Origin: Aeromicrobium erythreum
Lineage (GTDB): Bacteria; Actinomycetota; Actinomycetes; Propionibacteriales; Nocardioidaceae
Assembly (NCBI RefSeq): GCF_001509405.1
Contig: NZ_CP011502.1
Coordinates: 3,038,001-3,102,000 of the forward strand
Length of the DNA stretch: 64,000 nt
Direction of reading: 5' to 3'
The notes beneath the pieces were generated by a model that was given only the letters and a program-made list of their open reading frames with translations, was not told where the DNA came from and ran no database searches. The translations under genes and the position numbers were made by a program. Of this stretch, positions 1 through 64,000 are shown one piece after another (within the stretch, counting starts at the first letter, position 1; the number at the start of each line of letters is the position of its first letter).

Positions 1-994
1 CGTCGGCCGGCAGCGAGCCGTCGAGCACGCCCGCGACCTTCCAGACGAGGTTGTCGACGTCGCGGATGCCCGCGCCCATGCCCTGGCCGACGAACGGTGG
101 CGTCAGGTGTGCCGCGTCGCCCAGCACGAGCACGCGGTCCCACCTCCACCGCTCCGCGACCGCGGCGCGGAACGTGTAGCCCGTCGAGCGGACGAGCTGC
201 AGGTCGGCCGCGTCGACGGCGCCGAGCCACGGACGCAGCAGCGGGAGCACCGCCGGCAGCGACGCGAGGTCGTCGGCGGTCTCGTCGTCGAGCAGCCGCA
301 GCTCCCACCGGTACCGGCGCGCGCCGACACGCATGAAGGTGGCGGCCCGGGTGCTGTCGCAGACCTGGTGCACGCCGTCCCAGTGGCCGAGGTCGACGTC
401 GGTGTCGACGTCGACCACGAGCCAGCGCTGCTCGAAGCCGAGGTCGACCATCCGACCGCCGACCTCCCGCCGAACGACGCTGTTGGCACCGTCGCAGCCG
501 AGCAGGAACGACGCCTCGAGTCGCTCCTGCGGCCCGTCGTCGTCGAGCGGGCGGTGCAGCACCACCACATGGTCGGCCGACTCCTGCTCGACACCGACCA
601 CCTCGCGGCCCGTGAGCAACGTGACCTCCGGAGTCGAGCGCAGCCGCTCGCGGAGCACGGCGTCGAGCACCGGCTGGTCGAACATGTTCGCCCGCGGGTA
701 GCCCGTCCCCGGCGACGCGCCCGAGCGGTCGAACGAGGCCAGCACCCGCAGGTCGGCGTCGACGAGGCGCAGGCCGGCGCACGGGCGGGTCAGCCGGGCC
801 AGGTCGTCCTCGAGCCCGAGCCGCACGAGCACCCGGTAGACCTCGTCGTCCAGGTGCACGGCGCGCGGCTGCGGGTACACCTCGGGCCACCGCTCGACCA
901 CCACCGAGCGCACGCCGCGCGCCGCGAGGGCCAGGGCGGCGGCGCTGCCGGTGGGGCCGGCACCGACCACGACGACGGGCAGCGTCGGGCTCAC
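1..994 (-). CDS. FAD-dependent aromatic hydroxylase (MhpA-like), partial
   Basis: Class A flavoprotein monooxygenase, cut by the left window edge so the C-terminus is missing; about 331 residues are visible. The GTG start overlaps the upstream doxX-like stop by 4 nt (GTGA). Near the N-terminus is a Rossmann FAD site (GAGPTG, residues 11-16); a DG motif (CDGANS) follows mid-protein and a GD motif (GDAAHLTPPFVGQG) near the visible end, in the usual family order. Such enzymes hydroxylate phenolic acids with NAD(P)H and O2. Its neighbours are an extradiol dioxygenase and an FAH-family hydrolase, so it probably makes the catechol that is then cleaved. The family resembles 3-(3-hydroxyphenyl)propionate hydroxylase; the exact substrate is inferred, not shown. 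Confidence 0.85.
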   Translation of the reverse strand, partial: MSPTLPVVVVGAGPTGSAAALALAARGVRSVVVERWPEVYPQPRAVHLDDEVYRVLVRLGLEDDLARLTRPCAGLRLVDADLRVLASFDRSGASPGTGYPRANMFDQPVLDAVLRERLRSTPEVTLLTGREVVGVEQESADHVVVLHRPLDDDGPQERLEASFLLGCDGANSVVRREVGGRMVDLGFEQRWLVVDVDTDVDLGHWDGVHQVCDSTRAATFMRVGARRYRWELRLLDDETADDLASLPAVLPLLRPWLGAVDAADLQLVRSTGYTFRAAVAERWRWDRVLVLGDAAHLTPPFVGQGMGAGIRDVDNLVWKVAGVLDGSLPAD

Positions 995-1341
995 GGTGCG
1001 ACGCCCAGCGCCAGGAGCGCCACGAGCAGCGCCGCCACCACGAGCGCCGGCGCCACGGCCGCGATGCCGTCCCCGACGCGCAGGTGCGACACGACCGCGC
1101 CGGCCATGAGGACGAGCAGCGCCACGAGCGCGGTCGTCGCGAGCGGACCCGACGCGGCGCGGCCCACCCACAGGCCTGCCACGCCAAGCAGCTCCAAGGC
1201 GCCCGCCGCACGGAACGCCGCGACCGGGTAGCCCAAGTGCTGCGCACGCTCACGCATCGGCGTCGCGGCGACCAGCTTGAGCAGCCCGGTCGCCCCGAGC
1301 ACGACGCTGACGACGACGAGGAGCACCGTCGCGACGCTCAT
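991..1341 (-). CDS. DoxX-like small membrane protein
   Basis: A 116-residue, very hydrophobic protein with about four membrane segments, of DoxX/DoxD-like type. It lies between the hydroxylase and the FAH hydrolase with 4-nt overlaps on both sides (ATGA upstream, GTGA downstream), so it is translated as part of the same operon. DoxX-like proteins are often found beside oxidoreductase or aromatic-degradation genes, but their biochemical role is poorly defined. An accessory membrane role in this catabolic operon is inference. Confidence 0.7.
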   Translation of the reverse strand: MSVATVLLVVVSVVLGATGLLKLVAATPMRERAQHLGYPVAAFRAAGALELLGVAGLWVGRAASGPLATTALVALLVLMAGAVVSHLRVGDGIAAVAPALVVAALLVALLALGVAP

Positions 1342-2276
1342 CGCGTCCACCGCACCACCGTGCGCTGGGCACCGAGGTCGAGCGCACCGTCGTCGGTGGC
1401 GATGGACGCCTCGACGAGGTTGCCGTCCTGCAGGTAGCGCCGGTCCTTCACCTGCTTGCCGAGGAAGATCCGCCACTTCACGTGCGGCGGGAGGAGGGCT
1501 CCCACCTTCTCGACGATGGCCGGCGGAGCGCTCAGCGCGGTGCCCGCCGGCGTGCCGGTGAGGACGAGGTCGCCGGGTGCGAGGTCCTGGAACCGCGCGA
1601 GGGCGGCGAGGGCCTCGGCGGGGCGGTAGATCATGTCGGAGGCCAGCTCGTCCTGGCGCAGCTCGCCGTCGACCCACAGCCGCAGCCGCAGCTCGGGCAG
1701 ACGCTCGAGCTCGCCGTCCTCGAGGACCAGCAGGACCGGGCCGACCGGGGTGAACGTGCGGTAGGACTTGGACTCGTAGAACTGCGTCTTGGGCAGCTGG
1801 AGGTCCCGCGCGGAGACGTCGTTCGCCACCACGAGCGCGGCGACGAGGTCGGGCAGGTCGGAGGCTGCGACCTCCTCCCCCGCCGTGACCGCGCGGCCGA
1901 CCACGAGGCCCAGCTCGACCTCGTAGTCGAGCAGCGTCACGTGCGCGGGCCGCACGATCGGGTCGGACGGGCCGCTGATCGAGCCCGACGACTTGCGGAA
2001 GAAGGCGAGCGGCACCCGCGACGGGTCCATGCCCGCGTCCTTCGCGTGGCTGGCGTAGTTCGCCATCTGGGCGACCACGCGGCACGGCGCGGTGACCGGA
2101 GAGACGAGGGCGAGCGAGTCGACCGGCACGGGGTCGCCGCCGTCGCGGGCCGCGAGCACGGCGGCCCGGTCGGCGAGGAGCTCGGCGGTCGTCGTCGCCG
2201 ACGTCGCGACGCGGACGGCACCGTCGGGGCGGCGCAGCCACCACGCGTCGGCGGTGCGGAGGACGGGGAGGGTCAT
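1338..2276 (-). CDS. Fumarylacetoacetate hydrolase (FAH) family protein
   Basis: A 312-residue FAH-family enzyme. Family hydrolases cleave C-C bonds of diketo acids; related members isomerise or decarboxylate ring-cleavage products. Candidate metal ligands are Glu119, Glu121 (DYEVELG) and Asp153 (ANDVSARD); the GDLVLTGTP motif is also present. The ATG at 2276 was chosen because it overlaps the dioxygenase stop (ATGA) and the family homology begins just after it; the longer open frame upstream reads through the dioxygenase gene. In this operon it should act on the semialdehyde or acid made by extradiol cleavage. The precise reaction (hydrolase, isomerase or decarboxylase) cannot be set from sequence. 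Confidence 0.85.
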   Translation of the reverse strand: MTLPVLRTADAWWLRRPDGAVRVATSATTTAELLADRAAVLAARDGGDPVPVDSLALVSPVTAPCRVVAQMANYASHAKDAGMDPSRVPLAFFRKSSGSISGPSDPIVRPAHVTLLDYEVELGLVVGRAVTAGEEVAASDLPDLVAALVVANDVSARDLQLPKTQFYESKSYRTFTPVGPVLLVLEDGELERLPELRLRLWVDGELRQDELASDMIYRPAEALAALARFQDLAPGDLVLTGTPAGTALSAPPAIVEKVGALLPPHVKWRIFLGKQVKDRRYLQDGNLVEASIATDDGALDLGAQRTVVRWTR

Positions 2277-3439
2277 GAGCGGGCCACTTTCATCAGTCCG
2301 AGGAGGCGGTCGAGGTCGAACTCGTTGTCCGAGCGCAGGGCGGTGGTCATCGACAGCAGCTCCCGCAGCGACTCCTTGCCGGGTGCGACCCCGAGGAAGT
2401 CGGCGGTGGCGGGCGGGCCCCACTGGGCGAGGCCGCTGGCCGTCATCTCGGCCCAGCCCGGCTCGAGGGAGGCGTCGAAGCGGTCGCCGTCGCTGAAGTG
2501 CTCGACGAGGAAGCCGTCGGGGTCGCGCCAGTAGTCGAACAGCTGGCTGCCCTGGATGTGCCGGCCGATGCCCCAGGAGTGCCGGTAGCCGAGGTCGCGC
2601 AGGTGCTCGCCGCCGGCGGCGAGCGCGTCGAGGTCGGCCACCTGGTACGCGGAGTGCACGTAGCGGCTGCGGGGTCCGAGGGTCATGGCCAGCGTGTGGT
2701 GGTCGGCGGGCTCGCTGCCCCGGTCGCAGCGGATGAAGGCCATCGTCGGGCCGCGGTCACGCTGGCCCGGGAAGAACAGGAAGTCCGAGACGATCAGGCC
2801 CAGGTGGTCGAGGTACCAGTCGAGCGAGGCGAGGTAGCGGTCGGACTGCAGGACCACGTGGCCGAGGCGCTCCACGACGGCCGGCTGCCGCGGCGGGCGC
2901 TGCGTGGCGTTGACCCGCTCGACGTCCGACCCGACGTTGAGCGTCTGCGGCTGCTGCGTCGGCAGCGCGGGGTGCTCGACGACGTCGGCGACGACCCGCA
3001 CGCGCGCGCCCGCGGGCTCGCGCAGGTCGACCACGTGGCCGCCGAGGTGCTCGGGGAGGCGACGGACGGGCACGCCGGTGTGCTCCGAGAGCCGCAGCAG
3101 GTCAGCCGTCTCGGCGGCGAACGCCGGTCCCACGAACCGCGACCCCCGACCTTTCCGCACGACCACGCACGGCGCGCCGGGCAGCGCGCCCCGCAGGTTC
3201 AACTCGGTCGCGCTCCGGTAGGTCGTGCTGAACCCGAACGCGTGCGCGAACACCTCCGCAGCCGCGAGGTCGGGCTTCTCGAACTCCAGCCACGCGAGGT
3301 CGCGCACCTTGATCACCGGCTGCGCCGACCGGCCCACGTGCTCGCCCGGCCGACGCCCCTGCTCGCTGTGCAGGTCGCGGTGGCTGTGGTCGTGGGCGTG
3401 CTCGTGGCTGGCGTCGTGCGCAAGGTCGGGTGCCAACAT
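2273..3439 (-). CDS. Extradiol ring-cleavage dioxygenase (VOC family)
   Basis: A 388-residue type I extradiol dioxygenase made of two vicinal-oxygen-chelate modules. The metal triad is visible in the second module: His194 (LGHVVLQ), His262 (YVHSAYQV) and Glu313 (GFLVEHFS). It opens a catechol-type ring next to the hydroxyl pair using O2. Residues 8-24 are strikingly His-rich (HDASHEHAHDHSHRDLH), not a usual part of this fold. It is the first gene of the minus-strand operon, with an AGGGA ribosome site upstream, and faces the divergent TetR gene across a 122-bp gap holding an inverted repeat. The substrate could be a dihydroxyphenyl-alkanoate or a bicyclic catechol; I cannot choose. Confidence 0.88.
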   Translation of the reverse strand: MLAPDLAHDASHEHAHDHSHRDLHSEQGRRPGEHVGRSAQPVIKVRDLAWLEFEKPDLAAAEVFAHAFGFSTTYRSATELNLRGALPGAPCVVVRKGRGSRFVGPAFAAETADLLRLSEHTGVPVRRLPEHLGGHVVDLREPAGARVRVVADVVEHPALPTQQPQTLNVGSDVERVNATQRPPRQPAVVERLGHVVLQSDRYLASLDWYLDHLGLIVSDFLFFPGQRDRGPTMAFIRCDRGSEPADHHTLAMTLGPRSRYVHSAYQVADLDALAAGGEHLRDLGYRHSWGIGRHIQGSQLFDYWRDPDGFLVEHFSDGDRFDASLEPGWAEMTASGLAQWGPPATADFLGVAPGKESLRELLSMTTALRSDNEFDLDRLLGLMKVARS

Positions 3440-3459
3440 CTGATGAATCCCTACATTTC

Positions 3460-3473
3460 TGATGAGATCATCA
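3460..3473. promoter_or_regulatory. Inverted repeat, candidate TetR operator
   Basis: The sequence TGATGAGATCATCA is a 6-bp inverted repeat with a 2-bp spacer. It sits 21-34 bp upstream of the dioxygenase ATG, in the gap shared with the divergent TetR gene at 3562. A further TGATGA half-site lies at 3440-3445. Its place in a divergent regulator-target gap makes it a candidate binding site for that TetR protein. Confidence 0.5.
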
Positions 3474-3561
3474 ATATAGGTGCTGGCCGTGGTCGGGACA
3501 AGCCCCAGGACCGCACGAGCCGACCACTAGGCTGGCCCGACGGCAGCGGAGGAGGGACGAG

Positions 3562-4206
3562 ATGCGCGACGGCACGAGCACGAGCGACGGCCCCCGCGTC
3601 GACCGACGACGGGCGCGCACGCGCGCGGCCCTGCTCGCCGCGGCGGAGCGGCTCATCGTCGACGGCAGCGCCGCGACGGCCACCATCCAGCAGATCACCG
3701 ACGCGGCCGACGTCGGCTTCGGCTCCTTCTACAACCACTTCACGAGCAAGGAGGAGCTCTTCCAGGCCGCGACCGCCCACGTGCTGGAGGAGTGGGCCCG
3801 GCTCATCGACGCCGCCGTCGCCGACACGGACGACCCGGCCACCCGCTTCGCGCTGTCGTTCCGGATCTCGGCGCGGCTCGCCTGGACCCACCCCGCGCTC
3901 GCCGACGTGCTCAACCAGTTCGGCCTCGACCTGCTCGACCTCGAGGACGGTCTCGCGCCGCGGGCCACGCGCGACCTCGCGGACGCGATGGCGGCCGGAC
4001 GCTTCACCGTCACCCACCTGCCGCTGGCCCTCAGCACCGTGGGGGGATCCCTCCTCGGCTTCCTGCGCCTGCGCTCGTCGCACCCCGACCTGGTCGCCGT
4101 CGACGACGTCGAGGAGCTGACCGGCCAGCTGCTGCGCATGCTCGGGCTCGACGCGGCCGAGGCCGAGCGGCTCTGCGCGCTGCCCCTGCCGCACGTCGAC
4201 GCCTAG
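3562..4206 (+). CDS. TetR-family transcriptional regulator
   Basis: A 214-residue TetR protein. Residues about 18-65 form the N-terminal helix-turn-helix (TIQQITDAADVGFGSFYNHF), followed by a variable ligand-binding half. It is divergent from the meta-cleavage operon and has a purine-rich ribosome site (GGAGGAGGGA) about 7 nt before the ATG. A TAGGCT promoter box lies near 3532. The likely role is repression of the adjacent dioxygenase operon in response to an aromatic substrate or CoA ester; this is inferred from arrangement. Confidence 0.85.
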   Translation: MRDGTSTSDGPRVDRRRARTRAALLAAAERLIVDGSAATATIQQITDAADVGFGSFYNHFTSKEELFQAATAHVLEEWARLIDAAVADTDDPATRFALSFRISARLAWTHPALADVLNQFGLDLLDLEDGLAPRATRDLADAMAAGRFTVTHLPLALSTVGGSLLGFLRLRSSHPDLVAVDDVEELTGQLLRMLGLDAAEAERLCALPLPHVDA

Positions 4207-4309
4207 GCCCCACCCACCCCGCGGCGTGTGCACCTCGTGACGATCTGCGCGGCGAGGACCGTCATCAGGTCCGCAGGACGCGGCGGGATGGAGGTGGGCG
4301 CGCGGCCCC

Positions 4310-5134
4310 TCAGTCGAGCAGGCCCTGCGTCCTGGCGGCGCGGGCCGCCTTGACGCGGTTCTCCGCGCCGAGCTTCGCCATCGCCGACTTCATGTAGGAC
4401 TTCACGGTGCTCTCGACGAGGCCGAGCGCGTCGGCGATCTCGACGTTCGTCGCACCCTCCTCGGCCAGCCGCAGCACCTCCACCTCGCGTCGACCCAGCG
4501 GATGGGGGCCGGCCGGGCGTCTCGCGCCCTGGCCGGGCAGTCGCGCGAGCACGGCCTCCAAGCGCGCTCGCGTGCTCGGGTCGGTGGTCAGATCCGCCAC
4601 CTGCCGGAGCTCGCGCGCCAGGTCGTGCGGGTCGTCGGTCGCCGGCGCGGCCCGCAGGCTGATCGCCCGCACCCGCTCCTCGACGGCCGTGGCCGCCCCG
4701 AGGTCGGCGGCGAGGCCCGCGAGCACGGGTCGCGCCGCGTCGACGACGGCGAGACCGAGCCGCTCGCTGCGCCGGTCGCACAGGTAGACGATCGCCGACG
4801 GCTGCCGTCCCTCCGCACCCACGGGGATGCTCACCACCGACTGCAGCCGCTCGGGTGCCACCCAACGGTCGTAGCGGTGGGTGATCGCCGCCGAGCGCGG
4901 GTAGGCGCTGACCGCCGCCGGCCGACGGGTGGCCAGCGTCTTGCCGCCCAGGCCCTCCCCCTGACGCACCCGCAGCTGGTGCAGCGACGTGGTCAGCGCC
5001 CCGCGGAGCTCGGAGATCGTGAAGTGCTCGCGGCTGCGCACGAGCCCGCCCATGACCAGCGGCAGGCCGGTCACGCGGCGCAGGTCGTCGAGCCCCCGCG
5101 AGAGGACCTCCTGCGGGGCCAGGTGGTCGGGCAT
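4310..5134 (-). CDS. GAF-like/LuxR-type transcriptional regulator
   Basis: A 274-residue protein with an N-terminal GAF-like sensor region (about residues 1-150) and a C-terminal LuxR helix-turn-helix (about 208-270, LGRREVEVLRLAEEGATNVE and the following recognition helix VESTVKSYMKSAMAKLG). Ligand-sensing GAF-LuxR regulators of this type commonly control catabolic genes in actinobacteria. The ATG at 5134 is supported by a strong ribosome site (GGAGG, 7 nt upstream); a longer open frame reading on through the acyl-CoA synthetase gene was rejected. It lies 101 bp downstream of the acyl-CoA synthetase in the same orientation and may regulate it. Confidence 0.82.
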   Translation of the reverse strand: MPDHLAPQEVLSRGLDDLRRVTGLPLVMGGLVRSREHFTISELRGALTTSLHQLRVRQGEGLGGKTLATRRPAAVSAYPRSAAITHRYDRWVAPERLQSVVSIPVGAEGRQPSAIVYLCDRRSERLGLAVVDAARPVLAGLAADLGAATAVEERVRAISLRAAPATDDPHDLARELRQVADLTTDPSTRARLEAVLARLPGQGARRPAGPHPLGRREVEVLRLAEEGATNVEIADALGLVESTVKSYMKSAMAKLGAENRVKAARAARTQGLLD

Positions 5135-5235
5135 CGGGCACCTCCTGTGTCGCCGGTCACAGTAGCGAGCCAGGCCCCTCACGTCACGCCCTCCCTCCTT
5201 TCGAGGGTACGAGCGGATCGTCGCCCCTTGCCTCG

Positions 5236-6783
5236 TCACAGCGAGCGCAGCAGGTACCGCTGGACCTTGCCGCTCGGCGTCTTCGGCAGCGCGTCGAGCA
5301 CGTGGATGCGCCGCGGGTAGGCGTGCCGCGAGTAGCCGTCGCGCACCAGGGCGGTCAGCTCGGCGTGCAGCTCCGGCCCGTCCTGCACCCCATCGGCCAG
5401 CACCACGAACGCCTCCACGACCTCGCCGCGGACCCCCTCGGGGTCCGGCCGCCCGACAACGGCGACGTCGACGACCGACGGGTGCGTGATGAGCACGCTC
5501 TCGACGTCGAACGGGCCGATGCGGTAGCCCGCCGCCAGGATCACGTCGTCGTCGCGGGCCGTGAACTGGAAGTAGCCGTCCTCGTCGACCGAGCCCGTGT
5601 CGGCGGTGAGGTACCAGCGGCCGTCGGGACTGAACCGCTCGGCCGTCTTCTCCGGGTCGCCGTGGTAGCCCTCGAACCAGAACAGCGGGCTGGCGGGCAC
5701 GTCGATCGCGATCTGCCCGTCGACGACGTCCGCGGCGTAGCCGGGCATCGGCACCCCCATCGACCCGTCCTTGACCGGACGGGCGACGTCGTCGTTCCAG
5801 CTGTTGCAGATCACCATGCCCAGCTCCGTCTGGCCGTAGTGGTCGCGCACCTCGATCCCCAGCACCCGCCGGGCCCACGCCAGCACGTCCGGGGTCAGGG
5901 GCTCGCCCGCCGACGACGCCCGCCGCAGCGGCAGGTGCTCGACGAGACCGCTCTTGCTGATGGCGCGGTACATCGTCGGGGCGCCGGCGAAGTTCGTGAC
6001 GCCGAGGCGCTCGACGACCGCGACCGTCCCGGCCGGCGTGAACCCGGCGGTGTGCAGCACGTTGGGCCGACCGGCCACGAGAGGACCAGCCAGCCCGTAG
6101 TAGAGGCCGTACGCCCAGCCCGGGTCGGCGGCGTTCCAGAACACGTCGTCCTCGCGCACGTCGAGCGACAGCTGCAGGTAGACGTGGAACGACGCCAGCG
6201 CGCGCAGCGGCACCGTGACCGGCTTCGGGCTGCCGGTCGTGCCGCTGGTGAACAGCTGCATGATCGTGCCGTCGCCGCCGACCGCCACCCGCTCGGCGAC
6301 CGGCTCGACGGTCGACAGCTCGTGCTCGAGCGCCGGGCCCACCTCCAGCACGTCGAGCCCCGGCAGCGGGTCGAGCTTGCTGCGCTGGTCGGGCTCGGTG
6401 ACGACGACGCGGGCCGACGACCCCTCCACCCGCGTGCGGATCGCACCGGTGGCGAACGCCGTGAACAGCGGCACGTGCACGGCACCGAGGCGCCACAGCG
6501 CCAGCAGCGTCACGGGCAGCTCACGTCGCTTGCCCAGCAGCACCGGAACGCGGTCGCCGCGCGCGACACCGTGCTCGCGCAGCAGGGCCGCCATCCGTCG
6601 CGACTCCTCGGCGAGCTCGCCGTACGTCAACGGCGTCGCGACGAGGTCGTCGTCGACGAGCACGAACGCGGTCGCGGCCGGGTCGTGCCGGTCGCACGCG
6701 AGGTAGGCCGCGTCCGCGCCGACGTCGGCGTACGTCGCCAGCAGGTCGTCGACCACGTCCGTCGGGCGCGCCTGGAGGGTCAT
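5236..6783 (-). CDS. AMP-forming acyl-CoA synthetase
   Basis: A 515-residue member of the ANL adenylate-forming family, most like medium-chain or aryl acyl-CoA synthetases. The ATP P-loop FTSGTTGSPK is at 178-187, YGQTE follows mid-protein, and the C-terminal domain carries the catalytic-lysine motif PKTPSGK. It activates a carboxylic acid to its CoA thioester with ATP. A GAAGGAG ribosome site precedes the ATG. With the SDR upstream and the LuxR regulator downstream it may form a small acid-catabolism unit; the substrate acid is unknown. Confidence 0.88.
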   Translation of the reverse strand: MTLQARPTDVVDDLLATYADVGADAAYLACDRHDPAATAFVLVDDDLVATPLTYGELAEESRRMAALLREHGVARGDRVPVLLGKRRELPVTLLALWRLGAVHVPLFTAFATGAIRTRVEGSSARVVVTEPDQRSKLDPLPGLDVLEVGPALEHELSTVEPVAERVAVGGDGTIMQLFTSGTTGSPKPVTVPLRALASFHVYLQLSLDVREDDVFWNAADPGWAYGLYYGLAGPLVAGRPNVLHTAGFTPAGTVAVVERLGVTNFAGAPTMYRAISKSGLVEHLPLRRASSAGEPLTPDVLAWARRVLGIEVRDHYGQTELGMVICNSWNDDVARPVKDGSMGVPMPGYAADVVDGQIAIDVPASPLFWFEGYHGDPEKTAERFSPDGRWYLTADTGSVDEDGYFQFTARDDDVILAAGYRIGPFDVESVLITHPSVVDVAVVGRPDPEGVRGEVVEAFVVLADGVQDGPELHAELTALVRDGYSRHAYPRRIHVLDALPKTPSGKVQRYLLRSL

Positions 6784-6873
6784 GGGGGTCTCCTTCACGA
6801 GTCGGAGCCGCCTCGGCAGGCGGCCGCCTCGAGACTGCGCCCGTCGCGTGCGGCGCCAACACCCTCGAAGGTG

Positions 6874-6896
6874 GGTCCGGGTCGCGGGCCCGGACC
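6874..6896 (-). terminator. Stem-loop after the SDR gene
   Basis: An 8-bp perfect stem (GGTCCGGG / CCCGGACC) with a 7-nt loop lies 6 bp beyond the stop of the minus-strand SDR gene. No clear T-tract follows, as is common in GC-rich actinobacteria. It probably ends the SDR transcript before the acyl-CoA synthetase. Confidence 0.5.
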
Positions 6897-6902
6897 GTGA
6901 CC

Positions 6903-7664
6903 TCAGCCCAGGCGGGGCTGCCCGTTCGACGCCGTGAGGCCGCCGTCGACCGGCAGCACGACGCCGTTGACGAACGAGGCGTCGTCGCTCGCGAGGAAGG
7001 CGATCACCGACGCGACCTCCTCGGGCTCGGCCGCGCGACCGAGCGGGAGCCGGTCCCAGAAGCGGTCGAGCAGCTCCTGGTCGTCGGCCATCCCCGCCGT
7101 CATCTCCGACTTCGTCAGGCTCGGTGCGACCGCGTTCACCCGCACCCCCGCCTCGGCGTGGTCGAGCGCCATGGCCCTGGTGAGGTTCGTGACGCCGCCC
7201 TTCGCCGCGTTGTAGGCGGCGGCGCCCCAGTCGCCCCCGACCCCGGAGACCGACGAGACGTTGACGATGCTGCCGCGCGTCTCGAGCAGGTGGGGCAGCG
7301 CCGCGCGGGACGTGTGGAACACGCCGCCGAGGACGATCGCCAGCGTCTCGTCCCAGGCGTCGCGGTCGACGTCGGGCACGGGCCCGGACGGTCCGATGCC
7401 GGCGTTGTTGACGAGCACGTCGAGCCGGCCGTGGGTCTCGGCGGTCGAGGCGACGAGCTCCTCGACCGCCGCCACGTCGCTGACGTCGCAGCGGTGCGGC
7501 ACGACGGTGCCGTCGGCGGACTCGGCGACCTCGCGCAGCTTCTCCTCGCGGCGTCCCGCGACGACCACCGTCGCCCCCTCGGACGCGAAGCGGCGCGCCG
7601 TCGCGGCCCCGATGCCGGACCCGCCGCCCGTCACGATCACGACGTCGCCGTCGAACCTGCCCAT
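6903..7664 (-). CDS. Short-chain dehydrogenase/reductase
   Basis: A 253-residue classical SDR. It has the cofactor motif TGGGSGIG (12-19), NNAG (86-89), and the catalytic Ser138, Tyr151 and Lys155 (YNAAK). The closest general class is 3-oxoacyl-ACP reductase (FabG)-like oxidoreductases using NAD(P). The hydroxyl/ketone substrate is not predictable. A stem-loop follows the stop codon, so it is probably transcribed apart from the acyl-CoA synthetase. Confidence 0.85.
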   Translation of the reverse strand: MGRFDGDVVIVTGGGSGIGAATARRFASEGATVVVAGRREEKLREVAESADGTVVPHRCDVSDVAAVEELVASTAETHGRLDVLVNNAGIGPSGPVPDVDRDAWDETLAIVLGGVFHTSRAALPHLLETRGSIVNVSSVSGVGGDWGAAAYNAAKGGVTNLTRAMALDHAEAGVRVNAVAPSLTKSEMTAGMADDQELLDRFWDRLPLGRAAEPEEVASVIAFLASDDASFVNGVVLPVDGGLTASNGQPRLG

Positions 7665-7755
7665 GTGATGCCTCCTGCGTCCTCGTCGTCGTCCTCATCG
7701 AAGCACGGGACCGCGGCCCCGGCGCGCCGACCCAGGAGGGCGACGACCGTCGAGG

Positions 7756-7935
7756 TCAGGCCCGACCGGCGGCCGAACGCAGCGCCTCGACCGACTCGGC
7801 GCTGACGAGCAGCTCGCACCGTCCGGAGCAGGCCAGCTGGTGCTCGACCCGCCCGGTCGCGATGAGCCGGTGCACCTCCGCCGTCGCCACGCCGAGCAAC
7901 GCGGCGGCCTCGGCGACGGTCAGCTGCGACGACAT
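7756..7935 (-). CDS. Small excisionase-like helix-turn-helix protein
   Basis: A 59-residue protein with an N-terminal MerR/excisionase-type helix-turn-helix (LTVAEAAALLGVATAEVHRL, residues 5-24) and a short C-terminal tail. Proteins of this type bind DNA and include phage excisionases and small regulators. The ATG at 7935 was chosen since the motif starts right after it; a longer frame reads into repeat DNA. It is not linked to an integrase here. It sits directly beside a cluster of palindromic repeats (7981-8468); any functional link is speculation. Confidence 0.65.
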   Translation of the reverse strand: MSSQLTVAEAAALLGVATAEVHRLIATGRVEHQLACSGRCELLVSAESVEALRSAAGRA

Positions 7936-7980
7936 GCCCCCAGCGTAGTGCCGCGTCGCGACTCGCCCAGCGACACCGTC

Positions 7981-8468
7981 CGCTGGTCGAGTCGCGGCCA
8001 CGCGCGAGGGACGAGCGCCGTGGCCGCGTATCGAGACCACCCTGCAACGGATCAGCGTGGACCAACTCCCAGCGACCGCCCAGAGTGGTCTCGATACACC
8101 TCCCCTCGCCGGCGCTCGTGGAGGCACTCGACCAGCGAAAGGTTTCGCTGGTCGAGTAGCAGGGACGAGCTTGCGAGGTCCCTGCGTATCGAGACCACCG
8201 GCAACAGCTCAGCGCGGGCCAATCCCCAGCGACCGCCCAGAGTGGTCTCGATACGTCTCCGTCAGCTCCTTCGTCGCGACGTCGACTACTCGACCAGCGA
8301 ACACCTCCGCTGGTCGAGTAGCGGCCACGCGCGAGGAACGAGCGCCGTGGATGCGTATCGAGACCACCCGGCAACGGCTCAGCGTGGCTTGACTCCCAGC
8401 GCCCGCTTGGAATGGTCTCGATACGCCTCCGCCAGCTCCTTCGTCGCAGCGTCGACTACTCGACCGGC
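7981..8468. repeat. Three tandem copies of a nested palindromic repeat
   Basis: This 599-bp gap between genes (7936-8534) is filled mainly by three repeat units starting at 7981, 8146 and 8308. Each unit reads arm A (CGCTGGTCGAGTAG or variant), a variable hairpin, arm B (GTATCGAGACCAC), a core of about 43 nt, then B and A in inverted orientation around a second hairpin. It is the same family as the long array at 24284-27216, including the conserved core. Hairpin stems in these copies are GGCCACG/CGTGGCC and AGGGAC/GTCCCT. The final arm is CTACTCGACCGGCG, one change from consensus. Confidence 0.9.
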
Positions 8469-8534
8469 GGGACGTGGGGGTGATGCTGCTCGCTCGCGCT
8501 GCGGGGGTCGGGGGGCGTGCCTACCGTGGACGAC

Positions 8535-9584
8535 ATGACTACCACCGTCTCCGCCCTGTCCGTCCCCGACGCCGGCAAGCCGTTCGAGACCGTCGACCTC
8601 GAGCGACGTGACCTGAAGCCGAACGACGTGCGCATCAAGATCAAGTACGCCGGGATCTGCCACTCCGACATCCACCAGGCGCGCGACGAGTGGGGCGCCG
8701 GGATCTTCCCGATGACGCCCGGTCACGAGATCATCGGCTCGGTCGAGGAGGTCGGGTCCGACGTCACCACGCACGCCGTCGGCGACACGGTGGGCGTCGG
8801 CTGCTTCGTCGACTCCTGCCTGGAGTGCGACGCCTGCAAGGACGGCGAGGAGCAGTTCTGCGACCAGGGCGTCGTGCAGACCTACTCCGCCAAGACCTAC
8901 GACGGCGAGGTGACCTACGGCGGCTACAGCGAGCAGGTCGTCGTCCGCGACCACTTCGCGGTGAAGGTGCCCGACGGCGTCGACCTCGCCGGCACGACGC
9001 CGCTGCTGTGCGCCGGCATCACGACGTACGCCCCGCTGGTGCGCCACGGCGTCACCGAGGGCTCGCGCGTCGGCGTCATCGGCATGGGCGGGCTCGGCCA
9101 CGTGGCCGTCAAGATCGCTGCCGCGCTCGGCGCGAAGGTCACCGTGCTCAGCCGCACCGACGCCAAGAAGGAGGACGGCCTCGCGTTCGGCGCGTCGGAG
9201 TACGTCGCCACCGAGGAGAAGGGTGCGCTGAAGAAGCTGCGCGGCTCCTTCGACATCATCCTCAACACCGTCGGCGCCTCCGTGCCGCTCGATGAGTACC
9301 TCGGCCTGCTCGACCGTGGCGGCCGGATGATCAACCTCGGCGCCCCCAGCGACGCGCTCGAGGTCGGCGCGTTCTCGCTGCTCACCATGCGTCGCGCGGT
9401 CGAGGGCTCGATGGTCGGCGGTCTGCCGCAGACGCAGGAGATGCTCGACTTCTGCGCCGAGCACGACATCACCGCCACCGTCGAGGTCATCTCGGCCGAC
9501 CAGGTCGACGAGTACTACGACAAGGTCGTCGACGGCGACGTCCGCTACCGCGCCGTCATCGACGTCGCCACCCTCGCGCCGTGA
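8535..9584 (+). CDS. Zinc alcohol dehydrogenase, AdhC/CAD type
   Basis: A 349-residue zinc-dependent alcohol dehydrogenase of the cinnamyl-alcohol-dehydrogenase-like group (similar to mycobacterial AdhC and E. coli YahK). Catalytic zinc ligands are Cys42 (GICHSD), His64 and Glu65 (GHE); the structural zinc Cys set is at 95, 98, 101 and 109; the cofactor motif is GMGGLG. It interconverts aldehydes and primary alcohols with NADP(H). A TACCGT box 8 nt before the ATG suggests a leaderless transcript. The stop overlaps the start of the flavin reductase gene by 4 nt, so the two are co-transcribed. Confidence 0.9.
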   Translation: MTTTVSALSVPDAGKPFETVDLERRDLKPNDVRIKIKYAGICHSDIHQARDEWGAGIFPMTPGHEIIGSVEEVGSDVTTHAVGDTVGVGCFVDSCLECDACKDGEEQFCDQGVVQTYSAKTYDGEVTYGGYSEQVVVRDHFAVKVPDGVDLAGTTPLLCAGITTYAPLVRHGVTEGSRVGVIGMGGLGHVAVKIAAALGAKVTVLSRTDAKKEDGLAFGASEYVATEEKGALKKLRGSFDIILNTVGASVPLDEYLGLLDRGGRMINLGAPSDALEVGAFSLLTMRRAVEGSMVGGLPQTQEMLDFCAEHDITATVEVISADQVDEYYDKVVDGDVRYRAVIDVATLAP

Positions 9585-10177
9585 GCCTGCGCACCAGGCT
9601 CGTCGTGGGCGACGAGGGGGTCGAGCCGTACCGGCTGATGACCGCCCTCGTCGTCCCCCGACCCATCGCCTGGATCAGCACGGTCGACGCGCAGGGCCGG
9701 GGCAACCTGGCACCGCACTCGTTCTTCACGGTCGCGTGCGCGAACCCGCCGATCCTCGCGTTCACGTCGGTGGGCGAGAAGGACACGCTGCGCAACGTGC
9801 GCGAGACCGGCGAGCTGGTCGTGAACCTGGCGACGCAGCCGCTCACCGACGCCATCAACGGGTCGAGCGCGCCGTACGAGCACGGCATCGACGAGGCCGA
9901 GGCACTGGGGCTGGCCACCGAGCCGAGCGAGCTGGTCGCGCCGCGGCGCGTCGTCGACTCCCCCGCGTCGATCGAGTGCCGGCTGCACTCGACCACGGAG
10001 CTCGGCGACTCCACCCTCGTCCTCGCCGAGGTGCTGCTGTTCAGCGTCGCCGACCACGTGCTCGTCGACGGCCACCCCGAGTTCGACCGGCTGGCTCCGA
10101 TGACCCGGCTCGGCAAGGAGGAGTGGGCGCCGCCCAGCGTCCCGTTCACGCTCCCCCGCCCCACCGACGCGCCCTGA
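9581..10177 (+). CDS. Flavin reductase family protein
   Basis: A 198-residue flavin-reductase-like (DIM6/NTAB) protein with an FMN-binding split-barrel. Recognisable features are the N-terminal RPIAWISTVDAQGRGNLAPH stretch and the FTSVGEKDTLRNVRETGE region. Such proteins bind FMN and may supply reduced flavin to a partner or act alone. GTG start with a 4-nt overlap to the alcohol dehydrogenase. No dedicated flavin monooxygenase partner is adjacent. Confidence 0.85.
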   Translation: MSLRTRLVVGDEGVEPYRLMTALVVPRPIAWISTVDAQGRGNLAPHSFFTVACANPPILAFTSVGEKDTLRNVRETGELVVNLATQPLTDAINGSSAPYEHGIDEAEALGLATEPSELVAPRRVVDSPASIECRLHSTTELGDSTLVLAEVLLFSVADHVLVDGHPEFDRLAPMTRLGKEEWAPPSVPFTLPRPTDAP

Positions 10178-10182
10178 CACGA

Positions 10183-10230
10183 CTGCGGTCCCACGATTCC
10201 CATGCCGCCCTGGGAATCGTGGGGCCGCAG
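10183..10230. terminator. Bidirectional terminator hairpin
   Basis: A long inverted repeat, CTGCGGTCCCACGATTCCCA against TGGGAATCGTGGGGCCGCAG with an 8-nt loop, gives about 20 paired positions with one mismatch. It lies between the convergent flavin reductase and dehydrogenase genes, only 5 bp from each stop, and should terminate both. Confidence 0.8.
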
Positions 10231-10235
10231 CGCTG

Positions 10236-11384
10236 TCAGCGGCTCGGGTCGACCAGGATCTTGGCGTGCTGCTCTGGGTCGGCGAGCCAGGCGAACGCGT
10301 CGGCGACCTCGTCGAGCCCCACGGTGCCGGTGAGCAGCGGCGAGGGGTCGACCGTGCCGGCGGCGATCATCTGCAGCGTGGTGTGGAACTCGGCCGGGTC
10401 GTAGCAGAACGCGAAGCGCAGCTCGACCTCCTTGTTGATCGCCATCGACGGGCGGAACGTGTCGGGCTCCATGCACACCCCGACCACGACGATGCGCGAC
10501 TGCAGCGGAGCTGCGGTGACGACCTGCTCGATGATGCCGGGCACGCCCACGCACTCGAAGACGACCGGACCGGTCGGGAGCGCGCCCAGCTTCTCGGCCG
10601 CCTGGAACACCCGTGGCCACGGCAGGAACGGGACGGCCCGCAGCCGCTTCATGGTGCTCATCCCGAGCTGCATGAGGTCGGGCGCGGTCGTCAGGTACCG
10701 CGAGTCGTCGGCGAAGCGGTCCCACGGGGACTCGACCGCCGGGTCGACGACGACGTCGGCGCCGCACCGCTCGGCCAGCGCGCGTCGGCCTGGGGAGTAG
10801 TCGCTGGCCACCACGGTCCGCACGCCGTGCGCCTTCAGCATGAGGACGACGGCGAGGCCGATCGGTCCGCAGCCGACGACGACGGCGACGTCCTTGCGGC
10901 CCACCCGACCCTTGCGCACGGCGTGCCAGGCGACGGCGAGCGGCTCGGTGGTGGCGGCGTGCTCGACGTCGACGCCGTCGGGCACCTCGAACGTGACCGC
11001 CTCCGAGACGACCATCAGCTCGGCGTAGCCGCCGGGCGCGTGCGGCGACAGGCCGGTCATGTGCAGCCCGTCGTCGGTCTCGAGCAGCGGCATCGACACG
11101 ACGCGGGTGCCCGGCTTCCACCGACCGCGGGTGCGCGGACCGTAGGACACGACCTCGCCGACGAACTCGTGGCCGAGGACGACGGGTGAGCCGGACCGCA
11201 TGAAGTGGTCGTAGCCGACCTCGGCAGCCATGTCGGCGGTGGCGTCGCTGTGCACGCGGGCGTGCAGGTCGGACCCGCAGATGCCGGTGCGCAGCACCCT
11301 CAGGAGCACTTGGCCGGGGCCGGGCACGGGATCGGGCAGCTCGGTCACCTGGAGGTCCTGCTCGTGGCAGACGACGGCACGCAT
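10236..11384 (-). CDS. Zinc-binding alcohol dehydrogenase family protein
   Basis: A 382-residue medium-chain dehydrogenase. Catalytic zinc residues are Cys36 (GICGSD), His72 and Glu73 (GHE); the cofactor motif is GCGPIG. Unlike the enzyme at 8535 it lacks the four-Cys structural zinc lobe; that region contains no cysteine. It resembles Tdh/sorbitol-type alcohol dehydrogenases of actinobacteria. The ATG at 11384 was preferred over an in-frame start at 11420 because the fold begins there. Its promoter region carries large inverted repeats shared with the divergent cobQ gene. Substrate unknown. Confidence 0.83.
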   Translation of the reverse strand: MRAVVCHEQDLQVTELPDPVPGPGQVLLRVLRTGICGSDLHARVHSDATADMAAEVGYDHFMRSGSPVVLGHEFVGEVVSYGPRTRGRWKPGTRVVSMPLLETDDGLHMTGLSPHAPGGYAELMVVSEAVTFEVPDGVDVEHAATTEPLAVAWHAVRKGRVGRKDVAVVVGCGPIGLAVVLMLKAHGVRTVVASDYSPGRRALAERCGADVVVDPAVESPWDRFADDSRYLTTAPDLMQLGMSTMKRLRAVPFLPWPRVFQAAEKLGALPTGPVVFECVGVPGIIEQVVTAAPLQSRIVVVGVCMEPDTFRPSMAINKEVELRFAFCYDPAEFHTTLQMIAAGTVDPSPLLTGTVGLDEVADAFAWLADPEQHAKILVDPSR

Positions 11385-11412
11385 GGGGACAGTCTGCGGC
11401 CCGCGCCGTCCA

Positions 11413-11511
11413 CTCACCATGGTTCTCCCTCGCTCACCTGCGGATGATCCCGATGGGGAGCGGAGGGAACCATGGTGAGCTGCTGGTTCCCATCAGTTGA
11501 TGGGAACCAGC
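11413..11511. promoter_or_regulatory. Two nested inverted repeats between divergent genes
   Basis: The gap between the dehydrogenase and cobQ holds two perfect inverted repeats. CTCACCATGGTTC (11413-11425) is repeated inverted at 11467-11479. GCTGGTTCCCATCA (11482-11495) is repeated inverted at 11498-11511 with a 2-bp spacer. All four arms share a GGTTC core next to CAT. They may be operators for a common regulator or a cruciform; no riboswitch is seen here. The TACGCT box at 11522-11527 lies just downstream and probably drives cobQ. Confidence 0.6.
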
Positions 11512-11534
11512 GGGCACCGCCTACGCTGGCCCCG

Positions 11535-13049
11535 ATGCGCACACCTGGGCTGCTGGTCGCCGGCACCACCTCCGACGCCGGCAAGAGCGTGGTCACCACG
11601 GGGATCTGCCGGGCGTTCGCGCGCCGCGGCCTCCGGGTCGCGCCCTACAAGGCGCAGAACATGTCGAACAACTCGATGGTCGTCCCGCTGGGGCACGACG
11701 CCGACGCCGGCTTCGGTGAGATCGGCCGGGCCCAGTGGGTGCAGGCGCTCGCGGCCCGCGCCACCCCGGAGGTGGCGATGAACCCGGTGCTCCTGAAGCC
11801 GGGCAGCGACCGGCGCAGCCATGCCGTGGTCATGGGTCGGCCCGGCGGGGTCGTGGACGCGACGGACTTCGTCGAGGGGCGGCGCCACCTCGCGCAGGCG
11901 GCCCACGCGGCGTTCGACGACCTGGCCGCGCGGCACGACGTGGTCGTGGCCGAGGGTGCCGGTTCGCCGACCGAGATCAACCTGCGCGCGTCGGACTACG
12001 TGAACCTCGGGCTCGCGCAGCACGCGCGGATGCCGGTGGTCGTGGTGGGCGACATCGACCGCGGCGGGCTGTTCGCCGCGCTGCACGGAACGGTGGCCCT
12101 GCTCGACGCGGCCGACCAGGCGCTCGTGGCGGGGTTCGTGGTCAACAAGTTCCGCGGGGAGGTCTCGCTGCTGGAGCCGGGCCTCGGCCGGCTGACGGAG
12201 CTCACCGGTCGGCCGTTCCTGGGGGTGCTCCCGTGGGACCCGACGCTGTGGCTCGACTCCGAGGACGCGCTCGACCTGGAGGGGAGGCGCTCCGGCACCG
12301 CGGGGGCCCTGCGGGTCGCGGTGGTGCGACTGCCCCGGATCAGCAACTTCACCGACGTCGACGCCCTCGGCGTGGAGCCCGGGGTCGACGTGGTGTTCGT
12401 GTCCGACCCGCGCGACGTCGCCGACGCCGACCTGGTGGTGCTGCCGGGCACCCGGGCCACCATCGACGACCTGGCGTGGCTGCGGTCCCGGGGCCTGGAC
12501 CGCGCCGTCGTCGCGCACGCGCGGGCCGGGCGCCCAGTGCTGGGGATCTGCGGCGGGTTCCAGATGCTCGGCCGGCAGGTGCACGACCCTGACGCGGTCG
12601 AGGCGTCGACGCCGCGCAGCGTCGAGGGTCTGGGGCTGCTCGACGTGGAGACGACGTTCGGCACGGAGAAGGTGCTCCGGCTCCCCGTCGGCGAGGCGCT
12701 GGGTGCGACGACGTCGGGCTACGAGATCCACCACGGCCGGATCACGCGGGGTGCCGACGAGGAGTTCCTGGCCGGCGCACGACGCGGCGCGGTCATGGGC
12801 ACGATGTGGCACGGCAGCCTCGAGGGCGACGCGTTCCGGCACGCGTTCCTCGCGGAGGTGGCGGCTGCGGCGGGCACGACCCTGCCGGACTCCGACGTGT
12901 CCTTCGGGGCGCTGCGCGAGGCGCGGCTGGACCGCTTGGGCGACCTCGTGGAGGCGCACCTCGACGTCGACGCGCTCTGGACGCTCGCCCGCGACGGCGC
13001 ACCCGCCGACCTGCCGCTGCTGCCCCCGGGAGCGGGGAGCGTCGCATGA
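11535..13049 (+). CDS. cobQ: Cobyric acid synthase
   Basis: A 504-residue glutamine-dependent amidotransferase that amidates side chains b, d, e and g of adenosylcobyrinic acid diamide with ATP. The N-terminal ATPase domain begins with GTTSDAGKS (10-18); the C-terminal class I glutaminase domain carries the nucleophile Cys339 (LGICGGFQMLG) and a downstream His motif (YEIHHG). The ATG at 11535 follows a TACGCT promoter box by 8 nt, suggesting leaderless translation; an in-frame start at 11472 lies inside the upstream palindromes and is unlikely. The stop overlaps cobK. Confidence 0.95.
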   Translation: MRTPGLLVAGTTSDAGKSVVTTGICRAFARRGLRVAPYKAQNMSNNSMVVPLGHDADAGFGEIGRAQWVQALAARATPEVAMNPVLLKPGSDRRSHAVVMGRPGGVVDATDFVEGRRHLAQAAHAAFDDLAARHDVVVAEGAGSPTEINLRASDYVNLGLAQHARMPVVVVGDIDRGGLFAALHGTVALLDAADQALVAGFVVNKFRGEVSLLEPGLGRLTELTGRPFLGVLPWDPTLWLDSEDALDLEGRRSGTAGALRVAVVRLPRISNFTDVDALGVEPGVDVVFVSDPRDVADADLVVLPGTRATIDDLAWLRSRGLDRAVVAHARAGRPVLGICGGFQMLGRQVHDPDAVEASTPRSVEGLGLLDVETTFGTEKVLRLPVGEALGATTSGYEIHHGRITRGADEEFLAGARRGAVMGTMWHGSLEGDAFRHAFLAEVAAAAGTTLPDSDVSFGALREARLDRLGDLVEAHLDVDALWTLARDGAPADLPLLPPGAGSVA

Positions 13050-13777
13050 TGCTGCTGCTGGGAGGCACGGCCGAGGCCCGTGCGCTCGCGCGCTCGCTCG
13101 AGGGACTGCGGTTCACGTCGTCGCTGGCCGGCCGCGTCGCCCGGCCGCGGATGCCTGTGGGCGAGACCCGGATCGGCGGCTTCGGCGGCGTCGACGGCCT
13201 GCGGGCCTACCTGCGCGACGAGGACGTGACCGCAGTGGTCGACGCGACGCACCCGTTCGCGGCGGGCATCTCGCGCAACGCCGCGCTGGCCTGCGCGGCC
13301 GAGGGCGTGCCGCTGCTGCGGCTCGAGCGCCCGGGCTGGTCGACCCGCCCCGACGCCGACGGCTGGCACTGGGTCGACTCGCACGAGGAGGCCGCCGCGG
13401 CGACCGCGAGGCTGGGGCGCCGGCCGTTCCTGAGCATCGGACGTCAGGGGCTCGCCCCGTTCGTCGAGCCGCTGCGCGACGTGCCCGCACTGGTGCGGGT
13501 GGTCGACGAGCCCGAGGTGCCGCTGCCGCCGGCCTGGACGCTGCTGCAGAGCCGCGGGCCCTACGACCTCGCGTCGGAGCGCTCGCTGCTCGCGAAGCAC
13601 GACGTCGACGTGGTCGTCACGAAGGACTCCGGCGGCGAGCACACGGTGGCGAAGCTCGACGTGGCCGCGGAGCGCGGTGCCGCCGTGGTGGTCGTGCGTC
13701 GCCCGGCGCCGCCCGAGGGCGTCGAGACGGTCAGCGACGTCGACGACGCAGCAGCCTGGGCACGAGCACGCAGCTGA
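13046..13777 (+). CDS. cobK: Precorrin-6A reductase
   Basis: A 243-residue CobK/CbiJ-family protein that reduces precorrin-6A to dihydro-precorrin-6 with NADPH. It shows the N-terminal LLLGGTAEAR motif and DATHPFA. It starts inside the cobQ stop (ATGA-type overlap), so cobQ-cobK form one operon. Its last 47 bp overlap the 3' end of the convergent cobD gene at 13731, an unusually long tail-to-tail overlap. The lower-case pathway logic fits CobF and CobL, also encoded in this window. Confidence 0.92.
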   Translation: MMLLLGGTAEARALARSLEGLRFTSSLAGRVARPRMPVGETRIGGFGGVDGLRAYLRDEDVTAVVDATHPFAAGISRNAALACAAEGVPLLRLERPGWSTRPDADGWHWVDSHEEAAAATARLGRRPFLSIGRQGLAPFVEPLRDVPALVRVVDEPEVPLPPAWTLLQSRGPYDLASERSLLAKHDVDVVVTKDSGGEHTVAKLDVAAERGAAVVVVRRPAPPEGVETVSDVDDAAAWARARS

Positions 13778-14684
13778 GCAGCGCCCCGACGTCGACCAGC
13801 AGCGCGAGCCGCGTGGCGCGGGCGACGTCGGCGGGCGCGACGGGGCGTCCGTCGCCCAGCGTGTGCCGGTCCTCCGTGCGGCCGAAGTAGACGTTGACGC
13901 CGCCCAGCTGCACGCCGAGCGCCCCCGCGAACGCCGCCTCGACGGGGCCCGCGTTGGGGCTGGGATGGTGCCGGGCGTCGCGCGCCCAGGCGCGGACGGC
14001 TGCCGCGGGGCTGCCGCCGACGAGCGGGGCGGCGACGGCGGCGAGCGCGGCGGACAGCCGTGCGGGCACGAGGTTGAGCAGGTCGTCGAGGCGGGCGGCG
14101 GCCCAGCCGAACCGCTCGAGACGCGGTGTGCGGTGCCCGACCATGGCGTCGAGCGTGTTCGCGGCGCGGTACGCGAGCAGGCCCGGCACCCCGGCGACGG
14201 CGCCGGCCACGAGCGGGGCGACGACCGCGTCGGAGGTGTTCTCGGCCACCGACTCGACGGTGGCACGCGCGACGCCGGCGGCGTCGAGGACGCTGGGGTC
14301 GCGGCCGACGAGGTGCGTGACGCGCCGGCGGGCCGCCGGCAGGTCGTCGGCGACGAGGTGGTCGTGCACGGCGAGCGCCTCGCGCTCGAGGGAGCGACCG
14401 CCGAGGACGGCCCACGTGCAGCCGGCCACCACCAGCGTCTCGGCCAGGGACCCGCGACGCCTCGCCGTGGCCTGCGCGACGACGCCCGCCAGCGCGCTGC
14501 CGCCGACGAGCAGGCCGACGTGGACGACGCCCGCGGGTCGTCGGTCGGCGTAGGTGCGACGTTCGAGGGCGGCTGCCGCGCGACCGAACCCGGCGACCGG
14601 GTGGAGGCGCTGCGGGTCGCCGAGGAGACGGTCGGCGGCGAAGCCCAGGACGAGTCCGGCGGCCCTCGCGCTCGGTGCCGTCAC
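13731..14684 (-). CDS. cobD: Adenosylcobinamide-phosphate synthase
   Basis: A 317-residue CobD/CbiB membrane protein, which attaches the aminopropanol phosphate arm to adenosylcobyric acid. Conserved stretches are YRAANTLDAMVGHR and HHPSPNAGPVEAAFAGALG; several hydrophobic segments are present. GTG start at 14684 overlaps the cobS stop by 4 nt. It is the last gene of the minus-strand operon that runs from chlID and converges with cobK, sharing 47 bp with it. Confidence 0.93.
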   Translation of the reverse strand: MTAPSARAAGLVLGFAADRLLGDPQRLHPVAGFGRAAAALERRTYADRRPAGVVHVGLLVGGSALAGVVAQATARRRGSLAETLVVAGCTWAVLGGRSLEREALAVHDHLVADDLPAARRRVTHLVGRDPSVLDAAGVARATVESVAENTSDAVVAPLVAGAVAGVPGLLAYRAANTLDAMVGHRTPRLERFGWAAARLDDLLNLVPARLSAALAAVAAPLVGGSPAAAVRAWARDARHHPSPNAGPVEAAFAGALGVQLGGVNVYFGRTEDRHTLGDGRPVAPADVARATRLALLVDVGALLSCVLVPRLLRRRRR

Positions 14685-15436
14685 GACAGCACCACCAGGA
14701 CCGCCGCGAGCGTCAGCTCCACCCCGGCACCGAGCACGTCGCCGGTGACCCCGCCGAGCCGGCGCCGGGCCCGCAGCAGGAGCAGCGCCAGGACGACCAC
14801 GGCGACGCCGGCGGCGACGAGGGTGCGCCACCACGGCACGTCGACGAGCAGGCCGCTGCCCACGAGCAGAGCGGTCCAGACCAGGAGGGCGGCCACGGCG
14901 GCGACCACCGGCACGGTGCCCGCGACCGTGGCGCCGAGCCTGGAGCCCTCGCCGGCCGGCACCGGTCGGGCGCAGGCGAGCGCGAGGGTCCCCCGCGACA
15001 GCAGCACGGCCGCGCCGACCACGAGGGCCGCGTCGGAGGCGGCGAGCGCCGCGACGCCAGCGGCCTGCAGCCCGAGCACGAGCACGAGGGCCGCGGCCCC
15101 GGCCGGCCCGACGTCGCCGGAGCGCATGACGGCGAGCGTGCGCTCGCGCTCGTACGACGACGTGAGGCCGTCGGCGGTGTCGGCGAGGCCGTCGAGGTGG
15201 AACGCGCGGGTGCCGAGCGCGAGCAGCGCGACGACGAGCAGGCCCGTCACGAACGGTGCGAGACCGGCGGCGTCGGCGACCAGCACGAGCAGGGTGGCGG
15301 CCACGGCGAGCGGGAGGACGGCGAGCGGTGCGAGCAGCATGGCCCGGCCGGCGACGTCGCGGTCGACGGTGCGCGGTGGCCGCACCGGCCACGCGCTGAG
15401 CGTGCCGACGGCGAGCCGCCAGGCGTCGAGGGTCAC
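14681..15436 (-). CDS. cobS: Adenosylcobinamide-GDP ribazoletransferase (cobalamin synthase)
   Basis: A 251-residue polytopic membrane enzyme that joins adenosylcobinamide-GDP to alpha-ribazole (phosphate) to finish the lower axial ligand. The signature FHLDGLADTADGL is present, with about six hydrophobic segments. GTG start at 15436 overlaps the phosphatase stop; the gene end overlaps cobD. It depends on CobT (37643-38695) for the ribazole substrate. Confidence 0.93.
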   Translation of the reverse strand: MTLDAWRLAVGTLSAWPVRPPRTVDRDVAGRAMLLAPLAVLPLAVAATLLVLVADAAGLAPFVTGLLVVALLALGTRAFHLDGLADTADGLTSSYERERTLAVMRSGDVGPAGAAALVLVLGLQAAGVAALAASDAALVVGAAVLLSRGTLALACARPVPAGEGSRLGATVAGTVPVVAAVAALLVWTALLVGSGLLVDVPWWRTLVAAGVAVVVLALLLLRARRRLGGVTGDVLGAGVELTLAAVLVVLS

Positions 15437-15864
15437 GACACCGTCACCCGGACCTCGGCGTTCGCGGGCAGGCTCGGCGCCGACCCCGTCAGGAGGGCGT
15501 GGGCGTAGGCGATGAGGTCGCCGTGGCTGACGACGACGGTGCTGTCGAGCGGCGGCCGGGCGAGGAAGGTCCTGATCCGCCCCAGGACGTCCTCGACCGT
15601 CTCGTCGAGGCCGCGCTCGACGAGCAGCGGGTCCTCCACGACGTCGAGCCCCAGGTGCGCGGCGACGAGGTCGGCGCTCTCGCGGGCCCGGACCAGCGGC
15701 GAGCACACCACGGCGGTCACGCCCGACTGCGTCAGCGTCTCGGCGGCGGCGACGACCTGGGCGCGGCCCCGGTCGGTGAGCGGCGGGTGTGCCGTCCGAC
15801 CCTGCTCGCGGCCGGCGACGTTCCAGGTGGACTCGCCGTGACGCATCCAGAACAGGCGGATCAC
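15433..15864 (-). CDS. Histidine phosphatase, probable alpha-ribazole phosphatase
   Basis: A 143-residue histidine-phosphatase-superfamily protein. The phosphohistidine motif RHGES is near the N-terminus and a second His motif (VVSHGDLI) near the C-terminus. It is short for the family (usually about 200), but both catalytic His motifs are intact. Lying between cobA and cobS with 4-nt overlaps, it is best read as the alpha-ribazole-phosphate phosphatase (CobC of Salmonella, not the Pseudomonas CobC). The role is inferred from context. Confidence 0.8.
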   Translation of the reverse strand: MIRLFWMRHGESTWNVAGREQGRTAHPPLTDRGRAQVVAAAETLTQSGVTAVVCSPLVRARESADLVAAHLGLDVVEDPLLVERGLDETVEDVLGRIRTFLARPPLDSTVVVSHGDLIAYAHALLTGSAPSLPANAEVRVTVS

Positions 15865-16841
15865 GACAGGACGTCCACGACGTGCCCCACCACGGTGACG
15901 GCCGGTGCGCCGATGCCGCTCTCGGCCACGACGTCGGCGATGGTGGCCACGGTCCCGTCGACGCGACGCTGGCTCGGCAGTCCCGCGTCGGCCACGACCG
16001 CAGCGGGGGTGCGGGGGTCGAGACCACCCTGCACGAGCGCCTCCGCGATCGCCGGCAGCGTGCGCACCCCCATGAGCACGACGAGGGTCGTGCCGGTGGA
16101 GGCGAGCGCCTTCCAGTCGACGGTGCAGTCGGGGTGGCCGGGCGGCACGTGGCCTGAGACCACCGTGAACCCCTGCGTGGTGCCGCGGTGGGTCACGGGG
16201 ATGCCGGCGAGGGCCGGCGCCGAGACCGAGGACGTGACGCCCGGCAGGACGCGCACGGGCACGCCGGCGGCGGCGCAGGCCAGCGCCTCCTCGCCACCAC
16301 GGCCGAACACGAACGGGTCGCCGCCCTTGAGCCGGACCACTCGACGGCCCGCCAGGGCGTGCTCGACCAGCAGGTCGTTGATGGTCTCCTGCGGCGTGGA
16401 GCGGCCTCCGGGCACCTTGGCCACGTCGATGACGAGCGCGTCGGCGCGGACGGCGTCGAGCGCCGCCAGGGGCACGAGCCGGTCGGTGACCACGACGTCG
16501 GCCTGGGCGAGCGCGCGCTGGCCGCCGACCGTCATGAGGTCGGGGTCTCCCGGGCCGGCGCCGACGAGCACGACCTCGCCCGGCTGCGGTCGAGGAACAC
16601 CCGTGGGCTCGGCGGCGGGGGTGCCCTGGCCGTCGGGCAGCCGGACCACCACGTCGGACTCGAGCACGTCGTCGAGGACGAGGGCGCGGGCGTGCCAGGA
16701 CACCAGACCTCGGTCGGCGAGGTCCTCGAGGGTGGCGACGAGCTCCTCGGCCACCACCGTGACGGTGTGGCCCTGGGCGAGGTGCGCGGAGACGGCCGCC
16801 GCGGCGCGCAGGCCACCGCCCACGACGAGCACACGACTCAC
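15861..16841 (-). CDS. cobA: Uroporphyrinogen-III C-methyltransferase
   Basis: A 326-residue enzyme that makes precorrin-2 by two S-adenosylmethionine-dependent methylations. The methyltransferase domain starts near residue 89 (GAGPGDPDLMT, 94-104) and includes GGDPFVFGRGGEE and LPGVTSS. The first 70 residues form a short Rossmann-like segment (VLVVGGG) resembling the start of a CysG siroheme-synthase domain but too short to be complete, so it may be vestigial. GTG start overlaps the cobB-cobC fusion stop. Confidence 0.92.
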   Translation of the reverse strand: MSRVLVVGGGLRAAAAVSAHLAQGHTVTVVAEELVATLEDLADRGLVSWHARALVLDDVLESDVVVRLPDGQGTPAAEPTGVPRPQPGEVVLVGAGPGDPDLMTVGGQRALAQADVVVTDRLVPLAALDAVRADALVIDVAKVPGGRSTPQETINDLLVEHALAGRRVVRLKGGDPFVFGRGGEEALACAAAGVPVRVLPGVTSSVSAPALAGIPVTHRGTTQGFTVVSGHVPPGHPDCTVDWKALASTGTTLVVLMGVRTLPAIAEALVQGGLDPRTPAAVVADAGLPSQRRVDGTVATIADVVAESGIGAPAVTVVGHVVDVLS

Positions 16842-19399
16842 GGGCGTGCCTCCTGCAGGGCGATCTCGAGGGCTGCGAGGAAGCGTCGGGCGACGTCGGG
16901 CGCGCGGACGGCGAGGCGCACCCAGCGGTCGTCGAGACCGGGGAACGTGTCGGCGCGGCGCACGGCCCAGCCGGCGGAGCGCAGCGCGCCGTGCACGCCC
17001 GTGCCGACCTCGGCCAGCACGAATGGCGCGGCGGACGGCAGGTGCCGCACGCCGAGGGCGTCGAGGCCGTCGGTGAGCACGGCGCGGTGCTGGGCGACCT
17101 GCGAGGCACGGCGGGCGGCCTCCGCGCGGGCGTCGTCGGAGGTGCAGGCGACGATCGCGGCGGTGGCGTGCGACGACACCGACCACGGGGGCTGCTGGGC
17201 GCGCAGGTCGGCGACCAGGTCGGCGTCGCCCAGGGCGTAGCCGGCGCGGACGCCCGGGATGCTCCAGAGCTTCGTCAGGCTGCGCAGCACGAGCACGCCC
17301 GGCAGGCGTGCGTCGGCGAGCGAGGCCGACTCCCCGGGCACGGCGTCCATGAACGCCTCGTCGACCACGACCACGCGTCCCGGACGGACGAGCGCACGCA
17401 GCGCCCACGCCGGGTGCAGCACCCCGGTCGGGTTGGTCGGGTTGCCGACGACCACGAGGTCGGCGGCGTCGGGGACCGCGTCGGGCTCGAGCGCGAAGTC
17501 GTGCCCCAGGAGCACGTGGCGCGGCTCGTACCCGGCCTGGCGCAGGGCCACGTCGGGCTCGGTGAACTGCGGGTGCACGACCACCGGGTGCTGCCAGGGT
17601 CGGGCCCGCGCGAGCAGCGTGAACGCCTCGGCGGCGCCGGCGGTGGCCAGCACCTCCTCGACGGGTCGGGTGTGCCGGTGCGCCACGGCCGCCTCGGCCT
17701 CCCGCGCGTCGGGGTAGCGGCCGACGTGCTCGAGCGCGCCGCGCAGCGCGTCGTCGAGCCACGGGGGTCGAGGGCCGTCGTGCACGTTCACGGCGAGGTC
17801 GACGAGGCCGTCCGTGGCCTCGACGTCGCCGTGGTGGCGCAGGGGGTCGGTCGCACGACTCTTCGCTGGTCGAGCAGCGGCGCCGTGAGGTACGAACGGG
17901 CGCCGCGTATCGAGACCACTCTCGACGGATCCGTGGACCTCCACGTGCACGGATCCGTTGCCGAGTGGTCTCGATACGTCCGTTCGAGCTCGCTGGCGCT
18001 CGCCGTCCGGACTACTCGACCAGCGAGTCACGGCTGCGGCGAAGCGGGCGGCCATGCGGGGGTGGCCGGCCCAGTGGGTGTGCAGGTAGGAGGCGTGCAG
18101 CGTCGGGCTCGCGAACCCGGCCGGACCGTGCGCGCTCGTCCAGGCGACGGAGAGCCCCGAGGCCGCGTCGTCCGGGCCGAGGTGGGCGGGGGTCACGTGG
18201 GTGCGGTGGAACTCGTGACCGGTCACCCGGCCCCCGGCCGGCGCGAGCAGGTGCTCCTCGGGCGCGACGGCGGTGCGGTAGCCGAGCGTCAGCCGCGGGG
18301 TCATGGCGGCGTCCGCCGGCAGCGCGCCGACCATCGGGGCGCCGTCGAGCGTGCGGCACAGGTACAGCAGACCGGCGCACTCCGCGACGGTCGGCACGCC
18401 CGCGGCGACGGCGTCGGCGATGGCGTGCCGCAGCGGCTCGTTGGCCGAGATGGTGGCGGCGTGCACCTCGGGGAAGCCGCCGCCGAGGTACAGGCCCGAC
18501 GTGCCCTCGGGCAGCGCCTCGTCGTGCAGCGGGTCGAAGACCCGCACGTCGCAGCCGAGCGCGTCGAGCAGCTCGGCCGTCTCGGCGTACCGGAACGTGA
18601 ACGAGCGGCCGCCGGCCACCGCGACGACCCGACGCTGCGACGGCACGACGGTCGTGTGCGGTGCGGTCTCGGCGACCGGGTCCCACGCCTCCCCGGTGAG
18701 CGGCGGCGCGGACTGCGCGATGCGCACGACCTCCTCCAGGTCGACGGCCTTGGCCACCCGCGCGGCGAGCCGGTCGAGCGCGGCCACGGCGTCGTCGCGC
18801 TCCTCGGCCGGCACGAGCCCGAGGTGGCGCGACGGTGCCACGACGCCGTCGTCGCGGTGCACGATGCCGAGCACCGGCACGCCCGTGCCCTCGAGCGCGC
18901 GGACGACCTCGTCGGCGTGGCGGGTGGAGCCGACCTTGTTGAGGATGACGCCGGCCACCCGCACCGACGTGTCGAACGTGACCATGCCGTGCACGAGCGC
19001 GGCGATGGAGCGCGACGCCGACGACACGTCGACCACGAGCACCACCGGGCTGTGCGTGGCGCGGGCGACGTGGGCGGTCGAGGCGTAGCCGTCGGTGCCG
19101 AGCATGCCGTCGTGCAGGCCCATCACGCCCTCGACGACCGCGAGGTCGGAACCGGCGGCACCGTGCAGCAGCAACGGCAGCAGCCGCTCCTCCCCCGCGA
19201 GGTGCGGATCGAGATTGCGGCCGGGCAGGCCCGTGGCCAGCTCGTGGTAGCCGGGGTCGATGTAGTCGGGGCCGACCTTGTGGCCCGAGACGCGGTGGCC
19301 CGACCGCGACAGCGCGGCCATGAGGCCGGTCGCGATGGTCGTCTTCCCGTGGCCCGACGCCGGCGCGGCGACCACCAGGCGGGGCAGGTGCGTGCTCAC
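16838..19399 (-). CDS. cobB-cobC: Fused cobyrinate a,c-diamide synthase (CobB) and L-threonine-phosphate decarboxylase-like (CobC) protein
   Basis: An 853-residue fusion. Residues 1-455 are CobB: P-loop APASGHGKTT (12-21), glutaminase nucleophile Cys341 (VAECAGLL) and His440 (SYLHTHW); it amidates side chains a and c of (hydrogenobyrinic/cobyrinic) acid. Residues about 530-853 are a PLP aminotransferase-fold CobC/CobD-like decarboxylase with GNPTNPTG (652-659), DEAF (680-683) and PLP Lys710 (RSLTKLW), which supplies aminopropanol phosphate. The linker is odd: residues 459-512 are encoded by a complete palindromic repeat element (17864-18025), 162 bp or 54 codons, read without a stop. It sits between cobO (7-bp gap) and cobA (4-nt overlap). 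Confidence 0.92.
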   Translation of the reverse strand: MSTHLPRLVVAAPASGHGKTTIATGLMAALSRSGHRVSGHKVGPDYIDPGYHELATGLPGRNLDPHLAGEERLLPLLLHGAAGSDLAVVEGVMGLHDGMLGTDGYASTAHVARATHSPVVLVVDVSSASRSIAALVHGMVTFDTSVRVAGVILNKVGSTRHADEVVRALEGTGVPVLGIVHRDDGVVAPSRHLGLVPAEERDDAVAALDRLAARVAKAVDLEEVVRIAQSAPPLTGEAWDPVAETAPHTTVVPSQRRVVAVAGGRSFTFRYAETAELLDALGCDVRVFDPLHDEALPEGTSGLYLGGGFPEVHAATISANEPLRHAIADAVAAGVPTVAECAGLLYLCRTLDGAPMVGALPADAAMTPRLTLGYRTAVAPEEHLLAPAGGRVTGHEFHRTHVTPAHLGPDDAASGLSVAWTSAHGPAGFASPTLHASYLHTHWAGHPRMAARFAAAVTRWSSSPDGERQRARTDVSRPLGNGSVHVEVHGSVESGLDTRRPFVPHGAAARPAKSRATDPLRHHGDVEATDGLVDLAVNVHDGPRPPWLDDALRGALEHVGRYPDAREAEAAVAHRHTRPVEEVLATAGAAEAFTLLARARPWQHPVVVHPQFTEPDVALRQAGYEPRHVLLGHDFALEPDAVPDAADLVVVGNPTNPTGVLHPAWALRALVRPGRVVVVDEAFMDAVPGESASLADARLPGVLVLRSLTKLWSIPGVRAGYALGDADLVADLRAQQPPWSVSSHATAAIVACTSDDARAEAARRASQVAQHRAVLTDGLDALGVRHLPSAAPFVLAEVGTGVHGALRSAGWAVRRADTFPGLDDRWVRLAVRAPDVARRFLAALEIALQEARP
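17864..18025. repeat. Palindromic repeat element inside the cobB-cobC coding sequence
   Basis: A full repeat unit of the 24-27 kb array family: arm A (CGCTGGTCGAGCAG), a hairpin with stem CGGCGCC/GGCGCCG, arm B (GTATCGAGACCAC-type), a core that is itself palindromic (ACGGATCCGT twice), then inverted B at 17965-17977, a second hairpin, and inverted arm A ending at 18025. It spans exactly 162 bp. Its core sequence differs from that of the array copies. It encodes the interdomain linker of the CobB-CobC fusion. Confidence 0.92.
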
Positions 19400-19406
19400 T
19401 GGATGC

Positions 19407-20021
19407 TCACCACTCGATGCCTCGCTGACCCTTCTGGCCGACGTCCATGGGGTGCTTGACCTTCGTCATCTCGGTGACGAGGTCGGCGACCTCCAGGAGC
19501 CGGGGGGCGGCGTCGCGGCCGGTGATCACCACGTGCTGGCGGCCGGGGCGCGACGCGAGCGTGTCGGCGACGTCGTCGACGTCGACCCAGCCCCACTTCA
19601 TCGGGTAGGTGAACTCGTCGAGCACGTAGAGGTCGTGCGTCTCGGTGGCGAGGCGACGCTTGATCTCGGCCCAGCCCTCGGCGGCGGCGACGGCGTGGTC
19701 GTCGTCGGTGCCCGACTTGCGCGACCACGACCAGCCCGAGCCCATCTTGTGCCACTCGACGGGCCCGCCGAGGCCCTCGGTCTCGTGCAGGCGGCCCAGG
19801 TGCTCGAGCACGCTCTGCTCGCCGACGCGCCACTTGGCGGACTTCACGAACTGGAACACGCCGACCTTCCAGCCCTGGTTCCAGGCGCGCATGGCGAGGC
19901 CGAACGCGGCGGTCGACTTCCCCTTGCCGGGCCCGGTGTGGACCATGACGAGCGGACGGTTGCGACGCTGGCGGGTGGTGAGGCCGTCGTCGGGGACGAC
20001 CAGCGGCTGGCCCTGGGGCAT
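19407..20021 (-). CDS. cobO: Cob(I)yrinic acid a,c-diamide adenosyltransferase
   Basis: A 204-residue CobO/CobA(BtuR)-type ATP:corrinoid adenosyltransferase, which adds the 5'-deoxyadenosyl upper ligand. The P-loop GPGKGKST is at 30-37, and the family stretches AWNQGWKVGVFQFVKSAKW and DLYVLDEFTYPMKWGW are present. The ATG shares one nucleotide with the stop of chlID (TGATG), and the cobB-cobC start follows 7 bp after its stop, so all belong to one operon under the riboswitch at 22098-22222. Confidence 0.95.
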   Translation of the reverse strand: MPQGQPLVVPDDGLTTRQRRNRPLVMVHTGPGKGKSTAAFGLAMRAWNQGWKVGVFQFVKSAKWRVGEQSVLEHLGRLHETEGLGGPVEWHKMGSGWSWSRKSGTDDDHAVAAAEGWAEIKRRLATETHDLYVLDEFTYPMKWGWVDVDDVADTLASRPGRQHVVITGRDAAPRLLEVADLVTEMTKVKHPMDVGQKGQRGIEW

Positions 20022-22066
20022 CAGGCCACCTCCCCGCTCACCTGGGCGGACCGGACGACGGACGTCAGCGAGTCGGCGCTGACCTCGCCGAGCGGCAGGT
20101 GCTGGGCGCCGAGCCGGTCGGCCAGCACGCCGGCGAGGCCGAGGCGGAACCCGCCGGTCTCGCAGTCGACGACGACGGAGGCCACCCGGGTGGCGCGCAC
20201 GTGGTCGGCGGCGCGGTGGGCGCGGGCGAGGGCGTCGGGCCCCGACGTGGCGCGGCCGTCGGTGACGACGACGAGGAGCGGTCGGCGCAGCGGGTCGCGG
20301 ATGCCCTCCAGGCGGAGAGCGTCGGCTGCGGTGGCGAGACCCTCGGCGAGCGGCGTGCGGCCGCCGGCGGGCAGCTCCTCGAGCCGACGTGCGGCGACGT
20401 CGACCGACGACGTCGGCGGGAGGTCGAGCGAGGCGGTGGCGCCCCGGAAGGTCACCAGGCCCACCTTGTCGCGACGCTGGTAGGCGTCGAGCAGCAGCGA
20501 CAGCACGGCGGTCTTGACCTGCTCCATGCGGCGGCGCGCGGCCATCGAGCCGGAGGCGTCGACGCACAGCAGCACGAGGTTGGACTCGCGTCCCTCGCGC
20601 ACGGCCACGCGCAGGTCGGCGGGGCGCAGCAGCACCCGGCCCCCGTCGGCCCGTCCGCGGGCGTGCTGGTGGGGGGCCGCGGCGCGCACGGTCTCGACGA
20701 GGTGCAGCGACCCCGACCGTCCGGCGGGCGTGCGCGCGCCGATGCGGCGACCGTCGTCGGTGATGGCGCGCGAGCGACGTCCGGACACCCCGGCGCCGAC
20801 GCCGTCGACCTGCAGCAGCCGCGCCCGCACGGGCTCACCGGCGCCCACCGTCGATTCCTGCGCCTGGCCGGATCCCTCAGGGGCGTCGCCCCCGGGCGGC
20901 GTGGGCGGGGTGGCGGGTGCCGAGGCGGCCGACCCGCTCTCGGGCGCGCCTCCGGGTCCACCTTCGGGACCCCCACCGTCAGGGCCGCCGTCGTCAGGAC
21001 CACCGTCGCCGGGCCCGTCCTCGGGCCCGCCCGCGGGCGGCTCGTCGGGTCCGAGGAGGTCGTCGAGCTGCGACTCGTCGAGGCCCGTCTCGTCGAACGG
21101 GTTGCGCCGACGCCGGTGCGGCAGCGCGAGACGGGCGGCGGCGCGGACGTCGTCGCGCGTGATCGTGGTGCGGCCGTGCCAGGCGGCGTGCGCGGCGGCG
21201 GTGCGGGCGGTGACGATGTCGGCGCGCAGGCCGTCGACCTCGAAGGCCGCGCACAGCTCGGCGATCGACACGAGCGTCGCGTCGTCGAGCTCGACCTCGG
21301 CCACCAGCTCCTGCGCCCGGCGGATCCGCGCCGTGAGCGCGGCGTCCTGCTCGGCGAAGCGTGCGGCGAACCCGGCGGGGTCGGCGTCGAACGCGAGCCG
21401 GCGGCGCACGACCTCGGCGCGGGCCTGCGGGTCGCGCGGCGCGGCGACCTCGACCGCCAGGCCGAAGCGGTCGAGCAGCTGCGGGCGCAGCTCGCCCTCC
21501 TCGGGGTTCATGGTGCCGATCAGCACGAACCGGGCGGCGTGCTCGACGGACACACCGTCGCGCTCGACCGTCGAGCGGCCCATCGCGGCGGCGTCGAGCA
21601 GGAGGTCGACGAGGTGGTCGTGCAGCAGGTTGACCTCGTCGACGTACAGCACGCCGCGGTGCGCGCGGGCGAGCAGACCGGGCTCGTAGCGGGTGATGCC
21701 GCTGCCGAGCGCCTGCTCGAGGTCGAGGGAGCCGAGCACGCGGTCCTCGGTGGCTCCGACGGGCAGCTCGACGAGCCGCACCGGCCGCGTCTCGGCCTCC
21801 GCGTCGGGACCGAACGGGCCGTCGGGCGAGAGCGGCGCGGGGTCGGCGGGGTCGCTGGAGAACCGGTCGCCCTTCACGACGTCGATGGGCGGCAGCACCG
21901 CGGCCAGCGCGCGCACGAGCGTCGACTTGGCCGTGCCCTTCTCCCCGCGCACGAGGACCCCGCCGATCGCGGGCGAGATCGTCGTGAGGACGAGGGCCAG
22001 CGCCATGTCGTCGAGCTGGTCGAGCTCGGCGCCGACGACGGCGGTGAAGGGGTAGTGCTGTGGCAT
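20021..22066 (-). CDS. ChlI-ChlD-type AAA+/VWA chelatase subunit (probable cobaltochelatase partner)
   Basis: A 681-residue fusion of a magnesium-chelatase ChlI-like AAA+ ATPase (Walker A GEKGTAKST, 41-49; YVDEVNLLHDHLVD) and a C-terminal von Willebrand A domain with the MIDAS motif DASGSMAA. A Pro/Gly/Asp-rich linker of about 60 residues joins them. With CobN (46343-49960) encoded nearby and no CobS/CobT chelatase subunits seen, it is probably the ATPase partner that drives cobalt insertion into hydrogenobyrinic acid a,c-diamide. It is the first gene of the minus-strand cob operon, directly behind a cobalamin riboswitch. Confidence 0.88.
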   Translation of the reverse strand: MPQHYPFTAVVGAELDQLDDMALALVLTTISPAIGGVLVRGEKGTAKSTLVRALAAVLPPIDVVKGDRFSSDPADPAPLSPDGPFGPDAEAETRPVRLVELPVGATEDRVLGSLDLEQALGSGITRYEPGLLARAHRGVLYVDEVNLLHDHLVDLLLDAAAMGRSTVERDGVSVEHAARFVLIGTMNPEEGELRPQLLDRFGLAVEVAAPRDPQARAEVVRRRLAFDADPAGFAARFAEQDAALTARIRRAQELVAEVELDDATLVSIAELCAAFEVDGLRADIVTARTAAAHAAWHGRTTITRDDVRAAARLALPHRRRRNPFDETGLDESQLDDLLGPDEPPAGGPEDGPGDGGPDDGGPDGGGPEGGPGGAPESGSAASAPATPPTPPGGDAPEGSGQAQESTVGAGEPVRARLLQVDGVGAGVSGRRSRAITDDGRRIGARTPAGRSGSLHLVETVRAAAPHQHARGRADGGRVLLRPADLRVAVREGRESNLVLLCVDASGSMAARRRMEQVKTAVLSLLLDAYQRRDKVGLVTFRGATASLDLPPTSSVDVAARRLEELPAGGRTPLAEGLATAADALRLEGIRDPLRRPLLVVVTDGRATSGPDALARAHRAADHVRATRVASVVVDCETGGFRLGLAGVLADRLGAQHLPLGEVSADSLTSVVRSAQVSGEVA

Positions 22067-22097
22067 GAGGGCTCCCGCTCGATCGCCATGGCTGGTG

Positions 22098-22222
22098 CGG
22101 CGCGAGGCCGGTCTTCGGACTTCCACCCCTAGGTGGTCACCGCAGCGGACCCTGTGCCGGACTTCCACCGGCTTCCCGATTCTCCCCAACCCTCTGGGGC
22201 ACCTCGCGCGTGTGCAGTTTGT
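22098..22222 (-). promoter_or_regulatory. Cobalamin riboswitch upstream of chlID-cobO-cobBC operon
   Basis: Read on the minus strand this shows the cobalamin aptamer core: GGGAAGCCGGTGGAAGTCCG and then GCTGCGGTGACC, closing with GGAAGTCCGAAGACCGG. A TAGCCT promoter box lies at 22235-22230, placing transcription start near 22222. It should shut off the downstream operon (chlID to cobD) when adenosylcobalamin is plentiful. The divergent cobL promoter lies 30 bp away. Confidence 0.93.
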
Positions 22223-22279
22223 CCGAGCCAGGCTACCGGGGCGCGCTGCGTCCGTGTGCAGGCACTAGCCTCGCCGGAC

Positions 22280-23509
22280 ATGAGCACCCCCCGTCGCGCG
22301 CCCGGCACCGTCGTCGTCGTGGGCGTCGGGGCCGACGGCTGGGCCGGCCTCGACGCCGCCCGACGCGCCGCGGTCGAGGCCGCCGACGTGCTCCTCGGCG
22401 GCGAGCGGCACCTCGCGCTCGTGCCCGCCGACGTCGGCGCGACCCGCGTGCCCTGGCCGTCGCCCTTGCGCGAGGGCCTGCCCACGCTCCTGGAGGAGCA
22501 CGCTGGACGCCGGGTCGTGGCGCTCGCGTCGGGCGACCCGCTCGTGTCGGGCATCGGCACCACGCTCGTCTCGCTGCTGGGCGCCGACGCCGTGGAGGTG
22601 CTGCCGGGCGTCTCGTCGGTGGCGCTCGCACGTGCCCGCATGCGCTGGTCGGCGGAGTCGTCGGAGGTGGTCACGCTGGTCGGGCGCGACGTGCACCGGC
22701 TCGTCACCCGCCTGCACCCCGGCGGGCGGCTGCTCGTGCTCTGCTCCGACGCCTCGACCCCGGCACAGGTGGCGGACCTGCTCGCCGCGCAGGGCTACGG
22801 CACCAGCACCCTCACCGCGCTCGGCGACCTCGGCTCCGACCACGAGAGCCGCGTCGACGGCGTCGCCGCCACGTGGTCGGCCGACGTCGGCCCGCTCACC
22901 GTGCTCGCCGTGCAGGTCGACGACGGCGCGCGCGTGCTGCCGCTCGTCCCCGGCCTGCCCGACGACGCCTTCGAGCACGACGGCCAGGTGACCAAGCGCG
23001 ACGTCCGCGCGAGCGCCCTCGCCCGGCTCGCACCCACGCCGGGAGCGCTGCTGTGGGACGTCGGGGCGGGCGCCGGGTCCGTCGCCGTCGAGTGGTCGCG
23101 CACCCACCCGTCGTGCCGGGCGGTCGCGGTCGAGCGCGACCCCGAGCGCGCCGAGCGCATCGGCAGGAACGCCAGGACGCTCGGCGTCCCCGACCTGCGC
23201 GTCGTCGCCGGCCGCGCCCCGGAGGCGCTCGCAGGCCTCGACGCCCCCGACGCGGTGTTCGTCGGCGGCGGCGCCACGGTCGACGGCGTCCTCGACGCCT
23301 GCTGGGCGGCCCTGCGGCCGGGCGGTCGGCTCGTCGTCCACGGCGTGACGCTGGAGACCGAGCAGCTGCTGGTCGCGTGGCGCGGCCGGGTCGGCGGCGA
23401 GCTGGTGCGCCTGCTCGTCGAGACCGCCGCCCCGCTGGGCTCGTTCACGTCGTGGACGCCCGCGCGGGCCGTCACGCAGCTGTCCGTCGTCAAGGGGGCG
23501 CAGGAATGA
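22280..23509 (+). CDS. cobL: Precorrin-6Y C5,C15-methyltransferase (decarboxylating)
   Basis: A 409-residue bifunctional methyltransferase. The N-terminal half (about 1-205, VGVGADGWAGLD, ASGDPLVSGIG) is the CbiE-like tetrapyrrole methylase; the C-terminal half (about 225-405) is the CbiT-like part with the SAM motif DVGAGAGSVAVEW. It methylates C5 and C15 and decarboxylates ring C. A TAGCCT box ends 8 nt before the ATG, suggesting a leaderless transcript without a riboswitch of its own. The stop overlaps cobM. Confidence 0.94.
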   Translation: MSTPRRAPGTVVVVGVGADGWAGLDAARRAAVEAADVLLGGERHLALVPADVGATRVPWPSPLREGLPTLLEEHAGRRVVALASGDPLVSGIGTTLVSLLGADAVEVLPGVSSVALARARMRWSAESSEVVTLVGRDVHRLVTRLHPGGRLLVLCSDASTPAQVADLLAAQGYGTSTLTALGDLGSDHESRVDGVAATWSADVGPLTVLAVQVDDGARVLPLVPGLPDDAFEHDGQVTKRDVRASALARLAPTPGALLWDVGAGAGSVAVEWSRTHPSCRAVAVERDPERAERIGRNARTLGVPDLRVVAGRAPEALAGLDAPDAVFVGGGATVDGVLDACWAALRPGGRLVVHGVTLETEQLLVAWRGRVGGELVRLLVETAAPLGSFTSWTPARAVTQLSVVKGAQE

Positions 23510-24273
23510 CCGTGCACGTGGTGGGCGCCGGACCGGGGGCCGCCGACCTGCTCACCGTCCGCGCGGCTCGCCTGCTGGAGCGTGCCGACGTCGTGGTCTA
23601 CGCCGGCACCTACGTCGAGGCCGTGCTGGAGCACTGCCGCCCCGACGCGCGGCTCGTCGACACGCAGAACCTCGACCTCGACCAGATCACTGAGGTCGTC
23701 GTCGACGCGCACCGCGCGGGCCTGGAGGTCGTGCGGCTGTCGTCGGGCGACCCGTCGCTGTACTCGGCGCTGCACGAGCTGACCCGTCGCCTCGACGCCG
23801 CGCAGGTGCCGTGGGACGTGACGCCCGGGGTGCCCGCGTACGCCGCGGCGGCCGCGCGGCTCGGCGTCGAGCTGACCGTGCCCGAGGTGGTGCAGTCGGT
23901 CGTGCTGACGCGCACCCAGGCCCGCTCGACGGCGATGCCGTCGAGCGAGGAGCTGGAGGCGTTCGCCGCCACCGGCGCGACGCTGGCCCTGCACCTGGCG
24001 ATCACCCGCACGCGTCCGCTGGCCGAGCGCCTCGCCGCGGTGCTCGGCGACGACACCCCCGTCGCCGTCGTCGCGAACGCGTCGCAGGAGGCCGAGGTCG
24101 TGCTGCGCGGCACCCTCGCCGACGTCGCCGACCAGGTCGAGGCGGCTGGCCTGCGCCAGGCCGCGGTGATCCTCGTCGGCCCGGCCGTCGCCCGCCCCGA
24201 CGGCGCGGAGTCCTACCTGTACTCCCCCACCCGCGACCGCACCTCCAAGCGCCGCCTCCCGCCGGCCGAGTAG
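23506..24273 (+). CDS. cobM: Precorrin-4 C11-methyltransferase
   Basis: A 255-residue tetrapyrrole methylase converting precorrin-4 to precorrin-5. Motifs include VGAGPGAADLLTVR at the N-terminus, VVYAGTYV, SSGDPSLYSAL and TPGVPAYAAAAARLG. It overlaps cobL by 4 nt and ends just 10 bp before the first unit of the long palindromic repeat array. Confidence 0.95.
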   Translation: MTVHVVGAGPGAADLLTVRAARLLERADVVVYAGTYVEAVLEHCRPDARLVDTQNLDLDQITEVVVDAHRAGLEVVRLSSGDPSLYSALHELTRRLDAAQVPWDVTPGVPAYAAAAARLGVELTVPEVVQSVVLTRTQARSTAMPSSEELEAFAATGATLALHLAITRTRPLAERLAAVLGDDTPVAVVANASQEAEVVLRGTLADVADQVEAAGLRQAAVILVGPAVARPDGAESYLYSPTRDRTSKRRLPPAE

Positions 24274-24283
24274 CCGCCCCTCC

Positions 24284-27216
24284 CGCTGGTCGAGTAGCGG
24301 CACCGGCGACGAAGGAGCCCGGTGCCGCGTATCGAGACCACCCGGCAACAGATCAGCGCGAGCCAACCCCCAGCGACCACCCAGAGTGGTCTCGATACAC
24401 CTCCCCTCGCTGGCGCTCGTGGAGGCACTCGACCAGCGACGCGTTCCGCTGGTCGAGTAGCGGCACCGGCGACGAAGGAGCCCGGTGCCGCGTATCGAGA
24501 CCACCCGGCAACGGATCAGCGCGGGCCAACCCCCAGCGACCACCCAGAGTGGTCTCGATACACCTCCCCTCGCTGGCGCTCGTGGAGGCACTCGACCAGC
24601 GACGCGTTCCGCTGGTCGAGTAGCGGCACCGGCGACGAAAGAGTCCGGTGCCGCCTATCGAGACCACCCGGCAACGGCCCAGCGCGGGCCAACCCCCAGC
24701 GACCACCCAGAGTGGTCTCGATACGCCTCGCCTCGCTGGCGCTCGTGGAGGCACTCGAGCAGCGACGCGTTCCGCTGGTCGAGTAGCAGGGACGAGCTTG
24801 CGAGGTCCCTGCGTATCGAGACCACCCGGCAACAGATCAGCGCGAGCCAACCCCCAGCGACCACCCAGAGTGGTCTCGATACACCTCCCCTCGCTGGCGC
24901 TCGTGGAGGCACTCGACCAGCGACGCGTTCCGCTGGTCGAGTAGCGGCACCGGCGACGAAGGAGCCCGGTGCCGCGTATCGAGACCACCCGGCAACGGCT
25001 CAGCGCGGGCCGACCCCCAGCGCCAGCCCAGAGTGGTCTCGATACGTCCGCCCCAGCTCCTTCGTCGCGGGCCGGGCTACTCGACCAGCGGCGGGTTCCG
25101 CTGGTCGAGTAGCAGGGACGAGCTTGCGAGGTCCCTGCGTATCGAGACCACCCGGCAACAGATCAGCGCGAGCCAACCCCCAGCGACCACCCAGAGTGGT
25201 CTCGATACACCTCCCCTCGCTGGCGCTCGTGGAGGCACTCGACCAGCGACGCGTTCCGCTGGTCGAGTAGCGGCACCGGCGACGAAGGAGCCCGGTGCCG
25301 CGTATCGAGACCACCCGGCAACGGCTCAGCGCGGGCCGACCCCCAGCGCCAGCCCAGAGTGGTCTCGATACGTCCGCCCCTGCTCCTTCGTCGCGGGCCG
25401 GACTACTCGACCAGCGGATCGGATCGCTGGTCGAGTAGCAGGGACGAGCTTGCGAGGTCCCTGCGTATCGAGACCACCCGGCAACGGATCAGCGCGAGCC
25501 AACCCCCAGCGACCACCCAGAGTGGTCTCGATACACCTCCCCTCGCTAGCGCTCGTGGAGGCACTCGACCAGCGGCGGGTTCCGCTGGTCGAGTAGCGGC
25601 ACCGGCAACGAAGGAGCCCGGTGCCGCCTATCGAGACCACCCGGCAACGGCCCAGCGCGGGCCAACCCCCAGCGACCACCCAGAGTGGTCTCGATACGCC
25701 TCGCCTCGCTGGCGCTCGTGGAGGCACTCGACCAGCGACGCGTTCCGCTGGTCGAGTAGCAGGGACGAGCTTGCGAGGTCCCTGCGTATCGAGACCACCC
25801 GGCAACGGATCAGCGCGGGCCTACCCCCAGCGCCAGCCCAGAGTGGTCTCGATACGTCCGCCCCAGCTCCTTCGTCGCGGGCCGGACTACTCGACCAGCG
25901 GATCGGATCGCTGGTCGAGTAGCAGGGACGAGCTTGCGAGGTCCCTGCGTATCGAGACCACCCGGCAACAGATCAGCGCGAGCCAACCCCCAGCGACCAC
26001 CCAGAGTGGTCTCGATACGCCTCCCCTCGCTGGCGCTCGTGGAGGCACTCGACCAGCGACGCGTTCCGCTGGTCGAGTAGCGGCACCGGCGACGAAGGAG
26101 CCCGGTGCCGCGTATCGAGACCACCCGGCAACGGCTCAGCGCGGGCCGACCCCCAGCGCCAGCCCAGAGTGGTCTCGATACGTCCGCCCCAGCTCCTTCG
26201 TCGCGGGCCGGGCTACTCGACCAGCGGCGGGTTCCGCTGGTCGAGTAGCAGGGACGAGCTTGCGAGGTCCCTGCGTATCGAGACCACCCGGCAACAGATC
26301 AGCGCGAGCCAACCCCCAGCGACCACCCAGAGTGGTCTCGATACACCTCCCCTCGCTGGCGCTCGTGGAGGCACTCGACCAGCGACGCGTTCCGCTGGTC
26401 GAGTAGCGGCACCGGCGACGAAGGAGCCCGGTGCCGCGTATCGAGACCACCCGGCAACGGCTCAGCGCGGGCCGACCCCCAGCGCCAGCCCAGAGTGGTC
26501 TCGATACGTCCGCCCCTGCTCCTTCGTCGCGGGCCGGACTACTCGACCAGCGGATCGGATCGCTGGTCGAGTAGCAGGGACGAGCTTGCGAGGTCCCTGC
26601 GTATCGAGACCACCCGGCAACGGATCAGCGCGAGCCAACCCCCAGCGACCACCCAGAGTGGTCTCGATACACCTCCCCTCGCTAGCGCTCGTGGAGGCAC
26701 TCGACCAGCGGCGGGTTCCGCTGGTCGAGTAGCGGCACCGGCAACGAAGGAGCCCGGTGCCGCCTATCGAGACCACCCGGCAACGGCCCAGCGCGGGCCA
26801 ACCCCCAGCGACCACCCAGAGTGGTCTCGATACGCCTCGCCTCGCTGGCGCTCGTGGAGGCACTCGACCAGCGACGCGTTCCGCTGGTCGAGTAGCAGGG
26901 ACGAGCTTGCGAGGTCCCTGCGTATCGAGACCACCCGGCAACGGATCAGCGCGGGCCTACCCCCAGCGCCAGCCCAGAGTGGTCTCGATACGTCCGCCCC
27001 AGCTCCTTCGTCGCGGGCCGGACTACTCGACCAGCGGATCGGATCGCTGGTCGAGTAGCAGGGACGAGCTTGCGAGGTCCCTGCGTATCGAGACCACCCG
27101 GCAACAGATCAGCGCGAGCCAACCCCCAGCGACCACCCAGAGTGGTCTCGATACGCCTCCTCTCGCTGGCGCTCGTGGAGGCACTCGACCAGCGAAACCC
27201 ACCGCTGGTCGAGCAG
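24284..27216. repeat. 18-unit array of nested palindromic repeats
   Basis: The whole gap between cobM and the CBS-domain gene is a repeat array. Eighteen units start at 24284, 24447, 24610, 24773, 24931, 25099, 25257, 25425, 25583, 25746, 25909, 26067, 26235, 26393, 26561, 26719, 26882 and 27045, with periods of 158, 163 or 168 bp; a degenerate arm begins a nineteenth at 27203. Each unit is A (CGCTGGTCGAGTAG), hairpin, B (GTATCGAGACCAC), a conserved core of about 43 nt, inverted B, hairpin, inverted A. Two hairpin types alternate, with stems CGGCACCGG/CCGGTGCCG and AGGGAC/GTCCCT. Units 5-11 (24931-26066) are duplicated almost exactly as units 12-18 (26067-27202). I see no credible gene inside; the open frames there only reflect stop-free repeat sequence. 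Confidence 0.97.
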
Positions 27217-27240
27217 CCGCGACGAGTGCCAACGGTGGGG

Positions 27241-28248
27241 TCAGGCGGGGACCTCGTCGAGGAGACGGCGGAGGACGTCGGCGAGGGTCACGACGCCGAT
27301 GCCGTGCTCGGTGCGGACCACGGCGAGGTGCTGGCTGGTCTCGCGCATGACCGCGAGAGCCTCGTGCACCGGCGTCGCCGGGTCGAGGTGGAACGGCTCG
27401 CGCACCAGGTCGGCCACGCCCTCGTCGGCGTCGCGCACCAGGGTCTCGCGCACGTGCACCACGCCGGCGACCTCGCCGCCGTCGACGACGAGGATCCGCA
27501 GGTGCCCGCTGCGCTCCGCCGCGGCCTGCACGTCGGCGACCGTGCTGCCCGACGGGACTGACGTGGGCACCGCGCCCGGCTTCAGCAGGTCGGCGACGGT
27601 GAGGTCGCGCAGGCCCAGGGCCCGCGACAGCGACGCGGAGTAGCCCGCCTCGAGCGCGCCCGCCTCGGCGGAGTGCTTGACCAGGTGCCGCAGGTCGTCC
27701 GGCGTGGAGCCGCCGGCCACGGTGTCGACCGGGTCGACGCCCACGAGCACGAGGCACCGGTTGGCCGCGCCGTTGAGCATCGTGAGGATCGGCCGGGTGA
27801 ACCACATGAACCCGCGCATCGGGATCGCGAGCATCGTCGCCGACCGCTCCGGGTGGGCGATCGCCCACGACTTCGGCATCATCTCGCCCACCACGAGGTG
27901 CAGGAAGGTCATGACGACCAGCGCGATGACGAACCCGGCGGCGTCGGCCACCCAGTACGGCATGCCCCAGCCCTCGAACAGCGGCGTGAGCGCGTAGTGC
28001 ACGGCCGGCTTCGCGGTTGCGCCGAGCGCCAGGACACACAGCGTGATGCCGAGCTGCGCGCCCGCCAGCAGCACCGTGAGCTCGGAGGAGGAGCGCAGCG
28101 CGGCTCGTGCGGCGCGGCTGTGCGGGGCGGCGTCCTCCAGCCGGTGCCGGCGCGCGGCCAGCAGCGCGAACTCGATCGCGACGAAGAACGCGCTCGCCGC
28201 GATGATCACGACGGTGACCGCGAGGACCACCCAGGGGTTGCTCATCAT
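27241..28248 (-). CDS. CNNM/HlyC-type transporter-like protein with CBS pair
   Basis: A 335-residue protein with an N-terminal CNNM (DUF21) membrane domain of about four segments (1-180) and a C-terminal CBS-domain pair (about 205-330), but no CorC/HlyC domain at the end. The family (CNNM, CorB/CorC, YfjD-like) is linked to magnesium or cobalt export, but bacterial members vary. It overlaps the upstream paralogue by 4 nt, so the two probably form a complex. A cobalt role is tempting given the neighbourhood but unproven. Confidence 0.85.
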   Translation of the reverse strand: MMSNPWVVLAVTVVIIAASAFFVAIEFALLAARRHRLEDAAPHSRAARAALRSSSELTVLLAGAQLGITLCVLALGATAKPAVHYALTPLFEGWGMPYWVADAAGFVIALVVMTFLHLVVGEMMPKSWAIAHPERSATMLAIPMRGFMWFTRPILTMLNGAANRCLVLVGVDPVDTVAGGSTPDDLRHLVKHSAEAGALEAGYSASLSRALGLRDLTVADLLKPGAVPTSVPSGSTVADVQAAAERSGHLRILVVDGGEVAGVVHVRETLVRDADEGVADLVREPFHLDPATPVHEALAVMRETSQHLAVVRTEHGIGVVTLADVLRRLLDEVPA

Positions 28249-29657
28249 CGGGGCACCTCGGTCTCGTCGGCGCGCTGGGGCGCGATCTCGTCGACGTCGT
28301 CGGACGGCTCCACGTAGGGCCGGACGACCCAGCTGACCCGCACCGACGACGGCACGTAGTGCTCGACCTCGAGCACGTCGAAGCGCAGGCGCGGGGCGGC
28401 GGGCTGGTCGTCGAGGACGAGCGTCGCGGCGTCGGGCGGCAGGTCGAGCTCGACGCCGTCGCCGGCCTCGGGGAGCGCACCCGCCTGCGCGATGACGAGG
28501 CCCGACACGGTCTCGACGTCGTCGAGCTCGGGCAGGTCGTGGTCGATGACCCGCTCGACCTCGTCGAGCGGCGCGTCGCCGGAGAACAGCCAGGCGTCGT
28601 CGCCGTCGACCACGGCGAGGGGTCGCTCGTCGTCGTGCTCGTCGGTGATCTCGCCGACCAGCTCCTCCGCGAGGTCCTCGATGGTGAGCACGCCGGAGAG
28701 TCCGCCGTACTCGTCGATCACGCAGGCCAGCTGCTGCCGGGCGCGCTCGAGCGTGCGGCGCGCCACGGGCAGCAGCATCACCTCGGGCACGACGACGGGC
28801 TCGCGCGCGAGGTCGGCGGCGGTGCCCTCGCGGGCGGTCATGACGTCGACGAGGTGCACGACGCCGACGAGCCGGTCGTCGTCGTCGAGGACGGGGTAGC
28901 GGGAGTGGCCGGTCGACATCTGCTCGCGCACGGCGTCGACGGTGTCGTCGGGACGCACGACGTCGACGCGCGAGCGCGGGATCATGGCGTGCTCGACGTC
29001 GCGGCGCGGGAAGTCGATGACCCGGTCGAGGAGCAGGGAGAGGTCGCGCGGGAGGTCGCCGCTCTCGCGCGACTCGGCGACGATGTGCTCGAGGTCGCGT
29101 GCGGTCGCGGTGCTGTCGACGTCGTGCACGGGCTCGATCCGCAGCGCGCGCAACAGCACGTTCGAGGCCTGGTCGAAGAACCAGATCAGCCAGCCGAAGA
29201 CCGCGAGGTAGAGGTTGGTGGAGCGCGCCAGCCAGCGGGCGACGGGCTCGGGTCGGGCGATCGCGAGGTTCTTCGGGAACAGCTCGCCGAACAGCATCTG
29301 CACGAACGTCGCGAACACCAGCGCCAGCACCGTGCCGATGCCGATGCCGACCGCGGTCGGCACGCCGACGCCGCCGAGGATCTCGCCGAAGGCACGGCCG
29401 ATGAGCGGCTCGGCGACGTAGCCGACGAGCAGGCCCGTGACGGTGATGCCGAGCTGGGCGCCGGACAGCATGAACGACGTGCGGTTGGTGACCGCGAGCG
29501 CACGCTGGGCGCCCTTGTCGCCCTGCGCCGCGAGGGAGTTCAGCCGCGACCGGTCGACCGCCATGTAGGCGAACTCCTGGGCGACGAAGTAGCCCGTCGC
29601 GGCGGTGATGGCGAGCACGACCAGCAGGCCGAGCAGCAGGAGGAGGACCGTGATCAC
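28245..29657 (-). CDS. CNNM/HlyC-type transporter-like protein with CBS and CorC_HlyC domains
   Basis: A 470-residue paralogue of the next gene: CNNM membrane domain (about 1-190, YFVAQEFAYMAVDRSRL), CBS pair (about 210-335) and a C-terminal CorC_HlyC domain (about 350-435, VSGLVIAQAGALPEAGDG). GTG start. It is placed behind the terminator of the cobIJ operon, with its own promoter presumably in 29658-29827. Together with the 335-residue protein it probably forms a two-subunit ion-handling unit. Confidence 0.87.
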   Translation of the reverse strand: MITVLLLLLGLLVVLAITAATGYFVAQEFAYMAVDRSRLNSLAAQGDKGAQRALAVTNRTSFMLSGAQLGITVTGLLVGYVAEPLIGRAFGEILGGVGVPTAVGIGIGTVLALVFATFVQMLFGELFPKNLAIARPEPVARWLARSTNLYLAVFGWLIWFFDQASNVLLRALRIEPVHDVDSTATARDLEHIVAESRESGDLPRDLSLLLDRVIDFPRRDVEHAMIPRSRVDVVRPDDTVDAVREQMSTGHSRYPVLDDDDRLVGVVHLVDVMTAREGTAADLAREPVVVPEVMLLPVARRTLERARQQLACVIDEYGGLSGVLTIEDLAEELVGEITDEHDDERPLAVVDGDDAWLFSGDAPLDEVERVIDHDLPELDDVETVSGLVIAQAGALPEAGDGVELDLPPDAATLVLDDQPAAPRLRFDVLEVEHYVPSSVRVSWVVRPYVEPSDDVDEIAPQRADETEVPR

Positions 29658-29827
29658 CGCACGCGCCTCTCCGGGTCGCGGGTGGTCACGGTCTGGGGAC
29701 TTCGACTGGGGTCCATGGCTCTCTCTGTGGAGGGTCGTGATCAGTGGGGGAACGAGCCGGCGGGCCGGCGAGTTCCCGACGTGCCGATCGTCTCAGCGCT
29801 CGACCTCCCGCGCACATCCATGCGTCG

Positions 29828-29877
29828 TGGACACTTCCGGGGCGTTGTGGGCCCCTACGGCGCCCCGGAAGTGTCCA
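29828..29877 (-). terminator. Strong terminator hairpin after cobIJ
   Basis: A perfect 17-bp stem, TGGACACTTCCGGGGCG against CGCCCCGGAAGTGTCCA, with a 16-nt loop, starts 15 bp beyond the cobIJ stop. It should end the long transporter-cobG-cobH-cobIJ transcript and insulate the CNNM genes. Confidence 0.85.
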
Positions 29878-29891
29878 GAAGTCGGGGATGG

Positions 29892-31490
29892 TCAGGCGTC
29901 GACCGACCGCGACGTCCAGACGGCGCCGGTGGGGCTGACCCGGGTGTGCGACGAGCCGACGACGAGCAGGCACTTCATGTCGATGGACTCGGGGTCGAGG
30001 TCGGCGAGGGTGGTCACCTGCAGCGACTCCTCGGCGCGCCCGACGTCGCGGCCGACCACGACGACGGTGGAGGGGTCGCGGTGCTCGAGCAGGATCCGCC
30101 GCATGTCGGCGACCTGCGTGGTGCGCGAGCGCGAGCGCGGGTTGTAGACGGCGAGGACGAGGTCAGCGTCGGCCACGGCGCGCAGCCGCCTCTCGACGAC
30201 CGACCACGGCTTGAGCCGGTCCGACAGGCTCATGACGGCGAAGTCGCCGCCGATCGGCGCGCCGGCGCGGGCGGCGACCGCCTGCACGGCCGAGACGCCG
30301 GGCACCACGCGGACGGTGACGTCGTGCAGGTGCGGCTGCGCCTCCTGCGCCTCCAGCACCGCGGTGGCCATGCCGAAGACGCCGGCGTCGCCGCCGGACA
30401 CGACGGCCACCCGCTCCCCCGACCTCGCCAGCTCGAGCGCGTGCGTGGCACGGTCGAGCTCGACCGTGTTGCCCGACGCGTGACGCTGCAGCCCCACCCG
30501 CTGCGGCACGCGCGCGACGTACGGCGCGTACCCGACGACGTGCCCGACCTGCGCCAGCTCGTCGGAGGCCTCGGGGGTGAGCCAGGCATCGGGGCCCGGT
30601 CCGAGCCCGACGACCACCACCTCCCCCTGGTGCGTGAGGTCGCCGACCGACTCCTCGCCCGGGACGGGCGACGACGACCCGGCTCGCGCCGACGGCGCGG
30701 CGTCGTAGCGGGCGCCGTGGCCGTCGCCCGGGACCACGACGAGGGAGAAGTAGGGCACCGACGTCGGGTCGACGTCGGCGACCGGCAGCCAGCGCTGCTC
30801 GGGCATCGAGGCACGCTCGACGTAGAGCGCGGTGTCGAGCCGGCCGGCCTGCTCCAGCGCCGAGCGGACGGCCGGGAACGTGCGGCCGAGCTTCATGATG
30901 ATGGCGCCGTCGGTGTCGGCGAGGCGTCGCGCCAGCTCCGCCTCCGGCAGCGTGCCCGGCAGGACCGTGAGCACGTCGGTCTGGCGCACCAGCGGCGTGG
31001 CGGCCAGCGCCGTGGCGGCGGCGAACGCCGGCACCCCCGCCACGACCTCGGTCTCGAACTCCTCGGACAACCGGTCGTGCAGGTACATGAACGAGCCGTA
31101 GAACATGGGGTCGCCCTCGGCCAGCACCACGACGTCGCGACCCGCCGCCAAGTGCTCGCGCAGCCGCTGCGCGCACTCCTCGTAGAAGTCGGCCATCGCC
31201 CCCGCGTAGCCGCCGGGGTGCTCCGCCGTGCCCGTGGTGACCGGGTACTGCAGCACCTCCTCGACGACGTCCGCCGGCACCAGGCCGTCGACGATGCGCC
31301 GCGCGTTCGAGCGCTTGCCCACGCCCTGGTGGTAGGCGACGACGTCGGCGTCGCGGATGAGCCGCGCGGTCTTCAACGTCACCAGCTCGGGGTCACCGGG
31401 GCCGACGCCCACGCCCCACAGCCGGCCACTGCTGTCCTGCCGCCCGCCGCCCGGCACCCCCGCCGGGCCGACGACGTCTCCGCCGCTCAC
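29892..31490 (-). CDS. cobIJ: Fused precorrin-2 C20- and precorrin-3B C17-methyltransferase
   Basis: A 532-residue fusion typical of actinobacteria (as in mycobacterial CobIJ). Residues about 20-260 are CobI (GVGVGPGDPELVTLKTARLI, AEGDPMFYGSF); residues about 288-530 are CobJ (VVGLGPGPDAWLTPEA, SGGDAGVFGMA, LAVYNPRSRSR). It adds methyl groups at C20 and C17, the latter with ring contraction. The gene ends the operon and overlaps cobH by 4 nt at its start. Confidence 0.95.
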   Translation of the reverse strand: MSGGDVVGPAGVPGGGRQDSSGRLWGVGVGPGDPELVTLKTARLIRDADVVAYHQGVGKRSNARRIVDGLVPADVVEEVLQYPVTTGTAEHPGGYAGAMADFYEECAQRLREHLAAGRDVVVLAEGDPMFYGSFMYLHDRLSEEFETEVVAGVPAFAAATALAATPLVRQTDVLTVLPGTLPEAELARRLADTDGAIIMKLGRTFPAVRSALEQAGRLDTALYVERASMPEQRWLPVADVDPTSVPYFSLVVVPGDGHGARYDAAPSARAGSSSPVPGEESVGDLTHQGEVVVVGLGPGPDAWLTPEASDELAQVGHVVGYAPYVARVPQRVGLQRHASGNTVELDRATHALELARSGERVAVVSGGDAGVFGMATAVLEAQEAQPHLHDVTVRVVPGVSAVQAVAARAGAPIGGDFAVMSLSDRLKPWSVVERRLRAVADADLVLAVYNPRSRSRTTQVADMRRILLEHRDPSTVVVVGRDVGRAEESLQVTTLADLDPESIDMKCLLVVGSSHTRVSPTGAVWTSRSVDA

Positions 31491-32143
31491 TCCTTCTCCT
31501 GCGCGAGCGCGTTGAGCGCCGACGCCGCCATGGCGGAGCCGCCGCGACGTCCGCGCACGGTCACGAACGGGACGTCGATGCCGTGCGTCTGCGCGAAGGC
31601 CGCCAACGCGTCCTTCGACTCGGCCGCACCGATGAACCCCACCGGCACCCCGACGACCGCGGCCGGGCGCGGTGCACCGTCGGCGAGCAGCTCGAGCAGG
31701 TGGAACAGGGCGGTGGGCGCGTTGCCGATCGCGACGACGGCACCGTCGAGCCGGTCACCCCACAGCGACACCGCGGCCGCGGAGCGGGTCGTGCCCCACT
31801 CCCGCGCGAGGTCGGGCACGCGCTCGTCGCGCAGCAGGCAGAGCACGTCGTTGTCCTTCGGCAGCCGCGCGCGCGTGACGCCCGACGCCACCATCGTCGC
31901 GTCGCACAGGATCGGCGCGCCGGCCTGCAACGCCTCGCGGGCCGCCGACACGAGCCGCGGGTGCACGACCATGTCGTCGACGAGGTCGGTCTGGCCCGTG
32001 CCGTGGATCATCCGCACGGCCACCTTCTCGGCGTCGGCCGGGATGCCCGTCAGGTCGGTCTCGCGCCGGATGGTCGCGAAGGAGTCGACGTAGATGGCAG
32101 CGCCGCTGCCCTCGTACTCGAAGCGCCGGGTGGGGGGTCTCAT
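31487..32143 (-). CDS. cobH: Precorrin-8X methylmutase
   Basis: A 218-residue CobH/CbiC protein that moves the C11 methyl to C12, giving hydrogenobyrinic acid. The catalytic His is His47 in VRMIHGTGQTDLVDD, and the conserved VIGNAPTALFHLLEL-type stretch (AIGNAPTALF) and GVPVGFIGAAESK are present. ATG start overlaps the cobG stop by 4 nt. Confidence 0.95.
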   Translation of the reverse strand: MRPPTRRFEYEGSGAAIYVDSFATIRRETDLTGIPADAEKVAVRMIHGTGQTDLVDDMVVHPRLVSAAREALQAGAPILCDATMVASGVTRARLPKDNDVLCLLRDERVPDLAREWGTTRSAAAVSLWGDRLDGAVVAIGNAPTALFHLLELLADGAPRPAAVVGVPVGFIGAAESKDALAAFAQTHGIDVPFVTVRGRRGGSAMAASALNALAQEKE

Positions 32144-33036
32144 GCGGTCTCCCTCGACAGGTCGGAGGTCACGGTCAGGTCGGGCACGACCACGCTGCGC
32201 CACGGGGTCACGAGCAGCTCGCCCTCGGCCAGCGCGAGCAGCCGGTCGACGTCGGGCCGGCGCAGCACGCCACCCTCGACGGGCACGTGGACGAACCGGC
32301 GTCCGTCGTCCTGCAGCCCGGGGCCCTCCGGCAGCGGGAGGGCCCGGACCTGGGTGCGCAGGTCGCGGGCGTGCAGGTCGCCCAGCACGGCCGCGCCGCC
32401 GCGCGGCAGGTCGTCGACGTGCCACGTGCCCACGTCGGGACGCATGCGCCGGAAGCGGTGGGCCAGGGCACCCAGCACCTCGGGCAGCGCCTCGAGCGGC
32501 ACGACCTCGCCCCAGTGCCGACCGGCACGCACCTGCGCGTGACCGTCGTCGACCGCGACCGCGCCGACGTCGAGCGAGCGGTCGACGAGGTCGCCGCGAC
32601 CGTCGTCGAGGACGACGAGGAACCGTGCCGACAGGTCGGCCAGGTCGGGGTCGGCACACACGAGCGCGTCGTAGCGCTCGGCGACCGGCCGCAGGTCGGC
32701 CCGACCGCTCAGCCGACCCGACAGCGGCGAGACCATCACGTTGCGCACGAGCTCGTGGCTGCGGCTCGGCAGCAGGCCGGTCGCCGCGAGGTCGGCCACG
32801 ACGGGCTCCGGCAGCCTGCCGTCGACGGACGCGATGCCGCGCACCTGCAGGTTGGCACGGCGCGTCAGCCCGACCGTGCCGTCGCCGTGCCGCTCCGCGA
32901 CGTCGAGCAGACGCGCGAGGGCCGCCGTGGGCAGCCGACCGCCGACCAGCCGCAGGCGCACCAGCGCGCCGTCGTCGGCGATCCACGGCCGGCACACGCC
33001 GGGGCACCGGTCGGCGCGGTCACGTGGGCTCGTCAC
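32140..33036 (-). CDS. cobG: Precorrin-3B synthase-like protein, C-terminally short
   Basis: A 298-residue sulfite/nitrite-reductase-like protein matching CobG, which makes precorrin-3B using O2. It has the N-terminal CPGVCRPW and LTRRANLQVRG stretches and RNVMVSPLSG. Known CobG proteins are longer (about 360-460) and carry iron-sulfur-cluster cysteines (C-x-G-x-x-x-C type) near the C-terminus. Here the protein stops right after TPWRSVVVPDL and only three Cys remain (11, 15 and about 127). The stop overlaps the cobH start, so there is no room for a lost tail. GTG at 33036 is supported by a GGGGAGGAG ribosome site. It may be inactive, or a reduced variant with a partner. Confidence 0.8.
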   Translation of the reverse strand: MTSPRDRADRCPGVCRPWIADDGALVRLRLVGGRLPTAALARLLDVAERHGDGTVGLTRRANLQVRGIASVDGRLPEPVVADLAATGLLPSRSHELVRNVMVSPLSGRLSGRADLRPVAERYDALVCADPDLADLSARFLVVLDDGRGDLVDRSLDVGAVAVDDGHAQVRAGRHWGEVVPLEALPEVLGALAHRFRRMRPDVGTWHVDDLPRGGAAVLGDLHARDLRTQVRALPLPEGPGLQDDGRRFVHVPVEGGVLRRPDVDRLLALAEGELLVTPWRSVVVPDLTVTSDLSRETA

Positions 33037-33160
33037 GCCGTCTCCTCCCCTGTCCCTCGAGCACGGACGGGGGTCCGGCGGCCTGCCGGACCGCTCCAGG
33101 ACGGCGTCGATCCTGTCACACCGCACCGACGTGACGGGCCAGCCGTCCGGGAGAGCACGC

Positions 33161-33925
<765 letters not shown>

Positions 33926-33937
33926 GCCCGTCCCGCC

Positions 33938-35017
33938 TCAGCCACGACGCCGCCTCCGCACCAGGATCACGACGAACGCCGGCACGCCCACGAGCGCCGT
34001 CGCGACGCCGACCGGCAGCTCCTGCGGCGCGATGACCGTCCGCGCGCCGACGTCGACCCACACCAGGAACACCGCTCCGAGCACCGCCGACACCGGCAGC
34101 AGCACGCGGTGCCGCGAGCCGACGACCGCGCGCGCGGCGTGCGGCAGCACGAGCCCGACGAACCCGATGGCCCCCGACGTCGACACGATGACGGCCGTCA
34201 TGAGCGCGGTGACCACGAGCAGCAGCAGCCGGGTGCGCTGCACGGAGACGCCGAGCGCCGAGGCGGCGTCCTCGCCGAACGTGAACGCGTCGAGCGAGCC
34301 CGCCGCGAGCCAGCACAGCAGCAGCCCGACGAGCACCACGCCCCCGCACACCACGACGTCGCGCCACGACGCCGTGCCGAGCGAGCCGAGCAGCCAGAAC
34401 AGCACCCCGCGGGTCTGCTCGGCGTCGGCCGCGGTGAAGACGATGAACGACGTCAGCGCCGAGAACAGCTGCGTGGCCGCGACCCCCGCGAGGATCATCC
34501 GGTCGGTCGTGCCGCCGGCCAGCGTGCCGAGCAGCAGCACCAGCGCGAAGGCCAGCAGCGCCCCGACGAACGCACCGGAGGCGAGCGTCGCGGCGCCGGC
34601 GCCCACCCCGAGCACGACGATCGCGACAGCACCGGCCGAGGCGCCGGAGGAGATCCCGAGCACGAACGGGTCGGCCAGCGGGTTGCGCAGCAGCGACTGC
34701 AGCACCACCCCGCAGAGCGCCAGCCCCGCACCACAGGCGGCCGCCAGCACGGCCCGCGGCAGGCGCAGGTCCCAGATGATCGCCTCCTGGATGCCCGTGA
34801 GGCCCGACGGCGCGACGCCCAACCGCGACAGCGCGACCGCGAACGCGTCGCCCGGGCCGAGCCCCGACGGCCCGATCGTCGTCGCGACCGCGATCGAGAC
34901 CAGCAGGCCCACGAGCGCCGCCGACCACAGGACGGCCGCCCGTCCGGCGCGCGCCGGACGCGACGGACCCGAGGTCGAGGGCGCCGTCCTGCGCAGCGCC
35001 GGGGGGAGCAGGGTCAC
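33938..35017 (-). CDS. ABC transporter permease (BtuC/FecCD type)
   Basis: A 359-residue FecCD-family permease with about ten membrane segments and the family stretches LRLPRAVLAAACGAGLALCG, NPLADPFVLGISSGAS and GAIGFVGLVLPHAAR. GTG start overlaps the stop of the binding-protein gene by 4 nt. It pairs with the ATPase at 33161 and the lipoprotein at 35014 as a type II importer, inferred to bring in corrinoids or a cobalt complex because of the cobalamin riboswitch. Confidence 0.9.
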   Translation of the reverse strand: MTLLPPALRRTAPSTSGPSRPARAGRAAVLWSAALVGLLVSIAVATTIGPSGLGPGDAFAVALSRLGVAPSGLTGIQEAIIWDLRLPRAVLAAACGAGLALCGVVLQSLLRNPLADPFVLGISSGASAGAVAIVVLGVGAGAATLASGAFVGALLAFALVLLLGTLAGGTTDRMILAGVAATQLFSALTSFIVFTAADAEQTRGVLFWLLGSLGTASWRDVVVCGGVVLVGLLLCWLAAGSLDAFTFGEDAASALGVSVQRTRLLLLVVTALMTAVIVSTSGAIGFVGLVLPHAARAVVGSRHRVLLPVSAVLGAVFLVWVDVGARTVIAPQELPVGVATALVGVPAFVVILVRRRRRG

Positions 35018-36054
35018 GACGGCTCGTACCCCAGGCTGCGCAGCCCCTCGGCCACCGTCTCGACGGCGTCGACCGTGCGGATCGACGGGTTCAGGGCGGC
35101 ACCCGGCAGCAGCACGTACCGCTTCTCGCGCACCGCCGTCATGCGCCGGGTGACGGGGTTGGACTCGAGGAAGGCGATCTTCGCGCGCGCCGACTCGGCG
35201 GTCTGGCTCTTGCGCGTCAGGTCGCCGATCACCAGCACGTCGGGGTCGGCGGCGGCGATCGACTCCCAGCCGATCTGCGGCCACTCCGCCTGCTGGTCCT
35301 CGAAGACGTTGGTCAGGCCGAGCGCGCGGGTCACGATGCCCGGACCGCCGCAGCAGCCCGCACCGTACGGCGCCTCGGCGTTGGCGAACCAGTAGAAGAC
35401 CGACACGTCGTCGAACGGCGTCCGCGACGCCGCCGCGAGCCGCTGCTGCAGCGACGACACGACCTCCTCGCCACGCTCCTCGGTGCCCGTGAGCGCGGCG
35501 AGGTCGCGCACCTCGGCGTAGATCGTCGACATCTCCAGCGGCCGGTCGCGCGCGCCGTCGCCCCCGCCGAAGTCGGACTTCTCGCACTCCGCCGCCGACA
35601 GGTACGCCGGCACGCCGACGTCGGCCAGCTGCTGCGGCGTCGCGACCCCGCCCTCGCTCAGCGTGTTCGCGAACGACGCCGTCACCAGGTCGGGCTCGGT
35701 GGCCAGCAGCTCCTCGAACGACGGGGCCTGGTCGGCCAGCCGGTCGACCTTCTCGTTCTCGTCGGCCAGCGACGGCAGGATCGGGTCAGTCCACCCGGCC
35801 GCGCCCACCATGCGGTCGGCGAGCCCGAGGCTCAGCAGGATCTCCGTGCTGCCCTGGTTCAGCGACGCGATGCGCTGCGGCGGCGCGTCGACCGTGATCC
35901 GTCGGTCGCAGCGCTCGACGCTGGCGGGGAACCCGGCGGCCTCGGTGCCGCCGGCGTCGGCCGACGACGCCGACGTCGAGGAGCCGCAGCCGGCGAGCAG
36001 CGGCGCCGCGAGCGCGGCCGTCGCGAGGAGGGAGAGGGGGCGGCGTGGTCGCAT
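35014..36054 (-). CDS. ABC transporter substrate-binding lipoprotein (BtuF type)
   Basis: A 346-residue lipoprotein with a signal peptide ending in the lipobox LLAGC (Cys23) and a class III periplasmic-binding fold (RIASLNQGSTEILLSLGLAD). Beyond the lipid Cys it has four further cysteines: in VERCDRR, AECEK and a GCCGG pair. These are shared with the paralogue at 36606. It is the first gene behind the cobalamin riboswitch at 36115-36203, so its ligand is probably a corrinoid or cobalt-chelate. Confidence 0.88.
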   Translation of the reverse strand: MRPRRPLSLLATAALAAPLLAGCGSSTSASSADAGGTEAAGFPASVERCDRRITVDAPPQRIASLNQGSTEILLSLGLADRMVGAAGWTDPILPSLADENEKVDRLADQAPSFEELLATEPDLVTASFANTLSEGGVATPQQLADVGVPAYLSAAECEKSDFGGGDGARDRPLEMSTIYAEVRDLAALTGTEERGEEVVSSLQQRLAAASRTPFDDVSVFYWFANAEAPYGAGCCGGPGIVTRALGLTNVFEDQQAEWPQIGWESIAAADPDVLVIGDLTRKSQTAESARAKIAFLESNPVTRRMTAVREKRYVLLPGAALNPSIRTVDAVETVAEGLRSLGYEPS

Positions 36055-36114
36055 CGCGATCCTTCGCTCAGGGGTCCGTGTCGCGAGACCCGTCGGGAGC
36101 CCCGCGGCGGACGC

Positions 36115-36203
36115 CGCGGGTCGCCACCGGGTGTCGGACTCGGGCCATGGCCCCTACCGTTGCGCGTCAGTCCCGGACTTCGACCGGGTTCCCTCACGTG
36201 GCA
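36115..36203 (-). promoter_or_regulatory. Cobalamin riboswitch upstream of the ABC importer operon
   Basis: On the minus strand the region reads GAGGGAACCCGGTCGAAGTC, then the B12-box-like GACTGACGCGCAACGGTAGG and a closing CCGAGTCCGACACCCGG. A TACGGT promoter box lies at 36214-36209. It is a compact aptamer of about 90 nt. It should repress the importer and probably cobG-cobH-cobIJ. It is back-to-back with the plus-strand riboswitch at 36378. Confidence 0.9.
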
Positions 36204-36260
36204 GCCGCACCGTAGCACCCGGCCAGCCGGTCCCCCGCTGGTCCCGTTCGCCGCGCCCCC

Positions 36261-36368
36261 TCGCCGCCCAGGGCCCGGCACCCCCGCCGGGCCTATCCGC
36301 CGCCCAGGGCCCGGCACCCCGCCGCGCCCTGTTCGCCGCCCACGGCCCGGCACCCCCGCCGCTGCTAC
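36261..36368. repeat. 36-bp tandem repeat, three copies, between two riboswitch promoters
   Basis: Three adjacent 36-bp units (36261-36296, 36297-36332, 36333-36368) share the sequence CGCCGCCCAGGGCCCGGCAC (one base differs in unit 3). They fill the space between the two divergent promoters of the back-to-back riboswitches; the third unit runs into the TACGGT box at 36366-36371. They may bind a regulator or simply be slippage products. Confidence 0.85.
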
Positions 36369-36377
36369 GGTGAGCGC

Positions 36378-36540
36378 GCCAGTCACCCTCGCAGAGGGTC
36401 AGGGAACCCGGTGCGACCCCGGGACTGACGCGCAGCGGTGTGGGAGACGTGGCGGGCCACGACGCCACTGGGAGCTCGCTCCTGGGAAGGCGGTCCGTCA
36501 CCGCGACCCCGAGTCCGAAGACCTGCTGGCCGCCACCCCA
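36378..36540 (+). promoter_or_regulatory. Cobalamin riboswitch upstream of the second binding protein
   Basis: The plus strand shows CAGGGAACCCGGTGCGACCC, the B12-box region GACTGACGCGCAGCGGTGTG, an extended peripheral stem, and a closing GAGTCCGAAGACCTG. A TACGGT box at 36366-36371 gives a start near 36378. It should control the binding-protein gene at 36606. Confidence 0.93.
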
Positions 36541-36605
36541 CCGGGGCGGCGTCACCCGACTCGGGGCTCTCGCGCACGGAGCCCCCGGACCCGAGACGAG
36601 ACCCC

Positions 36606-37646
36606 ATGCCCTCCCCCGTCGGCGCACGCCCGCGCCGCACCACCGCCCTCCTGGCCACCCTCTGCCTCGCCGCGCCGCTCGCTGCGTGCGGCTCCTCGTC
36701 ACCACGATCCACCGACGACGCGTCCGCCGCGGCCGGGTTCCCGGTCACCGTCGAGAACTGCGGGCACGACGTCACCGAGACGGCACCGCCCCGCCGCATC
36801 GTCGCCATCAACCAGCCCGCCACCGAGCTGCTGCTGAGCCTCGGCCTCGCCGACCGGATGGCCGGCTACGGCGTCAGCGACCACGACTTCCTGCCGGGGC
36901 TGAAGGCCGAGGCCCGCAGGACGAAGGCCCTCGACGCCGAGTTCCCCGGCTTCGAGTCGATGCTCTCGCTCGAGCCCGACCTCGTCTACGCCACGTTCGC
37001 CTACGCGTTCACCGGCGAGGGCGTCGCGCCCCGCCGGAAGTTCGACGAGGTCGGCATCCCCACGTACCAGTCGCCCAGCGAGTGCGGCGGCCAGGACGCC
37101 CCGCACGACGAGCCGCTCACCCTCGACGACCTCTACGCCGAGATCGGCGACGTGTCGCGCCTGACCGGCGTCGAGGACCGCGGCGACCGGCTCGTCGCCG
37201 AGCTGCGGGAGCGGGCCCGGAAGGTGACCGTCGACCTCGACGCCGACGACGTGACGCTCGGCTGGTGGTACGCGTCGACGAAGAGTCCCTACATGGCCGG
37301 GTGCTGCGGCGCCCCGGGGCTCATGACGCGCGCGGTCGGGGCCACGAACGCGTTCGGCGACAACGAGCGGCTCTGGCCCGAGACGAGCTGGGAGTCGATC
37401 CTCGACGCCGACCCGACCGTCCTCGTGCTCGCCGACCTCGAGCGCGGTGGCGACGGCGACAGCGCGGAGGCCAAGATCCGCTTCCTCGAGTCCGACCCCG
37501 TCGCGCGTCAGCTCACCGCCGTCAAGAAGCGTCGTTACGTGGTGCTCGGCGGCACCACGATGGACCCGTCGATCCGCAACGTCGACGGGATCGAGCAGCT
37601 CGCGCAGGGTCTGCGCGACCTGGGCGTCGTGCCCGACGGGCGCTAG
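36606..37646 (+). CDS. Second BtuF-type substrate-binding lipoprotein
   Basis: A 346-residue lipoprotein (lipobox LAAC, Cys24) clearly paralogous to the protein at 35014: the same length, RIVAINQPATELLLSLGLAD, and the same extra Cys positions (VENCGHD, SECGG, GCCGAPG). It has no adjacent permease or ATPase, so it may share the importer encoded at 33161-35017 while binding a different ligand, under its own riboswitch. Its stop overlaps the convergent cobT stop within a CTAG. Confidence 0.88.
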   Translation: MPSPVGARPRRTTALLATLCLAAPLAACGSSSPRSTDDASAAAGFPVTVENCGHDVTETAPPRRIVAINQPATELLLSLGLADRMAGYGVSDHDFLPGLKAEARRTKALDAEFPGFESMLSLEPDLVYATFAYAFTGEGVAPRRKFDEVGIPTYQSPSECGGQDAPHDEPLTLDDLYAEIGDVSRLTGVEDRGDRLVAELRERARKVTVDLDADDVTLGWWYASTKSPYMAGCCGAPGLMTRAVGATNAFGDNERLWPETSWESILDADPTVLVLADLERGGDGDSAEAKIRFLESDPVARQLTAVKKRRYVVLGGTTMDPSIRNVDGIEQLAQGLRDLGVVPDGR

Positions 37647-38695
37647 CCGAGGACCTCCGACAACAGCGCGACGTCGCGCAGCAGGAGGGCGGCGGAGCGC
37701 ACGAGCGGGACGGCCGCGAGCGCGCCGCTGCCCTCGCCCAGACGCAGGCCGAGGTCGAGCAGCGGCTCGAGGCCGAGCTTCTCCAGGGCGAGCGACTGCG
37801 CCGGCTCCGTGGAGCGGTGCCCGGCGGCGAACCACGCCGACGCACCCGGTGCGAGGTCGTCGGCGGTGAGCGCGCAGGCCACCGAGATCAGCCCGTCGAG
37901 CAGCACCGGCACCCCGGCCTGCGCCGCCGCGACCAGGAAGCCGACCGTCGCGGCGAGGTCGGCGCTGCCGAGCGCCGCCAGCCGCTCGACGGGGTCGGCC
38001 ACGCGGTCGCCCGCACGGTCGAGGGCCGCCTGCACGACCTCACCCTTGCGCACGAGCGACGCGTCGTCGATGCCGGTGCCGCGGCCGACGACCTCCGAGC
38101 CCGGCAGCCCGAGCGAGGCAGCCACCAGCGCGGCCGTCGGGGTCGTGTTGCCGATGCCCATGTCGCCCGTGACGAGCAGCTGGGCACCGGCGGCGATCTC
38201 CTCCGCCGCGATCGCCCGGCCGGCGGCCAGCGCCCGGGCCGTCTCGTCCGCGGACAGCGCATCCTCGACGTCGATCGCCCCGCTGCCCCGCCGCACCTTG
38301 TGGGCGCGCACCGCGTCGGGCAGGTCGGCGAGGTCGTCGTCGACGCCGAGGTCGAGCACGCGCAGGCTCACGCCGTGCTGGGCGGCGAGGACGCTCGCCC
38401 CGGCGCGTCCGGCGGCGAACGTGCGGACCATCGCGGGCGTGACGGCGCTCGGGAACGCGGAGACGCCCGACGCGGTCACGCCGTGGTCGCCGGCGAGCAC
38501 CACGGCGCGCACCTGGTCGACCGGACGCGGCGGCACCTCGCCCTGCGTCGCCGCCACCCAGCAGGCGAGGTCGCCCAGCCGGCCCAGCGCCCCGGGAGGC
38601 GTGGCCAGGCCTGCGAGCCGCTCGCGTGCCGCAGCGTGGATCGCCGGGTCGGGAGGACGGACGGCGGACGGGGTGCTCACGGGCTCGACGGTCAC
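37643..38695 (-). CDS. cobT: Nicotinate-nucleotide--dimethylbenzimidazole phosphoribosyltransferase
   Basis: A 350-residue CobT of the lower-ligand branch, which makes alpha-ribazole phosphate from a benzimidazole and nicotinate mononucleotide. Motifs include LAGDHGVTASGVSAFP, GDMGIGNTTPTAAL and LLDGLISVACAL, with the catalytic-Glu region near the C-terminus. The GTG at 38695 is a best guess; another GTG at 38680 is possible. It faces away from the riboswitch at 38815, and I see no riboswitch for cobT itself. Confidence 0.93.
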   Translation of the reverse strand: MTVEPVSTPSAVRPPDPAIHAAARERLAGLATPPGALGRLGDLACWVAATQGEVPPRPVDQVRAVVLAGDHGVTASGVSAFPSAVTPAMVRTFAAGRAGASVLAAQHGVSLRVLDLGVDDDLADLPDAVRAHKVRRGSGAIDVEDALSADETARALAAGRAIAAEEIAAGAQLLVTGDMGIGNTTPTAALVAASLGLPGSEVVGRGTGIDDASLVRKGEVVQAALDRAGDRVADPVERLAALGSADLAATVGFLVAAAQAGVPVLLDGLISVACALTADDLAPGASAWFAAGHRSTEPAQSLALEKLGLEPLLDLGLRLGEGSGALAAVPLVRSAALLLRDVALLSEVLG

Positions 38696-38814
38696 GGGTG
38701 AACGGTACGACGTCGTCCCGGCGAGCAGCAGGAGCAGGAGGCACGCGCGCTCGCACCATGAGACGCGCGCCACACCCCGGTGGCACCGGCCGGCCCATGC
38801 CCTACGCTCGGCAC

Positions 38815-38920
38815 GTCGACCACCACGGAAGCCGGTGGAAGTCCGGCGCAGTAGCGCTACTGTGACGTCGCCCCAGCAGCACCGGGGAGACGGAGCCAGA
38901 CCCTGGTCGTCGACAGCCCT
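38815..38920 (+). promoter_or_regulatory. Cobalamin riboswitch upstream of cbtBA
   Basis: Contains ACGGAAGCCGGTGGAAGTCC, then GGCGCAGTAGCGCTACTGTG and the closing GGAGCCAGACCCTGG. A TACGCT promoter box at 38803-38808 places the start near 38815. It precedes the cobalt transporter genes cbtB and cbtA. Confidence 0.93.
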
Positions 38921-38960
38921 CCATCCACGGGACGCACTCATCCCTCAGGAAAGGCCTGCC

Positions 38961-39179
38961 ATGTCGCAGCTGAACCCCTCCGTCGACACCCCCGCGGTGC
39001 CGGTCGTCTCCATCCCGGTCCGCGAGCTCGCCCCCTGGGCGCTGTTCATCGCGCTCCTCGCCCTCGTCGCGCTCTACTTCGTGGGCGCCGAGCAGGGCGC
39101 GACCTCCCTCATCTCCGGCACCGGCGTGCACGAGTGGGTCCACGACGGACGCCACCTGCTCGGCTTCCCCTGCCACTGA
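38961..39179 (+). CDS. cbtB: Cobalt transporter subunit CbtB
   Basis: A 72-residue protein with one membrane segment (about 24-46) and a His-rich C-terminus (HEWVHDGRHLLGFPCH), the hallmark of CbtB. It works with CbtA as a predicted cobalt importer and lies directly behind a cobalamin riboswitch. An AGGAAAGG ribosome site precedes the ATG. Confidence 0.93.
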   Translation: MSQLNPSVDTPAVPVVSIPVRELAPWALFIALLALVALYFVGAEQGATSLISGTGVHEWVHDGRHLLGFPCH

Positions 39180-39209
39180 ACGACGCTGCCCCTGACCGAC
39201 CCTGCGGCT

Positions 39210-39229
39210 GACCGGGCCTGAGCCCGGTC
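39210..39229 (+). other. Stem-loop between cbtB and cbtA
   Basis: A perfect 8-bp stem GACCGGGC/GCCCGGTC with a 4-nt loop in the 194-bp cbtB-cbtA gap. It may stabilise or attenuate the cbtB part of the message. Nothing else is recognisable in this gap. Confidence 0.45.
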
Positions 39230-39373
39230 GGTCCTGCCAGCGGACCCGGCCTCCGGGCACCCGCCCCGAGCCCGCGGCGACACCGTGGGCTCCCTGTCGT
39301 CGAACCGCGGCCCGAGCGACCCGTCAGCGCGACGGGACGTGTCGCGCCGCTCCGCTCGGGAAGGACCCGACCC

Positions 39374-40204
39374 ATGAGCACCACCCGCACACCCCACCTG
39401 ACCGCCCGCACGTTCCTCGTCCACGGCCTGCTCGCCGGTCTGCTCGGCGGCGTGCTGGCCTTCGCCGCAGCCTCCGTGGTCGGCGAGCCGCCCATCGACC
39501 GCGCGATCGCCCTCGAGGAGTCCGGCGGTGCCGCCGCCGACGCGGGCCACTCGCACGAGGAGGGCGCGCACTCCCACGAGGAGTCCGGCGGACACTCCCA
39601 CGGTGACGAGGACGCCGCGATCAGCCGAGGCGAGCAGGCCGGCCCCGGCCTCGCGACCGCCACGATCATCGTCGGGCTCGTCGCCGGCGGCGTCGTCGGC
39701 ATCGCCTCGGCCTTCGCCGTCGGCCGGCTCGGCGGGCTCGGCCCGGTGGGCTCCACCGCCGTCGTGGTGCTGCTGGCCTACCTCGCCTACACCGTCGTGC
39801 CGTGGCTGAAGTACCCGCCGAACCCGCCGGCGGTCGGCTCGGCCGACACGATCGGCGAGCGCACCGCCCTGTACTTCAGCTTCGTCGCCGTGTCGCTGCT
39901 GGCCGTCGTGGCCGCCGTCCTGCTCGCGCGCGCCCTGCTGGCCCGCGGCCCGTGGGTGGCGGTCGTCGCCGGGGCCGCCCTGTACGTCGTCGTGGTCGGT
40001 GTCGCCGGTCTCGTCCTCGCGCCCATCGACGAGGTCCCGGACTCCTTCCCGGCCACCACCCTGTACGCCTTCCGCATCGGCTCGCTCGCCACGAGCACCG
40101 CACTGTGGGCCGGTGTCGCCCTCGCCCTCACCGGGCTCACGGCCCGCACCTGGCGGGCGCACCAGGCCGACGTCGAGCGCCGGGCGGCCGCCGCCGCACT
40201 CTGA
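39374..40204 (+). CDS. cbtA: Cobalt transporter subunit CbtA
   Basis: A 276-residue membrane protein with about six hydrophobic segments. A His/Glu-rich loop (about 58-75, HSHEEGAHSHEESGGHSHG) follows the first segment and is a likely metal-binding site. CbtA-CbtB are predicted cobalt importers found in many cobalamin regulons. The 194-bp spacing from cbtB is long, but both are on the same strand behind one riboswitch and a terminator follows cbtA. Confidence 0.92.
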   Translation: MSTTRTPHLTARTFLVHGLLAGLLGGVLAFAAASVVGEPPIDRAIALEESGGAAADAGHSHEEGAHSHEESGGHSHGDEDAAISRGEQAGPGLATATIIVGLVAGGVVGIASAFAVGRLGGLGPVGSTAVVVLLAYLAYTVVPWLKYPPNPPAVGSADTIGERTALYFSFVAVSLLAVVAAVLLARALLARGPWVAVVAGAALYVVVVGVAGLVLAPIDEVPDSFPATTLYAFRIGSLATSTALWAGVALALTGLTARTWRAHQADVERRAAAAAL

Positions 40205-40216
40205 CCTCGTCCGCAG

Positions 40217-40247
40217 ACGCCGCCTCCCGACAACTGGGAGGCGGCGT
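40217..40247 (+). terminator. Terminator hairpin after cbtA
   Basis: A perfect 12-bp stem ACGCCGCCTCCC/GGGAGGCGGCGT with a 7-nt loop, 13 bp after the cbtA stop, followed by TTCA. It separates cbtBA from the ribonucleotide reductase unit. Confidence 0.85.
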
Positions 40248-40270
40248 TCACATGAACCCAAGATGTAGGG

Positions 40271-40298
40271 GTTACATTCGTGTAGTTCCCCGTATATG
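40271..40298 (+). promoter_or_regulatory. Probable promoter of the nrdA leader
   Basis: GTTACA (40271-40276) and TATATG (40293-40298) are spaced 16 bp apart and lie just before the cobalamin riboswitch. The stretch is locally AT-rich compared with its surroundings. No clear NrdR box pair was recognised. Confidence 0.5.
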
Positions 40299-40299
40299 G

Positions 40300-40505
40300 T
40301 GGGTCGTGCAGCTGGTTCGGCCCGTCATCCAGACGGGTCGTCGCAAGAGGGAATCCGGTGAGAGACCGGAACTGCCCCGCAGCGGTGAGTGGGAACGAAC
40401 GGTGTCATCAGCACTGGGGCCCTGCAGAGATGCATCCCTGGGAAGCGACACCCAGTAGGCGGCAGCGATGCCTGGCCCGCGAGTCCGAAGACCTGCCAGT
40501 GCTCC
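40300..40505 (+). promoter_or_regulatory. Cobalamin riboswitch upstream of nrdA-nrdB
   Basis: The leader holds CAAGAGGGAATCCGGTGAGA, then GGAACTGCCCCGCAGCGGTG, long peripheral stems, GGAAGCGACACCC and the closing GCGAGTCCGAAGACCTGCC. It lies about 140 bp before the nrdA ATG. By analogy with streptomycetes, where a class I reductase is repressed by B12, it should turn off nrdAB when cobalamin is available for a class II enzyme. No class II gene is in this window. Confidence 0.93.
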
Positions 40506-40644
40506 ACCGCCACCGGTGGAGGTCCGCGACCTCGTGGGAAGGTCCAAGGATCAGACGACGTCGTGGCGTGCCCGCGACCCGTCCTCCTCTCCCCGCGTGC
40601 CCGTGGACTGCGTCAGTCACGACGAGTTCACGAGGGGTGAACCG

Positions 40645-43188
40645 ATGACCATCACCGTCATCAAGCGCGACGGCAGCCGAGCGGACTACGACGGCTACGA
40701 GATCGCGAGATCCATCGAGGAGGCCGCCACCGGCCTGCCCGACCAGGTCTCCCGGGCGACGCAGCTGCGCGCCGAGCTGGAGATCACGCTGTTCGACGGC
40801 ATCAGCAGCGAGCAGCTCGACGAGGCCGTCATCGGCGTCGCACTGCAGAACGTCAAGGACGACCCGGCCTTCGACACGATCGCGTCGCGCCTGCTGGTCA
40901 AGACGCTCTACAAGAAGATCTTCGGCGAGGGCGTCACGCGCGAGGAGGTGTACGCCTTCCACGGGCCGGCATTCGTCCGCGCGATCCTGCGCGGCGTCGA
41001 GCTCGGGCTGCTCGACGAGCGGCTGGCCGAGGCCTTCGACCTCGAGCGGCTCGGGTCCGCGCTCGACCCCGACCGCGACGACCTGCTGCGCTACGTCGGC
41101 GCGCAGACCATGCGCAACCGCTACATGATCACCGAGCCCGACGGCACGCCCCTGGAGGTGCCGCAGTTCTTCTGGATGCGCGTGGCGATGGGCCTCGCGC
41201 TGAACGAGGAGGACGCCACGACGGCCGCGCTGTCGTTCTACGACAAGATGTCGCGCCTCGAGTACCTCGCCGCGGGCTCGACGCTCGTCAACGCGGGCAC
41301 CGCGTACAGCCAGCTCTCCAACTGCTTCGTCATGCAGATGGAGGACGACATCGAGCACATCGCCAAGAGCGTCCGCGACGTCATGTGGCTGACGAAGGGC
41401 ACGGGCGGCATCGGCCTCTCGGTCACGCAGCTGCGCGCCGAGGGCTCCCCCATCCGCTCGAACAACACCAGCTCGACCGGTCCGATCCCGTTCATGCACA
41501 CCATCGACTCGACGTTGCGCGCCGTGAGCCGGGGCGGCAAGAAGTTCGGCGCCCTGTGCTTCTACATGGAGAACTGGCACCTCGACTTCGGCCAGTTCCT
41601 CGACCTGCGGCAGAACTCCGGCGACCCCTACCGGCGCACGCGCACGGCCAACACCGCCGTCTGGATCTCCGACGAGTTCATGAAGCGGGTCGAGGCCGAC
41701 GCCGACTGGTACCTGTTCGACCCGCTCGAGGTCGACGACCTGCCGGAGCTGTTCGGCCAGGCGTTCAGCCGCCGCTACGCCGAGTACGCGGCGCAGGCCG
41801 AGCGCGGCGAGATCCGGCACAAGAAGCTGAAGGCGCGCGAGCAGTTCCGCGCCATCCTCACGACGCTGCAGACGACGTCGCACCCGTGGCTCACCTGGAA
41901 GGACACGGTCAACACCCGCGCCCTCAACCAGAACACCGGCACGATCCACCTGTCGAACCTGTGCACCGAGATCTGCCTGCCGCAGGACCGCGAGAACATC
42001 AGCGTCTGCAACCTGGCGTCGATCAACCTCTCCCGGCACGTGGTCGGACGCCGCGGCGACGCACGCGTCGACTGGGACCGGCTCGCCGAGTCCACGCGGC
42101 TCGCCGTCCGCCAGCTCGACAACCTCATCGACATCACGATCAGCTCGGTGCCGGAGTCGGAGCGCTCGAACGAGGAGAACCGCGCCCTCGGGCTCGGCGT
42201 CATGGGCTTCACCGACGTCGTCGAGCGGTTCGGCTGGTCCTACGAGAGCGAGCGCGCCTACGACCTCATGGACGAGCTGATGGAGTTCGTCAGCTGGCAC
42301 GCGATCGACGCCTCCGCCGACCTCGCCCGCGAGCGTGGCGCGTACCCGAACTTCGCCGGGTCGCGCTGGAGCCAGGGCATGGTCCCCTTCGACTCCCTCG
42401 ACCTGCTCGAGGCCGACCGCGGCGTGCCCGTCGACGTCACGCGTCGCTCCCGCCTGGACTGGGACGCGCTGCGCGCCAAGGTCGCGGGAGGTGTCCGCAA
42501 CTCCACGCTGATGGCCATCGCGCCGACCGCGTCGATCGGCCTCGTCGCCGGCACCACTCCGGGGCTGGACCCGCAGTTCAGCCAGATCTTCAGCCGGGCG
42601 ACCGCGGCGGGCAAGTTCCTCGAGGTCAACCGCAACCTCGTCGAGGACCTGCGCGAGCGAGGCCTGTGGGAGTCGCTGCGCGAGGACCTGCTGCGCCACC
42701 AGGGCGACCTGTCGAAGGTCGAGGGCGCGCCCGCCGACCTGGTCGAGATCTACCGGACCAGCTTCCAGCTGTCGCCGTACGCGTTCCTCGAGGTGGCGGC
42801 CCGCGCGCAGAAGTGGATCGACCAGGCGATCAGCCGCAACATCTACCTCGCCAGCCGCGACGTCGGCGACATGGTCGACCTGTACGCGGCCGCGTGGCGG
42901 ATGGGCGTCAAGACGACCTACTACCTGCACATGATGCCGCGGCACACGGCCGAGCAGAGCACCGTCAGGGTCAACAAGGCCGAGACCGTCGCCCCGCGGG
43001 GCGCGACGCCGTCGGGCGGGCGCGGCTTCGGCGCCCGCCGCGGCTTCGGCGCCGCCACCGCAGCCCCGACCCCGGCCCCGGCTCCGGTGGCCGTCGTGCC
43101 GGAGGAGATCCAGGAGCTCGACGTCGTCGACGGGTCCGCCTGCCCGATCGATCCGCAGGAGCGCCTGCAGTGCGAGTCCTGCCAGTAA
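40645..43188 (+). CDS. nrdA: Ribonucleotide reductase class I, large subunit
   Basis: An 847-residue R1 protein that reduces ribonucleoside diphosphates. An N-terminal ATP-cone (about 3-95) implies dATP feedback control. Active-site residues by alignment logic: redox Cys227 and Cys455, Asn438, thiyl Cys440 and Glu442 (NLCTEICLPQ). The radical-path tyrosines lie in TTYYLHMMPRH, and the C-terminal shuttle pair is in CESCQ. A Pro/Ala-rich linker precedes the tail. The ATG at 40645 has a GAGGGG ribosome site; an upstream in-frame start lies in the riboswitch and is rejected. A 58-bp palindromic repeat separates it from nrdB. Confidence 0.95.
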   Translation: MTITVIKRDGSRADYDGYEIARSIEEAATGLPDQVSRATQLRAELEITLFDGISSEQLDEAVIGVALQNVKDDPAFDTIASRLLVKTLYKKIFGEGVTREEVYAFHGPAFVRAILRGVELGLLDERLAEAFDLERLGSALDPDRDDLLRYVGAQTMRNRYMITEPDGTPLEVPQFFWMRVAMGLALNEEDATTAALSFYDKMSRLEYLAAGSTLVNAGTAYSQLSNCFVMQMEDDIEHIAKSVRDVMWLTKGTGGIGLSVTQLRAEGSPIRSNNTSSTGPIPFMHTIDSTLRAVSRGGKKFGALCFYMENWHLDFGQFLDLRQNSGDPYRRTRTANTAVWISDEFMKRVEADADWYLFDPLEVDDLPELFGQAFSRRYAEYAAQAERGEIRHKKLKAREQFRAILTTLQTTSHPWLTWKDTVNTRALNQNTGTIHLSNLCTEICLPQDRENISVCNLASINLSRHVVGRRGDARVDWDRLAESTRLAVRQLDNLIDITISSVPESERSNEENRALGLGVMGFTDVVERFGWSYESERAYDLMDELMEFVSWHAIDASADLARERGAYPNFAGSRWSQGMVPFDSLDLLEADRGVPVDVTRRSRLDWDALRAKVAGGVRNSTLMAIAPTASIGLVAGTTPGLDPQFSQIFSRATAAGKFLEVNRNLVEDLRERGLWESLREDLLRHQGDLSKVEGAPADLVEIYRTSFQLSPYAFLEVAARAQKWIDQAISRNIYLASRDVGDMVDLYAAAWRMGVKTTYYLHMMPRHTAEQSTVRVNKAETVAPRGATPSGGRGFGARRGFGAATAAPTPAPAPVAVVPEEIQELDVVDGSACPIDPQERLQCESCQ

Positions 43189-43197
43189 CCACGGACC

Positions 43198-43255
43198 CGC
43201 TGGTCGAGTAGTCCGTCCCGTGAGGCACGAACAGGGACGGACGTATCGAGACCAC
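43198..43255. repeat. Single half-element of the palindromic repeat between nrdA and nrdB
   Basis: Arm A (CGCTGGTCGAGTAG, 43198-43211), a hairpin with stem TCCGTCCC/GGGACGGA, and arm B (GTATCGAGACCAC, 43243-43255). There is no core and no inverted second half, so it shows the minimal unit of the family. It starts 9 bp after the nrdA stop and may fold in the nrdA-nrdB message. Confidence 0.92.
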
Positions 43256-43327
43256 CCGGCGGCCGTCGCGCGAGCCGGCTCCGCGACGGCCGCCTCACCA
43301 CCCCGACCCCAGAGAGCGAGAACCCCC

Positions 43328-44311
43328 ATGCCCATCCTCGGCACCGGCATCGCCGAAGGCCTGCTGCTCAAGCCCGTCACCTACCCGTGGGCGATGGAGC
43401 TGTACGACCAGGCCGTCGCCAACACGTGGTTCCCCAACGAGGTCCAGCTCGGTGAGGACCTCGCCGACTTCGAGCGCATGAGCGACGACGAGCGCCACGC
43501 GCTCACCTTCCTCATGAGCTACTTCAACCCCAACGAGCTGCTCGTCAACAAGGCGCTCGCGTTCGGCGTGTACCCCTACGTCAACGCGGCCGAGTGCCAC
43601 CTCTACCTCGCCAAGCAGATGTGGGAGGAGGCCAACCACTGCATGAGCTTCGAGTACGTGCTCGAGACGTTCCCCATCGACCGGGTCGCGGCGTACGAGT
43701 CGCACGTGAACGTCCCGTCGATGGCCGCCAAGGAGGCCTTCGAGGTGCGCTTCATCCAGCGGATGACCGAGCAGACCCTCGACATCACGACCACCGCGGG
43801 CAAGCAGGACTTCGTCCGCAACCTCGTGGCGTACAACGTGATCCTCGAGGGGATCTGGTTCTACTCCGGCTTCATGGTGGCGCTGAGCTTCCGGCAGCGG
43901 AACCTGCTGCGCAACTTCGGCTCCCTCGTCGACTGGATCGTGCGCGACGAGAGCCTGCACCTGAAGTTCGGCATCAACCTGATCCTCACGGTGCTCGACG
44001 AGAACCCCGAGATCGCCACCGAGGAGTTCGCGGCGGAGATCCGCCAGATGGTCCTCGACGCGGTGGCCATGGAGGAGGCCTACAACCGCGACCTGTTGCC
44101 GCACGGGATCCTCGGGCTCAACGCCGACTACATCAACACCTACGTCCGCTACCTCGCCGACCGGCGCCTGGAGGAGCTCGGCTTCGAGCCTCACTACGGA
44201 GCGGCGAACCCGGCGAAGTGGATGGCGACGGCCAACGACACCCTGCAGCTCGTCAACTTCTTCGAGTCGATCAACACCTCCTACGAGGTCAACGCCCGCG
44301 CGGGCTCCTGA
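43328..44311 (+). CDS. nrdB: Ribonucleotide reductase class I, small subunit, class Ic-like
   Basis: A 327-residue R2 ferritin-fold protein supplying the radical or oxidant to NrdA. Inferred metal ligands are Glu70, Glu101, His104, Glu174, Glu208 and His211. The position of the usual radical tyrosine (EXXHXXXY) is Phe108 (EANHCMSF), and the first ligand, normally Asp, is Glu70, 31 residues before Glu101. Both features match class Ic enzymes such as that of Chlamydia, which use a Mn/Fe centre instead of a tyrosyl radical. The ATG at 43328 follows AGAGAGCGAGAA. Confidence 0.93.
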   Translation: MPILGTGIAEGLLLKPVTYPWAMELYDQAVANTWFPNEVQLGEDLADFERMSDDERHALTFLMSYFNPNELLVNKALAFGVYPYVNAAECHLYLAKQMWEEANHCMSFEYVLETFPIDRVAAYESHVNVPSMAAKEAFEVRFIQRMTEQTLDITTTAGKQDFVRNLVAYNVILEGIWFYSGFMVALSFRQRNLLRNFGSLVDWIVRDESLHLKFGINLILTVLDENPEIATEEFAAEIRQMVLDAVAMEEAYNRDLLPHGILGLNADYINTYVRYLADRRLEELGFEPHYGAANPAKWMATANDTLQLVNFFESINTSYEVNARAGS

Positions 44312-44325
44312 GCGGGCGGGCGAGC

Positions 44326-44748
44326 ATGTCGTGCGTCGGGTTCTTCACCCCCGAGCAGCTGGCCCGGGTGCGCGCCGCGGGCGACGACCCCCGCCCGGTG
44401 TCGACGTTCCGCTCGCCCGAGGCGTCGGCGTCCAAGCGGCGGCGGGTGGCGGAGATGGCCATGTCGCCCGACCCGCGGGTGCGGGCCGCCGCGGCGGGCT
44501 CGTCGCTGGCGGCCGCGGAGGTGCTGCAGCGGCTGGCCGCCGACCCCGACCTGGGCGTGCGCGCCGCCGTGGCGCGCCACCCCGCGTCGCCGCCGGACCT
44601 GCTCGACCGGCTCGCGACCGACGCGGACGAGACGATCCGCGGCTGGGTGGCCGCGAACCCGGCGTCGTCACCCGACCTGCTCGAGCGGCTCTGCGACGAC
44701 TCGTCCCCGACGGTGCGGTCGGTGGCCGCCTGGGCCCAGTGTTGGTGA
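44326..44748 (+). CDS. Leucine-rich-repeat-variant (HEAT-like) protein
   Basis: A 140-residue protein whose second half is four imperfect repeats of about 22-24 residues (DPRVRAAAAGSS, DPDLGVRAAVARHP, DETIRGWVAANP, SPTVRSVAAWAQ), the pattern of the leucine-rich-repeat-variant family. It begins 14 bp after nrdB on the same strand and may be co-transcribed. Such proteins are binding scaffolds; function here is unknown. Confidence 0.75.
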   Translation: MSCVGFFTPEQLARVRAAGDDPRPVSTFRSPEASASKRRRVAEMAMSPDPRVRAAAAGSSLAAAEVLQRLAADPDLGVRAAVARHPASPPDLLDRLATDADETIRGWVAANPASSPDLLERLCDDSSPTVRSVAAWAQCW

Positions 44749-44837
44749 GGGAGGGGCTGGTGACGGTCGCGGCGCGCCTGTTCCCTGGGCGCCCCTCGCG
44801 TCGGCGCGGCGACGGCACCGCGGGTAGCCTCCCGTGC

Positions 44838-45383
44838 ATGTCCCGAGCCCTCACCGTCAGCGACACCGTGGTGGTCGGCGTCGAGCCCGACGTCGTCTAC
44901 GCCGCGCTCAGCGACGTCCGGCAGATGGGGCGTTGGAGCCCGGAGAACACGGGCGCCGAGCTCGCCGACCCGGGCGCGCCGATCGGGGTCGGCACGGTGT
45001 TCGTGGGCACGAACCGTCGCGGCCGCGCCCGCTGGCACACGCGTTGCGTCGTGACGGCGGCCGACCCCGGCCGACGCTTCGCGTTCGACGTGCGCGCCTG
45101 GGGTCCGGGCCGACGTCTGCTGCCGGTGCGGGTGGCGTCGTGGGAGTACACGTTCGAGCCCGCCGTGGGCGGCACGCTCGTGACCGAGACGTGGCTCGAC
45201 GGTCGCACCGGCTGGCCCGACTGGACGGCGTCGGTGTTCGACCGGGTGGCCACGGGACGCGACTCCTTCGCGACGTTCCAGCGGGGCAACATCCGCCGCA
45301 CGCTCGACCGGCTCAAGCGTGAGCTCGAGTGGGAACGTGGCCGGGAGCAGGCCCCCCAGGACCGCACCGACGACGCGTCGTGA
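44838..45383 (+). CDS. SRPBCC (START-like) family protein
   Basis: A 181-residue protein with the polyketide-cyclase/START-like beta-alpha fold (VYAALSDVRQMGRWSPENTG, SWEYTFEPAVGGTLVTETW). The fold forms a hydrophobic ligand pocket; no catalytic residues can be assigned. A TAGCCT box 8 nt before the ATG suggests its own leaderless promoter. It is followed closely (9 bp) by the FhuF-like gene. Confidence 0.8.
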   Translation: MSRALTVSDTVVVGVEPDVVYAALSDVRQMGRWSPENTGAELADPGAPIGVGTVFVGTNRRGRARWHTRCVVTAADPGRRFAFDVRAWGPGRRLLPVRVASWEYTFEPAVGGTLVTETWLDGRTGWPDWTASVFDRVATGRDSFATFQRGNIRRTLDRLKRELEWERGREQAPQDRTDDAS

Positions 45384-45392
45384 GCCGTCGCC

Positions 45393-46055
45393 ATGCCTGA
45401 GCTCGACCGCCTCGGCGAGTTCTTCGCCGTCGAGCGGACCGTCGACGGCGACGGCTGGCGGCCGCTGGCCGACCTCGTCGACGGAACCTACCTGCACACG
45501 CGCGTGGTCGCGACGCACCTCGCGCTCGCGTCGCGCGTCTCCGCGGCGAGCTCGGCGGGGGTGCCGGGCCACGGGCGGCAGGCGGTGGAGCCGCGGGTGG
45601 CGGCGTCGGTGGCGTCGCTGGGGCTGTTCGCACGCCTGCTCTCGCCGACCGTGGGCGCGTTGCTCCTCGACGTCGACGCGCCGGCCGACGTGCACTGGCG
45701 CGAGCAGCCCACGGGCACGCTGCCCCTGGCCGCCGGTGCGTGGTCGGCGCCCGACCTCGAGGCCGTGCTGTCCGACGTGGTGGCGCCGCTCGCCGCTCGT
45801 CTGCGCACGGAGCACTCGGTCTCGGAGCAGGTGCTGGCGGGCAACGCGGCCTCGGCCGTGTTCGGGGCGCTGCGCATGGCCACGCTCGCCCGCCCCGACG
45901 TCGCCGACCGCGCGCTCGACGTCGGCGCCCGGGCACTCGCGCACCCCTACCTCGTGGGCACGGGGGAGCCCGACCTGCCGTTCCGGCGCCGCTCCTGCTG
46001 CCTCTTCTACCGGATCCCCGGCGGCGGCACCTGCGGCGACTGCGTCCTCGCCTGA
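45393..46055 (+). CDS. FhuF-like (2Fe-2S) protein
   Basis: A 220-residue protein ending in the FhuF-type iron-sulfur motif: Cys-Cys in RRSCCLFYR followed by C-x-x-C in GGTCGDCVLA. In FhuF this motif binds a 2Fe-2S cluster used to reduce ferric siderophores in the cytoplasm. The N-terminal part is variable. Its presence between nrdB and cobN may relate to metal release, but this is inference from position. Confidence 0.8.
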   Translation: MPELDRLGEFFAVERTVDGDGWRPLADLVDGTYLHTRVVATHLALASRVSAASSAGVPGHGRQAVEPRVAASVASLGLFARLLSPTVGALLLDVDAPADVHWREQPTGTLPLAAGAWSAPDLEAVLSDVVAPLAARLRTEHSVSEQVLAGNAASAVFGALRMATLARPDVADRALDVGARALAHPYLVGTGEPDLPFRRRSCCLFYRIPGGGTCGDCVLA

Positions 46056-46077
46056 CCCCCTCCCACCGCAGCCCCCC

Positions 46078-46168
46078 ATCGGTGGATCAGCAACCTCCGT
46101 GACGACGATCCCGGCGATCGGTGGATCATCAACCGCAGGGAGCGTCCTGGGGTTGGTGATCCACCGAT
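46078..46168. repeat. Triplicated 18-bp motif, two direct and one inverted
   Basis: ATCGGTGGATCAGCAACC (46078-46095), ATCGGTGGATCATCAACC (46117-46134) and the inverse at 46151-46168 (GGTTGGTGATCCACCGAT). The outer pair can form a long hairpin that would end the FhuF-gene transcript just before the cobN riboswitch; the middle copy offers an alternative pairing partner. Confidence 0.8.
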
Positions 46169-46200
46169 AGGGGGTTCGGGCGCTCGGCCGACTAGGCTGG

Positions 46201-46300
46201 CCGGGACCCGTCGCCGCGGGTCGGGGAAGCCGGTGCGAGTCCGGCGCGGTTCCGCCACTGTGACGCCTGCGAGCAGGTACAGCCAGACACCCTTCGCGGC
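46201..46300 (+). promoter_or_regulatory. Cobalamin riboswitch upstream of cobN
   Basis: Contains GGGGAAGCCGGTGCGAGTCC, then GGCGCGGTTCCGCCACTGTG and the closing ACAGCCAGACACCC. A TAGGCT promoter box at 46193-46198 starts it. It precedes cobN-cobF. Confidence 0.95.
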
Positions 46301-46342
46301 GACTCCCGCCGCACGGGGCGAGAACCCCGAGGAGGAACCCCG

Positions 46343-49300
46343 ATGACCCGCATCGCGCTGCTCTCGACGTCCGACACCGACCTGCTCTCGGCCCGCGCCA
46401 GCGGCGCCGACTACGTGTACGCGAACCCCGCCAAGCCGGGCCACACCGACATGGCCGCGGCCATCGAGGCGGCCGACCTCGTCGTCGCCCGCATCCTCGG
46501 GTCGCCGCAGGACCTGTGCTCCGGCTTCGCGCGGATCCGCGCCACCGGCAAGCCGATGGTCGTGCTCGGTGGCGAGCAGTCACCCAGCGCCGAGCTGATG
46601 GAGCAGTCGACGGTGCCGATCGGCGTGTGCGCCGACGCCCACGTGTACCTCGCGGAGGGCGGGCCGGAGAACCTCGCCCAGCTGCACGCCTTCCTCTCCG
46701 ACACCGTCCTGCTGACGGGCGAGGGCTTCGAGCCGCCGAAGGTCCTCCCGGAGTGGGGCCTGGCGCCCCGTCCGCAGGGCGCCGACGCCGCGGAGAACGT
46801 GGGCAAGGCCCGCATCGGCGTCCTCTACTACCGCGCCCACGAGGCGAGCGGCAACAGCGGCTTCGCGCACGCGCTGGCCGACGCCGTCGACGCCACGGGC
46901 GACGCCGTCGGCGTCCCGATCTTCAGCTCGTCGCTGCGCGCCGCGCCCGACGCGCTCTTCGAGGAGATGGCGAACCTCGACGCGCTGATCGTCACCGTGC
47001 TCGCGGCCGGTGGCACCAAGCCCGGCACCGTCAGCGCCGGCGGCGACGACGAGTCGTGGGACGTCGCGCGGCTCAAGGCCCTCGACATCCCGATCCTCCA
47101 GGGCCTCAGCCTGACGTCGAGCCGCGCCGAGTGGGAGGCCTCCGACGACGGCGTCTCGCCGCTGGACTCCGCCAACCAGATCGCCATCCCCGAGTTCGAC
47201 GGGCGCATCATCACCGCACCCTTCTCGTTCAAGGAGGTCGACGAGGACGGGCTGCCGCGCTACGTCGCCGACCCCGAGCGCAGCGCCCGCGTGGCCGGCA
47301 TCGCCGCCGCCCACGCCCGCCTGCGCCACACGCCGCCGGCCGAGCGCAAGGTCGTGCTCATGCTGTCGGCGTACCCCACGAAGCACAGCCGGGTCGGCAA
47401 CGCGGTCGGCCTCGACACCCCCGCCTCCACCATCCGTCTGCTGCGTGCCATGCGCGACGCCGGCTACGACCTCGGCGCCCCGGGCGAGATCCCGGGCCTC
47501 GAGCACGACGACCTCACCGAGGCCGGTGACGCCCTCATCCACGCGCTCATCGACGCCGGCGGCCAGGACGAGGAGTGGCTCACCCACACGCAGCTCACCG
47601 AGAGCCACGTGCGCATCCCCGCCGGCCGCTACACCGAGTGGTTCGAGGGCTTCCACCCCGACCTGCGCGACGCGATGCTCGAGGCGTGGGGTCCCGCGCC
47701 CGGCAGGCTCTTCGTGAACGACGACAGCGAGATCGTGCTCGCCACCATCCGCGCCGGGAACGTCGTGCTGATGATCCAGCCGCCCCGCGGCTACGGCGAG
47801 AACCCGGTCGCGATCTACCACGACCCCGACATGGCGCCGTCGCACCACTACCTCGCCGCCTACCGCTGGGTCGAAGAGGAGTTCGGCGCGCACGCCGTCG
47901 TGCACCTGGGCAAGCACGGCTCGATGGAGTGGCTGCCCGGCAAGAACGCCGCGCTGTCGGCGGCCTGCGGCACCGACGCCGCCATCGGCAACCTGCCGCT
48001 GATCTACCCGTTCCTCGTCAACGACCCGGGCGAGGGCGCGCAGGCCAAGCGTCGCGCGCACGCCACGATCGTCGACCACCTCATCCCGCCGATGGCGCGT
48101 GCCGAGAGCTACGGCGACATCGCCAAGCTCGAGCAGCTGCTCGACGAGTACGCCAACATCGGCGCGATGGACCCGGCCAAGCTGCCCGCCATCCGCGAGC
48201 AGATCTGGACCCACATGCGGGCCGCCGAGATGCACCGCGACCTCGGCCTCGACGACCAGCCCGACGACGAGGGCTTCGACGACTTCATCTTCCACGTCGA
48301 CGGCTGGCTCTGCGAGATCAAGGACGCCCAGATCCGCGACGGCCTGCACGTGCTGGGCCAGGCGCCGGGCGGCGAGGCGCGCGTGAACCTCGTGCTCTCG
48401 ATCCTGCGCGCCGCACAGATCTGGGGCGGCGAGACCGGTGCCGTCCCCGGCCTGCGCGCCGCGCTCGGCCTGCAGGGCGACACCGAGGGCCAGGACCGCG
48501 AGTCGCTGCAGCGCATCGACGCCGTCGAGGAGCAGGCCCGCGCCCTCGTGCAGGGCATGGAGGACGCCGGTTGGGACACCGCCGCCGTCGAGGGCCTGCA
48601 CGACGACCCGGTGGTCCGCGACGTGCTGCGCTTCGCCGCCGAGCAGGTCGTGCCGCGCCTCGCGCAGACCACCGACGAGCTCGACCACGTGCTGCACGCG
48701 CTCGAGGGCGGCTTCATCCCCGCCGGCCCGTCGGGCTCGCCGCTGCGCGGACTCGTCAACGTGCTGCCCACGGGCCGCAACTTCTACACCGTCGACCCGA
48801 AGGCGGTGCCGTCGCGCCTCGCCTGGGAGACCGGGCGCGCGATGGCCGACTCCCTGCTCGAGAAGCACCTGTCCGACACCGGCGAATACCCGCGCTCCGT
48901 GGGCCTGTCGGTGTGGGGCACCTCGGCCATGCGCACGTCGGGCGACGACGTCGCCGAGGTGCTGGCGCTCATCGGCGTCGAGCCCGAGTGGGACCCGGCC
49001 TCGCGGCGCGTCAACGGCCTGCGCGTCGTGCCGCTGGAGGAGCTCGGGCGCCCGCGCATCGACGTCACGGTCCGGATCTCCGGCTTCTTCCGCGACGCGT
49101 TCCCGCACGTCATCGGCATCCTCGACGACGCCATCCGCCAGGTGGCCGAGCTCGACGAGCCCCTGGAGCAGAACTACGTCCGCGCGCACACCGAGGCCGA
49201 CCTCGCCGAGCACGGCGACCGGCGTCGAGCCACCACCCGCATCTACGGCTCCAAGCCGGGCTCCTACGGCGCGGGCATCCTGCAGGTCATCGAGGCCGGC

Positions 49301-49960
49301 AACTGGAAGACCGACGACGACCTCGCCGAGGTGTACACGGCGTGGGGCGGCTTCGCCTACGGCCGCGACCTCGACGGCCGTCCGGCGGCGGAGGACATGC
49401 GCGCCAACTACCGGCGCATCGCGGTGGCGGCGAAGAACATCGACACCCGCGAGCACGACATCGCCGACTCCGACGACTACTTCCAGTACCACGGCGGCAT
49501 GGTCGCGACGGTCCGTGCGCTCACCGGCGCCGAGCCGAAGGCCTACGTCGGCGACTCGACCACGCCCGACGCGGTGCGCACCCGCACGCTGCAGGAGGAG
49601 ACGACGCGCGTCTTCCGTGCCCGCGTGGTCAACCCGCGCTGGATCTCGGCCATGCAGCGCCACGGCTACAAGGGCGCGTTCGAGCTGGCGGCCACCGTCG
49701 ACTACCTGTTCGGCTTCGACGCGACCGCGGGCGTCGTGCACGACTGGATGTACGAGAAGCTCGCCACCGAGTACGTCCTCGACGAGACCAACCAGGAGTT
49801 CATGCGCACGTCGAACCCGTGGGCGCTGCGCGGCATCGTCGAGCGGCTCGGCGAGGCGGCCGAGCGTGGCCTGTGGGCCGAGCCCGACCCGGAGGTCGTC
49901 GCGGCCATGCAGCAGGTGTACCTCGACCTCGAGGGCGACCTGGAGGACCGGCACACGTGA
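46343..49960 (+). CDS. cobN: Cobaltochelatase subunit CobN
   Basis: A 1205-residue CobN/BchH-family large subunit that binds hydrogenobyrinic acid a,c-diamide and receives cobalt. Conserved stretches include VVHLGKHGSMEWLPGKN, EDMRANYRRIAVAAKNIDTR-like sequence and FQYHGGMVATVRALTG. It works with an AAA+/VWA partner, here most likely the ChlI-ChlD-type protein at 20021. A GAGGAGG ribosome site precedes the ATG; the stop overlaps cobF by 4 nt. Confidence 0.96.
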   Translation: MTRIALLSTSDTDLLSARASGADYVYANPAKPGHTDMAAAIEAADLVVARILGSPQDLCSGFARIRATGKPMVVLGGEQSPSAELMEQSTVPIGVCADAHVYLAEGGPENLAQLHAFLSDTVLLTGEGFEPPKVLPEWGLAPRPQGADAAENVGKARIGVLYYRAHEASGNSGFAHALADAVDATGDAVGVPIFSSSLRAAPDALFEEMANLDALIVTVLAAGGTKPGTVSAGGDDESWDVARLKALDIPILQGLSLTSSRAEWEASDDGVSPLDSANQIAIPEFDGRIITAPFSFKEVDEDGLPRYVADPERSARVAGIAAAHARLRHTPPAERKVVLMLSAYPTKHSRVGNAVGLDTPASTIRLLRAMRDAGYDLGAPGEIPGLEHDDLTEAGDALIHALIDAGGQDEEWLTHTQLTESHVRIPAGRYTEWFEGFHPDLRDAMLEAWGPAPGRLFVNDDSEIVLATIRAGNVVLMIQPPRGYGENPVAIYHDPDMAPSHHYLAAYRWVEEEFGAHAVVHLGKHGSMEWLPGKNAALSAACGTDAAIGNLPLIYPFLVNDPGEGAQAKRRAHATIVDHLIPPMARAESYGDIAKLEQLLDEYANIGAMDPAKLPAIREQIWTHMRAAEMHRDLGLDDQPDDEGFDDFIFHVDGWLCEIKDAQIRDGLHVLGQAPGGEARVNLVLSILRAAQIWGGETGAVPGLRAALGLQGDTEGQDRESLQRIDAVEEQARALVQGMEDAGWDTAAVEGLHDDPVVRDVLRFAAEQVVPRLAQTTDELDHVLHALEGGFIPAGPSGSPLRGLVNVLPTGRNFYTVDPKAVPSRLAWETGRAMADSLLEKHLSDTGEYPRSVGLSVWGTSAMRTSGDDVAEVLALIGVEPEWDPASRRVNGLRVVPLEELGRPRIDVTVRISGFFRDAFPHVIGILDDAIRQVAELDEPLEQNYVRAHTEADLAEHGDRRRATTRIYGSKPGSYGAGILQVIEAGNWKTDDDLAEVYTAWGGFAYGRDLDGRPAAEDMRANYRRIAVAAKNIDTREHDIADSDDYFQYHGGMVATVRALTGAEPKAYVGDSTTPDAVRTRTLQEETTRVFRARVVNPRWISAMQRHGYKGAFELAATVDYLFGFDATAGVVHDWMYEKLATEYVLDETNQEFMRTSNPWALRGIVERLGEAAERGLWAEPDPEVVAAMQQVYLDLEGDLEDRHT

Positions 49961-50718
49961 CCCGGCGGCGCTTGACCCTGGTCGGGATCGGCCTCGGCCA
50001 TCCCGACCACCTGACGCTGGAGGCGGTCCAGGCGCTGCAGTCGGCGTCGGTGGCTCTGGTGACGGTGAAGCGGACGGGGGACCCGCTCGCCGCGGTGCGT
50101 CGGGACCTCCTGGCCCACCACGCACCCCGCCTGCGGGTCGTGGAGGTCGTCGACCCCGAGCGTGACCGGTCGGCCGCGTCGACGTCGACCACGTCGGGGT
50201 ACGAGGGCGTCGTCGGCGACTGGCACGAGGCGCGGGCGCAGGCGTGGGAGCAGGCGCTCCTGGAGCACCCCGACGGCGACGTCGTGGTGCTCGTGTGGGG
50301 CGACCCGGCGTTCTACGACTCGACCATCCGGGTGGTGGAGCGGGTGCTCGCGCGGGGCGCGGTCGCGGTCGACTGGTCGGTGCTGCCGGGCATCTCGGCA
50401 CTGCAGCTGCTCGCCGCCCGGCACCGGGTGGTGCTGCACGAGGTCGGGCAGCCCGTGCACGTGACGACGGAGCGCCGTCTGCGCGAGGCGGTGGAGCAGG
50501 GGCAGCGCAACGTCGTCGTGTTCCTGACGTCGGGGACCGACCTGTCGGGCCTCGACGACTGGCAGGTCTGGTGGGGCGCGAACCTGGGGGCGCCGTCGGA
50601 GCGGCTCGTCGCGGGCCGGGTGGCCGACGTGGCCGACGCGATCGCGGCAGCGCGTGCGGCCGCAAAGGCCGAGGCCGGCTGGGTGATGGACCTCTTCCTC
50701 CTGCGCCTCCCCACCTGA
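49957..50718 (+). CDS. cobF: Precorrin-6A synthase (deacetylating)
   Basis: A 253-residue tetrapyrrole methylase matching CobF, which methylates C1 and releases the acetyl group to give precorrin-6A. Motifs: VGIGLGHPDHLTLEAVQAL, WGDPAFYDSTIRV and LPGISALQLLAARHR. CobF is often missing from actinobacterial cobalamin gene sets, so its presence completes the oxygen-dependent route. GTG start overlaps the cobN stop. Confidence 0.87.
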   Translation: MTRRRLTLVGIGLGHPDHLTLEAVQALQSASVALVTVKRTGDPLAAVRRDLLAHHAPRLRVVEVVDPERDRSAASTSTTSGYEGVVGDWHEARAQAWEQALLEHPDGDVVVLVWGDPAFYDSTIRVVERVLARGAVAVDWSVLPGISALQLLAARHRVVLHEVGQPVHVTTERRLREAVEQGQRNVVVFLTSGTDLSGLDDWQVWWGANLGAPSERLVAGRVADVADAIAAARAAAKAEAGWVMDLFLLRLPT

Positions 50719-50755
50719 ACCCTCCCCACCCCGCTGACCGTGAGATGGTCGGGAC

Positions 50756-51262
50756 GTGCTCTCGGACCACCGCCGCATCGCCGTCCTCGGTCTCGTGGTC
50801 GTGACCGTCCTGGCACTCGCCGTGTCGTGGTGGACCCAGCCCACGGCCCTGCCTGGCGACGCCGAGCGGGTGGCGCAGCGCGCGGCCGTCGACAGCACGG
50901 TCGACGTCGTGGTCGTGCCGAGCGTCCCGCCGGGCCTGACCCTGCGGTCGGTCGAGCCGGACCTGCCCGCGGGCACCACGCGGGCCGACGTGCAGGTGCT
51001 GCTCTGCGGCCGGCTCGACGGCGACGCCTCGGTCGAGGTGTCGACCGCCGGCGACCTCACCGCGATCTGCTCGACCGCGCGGCCCGCGAAGGCCGGGACC
51101 CGCACCCGCCCGGACGAGTCGTTGCTCGTGCGCGTCACCCCCCGCGCGCGGGGCGACGTAGAGCTGCGCGGCCTCCGGGTGCGCTACACGCGCGACGCCC
51201 GGCACCTCTGGCAGACCGGCACGCAGCTGGTCCCCGTCGCGGTCCGGGTCATCACGCCCTGA
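50756..51262 (+). CDS. Hypothetical membrane-anchored protein
   Basis: A 168-residue protein with one N-terminal membrane segment (about 7-25) and an extracytoplasmic domain with two Cys (about residues 84 and 104, CGRLDG and ICSTAR) that could form a disulfide. I do not recognise a family. It begins 37 bp after cobF but seems unrelated to cobalamin. It converges with the MFS gene, the two stops being 2 bp apart. Confidence 0.6.
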   Translation: MLSDHRRIAVLGLVVVTVLALAVSWWTQPTALPGDAERVAQRAAVDSTVDVVVVPSVPPGLTLRSVEPDLPAGTTRADVQVLLCGRLDGDASVEVSTAGDLTAICSTARPAKAGTRTRPDESLLVRVTPRARGDVELRGLRVRYTRDARHLWQTGTQLVPVAVRVITP

Positions 51263-51264
51263 CG

Positions 51265-52716
51265 TCAGGCCTCCTCGGTGTCGCGGGAGTCGGTCAGGGT
51301 GCTCGCGCCGTAGGCGGCGATCGACCCGGACACGACCGCGAGCACGAGGAAGACGATCCGCTCGCCGTGGAAGAACGAGGCGACGAGGTCCGGCGTCCAG
51401 GCCCCGGCCGGCAGCGCCTGCACCACGAGCGTGGCGAGCAACGTGCCCACGAGCGCCGTGCCGACGCTGGTGCCGAGCTCCTGGGCCGTGTCGTTCAGGG
51501 CTGCCCCGAGCGACGTCCGGTTGCCGGGCATCGCGCCGATCAGCGCGACCGCGCAGGTCATCATGACGGTGCGCAGGCCGACGACCATGACGACCATCGC
51601 GACGACGATCGCGGGGTACCCGTGCTCGACCGCGTACGCCATCGTGACCAGGCCGACGGCGAGCAGACCCGCACCGACCAGGCAGGCGACGCGGTGCCCG
51701 AGGCGCGAGACCATCGACTCCGTCAGCGGGTTCGAGAGCAGCATCGTGACGATCATCGGCAGGCTCGCCAGGCCGGCGCGGACGGGGCTCCAGCCGTAGG
51801 CGTACTGGAAGTGCAGGACGAGCGAGAACATCACGCCGGTCATCGCGACGGACGTGCCGAGCTGCGCGATCGTCGCCCCGCGGACGGTGCCGCGCCGGAA
51901 GACGTCGAGGTCGAGCATGGGCGACGCGGTGCGGCGCTCGTGGCGGACGAAGAGGACCGCGGAAGCCACCGAGCCGAGCACGCAGGCGAGGGTGACGGCC
52001 GACAGCCAGCCGCGCTCGACGCCGCTGGTGAGGGCGTACGCACCGAGGCCGATGGCGGCGACACTGAAGGCCGCCCCGGGCAGGTCGAGCGCGTCGTCGG
52101 TGAGGTCGTCGGCGTGGTCCGCGGCGACACCGACGCGCACGCCGATCCAGGCGACCAGCGCGATCGGGGCGTTCACGGCGAGCAGCCACTCCCAGCCCAC
52201 GTGCTCCAGCGCCGTGCCGCCGAGCACGGGTCCGAGCACGAAGCCCGCCATGCCGACCATCATCATGATCGGGAACGCGCGACGTCGCAGCGCCTCGTCG
52301 TCGAAGAGGCGGAAGACGAGCGAGTTGGTGATGGGCGCCATCGCGGCGGCGCAGAGCCCGAGCGCGGCGCGCAGGGCGATGAGCTCGGCCGTCGAGCCGA
52401 CGAGCAGCGCGCCCAGGCTGATGGTGCCGAACGCGGCGAGGCCGACGAGGAGCACCCTGCGGCGACCGAAGCGGTCGGCCACCGAGCCGGCGGTGAGCAT
52501 GAGGCCGCCGAAGGTCAGGGCGTAGGCGCCGGTGACCCACTGCAGCGACGTCGTGGTGCCGTGCAGGTCGCGGCCGATGGTGGGCAGCGCGATCGACAGC
52601 AGCGTGTTGTCGACCATCTCGACGAAGAACGCGAGGCAGAGGGCGGTGAGGGGGATCCAGGCGGCGCGCAGCGAGGGGTAGGTGCGGGTCGTCGGAGCCG
52701 TGGTCGTGGTCGTCAT
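51265..52716 (-). CDS. MFS drug exporter (DHA2/EmrB-QacA type)
   Basis: A 483-residue major facilitator with about 14 membrane segments. It has the motif-A loop GSVADRFGRRRVLL and the motif-C stretch GFVLGPVLGG. The ATG at 52716 was chosen because a longer frame runs through the operator. It is divergent from a TetR regulator across a gap with an 18-bp perfect inverted repeat, the usual arrangement for an inducible multidrug exporter. Substrate unknown. Confidence 0.9.
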   Translation of the reverse strand: MTTTTTAPTTRTYPSLRAAWIPLTALCLAFFVEMVDNTLLSIALPTIGRDLHGTTTSLQWVTGAYALTFGGLMLTAGSVADRFGRRRVLLVGLAAFGTISLGALLVGSTAELIALRAALGLCAAAMAPITNSLVFRLFDDEALRRRAFPIMMMVGMAGFVLGPVLGGTALEHVGWEWLLAVNAPIALVAWIGVRVGVAADHADDLTDDALDLPGAAFSVAAIGLGAYALTSGVERGWLSAVTLACVLGSVASAVLFVRHERRTASPMLDLDVFRRGTVRGATIAQLGTSVAMTGVMFSLVLHFQYAYGWSPVRAGLASLPMIVTMLLSNPLTESMVSRLGHRVACLVGAGLLAVGLVTMAYAVEHGYPAIVVAMVVMVVGLRTVMMTCAVALIGAMPGNRTSLGAALNDTAQELGTSVGTALVGTLLATLVVQALPAGAWTPDLVASFFHGERIVFLVLAVVSGSIAAYGASTLTDSRDTEEA

Positions 52717-52731
52717 GAGCCACCTCCGGAA

Positions 52732-52770
52732 GTCTCGAACAGCGTTCGACCATCGAACGCTGTTCGAGAC
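52732..52770. promoter_or_regulatory. 18-bp inverted repeat, probable TetR operator
   Basis: GTCTCGAACAGCGTTCGA (52732-52749) and its exact inverse (52753-52770) are separated by 3 bp. A looser related site (GAACATGGTTC) follows at 52775-52785. They lie between the MFS gene and the divergent TetR gene and very probably form its operator. Confidence 0.8.
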
Positions 52771-52799
52771 GATAGAACATGGTTCGATAGGATGCAAGA

Positions 52800-53579
52800 G
52801 TGAGTCCCCGACGACCCCCTGCCGGCGCGCCCCGCCAGCCGCGCCCCCCGCGCCCACCCGGCCCGCCGCGACGCCAGCCGCCCCTGCGCAGCCGGACCAC
52901 CCACTCGATGGAGTCGGTCCTGACCGAGGCGGTCGGGCTCCTCGACGAGGCGGGCGAGCCCGCGCTCACGTTCCGCGCCCTCGCCGCACGACTGGGCGGC
53001 GGCGTGGGCAGCATCTACTGGTACGTCTCCAGCAAGGACGAGCTGCTCGAGCGCGCCGCCGACTTCGTCCTCGAGGGCGTCCTGGACGCCACGGAAGGCT
53101 ACGTCGACGGCGACCCGGTCGACGACCTGCGCCGCACCGCGATCGCCCTGTTCGACGCGGTGGCCGACCGTCCGTGGCTGGGCACCTACTTCATGCGCAA
53201 CACCGGGTCGCAGCCCAACTCGCTGCGCTACTACGAGCGCGTCGGCCAGCACGTGCTCCGCCTGGGCCTGGACCCGCTCGAGACGTTCAACGCCGCGTCG
53301 GCCGTCGTCGGCTACGTCATCGGCATCGCGGCCGACCTCGGCCAGCAGCCGCCCGAGGAGGTCGTCGACGGCAGCACCACGCGCTCGGACTACCTGGCCC
53401 GGACCGTGGCCGAGTGGCGCGAGCTCGACCCCGACGAGTGGCCGTTCCTGCACACCATCGTCGACGTCTTCGCCGACCACGACGACGCCGCCCAGTTCCG
53501 CGCCGGGCTCGACCTCCTCCTTGCGGGCCTGAGCCTGCGAGCGGGCCACCGCCCCCCTCCCCCACCCCGCCGAGGGTGA
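52800..53579 (+). CDS. TetR-family regulator of the MFS exporter
   Basis: A 259-residue TetR protein with a Pro/Arg-rich N-terminal extension (about 1-35), a helix-turn-helix (about 50-95, FRALAARLGGGVGSIYWYVS) and a TetR-C-type ligand domain with several aromatic residues. Divergent from the MFS gene. The GTG start lies only 30 bp past the main palindrome, so it probably also represses itself. Confidence 0.87.
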   Translation: MSPRRPPAGAPRQPRPPRPPGPPRRQPPLRSRTTHSMESVLTEAVGLLDEAGEPALTFRALAARLGGGVGSIYWYVSSKDELLERAADFVLEGVLDATEGYVDGDPVDDLRRTAIALFDAVADRPWLGTYFMRNTGSQPNSLRYYERVGQHVLRLGLDPLETFNAASAVVGYVIGIAADLGQQPPEEVVDGSTTRSDYLARTVAEWRELDPDEWPFLHTIVDVFADHDDAAQFRAGLDLLLAGLSLRAGHRPPPPPRRG

Positions 53580-53622
53580 CGTTTCGACCCCGATCCGCGG
53601 CGGATCGGGGCCGAAACGTCAC
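53576..53622. terminator. Bidirectional terminator between TetR and Rrf2 genes
   Basis: A 22-bp stem with one mismatch and a 3-nt loop: GTGACGTTTCGACCCCGATC and two more bases pair with the right arm ending CCGAAACGTCAC. It overlaps the last codons of the TetR gene and lies 2 bp from the Rrf2 stop, so it serves both convergent genes. Confidence 0.88.
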
Positions 53623-53624
53623 AC

Positions 53625-54056
53625 TCAGCGGGGGACGAGGTCGGCGACGGTCGTGCGCGCGAGGGTCGCCTCGGTGGCTCGCGCGACCTCGGCGTCGACC
53701 TGGGTGAGACCGTCCTGGATGCTGCGACCGACCGGGCAGCGGGGGCTGGGCAGGTGGATCGCCAGCACGGGCTCCTCCCCGCGCACGAGGCGCCAGACCG
53801 TGTCCAGACGGATGTCGGCAGGGTCGACCAGCAGCCGCCAGCCGCCGTGGGCGCCCGGCGTCGAGGCCAGGAGCCCCGCCTCGCGCAGCGGCGCGAGCAC
53901 GCGTCGGACGTGGACGGCCGTCACCTGCGTGCTGGCGGCCAGCTCGGTGGCGCCGACGAGACGACCCGGCTGCGACCCGGGCCCGGCGCCCGCGCCGGCC
54001 AGGTAGGTGAGCACGTGCACCGCGACGGCGAACTGGGTGCTCTGCGGACTGGCCAT
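53625..54056 (-). CDS. Rrf2-family transcriptional regulator
   Basis: A 143-residue Rrf2 protein with a winged helix (about 10-75; ATELAASTQVTAVHVRRVLA) and a single Cys in SPRCPVGR. There is no three-Cys iron-sulfur motif, so a thiol/redox sensor like HypR/YwnA is more likely than an IscR-type sensor. It is divergent from the NAD(P)H-binding protein at 54137, a common actinobacterial pair. Confidence 0.85.
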   Translation of the reverse strand: MASPQSTQFAVAVHVLTYLAGAGAGPGSQPGRLVGATELAASTQVTAVHVRRVLAPLREAGLLASTPGAHGGWRLLVDPADIRLDTVWRLVRGEEPVLAIHLPSPRCPVGRSIQDGLTQVDAEVARATEATLARTTVADLVPR

Positions 54057-54087
54057 GACCCCAGTCTGGCACATCCGTCATCAGCAT

Positions 54088-54106
54088 GGTTATAGTTAGG
54101 ACAACC
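54088..54106. promoter_or_regulatory. Candidate Rrf2 operator
   Basis: GGTTATAGTTAGGACAACC is a 19-bp imperfect palindrome (GGTTAT/ACAACC arms, one mismatch). It overlaps a TATAGT promoter box in the divergent gap between the Rrf2 gene and the NAD(P)H-binding protein gene. Confidence 0.55.
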
Positions 54107-54136
54107 GCAATCACTCTGCACACGAATGAGGACGCC

Positions 54137-54976
54137 ATGACCACCTACGCCATCACCGGAGCCTCGGGCCAGCTCGGCTCGCTCGCCGCCGACCTCCTGC
54201 TCCAGCAGGCCGACCCGTCCGACGTCGTCCTGCTCACCCGCTCCCCCGAGAAGCTCGACCGCCCCGGGGTGACGGTGCGCGCCGCCGACTTCGACGACCC
54301 GACCACGCTCGCCACCGCGTTCGAGGGCGTCGACGAGCTGCTCCTTGTCTCGACCGACGCCGTCGGCAGCCGCGTCGAGGGACAGCGCCGAGCCGTCGAG
54401 GCCGCGAAGGCCGCCGGCGTGCGCCGCGTGCTCTACACCTCGGTCGTCGACCCCTCCGACGACAATCCCGCAGCCGTGACCCCCGACCACGTGGCCACCG
54501 AGCGCGACCTGCGCGAGAGCGGCCTGCGCTGGACGTTCCTGCGCAACAACCTCTACGCCGACATGCAGGCCGACACGATCGCGCAGGCCGCCGCGTCGGG
54601 CCAGCACGTCACCAACACCGGTGACGGCGGTGCCGCCTACGTGACCCGCGCCGACTGCGCCGCCGCCGCGGTCGCCGCGCTGCTGAGCACCGAGCTCGAC
54701 GACGTCGCGCTCGACGTCACAGGCCCGCGCGCGATCACGGCCGACGACGTCGCGACGCTCGCGGCGCAGCGTCGTGGCGAGCCGGTCGAGGTCGTCCAGG
54801 TCGACGACGCCGCCTACGTGGCCGGGCTCGAGCAGGCCGGCCTGCCGACGCCGGTCGCCCACCTGCTCGCCTCGTTCGGCACGGCCATCCGCGAGGGCCG
54901 GCTCGCCGCCGTCTCCTCGGCCGTGGAGGACCTCACCGGGCGTCCCGCCACCCCGGTCGAGGACGTCGTCGCCTGA
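54137..54976 (+). CDS. NmrA/QOR2-type NAD(P)H-binding protein
   Basis: A 279-residue Rossmann protein of the atypical SDR (NmrA, YtfG/QOR2-like) group: ITGASGQLGSLAADLLL at the N-terminus, RRVLYTSVVDPSDDNPAA and LRNNLYADM. Members act as quinone reductases or redox sensors. Likely controlled by the divergent Rrf2 protein. Confidence 0.85.
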   Translation: MTTYAITGASGQLGSLAADLLLQQADPSDVVLLTRSPEKLDRPGVTVRAADFDDPTTLATAFEGVDELLLVSTDAVGSRVEGQRRAVEAAKAAGVRRVLYTSVVDPSDDNPAAVTPDHVATERDLRESGLRWTFLRNNLYADMQADTIAQAAASGQHVTNTGDGGAAYVTRADCAAAAVAALLSTELDDVALDVTGPRAITADDVATLAAQRRGEPVEVVQVDDAAYVAGLEQAGLPTPVAHLLASFGTAIREGRLAAVSSAVEDLTGRPATPVEDVVA

Positions 54977-55030
54977 CGCGCGACCGTGCGGCGCCGGGCT
55001 CAGGGGTCCACGGCGCCGCACGGCGGCAGG

Positions 55031-55612
55031 TCAGCAGGGCCGCGTGAACGTCTGCGTGCCCGTCTTGTCGTAGTTGAACGCGTGCCCGTTGAGGATGACG
55101 GGGCGCAGGACCGACCGGCCGTCCACCACCTGACGCTGCTCGTAGTGCAGGTGAGGTCCGGTGCTCTTGCCGGTGCTGCCGACGCGACCGATCTGCGTGA
55201 TCGGCGAGACCTGCTGCCCCACGGAGACGGCGATGCTGTCCTCCTGCAGGTGGGCGTAGAAGCTGCGCCAGCCGTTCCCGTGGTCGATCTCCACCGCGTG
55301 GCCGTAGCTCGTGTACTTCTTCGAGACGCCGATGACCTTGCCGGACGCGCTCGCCAGCACGGGACGCCCGGCGTCGGACGACCCGGCGATGTTGAAGTCC
55401 ACCGCCAGGCGGTTGGGCGTGTGGTCGCTGTACGTCTTCACCGGCCAGGCCTCGCCGCAGCGGAAGGGCACCTGCAGCGGTGGCCGGGCCTGCGACGCGG
55501 TCGCCTCGCTCGCCGTGGGTGCCGCGTGGGCGGCAGCCGCGAGCGAGCCGGCGAGCAGGGTCGCGGGCACAGCTGCTGCGACCGTCAGGGCGATCGTCCG
55601 TCGTCGGTTCAT
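55031..55612 (-). CDS. Secreted M23-family metallopeptidase
   Basis: A 193-residue secreted protein with a Sec signal peptide (about 1-30, AHAA) and an M23/LytM-like domain. The zinc motif HLHYE (GPHLHYEQ) and an upstream His/Asp region (SDHTPNRLAVDFN) are present, as is YGHAVEIDHGNG. It should cut peptidoglycan cross-bridges or related peptides. It is divergent from the CHAP protein at 55783, giving a pair of wall hydrolases. Confidence 0.85.
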   Translation of the reverse strand: MNRRRTIALTVAAAVPATLLAGSLAAAAHAAPTASEATASQARPPLQVPFRCGEAWPVKTYSDHTPNRLAVDFNIAGSSDAGRPVLASASGKVIGVSKKYTSYGHAVEIDHGNGWRSFYAHLQEDSIAVSVGQQVSPITQIGRVGSTGKSTGPHLHYEQRQVVDGRSVLRPVILNGHAFNYDKTGTQTFTRPC

Positions 55613-55782
55613 CCGTCCTCCTGGTGTCGTGGCGCGACCCCCGTCGCGCCGATGACGAGAGCCTGCCGACGCGCTCTGCGATCACGCTCCGAGCCGTTCG
55701 CAGCGAGTTCGCAGCGGCGCTCGGCAGGCTGAGGCACGGCGGCGGACGGCGTCGCCAGGCACCTACGAACCGAGGACACCTC

Positions 55783-56448
55783 ATGAAGCGCACCCGTCTC
55801 GCCGCCGCTGCCCTCACCGCAGCGGCCCTCCTCGCCGGACCGGCCGTCGCCGGGTCCGCGCACGCCGACACCGCCGGCACCAGCTCGACGTCGTCCGCCA
55901 CGGCGATCTCCGCGAACCGCCAGGCCGTGGTGGAGCGTGCGATGTGGGCGCTCGGCAAGCCCCTGCCGTACATCGACCGCTATGGCACGAAGCGCAACAG
56001 CACGCCGGTGCAGGACCGCAACCTGTTCGAGTACGGCGGCAGCAACACCAACAAGAACCTGTTCAACAACTACAACGGCCAGGAGTGGTGCGGCTCCTTC
56101 GCCGCCTGGGCCTGGACCAACCGTCTGGTCCCGTCCAAGTCCGACTTCCCGGCCATCCCGCAGTACTACCCGGGCTCGCAGAACTGGGCGGACCAGACGG
56201 GATCGCGCTTCAAGCCCTTCTCGGCGTCGTCGACCGCGCGCCCGCTCCCGGGGGACGTGCTCGTGTGGAAGAACAACAACGCGGGCGGCGGTCACGTCGG
56301 CGTGGTCGTCGAGGTCAACGGCAACAAGATCTACACCGTCGAGGGCAACGTCGGCGGCGACGAGATCGGCTACAAGTACTACCTCTGGGACGGCGACGGA
56401 CCGACGATCAAGGACAAGACGTTCCGCGGCTTCACGTCGGCGGAGTGA
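55783..56448 (+). CDS. Secreted CHAP-domain peptidoglycan hydrolase
   Basis: A 221-residue secreted protein with a signal peptide (about 1-28, GSAHA) and a CHAP cysteine-peptidase/amidase domain. The catalytic Cys is in QEWCGSFAAWAW and the His in GGGHVGVVVEV; TVEGNVGG follows. The ATG at 55783 was chosen over an upstream frame since the signal peptide starts there. Its last 17 bp overlap the convergent AfsR-like gene. Confidence 0.85.
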   Translation: MKRTRLAAAALTAAALLAGPAVAGSAHADTAGTSSTSSATAISANRQAVVERAMWALGKPLPYIDRYGTKRNSTPVQDRNLFEYGGSNTNKNLFNNYNGQEWCGSFAAWAWTNRLVPSKSDFPAIPQYYPGSQNWADQTGSRFKPFSASSTARPLPGDVLVWKNNNAGGGHVGVVVEVNGNKIYTVEGNVGGDEIGYKYYLWDGDGPTIKDKTFRGFTSAE

Positions 56449-59400
56449 GGACGGGGGACGCGCCAGGGGGCGCTCCCCCAGCCTGAGCAGCCGCGGAGGC
56501 CTCCCGTTCCAGCCGGCGGGCCTCCGCGGCCTCCTCCGTGCGCCCGGCATCGTCCAGCAGGGCCGCGAGAGCACGCCAGGCCGCGGCCGCGCTGAGCTGG
56601 CGGCCCAAGGCGGTCAGCTCGGTCACCGCGAGGCGCAGCTCCGCCTCCGCCTCCGCCGGTCGGCCTTCCAGGCGCAGCGCTCCCGCGAGGGTGCGGCGGG
56701 CGCGGGCGGCGACGAAGGCGTCGCGCGACCGGACGGCCCACGCCCGCGCGCTGCGGGCGAGCTCGACACCGTCGGCGCCCCGTCCGAGCGCGACCGCGAC
56801 CTCGGCCTGGGCGTCCAGCACGTAGCCGCGGTCGTAGTCGTCCCCGTCGTCCTCGAGCAGGCCGACCACCTCGAGGATCAGCTTCTGCGCCTCACCGAGC
56901 ACCCCGAGGCGACGGTACGACCGTGAGAGCTCCAGCGTCGCCTGGCGGTATCCCGCCCGGGCGGCGGTCGGCTCGAGCAGCGCCCGCGCTTGCGCGAAGG
57001 CCACCGCCGCAGCCTCGTTCTCGTCGTAGTCGTTGTGCACGGTGCCGCGGCCGTTCGCGACCCAGCCGGCGAGGACCGGGTCGTGGACGCCGTCGAGCGC
57101 CGCCGTCGCCGCGTCGAGCGCCGCCACCGCCGCGTCGCGACGCCCGAGCGCGAGCGCCGCCGAGGCGGCCACCACCTGCGCGGCGGCCGCGGCCCGCGGG
57201 TGACCGGCGTCGACCAGCCGGGCCGCCGCCGACTCCGCCAGGCGTCCGGCCTGCTCCGACGACGAGGCGCGGGCCTGCAGGTGCCAGGCCCGGCAGAGGT
57301 CGAGAAAGGCACGGCCCGTCGCCGCGTCGACGTCGTCGGGCGCGGCGCGCCCGAGGACACCGCCCACGAGGTCGAGGCACGCCACCCAGTCCTCCTCGGC
57401 CGGCGCGCCGTGGTGCGCGGGTGCGACCAGGACGAGGAGCCGCCACGCGAGGTCGGGTCGGTGCGGCGCCAACGAGGAGGCCAGCACCCGAGCGGTCGCG
57501 TTCTCCGTCGCGAAGAACCGCACCGCCGACGTCCGGTCCCACCTCTGCGCCGCGTCCTGCGACGTCGTGGCCTGCGACGTCGGGCGAGCACCGTTCGGGG
57601 GCTCGGGGAGCAGCTGCGTCGGGTGGGCCCGGTGCGCCGGACGTCCCCGCTCGAGCAACAGCGCCGCCACCCGCTCCGCCGGTGACGTGTCGTCGTCGTG
57701 CGTGTCGGTGCCGCGCAGGAACCGTGCGACGACGTCGTGCAACTTGAACTGCGTCGCCTGCCCGAGGTGCCGCACCGGCTCGACGAGGTGCAGCGCGCTC
57801 AGGGCGTCGATCGCCCGCTCCCCCGCGTGGTCGTCGCCGAGCAGCGCCCCGAGCACCCAGGCGCTGAACGCAGGCAGTCGCAGCCGGGCCACGCGGTGGG
57901 CCGCCTCCTGCACCTCCCCGGGCAGCTGCTCCCACACCTCCGCGAGGCTCGCCGCGATCGAGGCCATGGTGCCGTCGTCGCCGGTGGAGAGCCGGTCGGC
58001 CAGGCGGCCCAGCGCCACGTCGGGTCGCTGCCGTGCCCGCCCGGCCGCGAGCCGCAGGGCGAGGGGCGCGGCACCGAGCGCGACCACCAGCCGGTCGGCG
58101 TCGGCCTGGTCGCGCTCGACCCGCTCCGACCCGAGCTCGCGGACGAGCAGCTCGCGGGCCGCACCCGTGGAGAGCGAGCCCACCGGCACGCGCACGTCCG
58201 CGTCGAGCCACGGCAGGTCCCGCCGCGACACGACGACGGCCATGGAGCCCGCCGACGCCGGCAGCAGGTCGAGCAGGGCCGGCGCTGCGACGTCCGCTCC
58301 CACGTCGTCGAGCACGACGAGGACCCGTCGCTCGTGCAGCAGGCTGCGGTAGAGGGCGGCTCGCTCGGCGACGTCGGCGGGGACGGCCTCGGGGTGCGTG
58401 CCCAGCAGCCGGAGGAAGGTGCCGAGGGCCGCCCCGGCGTCCGGACCCGTCGGTGTGCGACCGGCGTCGAGGTGCAGCGAGCCGTCCGGGAAGCGGTCGC
58501 GCAGGCGATGGCCCGCCTCGACCGCGAGCGTCGACTTGCCCATCCCCGGCAGCCCCGTCAGGTGCACGACGACCGGCCCGTCGTCGACCTGCTGGGCGGC
58601 GCCGAGCACCGCCTCCAGCTCGTGCGCGCGGCCGACGAAGCCCGGCGAGCGCCGCGGCAGCGTCCGGGGCGCCGTGGGTCGGCGCAGTGCAGTGTCGGCA
58701 CCGGGCACGGTCGTGACGTCGGACGCCCGCACGGGCACCACGTCGCCCTCCAGCACCCGGGCGTGCGCGGAGCGCAGCAGGTCCGACGGCTCGACCCCCA
58801 GCTCGACGTCGAGCCGCTCGAACGCCTCGCGGTAGACCCGCAGCGCCTGCTCGCGACGCCCCACCGACGCGAGCGCCAGCACGGAGTGGGCGAGCAGGCC
58901 CTCGTGGAACGGGTGCAGGGCGGTCAGCAGGGCCAGGTCGGCGACGACCGTGTCGGCGCGGCCGAGCGCGACCGCCGCGGCCACGTGCTCCTCCCAGAGA
59001 CCGAGCCGCTCGGCCGCGAGACGCGTGCGCTCGAGCTCCACGGCCGACGTGGGACGGACGTCGAGCAGGACCTCCTCGGGCACGAGGTCGAGCGCGGTCC
59101 GGAAGTCGTCGAGACATCCCACCTCCGAGCGCTGCGCCCGCGCCCGCGCGCGGTCGCGGCACGCTCGCAGCCGTCCGACGTCCGTCGGGACGCCGTCGTC
59201 GAGGACGTAGCCGTCGGCCGCCGTGCGCACGAGGGGTGCGTCGCACTTGCGGCGCAGGCCGGAGACGAGCGCCTGCACCCGGTTGCGCGCCGAGGTGGGT
59301 GGGGTGTCGTCGTACAGCCAGCGGACGAGCGTGTCGCTGGAGGACCCGGCTCCCACGGCGAGCCCGGCGAGGAGCGCGCGTTCGAGGCTCGACAGCGCGA

Positions 59401-59473
59401 CGGGTGCACCGTCGCACTGCAGCGTGACCCCCGCGAGCACGGTCAGCACGACCCTGTCCCCCGAGCAGTCCAC
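56432..59473 (-). CDS. AfsR/SARP-like regulator with NB-ARC and TPR regions
   Basis: A 1013-residue regulator. Residues about 8-95 form an OmpR-like winged helix (SARNRVQALVSGLRRK), about 105-245 a bacterial transcriptional activation domain, 275-560 an NB-ARC/STAND ATPase with Walker A TGLPGMGKST (306-315) and LVVLDDVG, and about 640-1000 TPR-like helical repeats. Such proteins activate secondary metabolism or stress genes in actinobacteria. No biosynthetic cluster is adjacent, so the target is unknown. It is divergent from the TetR gene at 59608. Confidence 0.87.
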   Translation of the reverse strand: MDCSGDRVVLTVLAGVTLQCDGAPVALSSLERALLAGLAVGAGSSSDTLVRWLYDDTPPTSARNRVQALVSGLRRKCDAPLVRTAADGYVLDDGVPTDVGRLRACRDRARARAQRSEVGCLDDFRTALDLVPEEVLLDVRPTSAVELERTRLAAERLGLWEEHVAAAVALGRADTVVADLALLTALHPFHEGLLAHSVLALASVGRREQALRVYREAFERLDVELGVEPSDLLRSAHARVLEGDVVPVRASDVTTVPGADTALRRPTAPRTLPRRSPGFVGRAHELEAVLGAAQQVDDGPVVVHLTGLPGMGKSTLAVEAGHRLRDRFPDGSLHLDAGRTPTGPDAGAALGTFLRLLGTHPEAVPADVAERAALYRSLLHERRVLVVLDDVGADVAAPALLDLLPASAGSMAVVVSRRDLPWLDADVRVPVGSLSTGAARELLVRELGSERVERDQADADRLVVALGAAPLALRLAAGRARQRPDVALGRLADRLSTGDDGTMASIAASLAEVWEQLPGEVQEAAHRVARLRLPAFSAWVLGALLGDDHAGERAIDALSALHLVEPVRHLGQATQFKLHDVVARFLRGTDTHDDDTSPAERVAALLLERGRPAHRAHPTQLLPEPPNGARPTSQATTSQDAAQRWDRTSAVRFFATENATARVLASSLAPHRPDLAWRLLVLVAPAHHGAPAEEDWVACLDLVGGVLGRAAPDDVDAATGRAFLDLCRAWHLQARASSSEQAGRLAESAAARLVDAGHPRAAAAAQVVAASAALALGRRDAAVAALDAATAALDGVHDPVLAGWVANGRGTVHNDYDENEAAAVAFAQARALLEPTAARAGYRQATLELSRSYRRLGVLGEAQKLILEVVGLLEDDGDDYDRGYVLDAQAEVAVALGRGADGVELARSARAWAVRSRDAFVAARARRTLAGALRLEGRPAEAEAELRLAVTELTALGRQLSAAAAWRALAALLDDAGRTEEAAEARRLEREASAAAQAGGAPPGASPVLTPPT

Positions 59474-59607
59474 GTCAGGACCCTAGCCGCAGGACGCCCC
59501 GTCACCCCAGCGCAGATCCGCTCCCTGGGACGCGCAGTGGTGCCGACGGCGCGCATCGAGGGTACTGAGGAGGCGTCTTGGGTACTCGGCCGCGGTAGGG
59601 TCGGGGC

Positions 59608-60186
59608 ATGGTCCGTCCGACGAGCGTCGCTGCCCGCGACGACGCGCGCCGCCAGTCGCTGCTCGACGAGCTGATCCCGCTCTTCCACGCGGAGGGCTTC
59701 CTGGTGTTCAGCCTGGAGGACCTCGCCCGGCGACTCGGCTGCTCGAAGTCGACGCTCTACGTCGTCGCGCCGAGCAAGGAGCAGATCATCCAGGCCACGG
59801 TGCGCGAGTCGTTCCGGCGCTCGACCGACGCCGTCGAGCGACGGGTGGCCGCCGAGCCCGACCGTGGACGCCGGATCAGCGTCTACCTCGACGCGATCGC
59901 CGAGGAGCTGGCTCCCGCCGGGCCGACGTACTTCGCCGACCTCGACGCCTACGAGCCGGCCCGCGAGGTCTACCGCAACAACGTCCGTCTCGCGGCCCAG
60001 CGGGTCAAGGAGCTGGTGGAGGCGTCGGGCCGACGTCGGCTCGACCCGCGCTTCGTCGGCTCGGTCGCCGGGCTCGTGCTCGAGGCCATACACCGCGGTG
60101 CCGTGGAGGCCGACACCGGCCTCGACGACGCTGCCGCCTTCCACCAGCTGGCCGTCCTCGTCGACCACGCCACCCGCACCACCTGA
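59608..60186 (+). CDS. TetR-family transcriptional regulator
   Basis: A 192-residue TetR protein; the helix-turn-helix (about 28-55, LEDLARRLGCSKSTLYVVA) is followed by a TetR-C-like half. A TAGGGT box ends 6 nt before the ATG, consistent with a leaderless transcript. Two GGGTACT direct repeats lie upstream at 59563-59569 and 59580-59586 and could be an operator. Target unclear. Confidence 0.85.
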   Translation: MVRPTSVAARDDARRQSLLDELIPLFHAEGFLVFSLEDLARRLGCSKSTLYVVAPSKEQIIQATVRESFRRSTDAVERRVAAEPDRGRRISVYLDAIAEELAPAGPTYFADLDAYEPAREVYRNNVRLAAQRVKELVEASGRRRLDPRFVGSVAGLVLEAIHRGAVEADTGLDDAAAFHQLAVLVDHATRTT

Positions 60187-60236
60187 CCCCGTCTCCTCTT
60201 CCGCATCCTGTGGAGAGGGCTGGACTGCGGGAGGGG

Positions 60237-60890
60237 CTAGCGGGAGGTGAGGTCCGGGAGCAGGACCGGGCCGGTCTTGCGGTCGAGGTTGGCGACGTGC
60301 TGCTCCATGCGGCCGATCGAGCCGACCAGCTGGTCCAGCACGTCGGCGACGGTCGCGATGGCGGTGGCAGCCGCCGTGAGCTGCTCCAGCTGGCCGGGCA
60401 GGGGCCGGGCCGACGTGGCGAGGGAGTCGATCGGCTCCTGCAGTCCCTGCAGCGACGCGAGCTGGGACTCCAGCCCGTCGATCTGCTCACGCAGGGCACG
60501 GATGTCGCCGCCCACGGAGCCGAGCGGCTCAGCCGCCCCGGCCACGCGGTCGGCCGCCGACACCACCCCGTCGGCCGTCGCTCCGAGGGAGCGGGCGACG
60601 TCGAGCAGCTGCGTCAGCTGGTCGCCGACCTCGGGCAGCACCGCGACGGCCTCGAGCACCGGCGGCACCACGCGCGCGACGTTGCCGTCGATGCGCTCGA
60701 CCTGGTCGAGCGTGCGCGGCGACCGCTCGGCGGACTCGGTGAGCTCGGGCAGCGCGACCCCGGCGGCGGCGAGGCGCGGGAGGAACGGGAGCAGGATCAC
60801 CAGGCCGACGATCAGCATGGTCAGCACGGCGATCAGCTGCACGGCGACGACGCGGGCGGCCCAGGCGGGCATGGACGCGAACGGGTTCAT
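60237..60890 (-). CDS. Membrane-anchored coiled-coil protein, unknown function
   Basis: A 217-residue protein with one N-terminal membrane segment (about 12-40, rich in Val/Leu/Ile) and a long predicted amphipathic helical/coiled-coil region (about 50-200) with heptad-like Leu/Ile/Val spacing. I do not recognise a family. The ATG at 60890 has a GGAGG ribosome site. It is divergent from a TetR gene across a palindromic operator and is probably its target. Confidence 0.6.
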   Translation of the reverse strand: MNPFASMPAWAARVVAVQLIAVLTMLIVGLVILLPFLPRLAAAGVALPELTESAERSPRTLDQVERIDGNVARVVPPVLEAVAVLPEVGDQLTQLLDVARSLGATADGVVSAADRVAGAAEPLGSVGGDIRALREQIDGLESQLASLQGLQEPIDSLATSARPLPGQLEQLTAAATAIATVADVLDQLVGSIGRMEQHVANLDRKTGPVLLPDLTSR

Positions 60891-60924
60891 CAGGACCTCC
60901 AGCACGATGGTGACTGCTACGCAC

Positions 60925-60937
60925 TGTAACGGTTACA
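60925..60937. promoter_or_regulatory. Inverted repeat, probable TetR operator
   Basis: TGTAACGGTTACA is a perfect 6-bp inverted repeat with a 1-bp spacer. It lies 34 bp upstream of the membrane coiled-coil gene and 33 bp before the divergent TetR start. Confidence 0.7.
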
Positions 60938-60969
60938 CGCTGTCACAGCATCGCGGTTAGGCTGTGGCC

Positions 60970-61605
60970 ATGACCACGACGGGGGACGGACGCGCGAGCC
61001 GCTGGGCCGGGCACCGCGAGCGACGCCGCGAGGAGATCGTCGAGCGGGCGGTCGCGGTGATCGACGCCGAGGGCGCCGACGCACCGGTCGAGTCGATCGC
61101 CCGCGCCTGCGGCGTCACGCGGCAGGTGCTCTACCGCCAGTTCGACCACCGCCACGACCTCGACGTCGCGGTCGCCGACCGGATCGTCTCGATGCTGCTC
61201 GACCACGTGATCGTGCGCATGACCACCGACGACGGCGTGGAGGCCGGCCTGCGCGGCACGATCGACGCCTACCTCGACTTCGTGCTCGAGCACCGACCGC
61301 TCTACGACTTCGTCCGGGCGCTCCCCGCCGCACCCGGGTCCGGCAGTCCGGTCGACCGCATCACCGACGTCGTCGTGACGGTCGTGGCGACGCTCGCGGG
61401 CGAGCTCATCGGCTCCGACGCCGCCGCCCGCCTCCCGCTCCGCGACGTCTACGCGACGGGACTGGTGGGCCTGGCCGACGCCGTCGTCTCACGCTGGCTC
61501 GCCGACCCGGGCGCCCGCACGCGCGAGGAGCTCGTCGACACCTTGGTCGACGTGCTCCAGCTGTGCATCCAGCCCGTCCTGGCCCAGGCCGCCGGCCGCA
61601 CCTGA
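60970..61605 (+). CDS. TetR-family transcriptional regulator
   Basis: A 211-residue TetR protein; helix-turn-helix at about 35-65 (VESIARACGVTRQVLYRQFD). The ATG at 60970 follows a TAGGCT box (60957-60962) by 7 nt, so leaderless start is likely; an in-frame GTG at 60964 is an alternative. It is divergent from the membrane protein at 60237, with the palindrome between. Confidence 0.87.
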   Translation: MTTTGDGRASRWAGHRERRREEIVERAVAVIDAEGADAPVESIARACGVTRQVLYRQFDHRHDLDVAVADRIVSMLLDHVIVRMTTDDGVEAGLRGTIDAYLDFVLEHRPLYDFVRALPAAPGSGSPVDRITDVVVTVVATLAGELIGSDAAARLPLRDVYATGLVGLADAVVSRWLADPGARTREELVDTLVDVLQLCIQPVLAQAAGRT

Positions 61606-61644
61606 CGCCCCTCGCGCCACGACGGACCCGGCCGGGCCGAGCCG

Positions 61645-62412
61645 CTAGCGTCCGCGGGACAGGAACCGCGTGATCAGGGCCGCGCTCTCGGGCTCCGCGA
61701 CCGACGTGGCGATGGTGCGCGCCTCGCGGTCGAGCTGCTCCGACAGCGGCGTCCCGAAGGAACCGCGCACGAGCCGACGCGCCCGGCCGAACGCCCGCGC
61801 GGGACCGTCGGCCAGACGCCGGGCCAGCGCGTGCGCCTCGTCGGCCACCGCCTCGTCGTCGACGACACGCGTGACGATCCCCCACGCCTGCGCCTCCTCG
61901 GCGGAGAGCCGGCGCGGCGTCAGCGTGAGCTCCAGCGCGCGCTGCAGCCCCACCACACGCGGGAGCAGCCACGACTGCCCGCCGTCCGGCGTCAGGCCGA
62001 CCGACGTGTAGGCGGTGACGAACGCGGCCGACCGGCCGGCCACCACGAGGTCGCCGCCGAGCACGAGCGACAGACCGGCGCCCGCCGCCGCACCCTGCAC
62101 CCCGACGACGACCGGCTTCTCGAGCCCGTCGAGCAGCCGGACGCCGACGTGCAAGGCATCGGCGAGCTCCTGCAGGAACGCCGAGCGGTCGGGCGCCGCG
62201 TCCATCGCCCCGAGGTCGCCGCCGGCGCAGAACATCCGACCCCGACCCGTGAGCAGCACCACCCGCACGGCGTCGTCGTCGCGCACCTGCGTGAGCACGT
62301 CGGCGAACGCGGCCGTGTAGGGCAGGTCGATCGTGTTGGAGGCTTCCGGACGGTTCAGCTCGACGTGGGCGACGCCGTCGTCGACCGTGAGCAGGACGGG
62401 GGCGTCAGTCAT
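61645..62412 (-). CDS. Enoyl-CoA hydratase/isomerase (PaaG-like)
   Basis: A 255-residue crotonase-fold enzyme. Oxyanion-hole motifs CAGGDLG and GAAAGAGLSLV are present. The catalytic segment reads GLTPDGGQSWLLPR, with Asp where hydratases have Glu; this matches PaaG-like isomerases of phenylacetate metabolism. It acts on acyl-CoA esters. It lies with an SDR dehydrogenase and an acyl-CoA dehydrogenase in a beta-oxidation-like set. Confidence 0.85.
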   Translation of the reverse strand: MTDAPVLLTVDDGVAHVELNRPEASNTIDLPYTAAFADVLTQVRDDDAVRVVLLTGRGRMFCAGGDLGAMDAAPDRSAFLQELADALHVGVRLLDGLEKPVVVGVQGAAAGAGLSLVLGGDLVVAGRSAAFVTAYTSVGLTPDGGQSWLLPRVVGLQRALELTLTPRRLSAEEAQAWGIVTRVVDDEAVADEAHALARRLADGPARAFGRARRLVRGSFGTPLSEQLDREARTIATSVAEPESAALITRFLSRGR

Positions 62413-62445
62413 GGGCCCAGTGTCCCGGTGCGTCCGCCACCTCGC

Positions 62446-63207
62446 TCATCGCGGGGCCATGCGCAGCGAGCCGTCCATGCGGATGGTCTCGCCGTTGAGG
62501 TAGTCGTGCTCGACGATCATCCGGACGAGCTGCGCGTACTCGTCGGGACGGCCCAGGCGCTGCGGGAACGGCACGCCCTTCGCGAGCGCGGCGCGGATCT
62601 CCTCGCCGACCGTGGCGAGCATCGGCGTGTCGATGATGCCCGGCGCGATCGTGTTCACGCGGATGCCGTACTGCGCGAGGTCGCGGGCCGTGGGCAGGGT
62701 CATGCCGACGACGCCGCCCTTGCTCGCCGAGTACGCGGCCTGGCCGATCTGGCCGTCGAACGCCGCGATCGACGCGGTGTTGACGACGACGCCGCGCTGG
62801 CCGTGCTCGAGCGGCTCCGTGGCGGCCATCGCCTCGGCCGCGACCGCGAGCACGGTGAAGGTGCCCACGAGGTTGACGTTGACGATGCGCGCGAAGAGGC
62901 CGAGGTCGTGGATGCCCTGGCCGCCCTTGCCGAGCACGCGACCGGCGGTGCCGATGCCGGCGCAGCTGACCGCGACGCGCAGCGGTGCCTGCTCCGAGGC
63001 GGCCGCGACGGCGTTGCGCACCTGCGCCTCGTCGGTCACGTCGGCCTCGACGTACGTGACGCCCTCGACGTCGGGCGCCTTCTCGATGGACTGCGCCAGG
63101 TCGACCGCCACGACGGCCGCGCCGGCGGCGGCCAGCGCGGCAGCGGTCGCGGCGCCGAGTCCCGACGCACCACCCGTGACGACGGCGGAGGTTCCGGTGA
63201 GCTGCAT
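62446..63207 (-). CDS. SDR-type 3-hydroxyacyl-CoA dehydrogenase
   Basis: A 253-residue SDR with TGGASGLG (11-18), Ser146, Tyr159 and Lys163 (YSASK). The pattern resembles type II 3-hydroxyacyl-CoA dehydrogenases (HSD17B10-like), which oxidise 3-hydroxyacyl-CoA with NAD. It lies 13 bp after the acyl-CoA dehydrogenase and 33 bp before the PaaG-like gene, supporting a fatty- or aromatic-acid oxidation operon. Confidence 0.87.
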   Translation of the reverse strand: MQLTGTSAVVTGGASGLGAATAAALAAAGAAVVAVDLAQSIEKAPDVEGVTYVEADVTDEAQVRNAVAAASEQAPLRVAVSCAGIGTAGRVLGKGGQGIHDLGLFARIVNVNLVGTFTVLAVAAEAMAATEPLEHGQRGVVVNTASIAAFDGQIGQAAYSASKGGVVGMTLPTARDLAQYGIRVNTIAPGIIDTPMLATVGEEIRAALAKGVPFPQRLGRPDEYAQLVRMIVEHDYLNGETIRMDGSLRMAPR

Positions 63208-63220
63208 GGGTTCCTTCTTC

Positions 63221-64000
63221 CTACTTCAGGTGCCGGCTGATGACGAGCCGCTGGATCTGGTTGGTGCCCTCGAAGATCTGCATGACCTTGGTCTCGCGCA
63301 TGTAGCGCTCGACCGGGAAGTCCTTGGTGTAGCCGGCGCCGCCGAGCACCTGCACCGCGTCGGTGGTCACCTTCATGGCGTTGTCGGTGGCGACGAGCTT
63401 GGCGACCGACGCGGCCCGCCCGTACGGACGTCCGGCGTCCTTCAGCCGGGCGGCGTGCAGGTAGGTGGCACGCGCGGAGTCGACGGCCGCGGCCATGTCG
63501 GCCAGCAGGAAGCCGAGCCCCTGGTGGTCGATGATCGCCCGGCCGAACGCCTCACGCTCCTGGGCGTACGCGACGGCGGCGTCGAGGGCGCCCTGCGCGA
63601 CGCCGACCGCCACCGCGGCGATGCCGAGCCGTCCGGCGTCGAGGCCGGCGAGTGCGATGGCCAGGCCCTGACCCTCGGCGCCGAGCCGTCGCTCCGCGGG
63701 CACCCGGACGCCGTCGAACAGCATCGTGGCCGTCGTGGAGGACATGAGCCCCATCTTCTGCTCGGGCACGTCGGCCGTGAGGCCTTCGGCGTCGGCCGGG
63801 ACGAGGAAGCAGGAGATGCCCCGCCCCTTCTCGTCGGACGTGCGGGCCATGACCTTGTAGAAGTCGGCCTGCCCGCCGTGGGTGGTCCAGGCCTTCGCGC
63901 CGGTGATGACGTAGTCGTCGCCCTGGCGGACCGCCTTGGTCCGCATCGCGGCCGGGTCGGAGCCGGCGTGCGCCTCGGAGAGGCAGTAGGCACCCAGCAG
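63221..64000 (-). CDS. Acyl-CoA dehydrogenase, N-terminally cut by window edge
   Basis: About 259 residues of the C-terminal part of an FAD acyl-CoA dehydrogenase are visible; the start lies beyond the right edge. The visible part begins LLGAYCLSEAHAGSDPAA and includes ITGAKAWTTHGGQADFY; the catalytic Glu is in MQIFEGTNQIQRLVI. It introduces the first double bond in acyl-CoA oxidation. It is the upstream gene of the SDR and enoyl-CoA isomerase set. Confidence 0.9.
   Translation of the reverse strand: MLGAYCLSEAHAGSDPAAMRTKAVRQGDDYVITGAKAWTTHGGQADFYKVMARTSDEKGRGISCFLVPADAEGLTADVPEQKMGLMSSTTATMLFDGVRVPAERRLGAEGQGLAIALAGLDAGRLGIAAVAVGVAQGALDAAVAYAQEREAFGRAIIDHQGLGFLLADMAAAVDSARATYLHAARLKDAGRPYGRAASVAKLVATDNAMKVTTDAVQVLGGAGYTKDFPVERYMRETKVMQIFEGTNQIQRLVISRHLK

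What the first reader, a model, noticed from the sequence alone, without database searches (positions are those of the whole stretch)
24284..27216. 18-unit array of nested palindromic elements
The gap between cobM and a CBS-domain gene is wholly built of units of 158, 163 or 168 bp. Each carries arms A (CGCTGGTCGAGTAG) and B (GTATCGAGACCAC) around a hairpin, a conserved core of about 43 nt, then the inverted B-hairpin-A. Consecutive units also form an A/A hairpin across an 8-nt spacer. It resembles a BIME/REPIN architecture but far longer, and no transposase is near. Whether it is a mobile, structural (nucleoid, gyrase) or RNA element is unknown.
Basis: seen in the sequence. Interest (0 to 1): 0.88.

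Follow-up and report, generated by a model that had tools for sequence, protein, structure and literature searches.

The report
Nuclease-linked palindromic repeat array
A long run of near-identical palindromic DNA units between two genes of an Aeromicrobium bacterium belongs to a spreading repeat family that, in several genera, often sits directly in front of a DNA-damage-type nuclease-like gene, which suggests a mobile element driven by a nuclease and not by a transposase.

Summary
The array is real: 18 units (7 of 163, 7 of 158, 4 of 168 bp) fill window 24284-27202, plus one arm of a 19th. It is one of 29 arrays (4 of them single units) found in the sampled parts of a 3.63-Mb Aeromicrobium genome. 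The half-element occurs in 35 of 149 family genomes, patchily even within the genus. REP-transposase (Y1_Tnp) was found in 2 of 149, both without the repeat.

The new link is a gene. At 27 DUF222/HNH-like (13E12-type) loci the repeat lies within 500 nt 5' of the gene, against 2 loci with it 3': Aeromicrobium and two other genera. The 23 such genes all carry the PafBC DNA-damage promoter motif, against 8 of 650 control genes. In 37 genus genomes searched for both, the 44-nt core and the matching DUF222 subfamily occur in the same 3. One array here is a deletion relic that kept the last 39 nt of that gene. Arrays are oriented by chromosome arm (25 of 29).

Best reading: a REPIN-like element partnered by a damage-induced DUF222/HNH nuclease. 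The association is shown; that the nuclease acts on the repeat is inferred.

The parts
24284..27202 (+). array of 18 units (158/163/168 bp), unit orientation '+', between convergent cobM and CBS-domain gene
27203..27216 (+). arm A of an incomplete 19th unit
24931..26066 (+). 7-unit block, first copy of a 1136-bp near-exact tandem duplication (second copy 26067-27202)
   Evidence: 6 differences in 1136; 1141 identical consecutive bases at offset 1136
24260..24273 (+). decayed arm A (2 mismatches) that supplies the cobM stop codon
24447..24460 (+). arm A of unit 2 (example)
24492..24504 (+). arm B of unit 2
24505..24548 (+). 44-nt asymmetric core of unit 2, which sets the orientation
24549..24561 (-). 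inverted arm B' of unit 2
24588..24601 (-). inverted arm A' of unit 2, followed by the 8-nt spacer 24602-24609
23506..24273 (+). cobM-like gene ending in the decayed arm A
27241..28248 (-).
   Evidence: relatives
7959..8469 (+). second array of the same family, 3 units
17864..18025 (-). single degenerate unit inside a long ORF (16838-19399)
43198..43255 (+). lone half-element starting 9 nt after the stop codon of the gene 40645-43188

Best explanation
The array is a gene-free, tandemly amplified derivative of a mobile palindromic repeat whose partner is a DUF222/HNH-like (13E12-type) nuclease gene. SHOWN: the repeat lies just 5' of DUF222 genes in three genera; in the core-type subfamily repeat and gene form one block (last half ends 98-100 nt before the ATG in 9 of 14 copies; homology ends at the stop codon in 10 of 14 copies with a 3' end and a few codons earlier in 4); these genes carry a DNA-damage promoter motif; arrays grow by tandem duplication, occupy or miss a given gene-end site in relatives, can lose the gene, and are oriented by chromosome arm. 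INFERRED: DNA damage induces the nuclease; it recognises the conserved A/B arms, perhaps in the four-way folded form exposed on one strand at a fork, and nicks or cuts; repair from another array copies units to new or existing sites (homing-like), homogenises gene and arrays within a genome, and lengthens arrays by unequal exchange.
For: Partner gene: 4 of 4 members of one DUF222 subfamily in G000 have an array 5' of the start, while the other 7 DUF222 genes there have none within 1.5 kb (one weak 26-nt match). G516 5/5 of that subfamily, G478 5/5 judged, G492 4/6, G486 4/4 judged, G459 1/3. Also G500 2/2 seen, G465 1/2, G542 1/3 judged, with different cores. Upstream within 500 nt: 27 loci; downstream: 2. 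In G000, 4/11 DUF222 against 25 of 572 other genes in array-enriched stretches, Fisher p 0.0013, a link chosen after it was seen; the other genomes are the independent check. Core and close subfamily in the same 3 of 37 genus genomes searched for both. PafBC motif 65/84 against 8/650. Gene copies at shared loci group mainly by genome in a quick tree (SH-aLRT 80, 92, 99) = concerted evolution. Deletion relic at 2218384-2218422, 39 nt at 97% to the G516 copy's 3' end, E 4.6e-12. Same cob locus: no unit in G432 and G516, 2 in G478, 18 here. Stems covary: 5.79 of 7 paired against 4.52 (sd 0.074) when 3' sides are shuffled. Orientation 25/29 arrays, 104/200000 permutations.
Against: No cutting, binding or movement was observed. 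In G481 (all 15 halves) and G443 (24 of 28 halves compared) the nearest DUF222 match is over 2 kb away. In G523 the 6 of 12 DUF222 loci looked at had none; likewise the loci seen in G489, G488, G522, G462, G408, G416 and G498. In 13 loci of G214 and G257 (another family) the repeat has no DUF222-like match within 1.5 kb. In G432 the 66% relative has no repeat. 25 of the 29 arrays here have no DUF222 gene and only one keeps a detectable remnant, so gene-free copies dominate. The gene's 3' side bears no repeat, unlike a two-ended transposon. The G459 match is a degenerate copy. Pfam's HNH model misses the G000 protein; only sub-threshold hits appear for G486 and G459 relatives (E 0.0014, 0.032). 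No target-site duplication was established. The three core-bearing genomes are close relatives, so they count as one event.
Confidence: 0.53

Rival explanations
1. Passive satellite: the repeat spreads and lengthens only through host recombination, slippage and gene conversion. DUF222 genes are another repetitive, recombining family that happens to carry or attract a copy in its 5' region.
For: 25 of 29 arrays lack the gene; array edges start anywhere in the unit and look decayed; near-exact tandem duplication; DUF222 copies in several other genomes also group by genome; some repeat-bearing genomes show no DUF222 beside the repeat.
Against: One-sided association (27 upstream, 2 downstream) in three genera with different cores; core and subfamily share the same 3 of 37 genomes; new sites such as the cob locus need some insertion step.
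Confidence: 0.29
2. Chromosome-organising or replication element: oriented arrays serve as polar sites (nucleoid, gyrase, fork or segregation protein) and are kept by selection.
For: Orientation by chromosome arm in 25/29 arrays (23/25 with at least 2 units) and in 79 of the 81 exact cores listed (counted by hand); no clear fit to transcription (array opposite to both flanking genes in 10 of 14 co-directional cases, counted).
Against: Rare in a fairly close relative (G432: 5 halves) and not found in 114 of 149 family genomes; absent at the same locus in G516 and G432; exceptions at 931, 3056, 3260 and 3403 kb.
Confidence: 0.12
3. REP/REPIN mobilised by a RAYT (Y1_Tnp) transposase.
For: Imperfect palindromes in inverted pairs, intergenic, at gene 3' ends; a GTAG string in arm A next to the variable stem.
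Against: Y1_Tnp: nothing over the cut-off in G000 (best E 0.46); 2 of 149 family genomes have it and both have zero repeats.
Confidence: 0.03
4. RNA-level element: the units act as terminators or mRNA-stabilising hairpins.
For: Often located at gene 3' ends; strong fold of the one unit folded; stems covary.
Against: No Rfam match over the gathering score; no T-tracts seen by eye; an array of 18 far exceeds need; absent in relatives at the same gene pair.
Confidence: 0.07
5. Assembly artefact or collapsed repeat.
For: The near-exact 1136-bp duplication could be a copy-number error.
Against: Units differ in sequence and length; 29 arrays at distinct loci in a one-contig genome; the same family in other assemblies.
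Confidence: 0.03

Closest known systems
REP / BIME / REPIN with RAYT transposase (PMC3733652: abstract and passages read; PMC3116915: search listing only)
   Same: Short imperfect palindromes, inverted pairs, intergenic near gene 3' ends, patchy high copy number, a partner gene with the repeat beside it
   Different: No Y1_Tnp; partner is a DUF222/HNH-like gene with the repeat almost only on the 5' side; regular units with a 44-nt core in long tandem arrays; orientation by chromosome arm
REP13E12 / DUF222-HNH repeats of Mycobacterium tuberculosis (named in PMC10589994, passages read; the original 1999 paper only seen there as a citation)
   Same: Same Pfam family DUF222 with an HNH-like C-terminus; multicopy, repetitive
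   Different: There the gene itself is the repeat; a palindromic array in front of it was not found described in the searches
Non-autonomous elements such as MITEs (general knowledge)
   Same: Terminal inverted arms, no coding capacity, many copies
   Different: A parent DDE transposase was not searched for; no target-site duplication established; tandem arrays are the rule here
Homing endonuclease systems (general knowledge)
   Same: HNH-like nuclease gene, proposed spread by cut and repair, gene conversion
   Different: Target would be the element's own palindromic arms, and gene-free copies dominate

Membership tests
RAYT-associated REP/REPIN | imperfect palindromes arranged as inverted pairs | tested here: met
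RAYT-associated REP/REPIN | Y1 transposase (PF01797) in the genome, flanked by the repeat | tested here: not met
   none over cut-off in G000; the 2 of 149 family genomes with it are not among the 35 with the repeat
RAYT-associated REP/REPIN | unpaired GTAG or CGTC tag at one end of the hairpin (PMC3733652 abstract) | tested here: inconclusive
   arm A holds GTAG before the variable stem, but its role is unknown
DUF222 / 13E12 HNH family (partner gene) | DUF222 domain | tested here: met
   PF02720 E 2.6e-17 over cut-off; 11 genes in G000
DUF222 / 13E12 HNH family (partner gene) | HNH nuclease motif | tested here: inconclusive
   C..C-DH-N-HH pattern seen by eye; PF01844 sub-threshold for G486 and G459 relatives, none for the G000 piece
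DUF222 / 13E12 HNH family (partner gene) | DNA-damage-inducible expression | tested here: inconclusive
   promoter motif only: 65 of 84 against 8 of 650 (copies within a genome are not independent); induction itself not testable here
MITE | target-site duplication | tested here: inconclusive
   cob locus empty and filled sites compared by eye; no clear duplication
CRISPR array | unique spacers between repeats and cas genes | tested here: not met
   cores are near-identical, not unique; cas genes not searched
Integron attC array | attC boxes with cassettes and an IntI integrase | not tested
   units too short for gene cassettes; integrase not searched
Rfam RNA family | covariance-model match | tested here: not met
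   0 matches at gathering score in window 24000-27600

The most novel reading that the evidence does not exclude
A new class of bacterial mobile element: a DNA-damage-induced DUF222/HNH nuclease (PafBC or SOS promoter) that copies its own palindromic A/B repeat around the chromosome, probably through a single-stranded or nicked form at the replication fork, which leaves gene-free arrays mostly oriented against the fork. It would do for Actinobacteria what RAYT/REPIN does in Gammaproteobacteria, with an unrelated enzyme, and would give the 13E12 family a function.
Probability: 0.37. Interest if true: 0.88.

Novelty: new variant of a known kind. Interest (0 to 1): 0.75.

Why it matters
REP-like palindromes without a RAYT are known (PMC3733652 says so for CGTC REPs), and DUF222/13E12 genes are a multicopy family whose Pfam entry is still 'unknown function'. 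A recurrent link between the two, with damage-type promoters, makes both questions directly testable: one nuclease, one candidate target. If true, DNA damage would drive repeat expansion and rearrangement at gene ends, and the oriented arrays would be substrates for recombination between chromosome arms.

Tried and rejected
RAYT partner: rejected. Plasmid or phage carriage: no match among plasmid or phage records by blastn; 17 stretches of viral contigs hold the exact half pattern once each, and tblastn with six DUF222 proteins (E 1e-5) found nothing in them; I take them as chromosomal flanks, untested. Rfam: none. PADLOC and NCBIfam: nothing useful. PDB by sequence: none. GC3-skew change-point is best at 2.52 Mb but broad (2.32 Mb is 1.45 log units worse), and the called-gene strand balance shifts near 1.8 Mb, so 'chromosome arm' rests on dnaA-like genes at the contig start (recognised by eye) plus the single orientation switch between 2.22 and 2.42 Mb. 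Transcription as the cause of orientation: 10 of 14 co-directional cases opposite, not convincing (counted). Remnants of the gene beside the other arrays: only one found. The tree is the quick one; the careful search did not finish. Papers with the arm sequences: none except a chance hit in a mite paper; other searches.

Rows dropped: 7 of 95 DUF222 sequences with under 500 nt of upstream DNA and no repeat were left out of the tree and the association counts. One search used 84 genes with enough upstream DNA. One search covers only the 30 loci that handed out for 16 genomes; five of them repeat genes, and L366 and L388 have too little upstream DNA to judge. In the G443 comparison only 24 of 28 halves and 8 of 10 DUF222 matches (contig C1) were compared. 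Lists are capped; whole counts were taken where printed.

Full report
What is there. The intergenic gap between convergent cobM (23506-24273) and a CBS-domain gene (27241-28248) holds 18 complete units and one further arm. Each unit is A-hairpin-B-core-B'-hairpin-A'. The variable stems covary: 131 different inner segments from the sampled parts of this genome pair at 5.79 of 7 positions, against 4.52 (sd 0.074) when 3' sides are dealt out anew; 51 segments from other genomes give 5.49 against 4.43 (sd 0.109). The one unit folded forms a four-way junction on one strand, z -4.97. Units 12-18 copy units 5-11 with 6 differences in 1136 bases, 5 of them in the last spacer, so the array has grown recently unless the assembly is wrong there.

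Where else. The window is 3038001-3102000 of a 3.63-Mb single-contig genome. Named relatives put it in Aeromicrobium (95% identity of the CBS protein to Aeromicrobium sp. CnD17-E). Arm A occurs 133+112 times and the half-element 153+142 times. In stretches taken around listed matches I found 29 arrays with 1 to 18 units, 25 of them with two or more. Across the phylum 6 of 396 genomes match; three hold several copies (this genome, G214, G257) and three a single loose match. Across the family 35 of 149 match; in the genus the number runs from 0 to 198, and 295 in this genome. No match was found in plasmid or phage records.

It moves or is lost. At the cobM-CBS site G432 (88% CBS protein) has only a short gap, G516 (95%) has a different palindrome of about 100 nt, G478 (94%) has 2 units and this genome has 18 (flanks read by eye). 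In G478 and here the cobM reading frame ends in an arm A, so the element supplies the stop codon.

No RAYT. PF01797 gives nothing over its cut-off here (best E 0.46). Only 2 of 149 family genomes have it, and both lack the repeat.

A partner gene. The two arrays at 931 and 994 kb lie 190 nt before two similar 435-aa genes, one of which was scanned and has a DUF222 domain (both match PF02720). The genome has 11 DUF222 genes; four form a subfamily (91-95% to the query), and all four have an array 5' of the start; the other seven do not. The subfamily recurs at 86-90% only in G516 and G478 among 149 family genomes, with a 66% relative in G432. I fetched 80 DUF222 regions from 24 genomes. With four own copies and 11 further loci this made 95 sequences: 23 have a half-element within 500 nt 5', 65 do not, 7 could not be judged. 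By genome: G000 4/4 of the subfamily, G516 5/5 of the subfamily (2 other DUF222 genes without), G478 5/5 judged, G492 4/6, G486 4/4 judged. The 20 regions from nine genomes without the repeat were all negative; one has a loose match 1007 nt away. A second look at 30 DUF222 loci of 16 genomes added G500 (2 of 2 seen), G465 (1 of 2) and G542 (1 of 3 judged), with different cores and tandem A-B units; G459 is 1 of 3, and that one is degenerate; the other loci of that list, from G443, G481, G523, G489, G488, G522, G408, G462, G416, G498, G471 and G214, had none. In G481 and G443 the nearest half compared lies over 2 kb from any DUF222 match. Downstream copies within 500 nt: two loci, L297 and L310. 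In this genome 4 of 11 DUF222 genes have a half within 500 nt of the start, against 25 of 572 other genes in stretches chosen for their arrays (p 0.0013); the link was noticed first and tested after, so the weight rests on the other genomes.

Block structure. In G000, G516 and G478 the last half, a partial core, a shared leader and the gene follow each other in constant order; the half ends 98-100 nt before the start in 9 of 14 copies, and in the rest it is decayed, missed by the motif or rearranged. Of 14 copies with a 3' end, 10 stop at the same codon and the flank differs between loci from there; in o1858, L283, L288 and L289 the likeness ends a few codons earlier and the frame runs on. Five loci are shared between genomes by their downstream flanks (read by eye), yet in the quick tree the G000 copies (SH-aLRT 80), the G516 copies (99) and four of five G478 copies (92) group by genome, a sign of conversion between copies. 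At a hisA-like locus G516 and G478 carry array plus gene, while this genome has a 3-unit array (2218406-2218898) fused to the last 39 nt of the gene (2218384-2218422): an array without a gene can be a relic of one with a gene. No other array here showed such a remnant. The 44-nt core is found in 3 of 49 genus genomes (147, 62 and 40 copies, up to 2 mismatches); 37 of the 49 were also searched for the gene, and the close subfamily is in the same three. They are near relatives, so this is one event, not three.

Damage promoters. PMC8151990 (passages read) gives the PafBC motif as TGTCGG-N10-TA-N3-T with TGTCAG as a variant, and lists five putative HNH endonucleases among RecA-dependent mitomycin genes of M. 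tuberculosis. The motif, with spacing 9-11 allowed, lies upstream of 65 of 84 DUF222 genes and of all 23 repeat-associated ones, against 8 of 650 called genes of this genome; SOS-like sites (2 mismatches allowed) stand before 10 of 84 against 13 of 650. DUF222 genes without the repeat have the motif too, so it marks the family, not the pairing. PMC8223512 and PMC6789036 (passages read) describe the pathway.

Orientation. Within each of the 29 arrays all units point the same way. Of the 29, 25 fit a single switch of direction between the origin (dnaA-like genes at the contig start) and a point in the range tested; 104 of 200000 label shuffles do as well, and 12 of 200000 for the 25 arrays with two or more units (23 fit). 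Of 81 exact cores listed for this genome, 79 fit (counted by hand). The switch lies between 2.22 and 2.42 Mb. GC3 skew favours 2.52 Mb but weakly. With the origin at zero, these units point against fork movement on both arms. This is expected if one strand is the active form at forks, but selection on chromosome layout would look alike.

How it most likely works. Shown: repeat, partner gene, promoter motif, tandem growth, site presence and absence, signs of conversion, polarity. Inferred: the nuclease recognises the arms and starts the copying. The strongest objection is that most arrays have no gene, and some repeat-bearing genomes show no adjacent DUF222; RAYT/REPIN systems show the same (recalled), with a few autonomous copies serving many others in trans.

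Known or new. [quoted passage not shown] its text has no hit for the Actinobacteria terms I tried. PMC10589994 (passages) notes REP13E12/HNH endonuclease/DUF222 as a repetitive category. None of the listings showed a paper that links DUF222 genes to palindromic arrays; I read listings, not all the papers, and subscription journals are mostly not held. I rate it a new variant of a known kind; it would be a new class if the nuclease proves to be the mover.

Noticed in passing
window 16838-19399 with unit at 17864-18025: A degenerate unit lies in frame inside an 853-aa ORF that reads like a cobyrinate synthase followed by a CobC-like aminotransferase (my reading, not searched); the repeat would encode the linker.
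   Followed up: no
L139 / L205, between CBS gene and cobM: Aeromicrobium sp. CnD17-E carries a different palindrome of about 100 nt at the same site, so the site may attract more than one repeat type.
   Followed up: no
L133, G000:C1:2309562-2309902: Four tandem half-elements of one orientation at about 95-bp spacing, without the usual inverted partner: a second array type.
   Followed up: no
L326, L327, L329, L354, L372 upstream of DUF222: Some DUF222 genes have SOS-box-like sites (near TCGAAC-N4-GTTCGA) in place of the PafBC motif.
   Followed up: partly
L092, G000:C1:3402837-3403498: Units with a doubled core (86-87 nt) in an array of the minority orientation.
   Followed up: no
G486 and G492 contig ends (for example L298, L299, L304, L307): Several draft contigs end inside DUF222 copies, which suggests recent expansion of near-identical copies that broke the assembly.
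   Followed up: partly
window 29815-29890: A 37-nt inverted repeat (76% complementary) with 2 nt between the arms, in a gap between genes.
   Followed up: no
window 36249-36362: Tandem 36-bp repeat, 3.2 copies, inside a gap with a further inverted repeat (36151-36444).
   Followed up: no
L063-L087 (G214 and G257, another family of the class): The same arms occur as inverted dyads with 9-36 nt between the halves in 9 of 13 loci looked at, with no DUF222-like match within 1.5 kb.
   Followed up: partly
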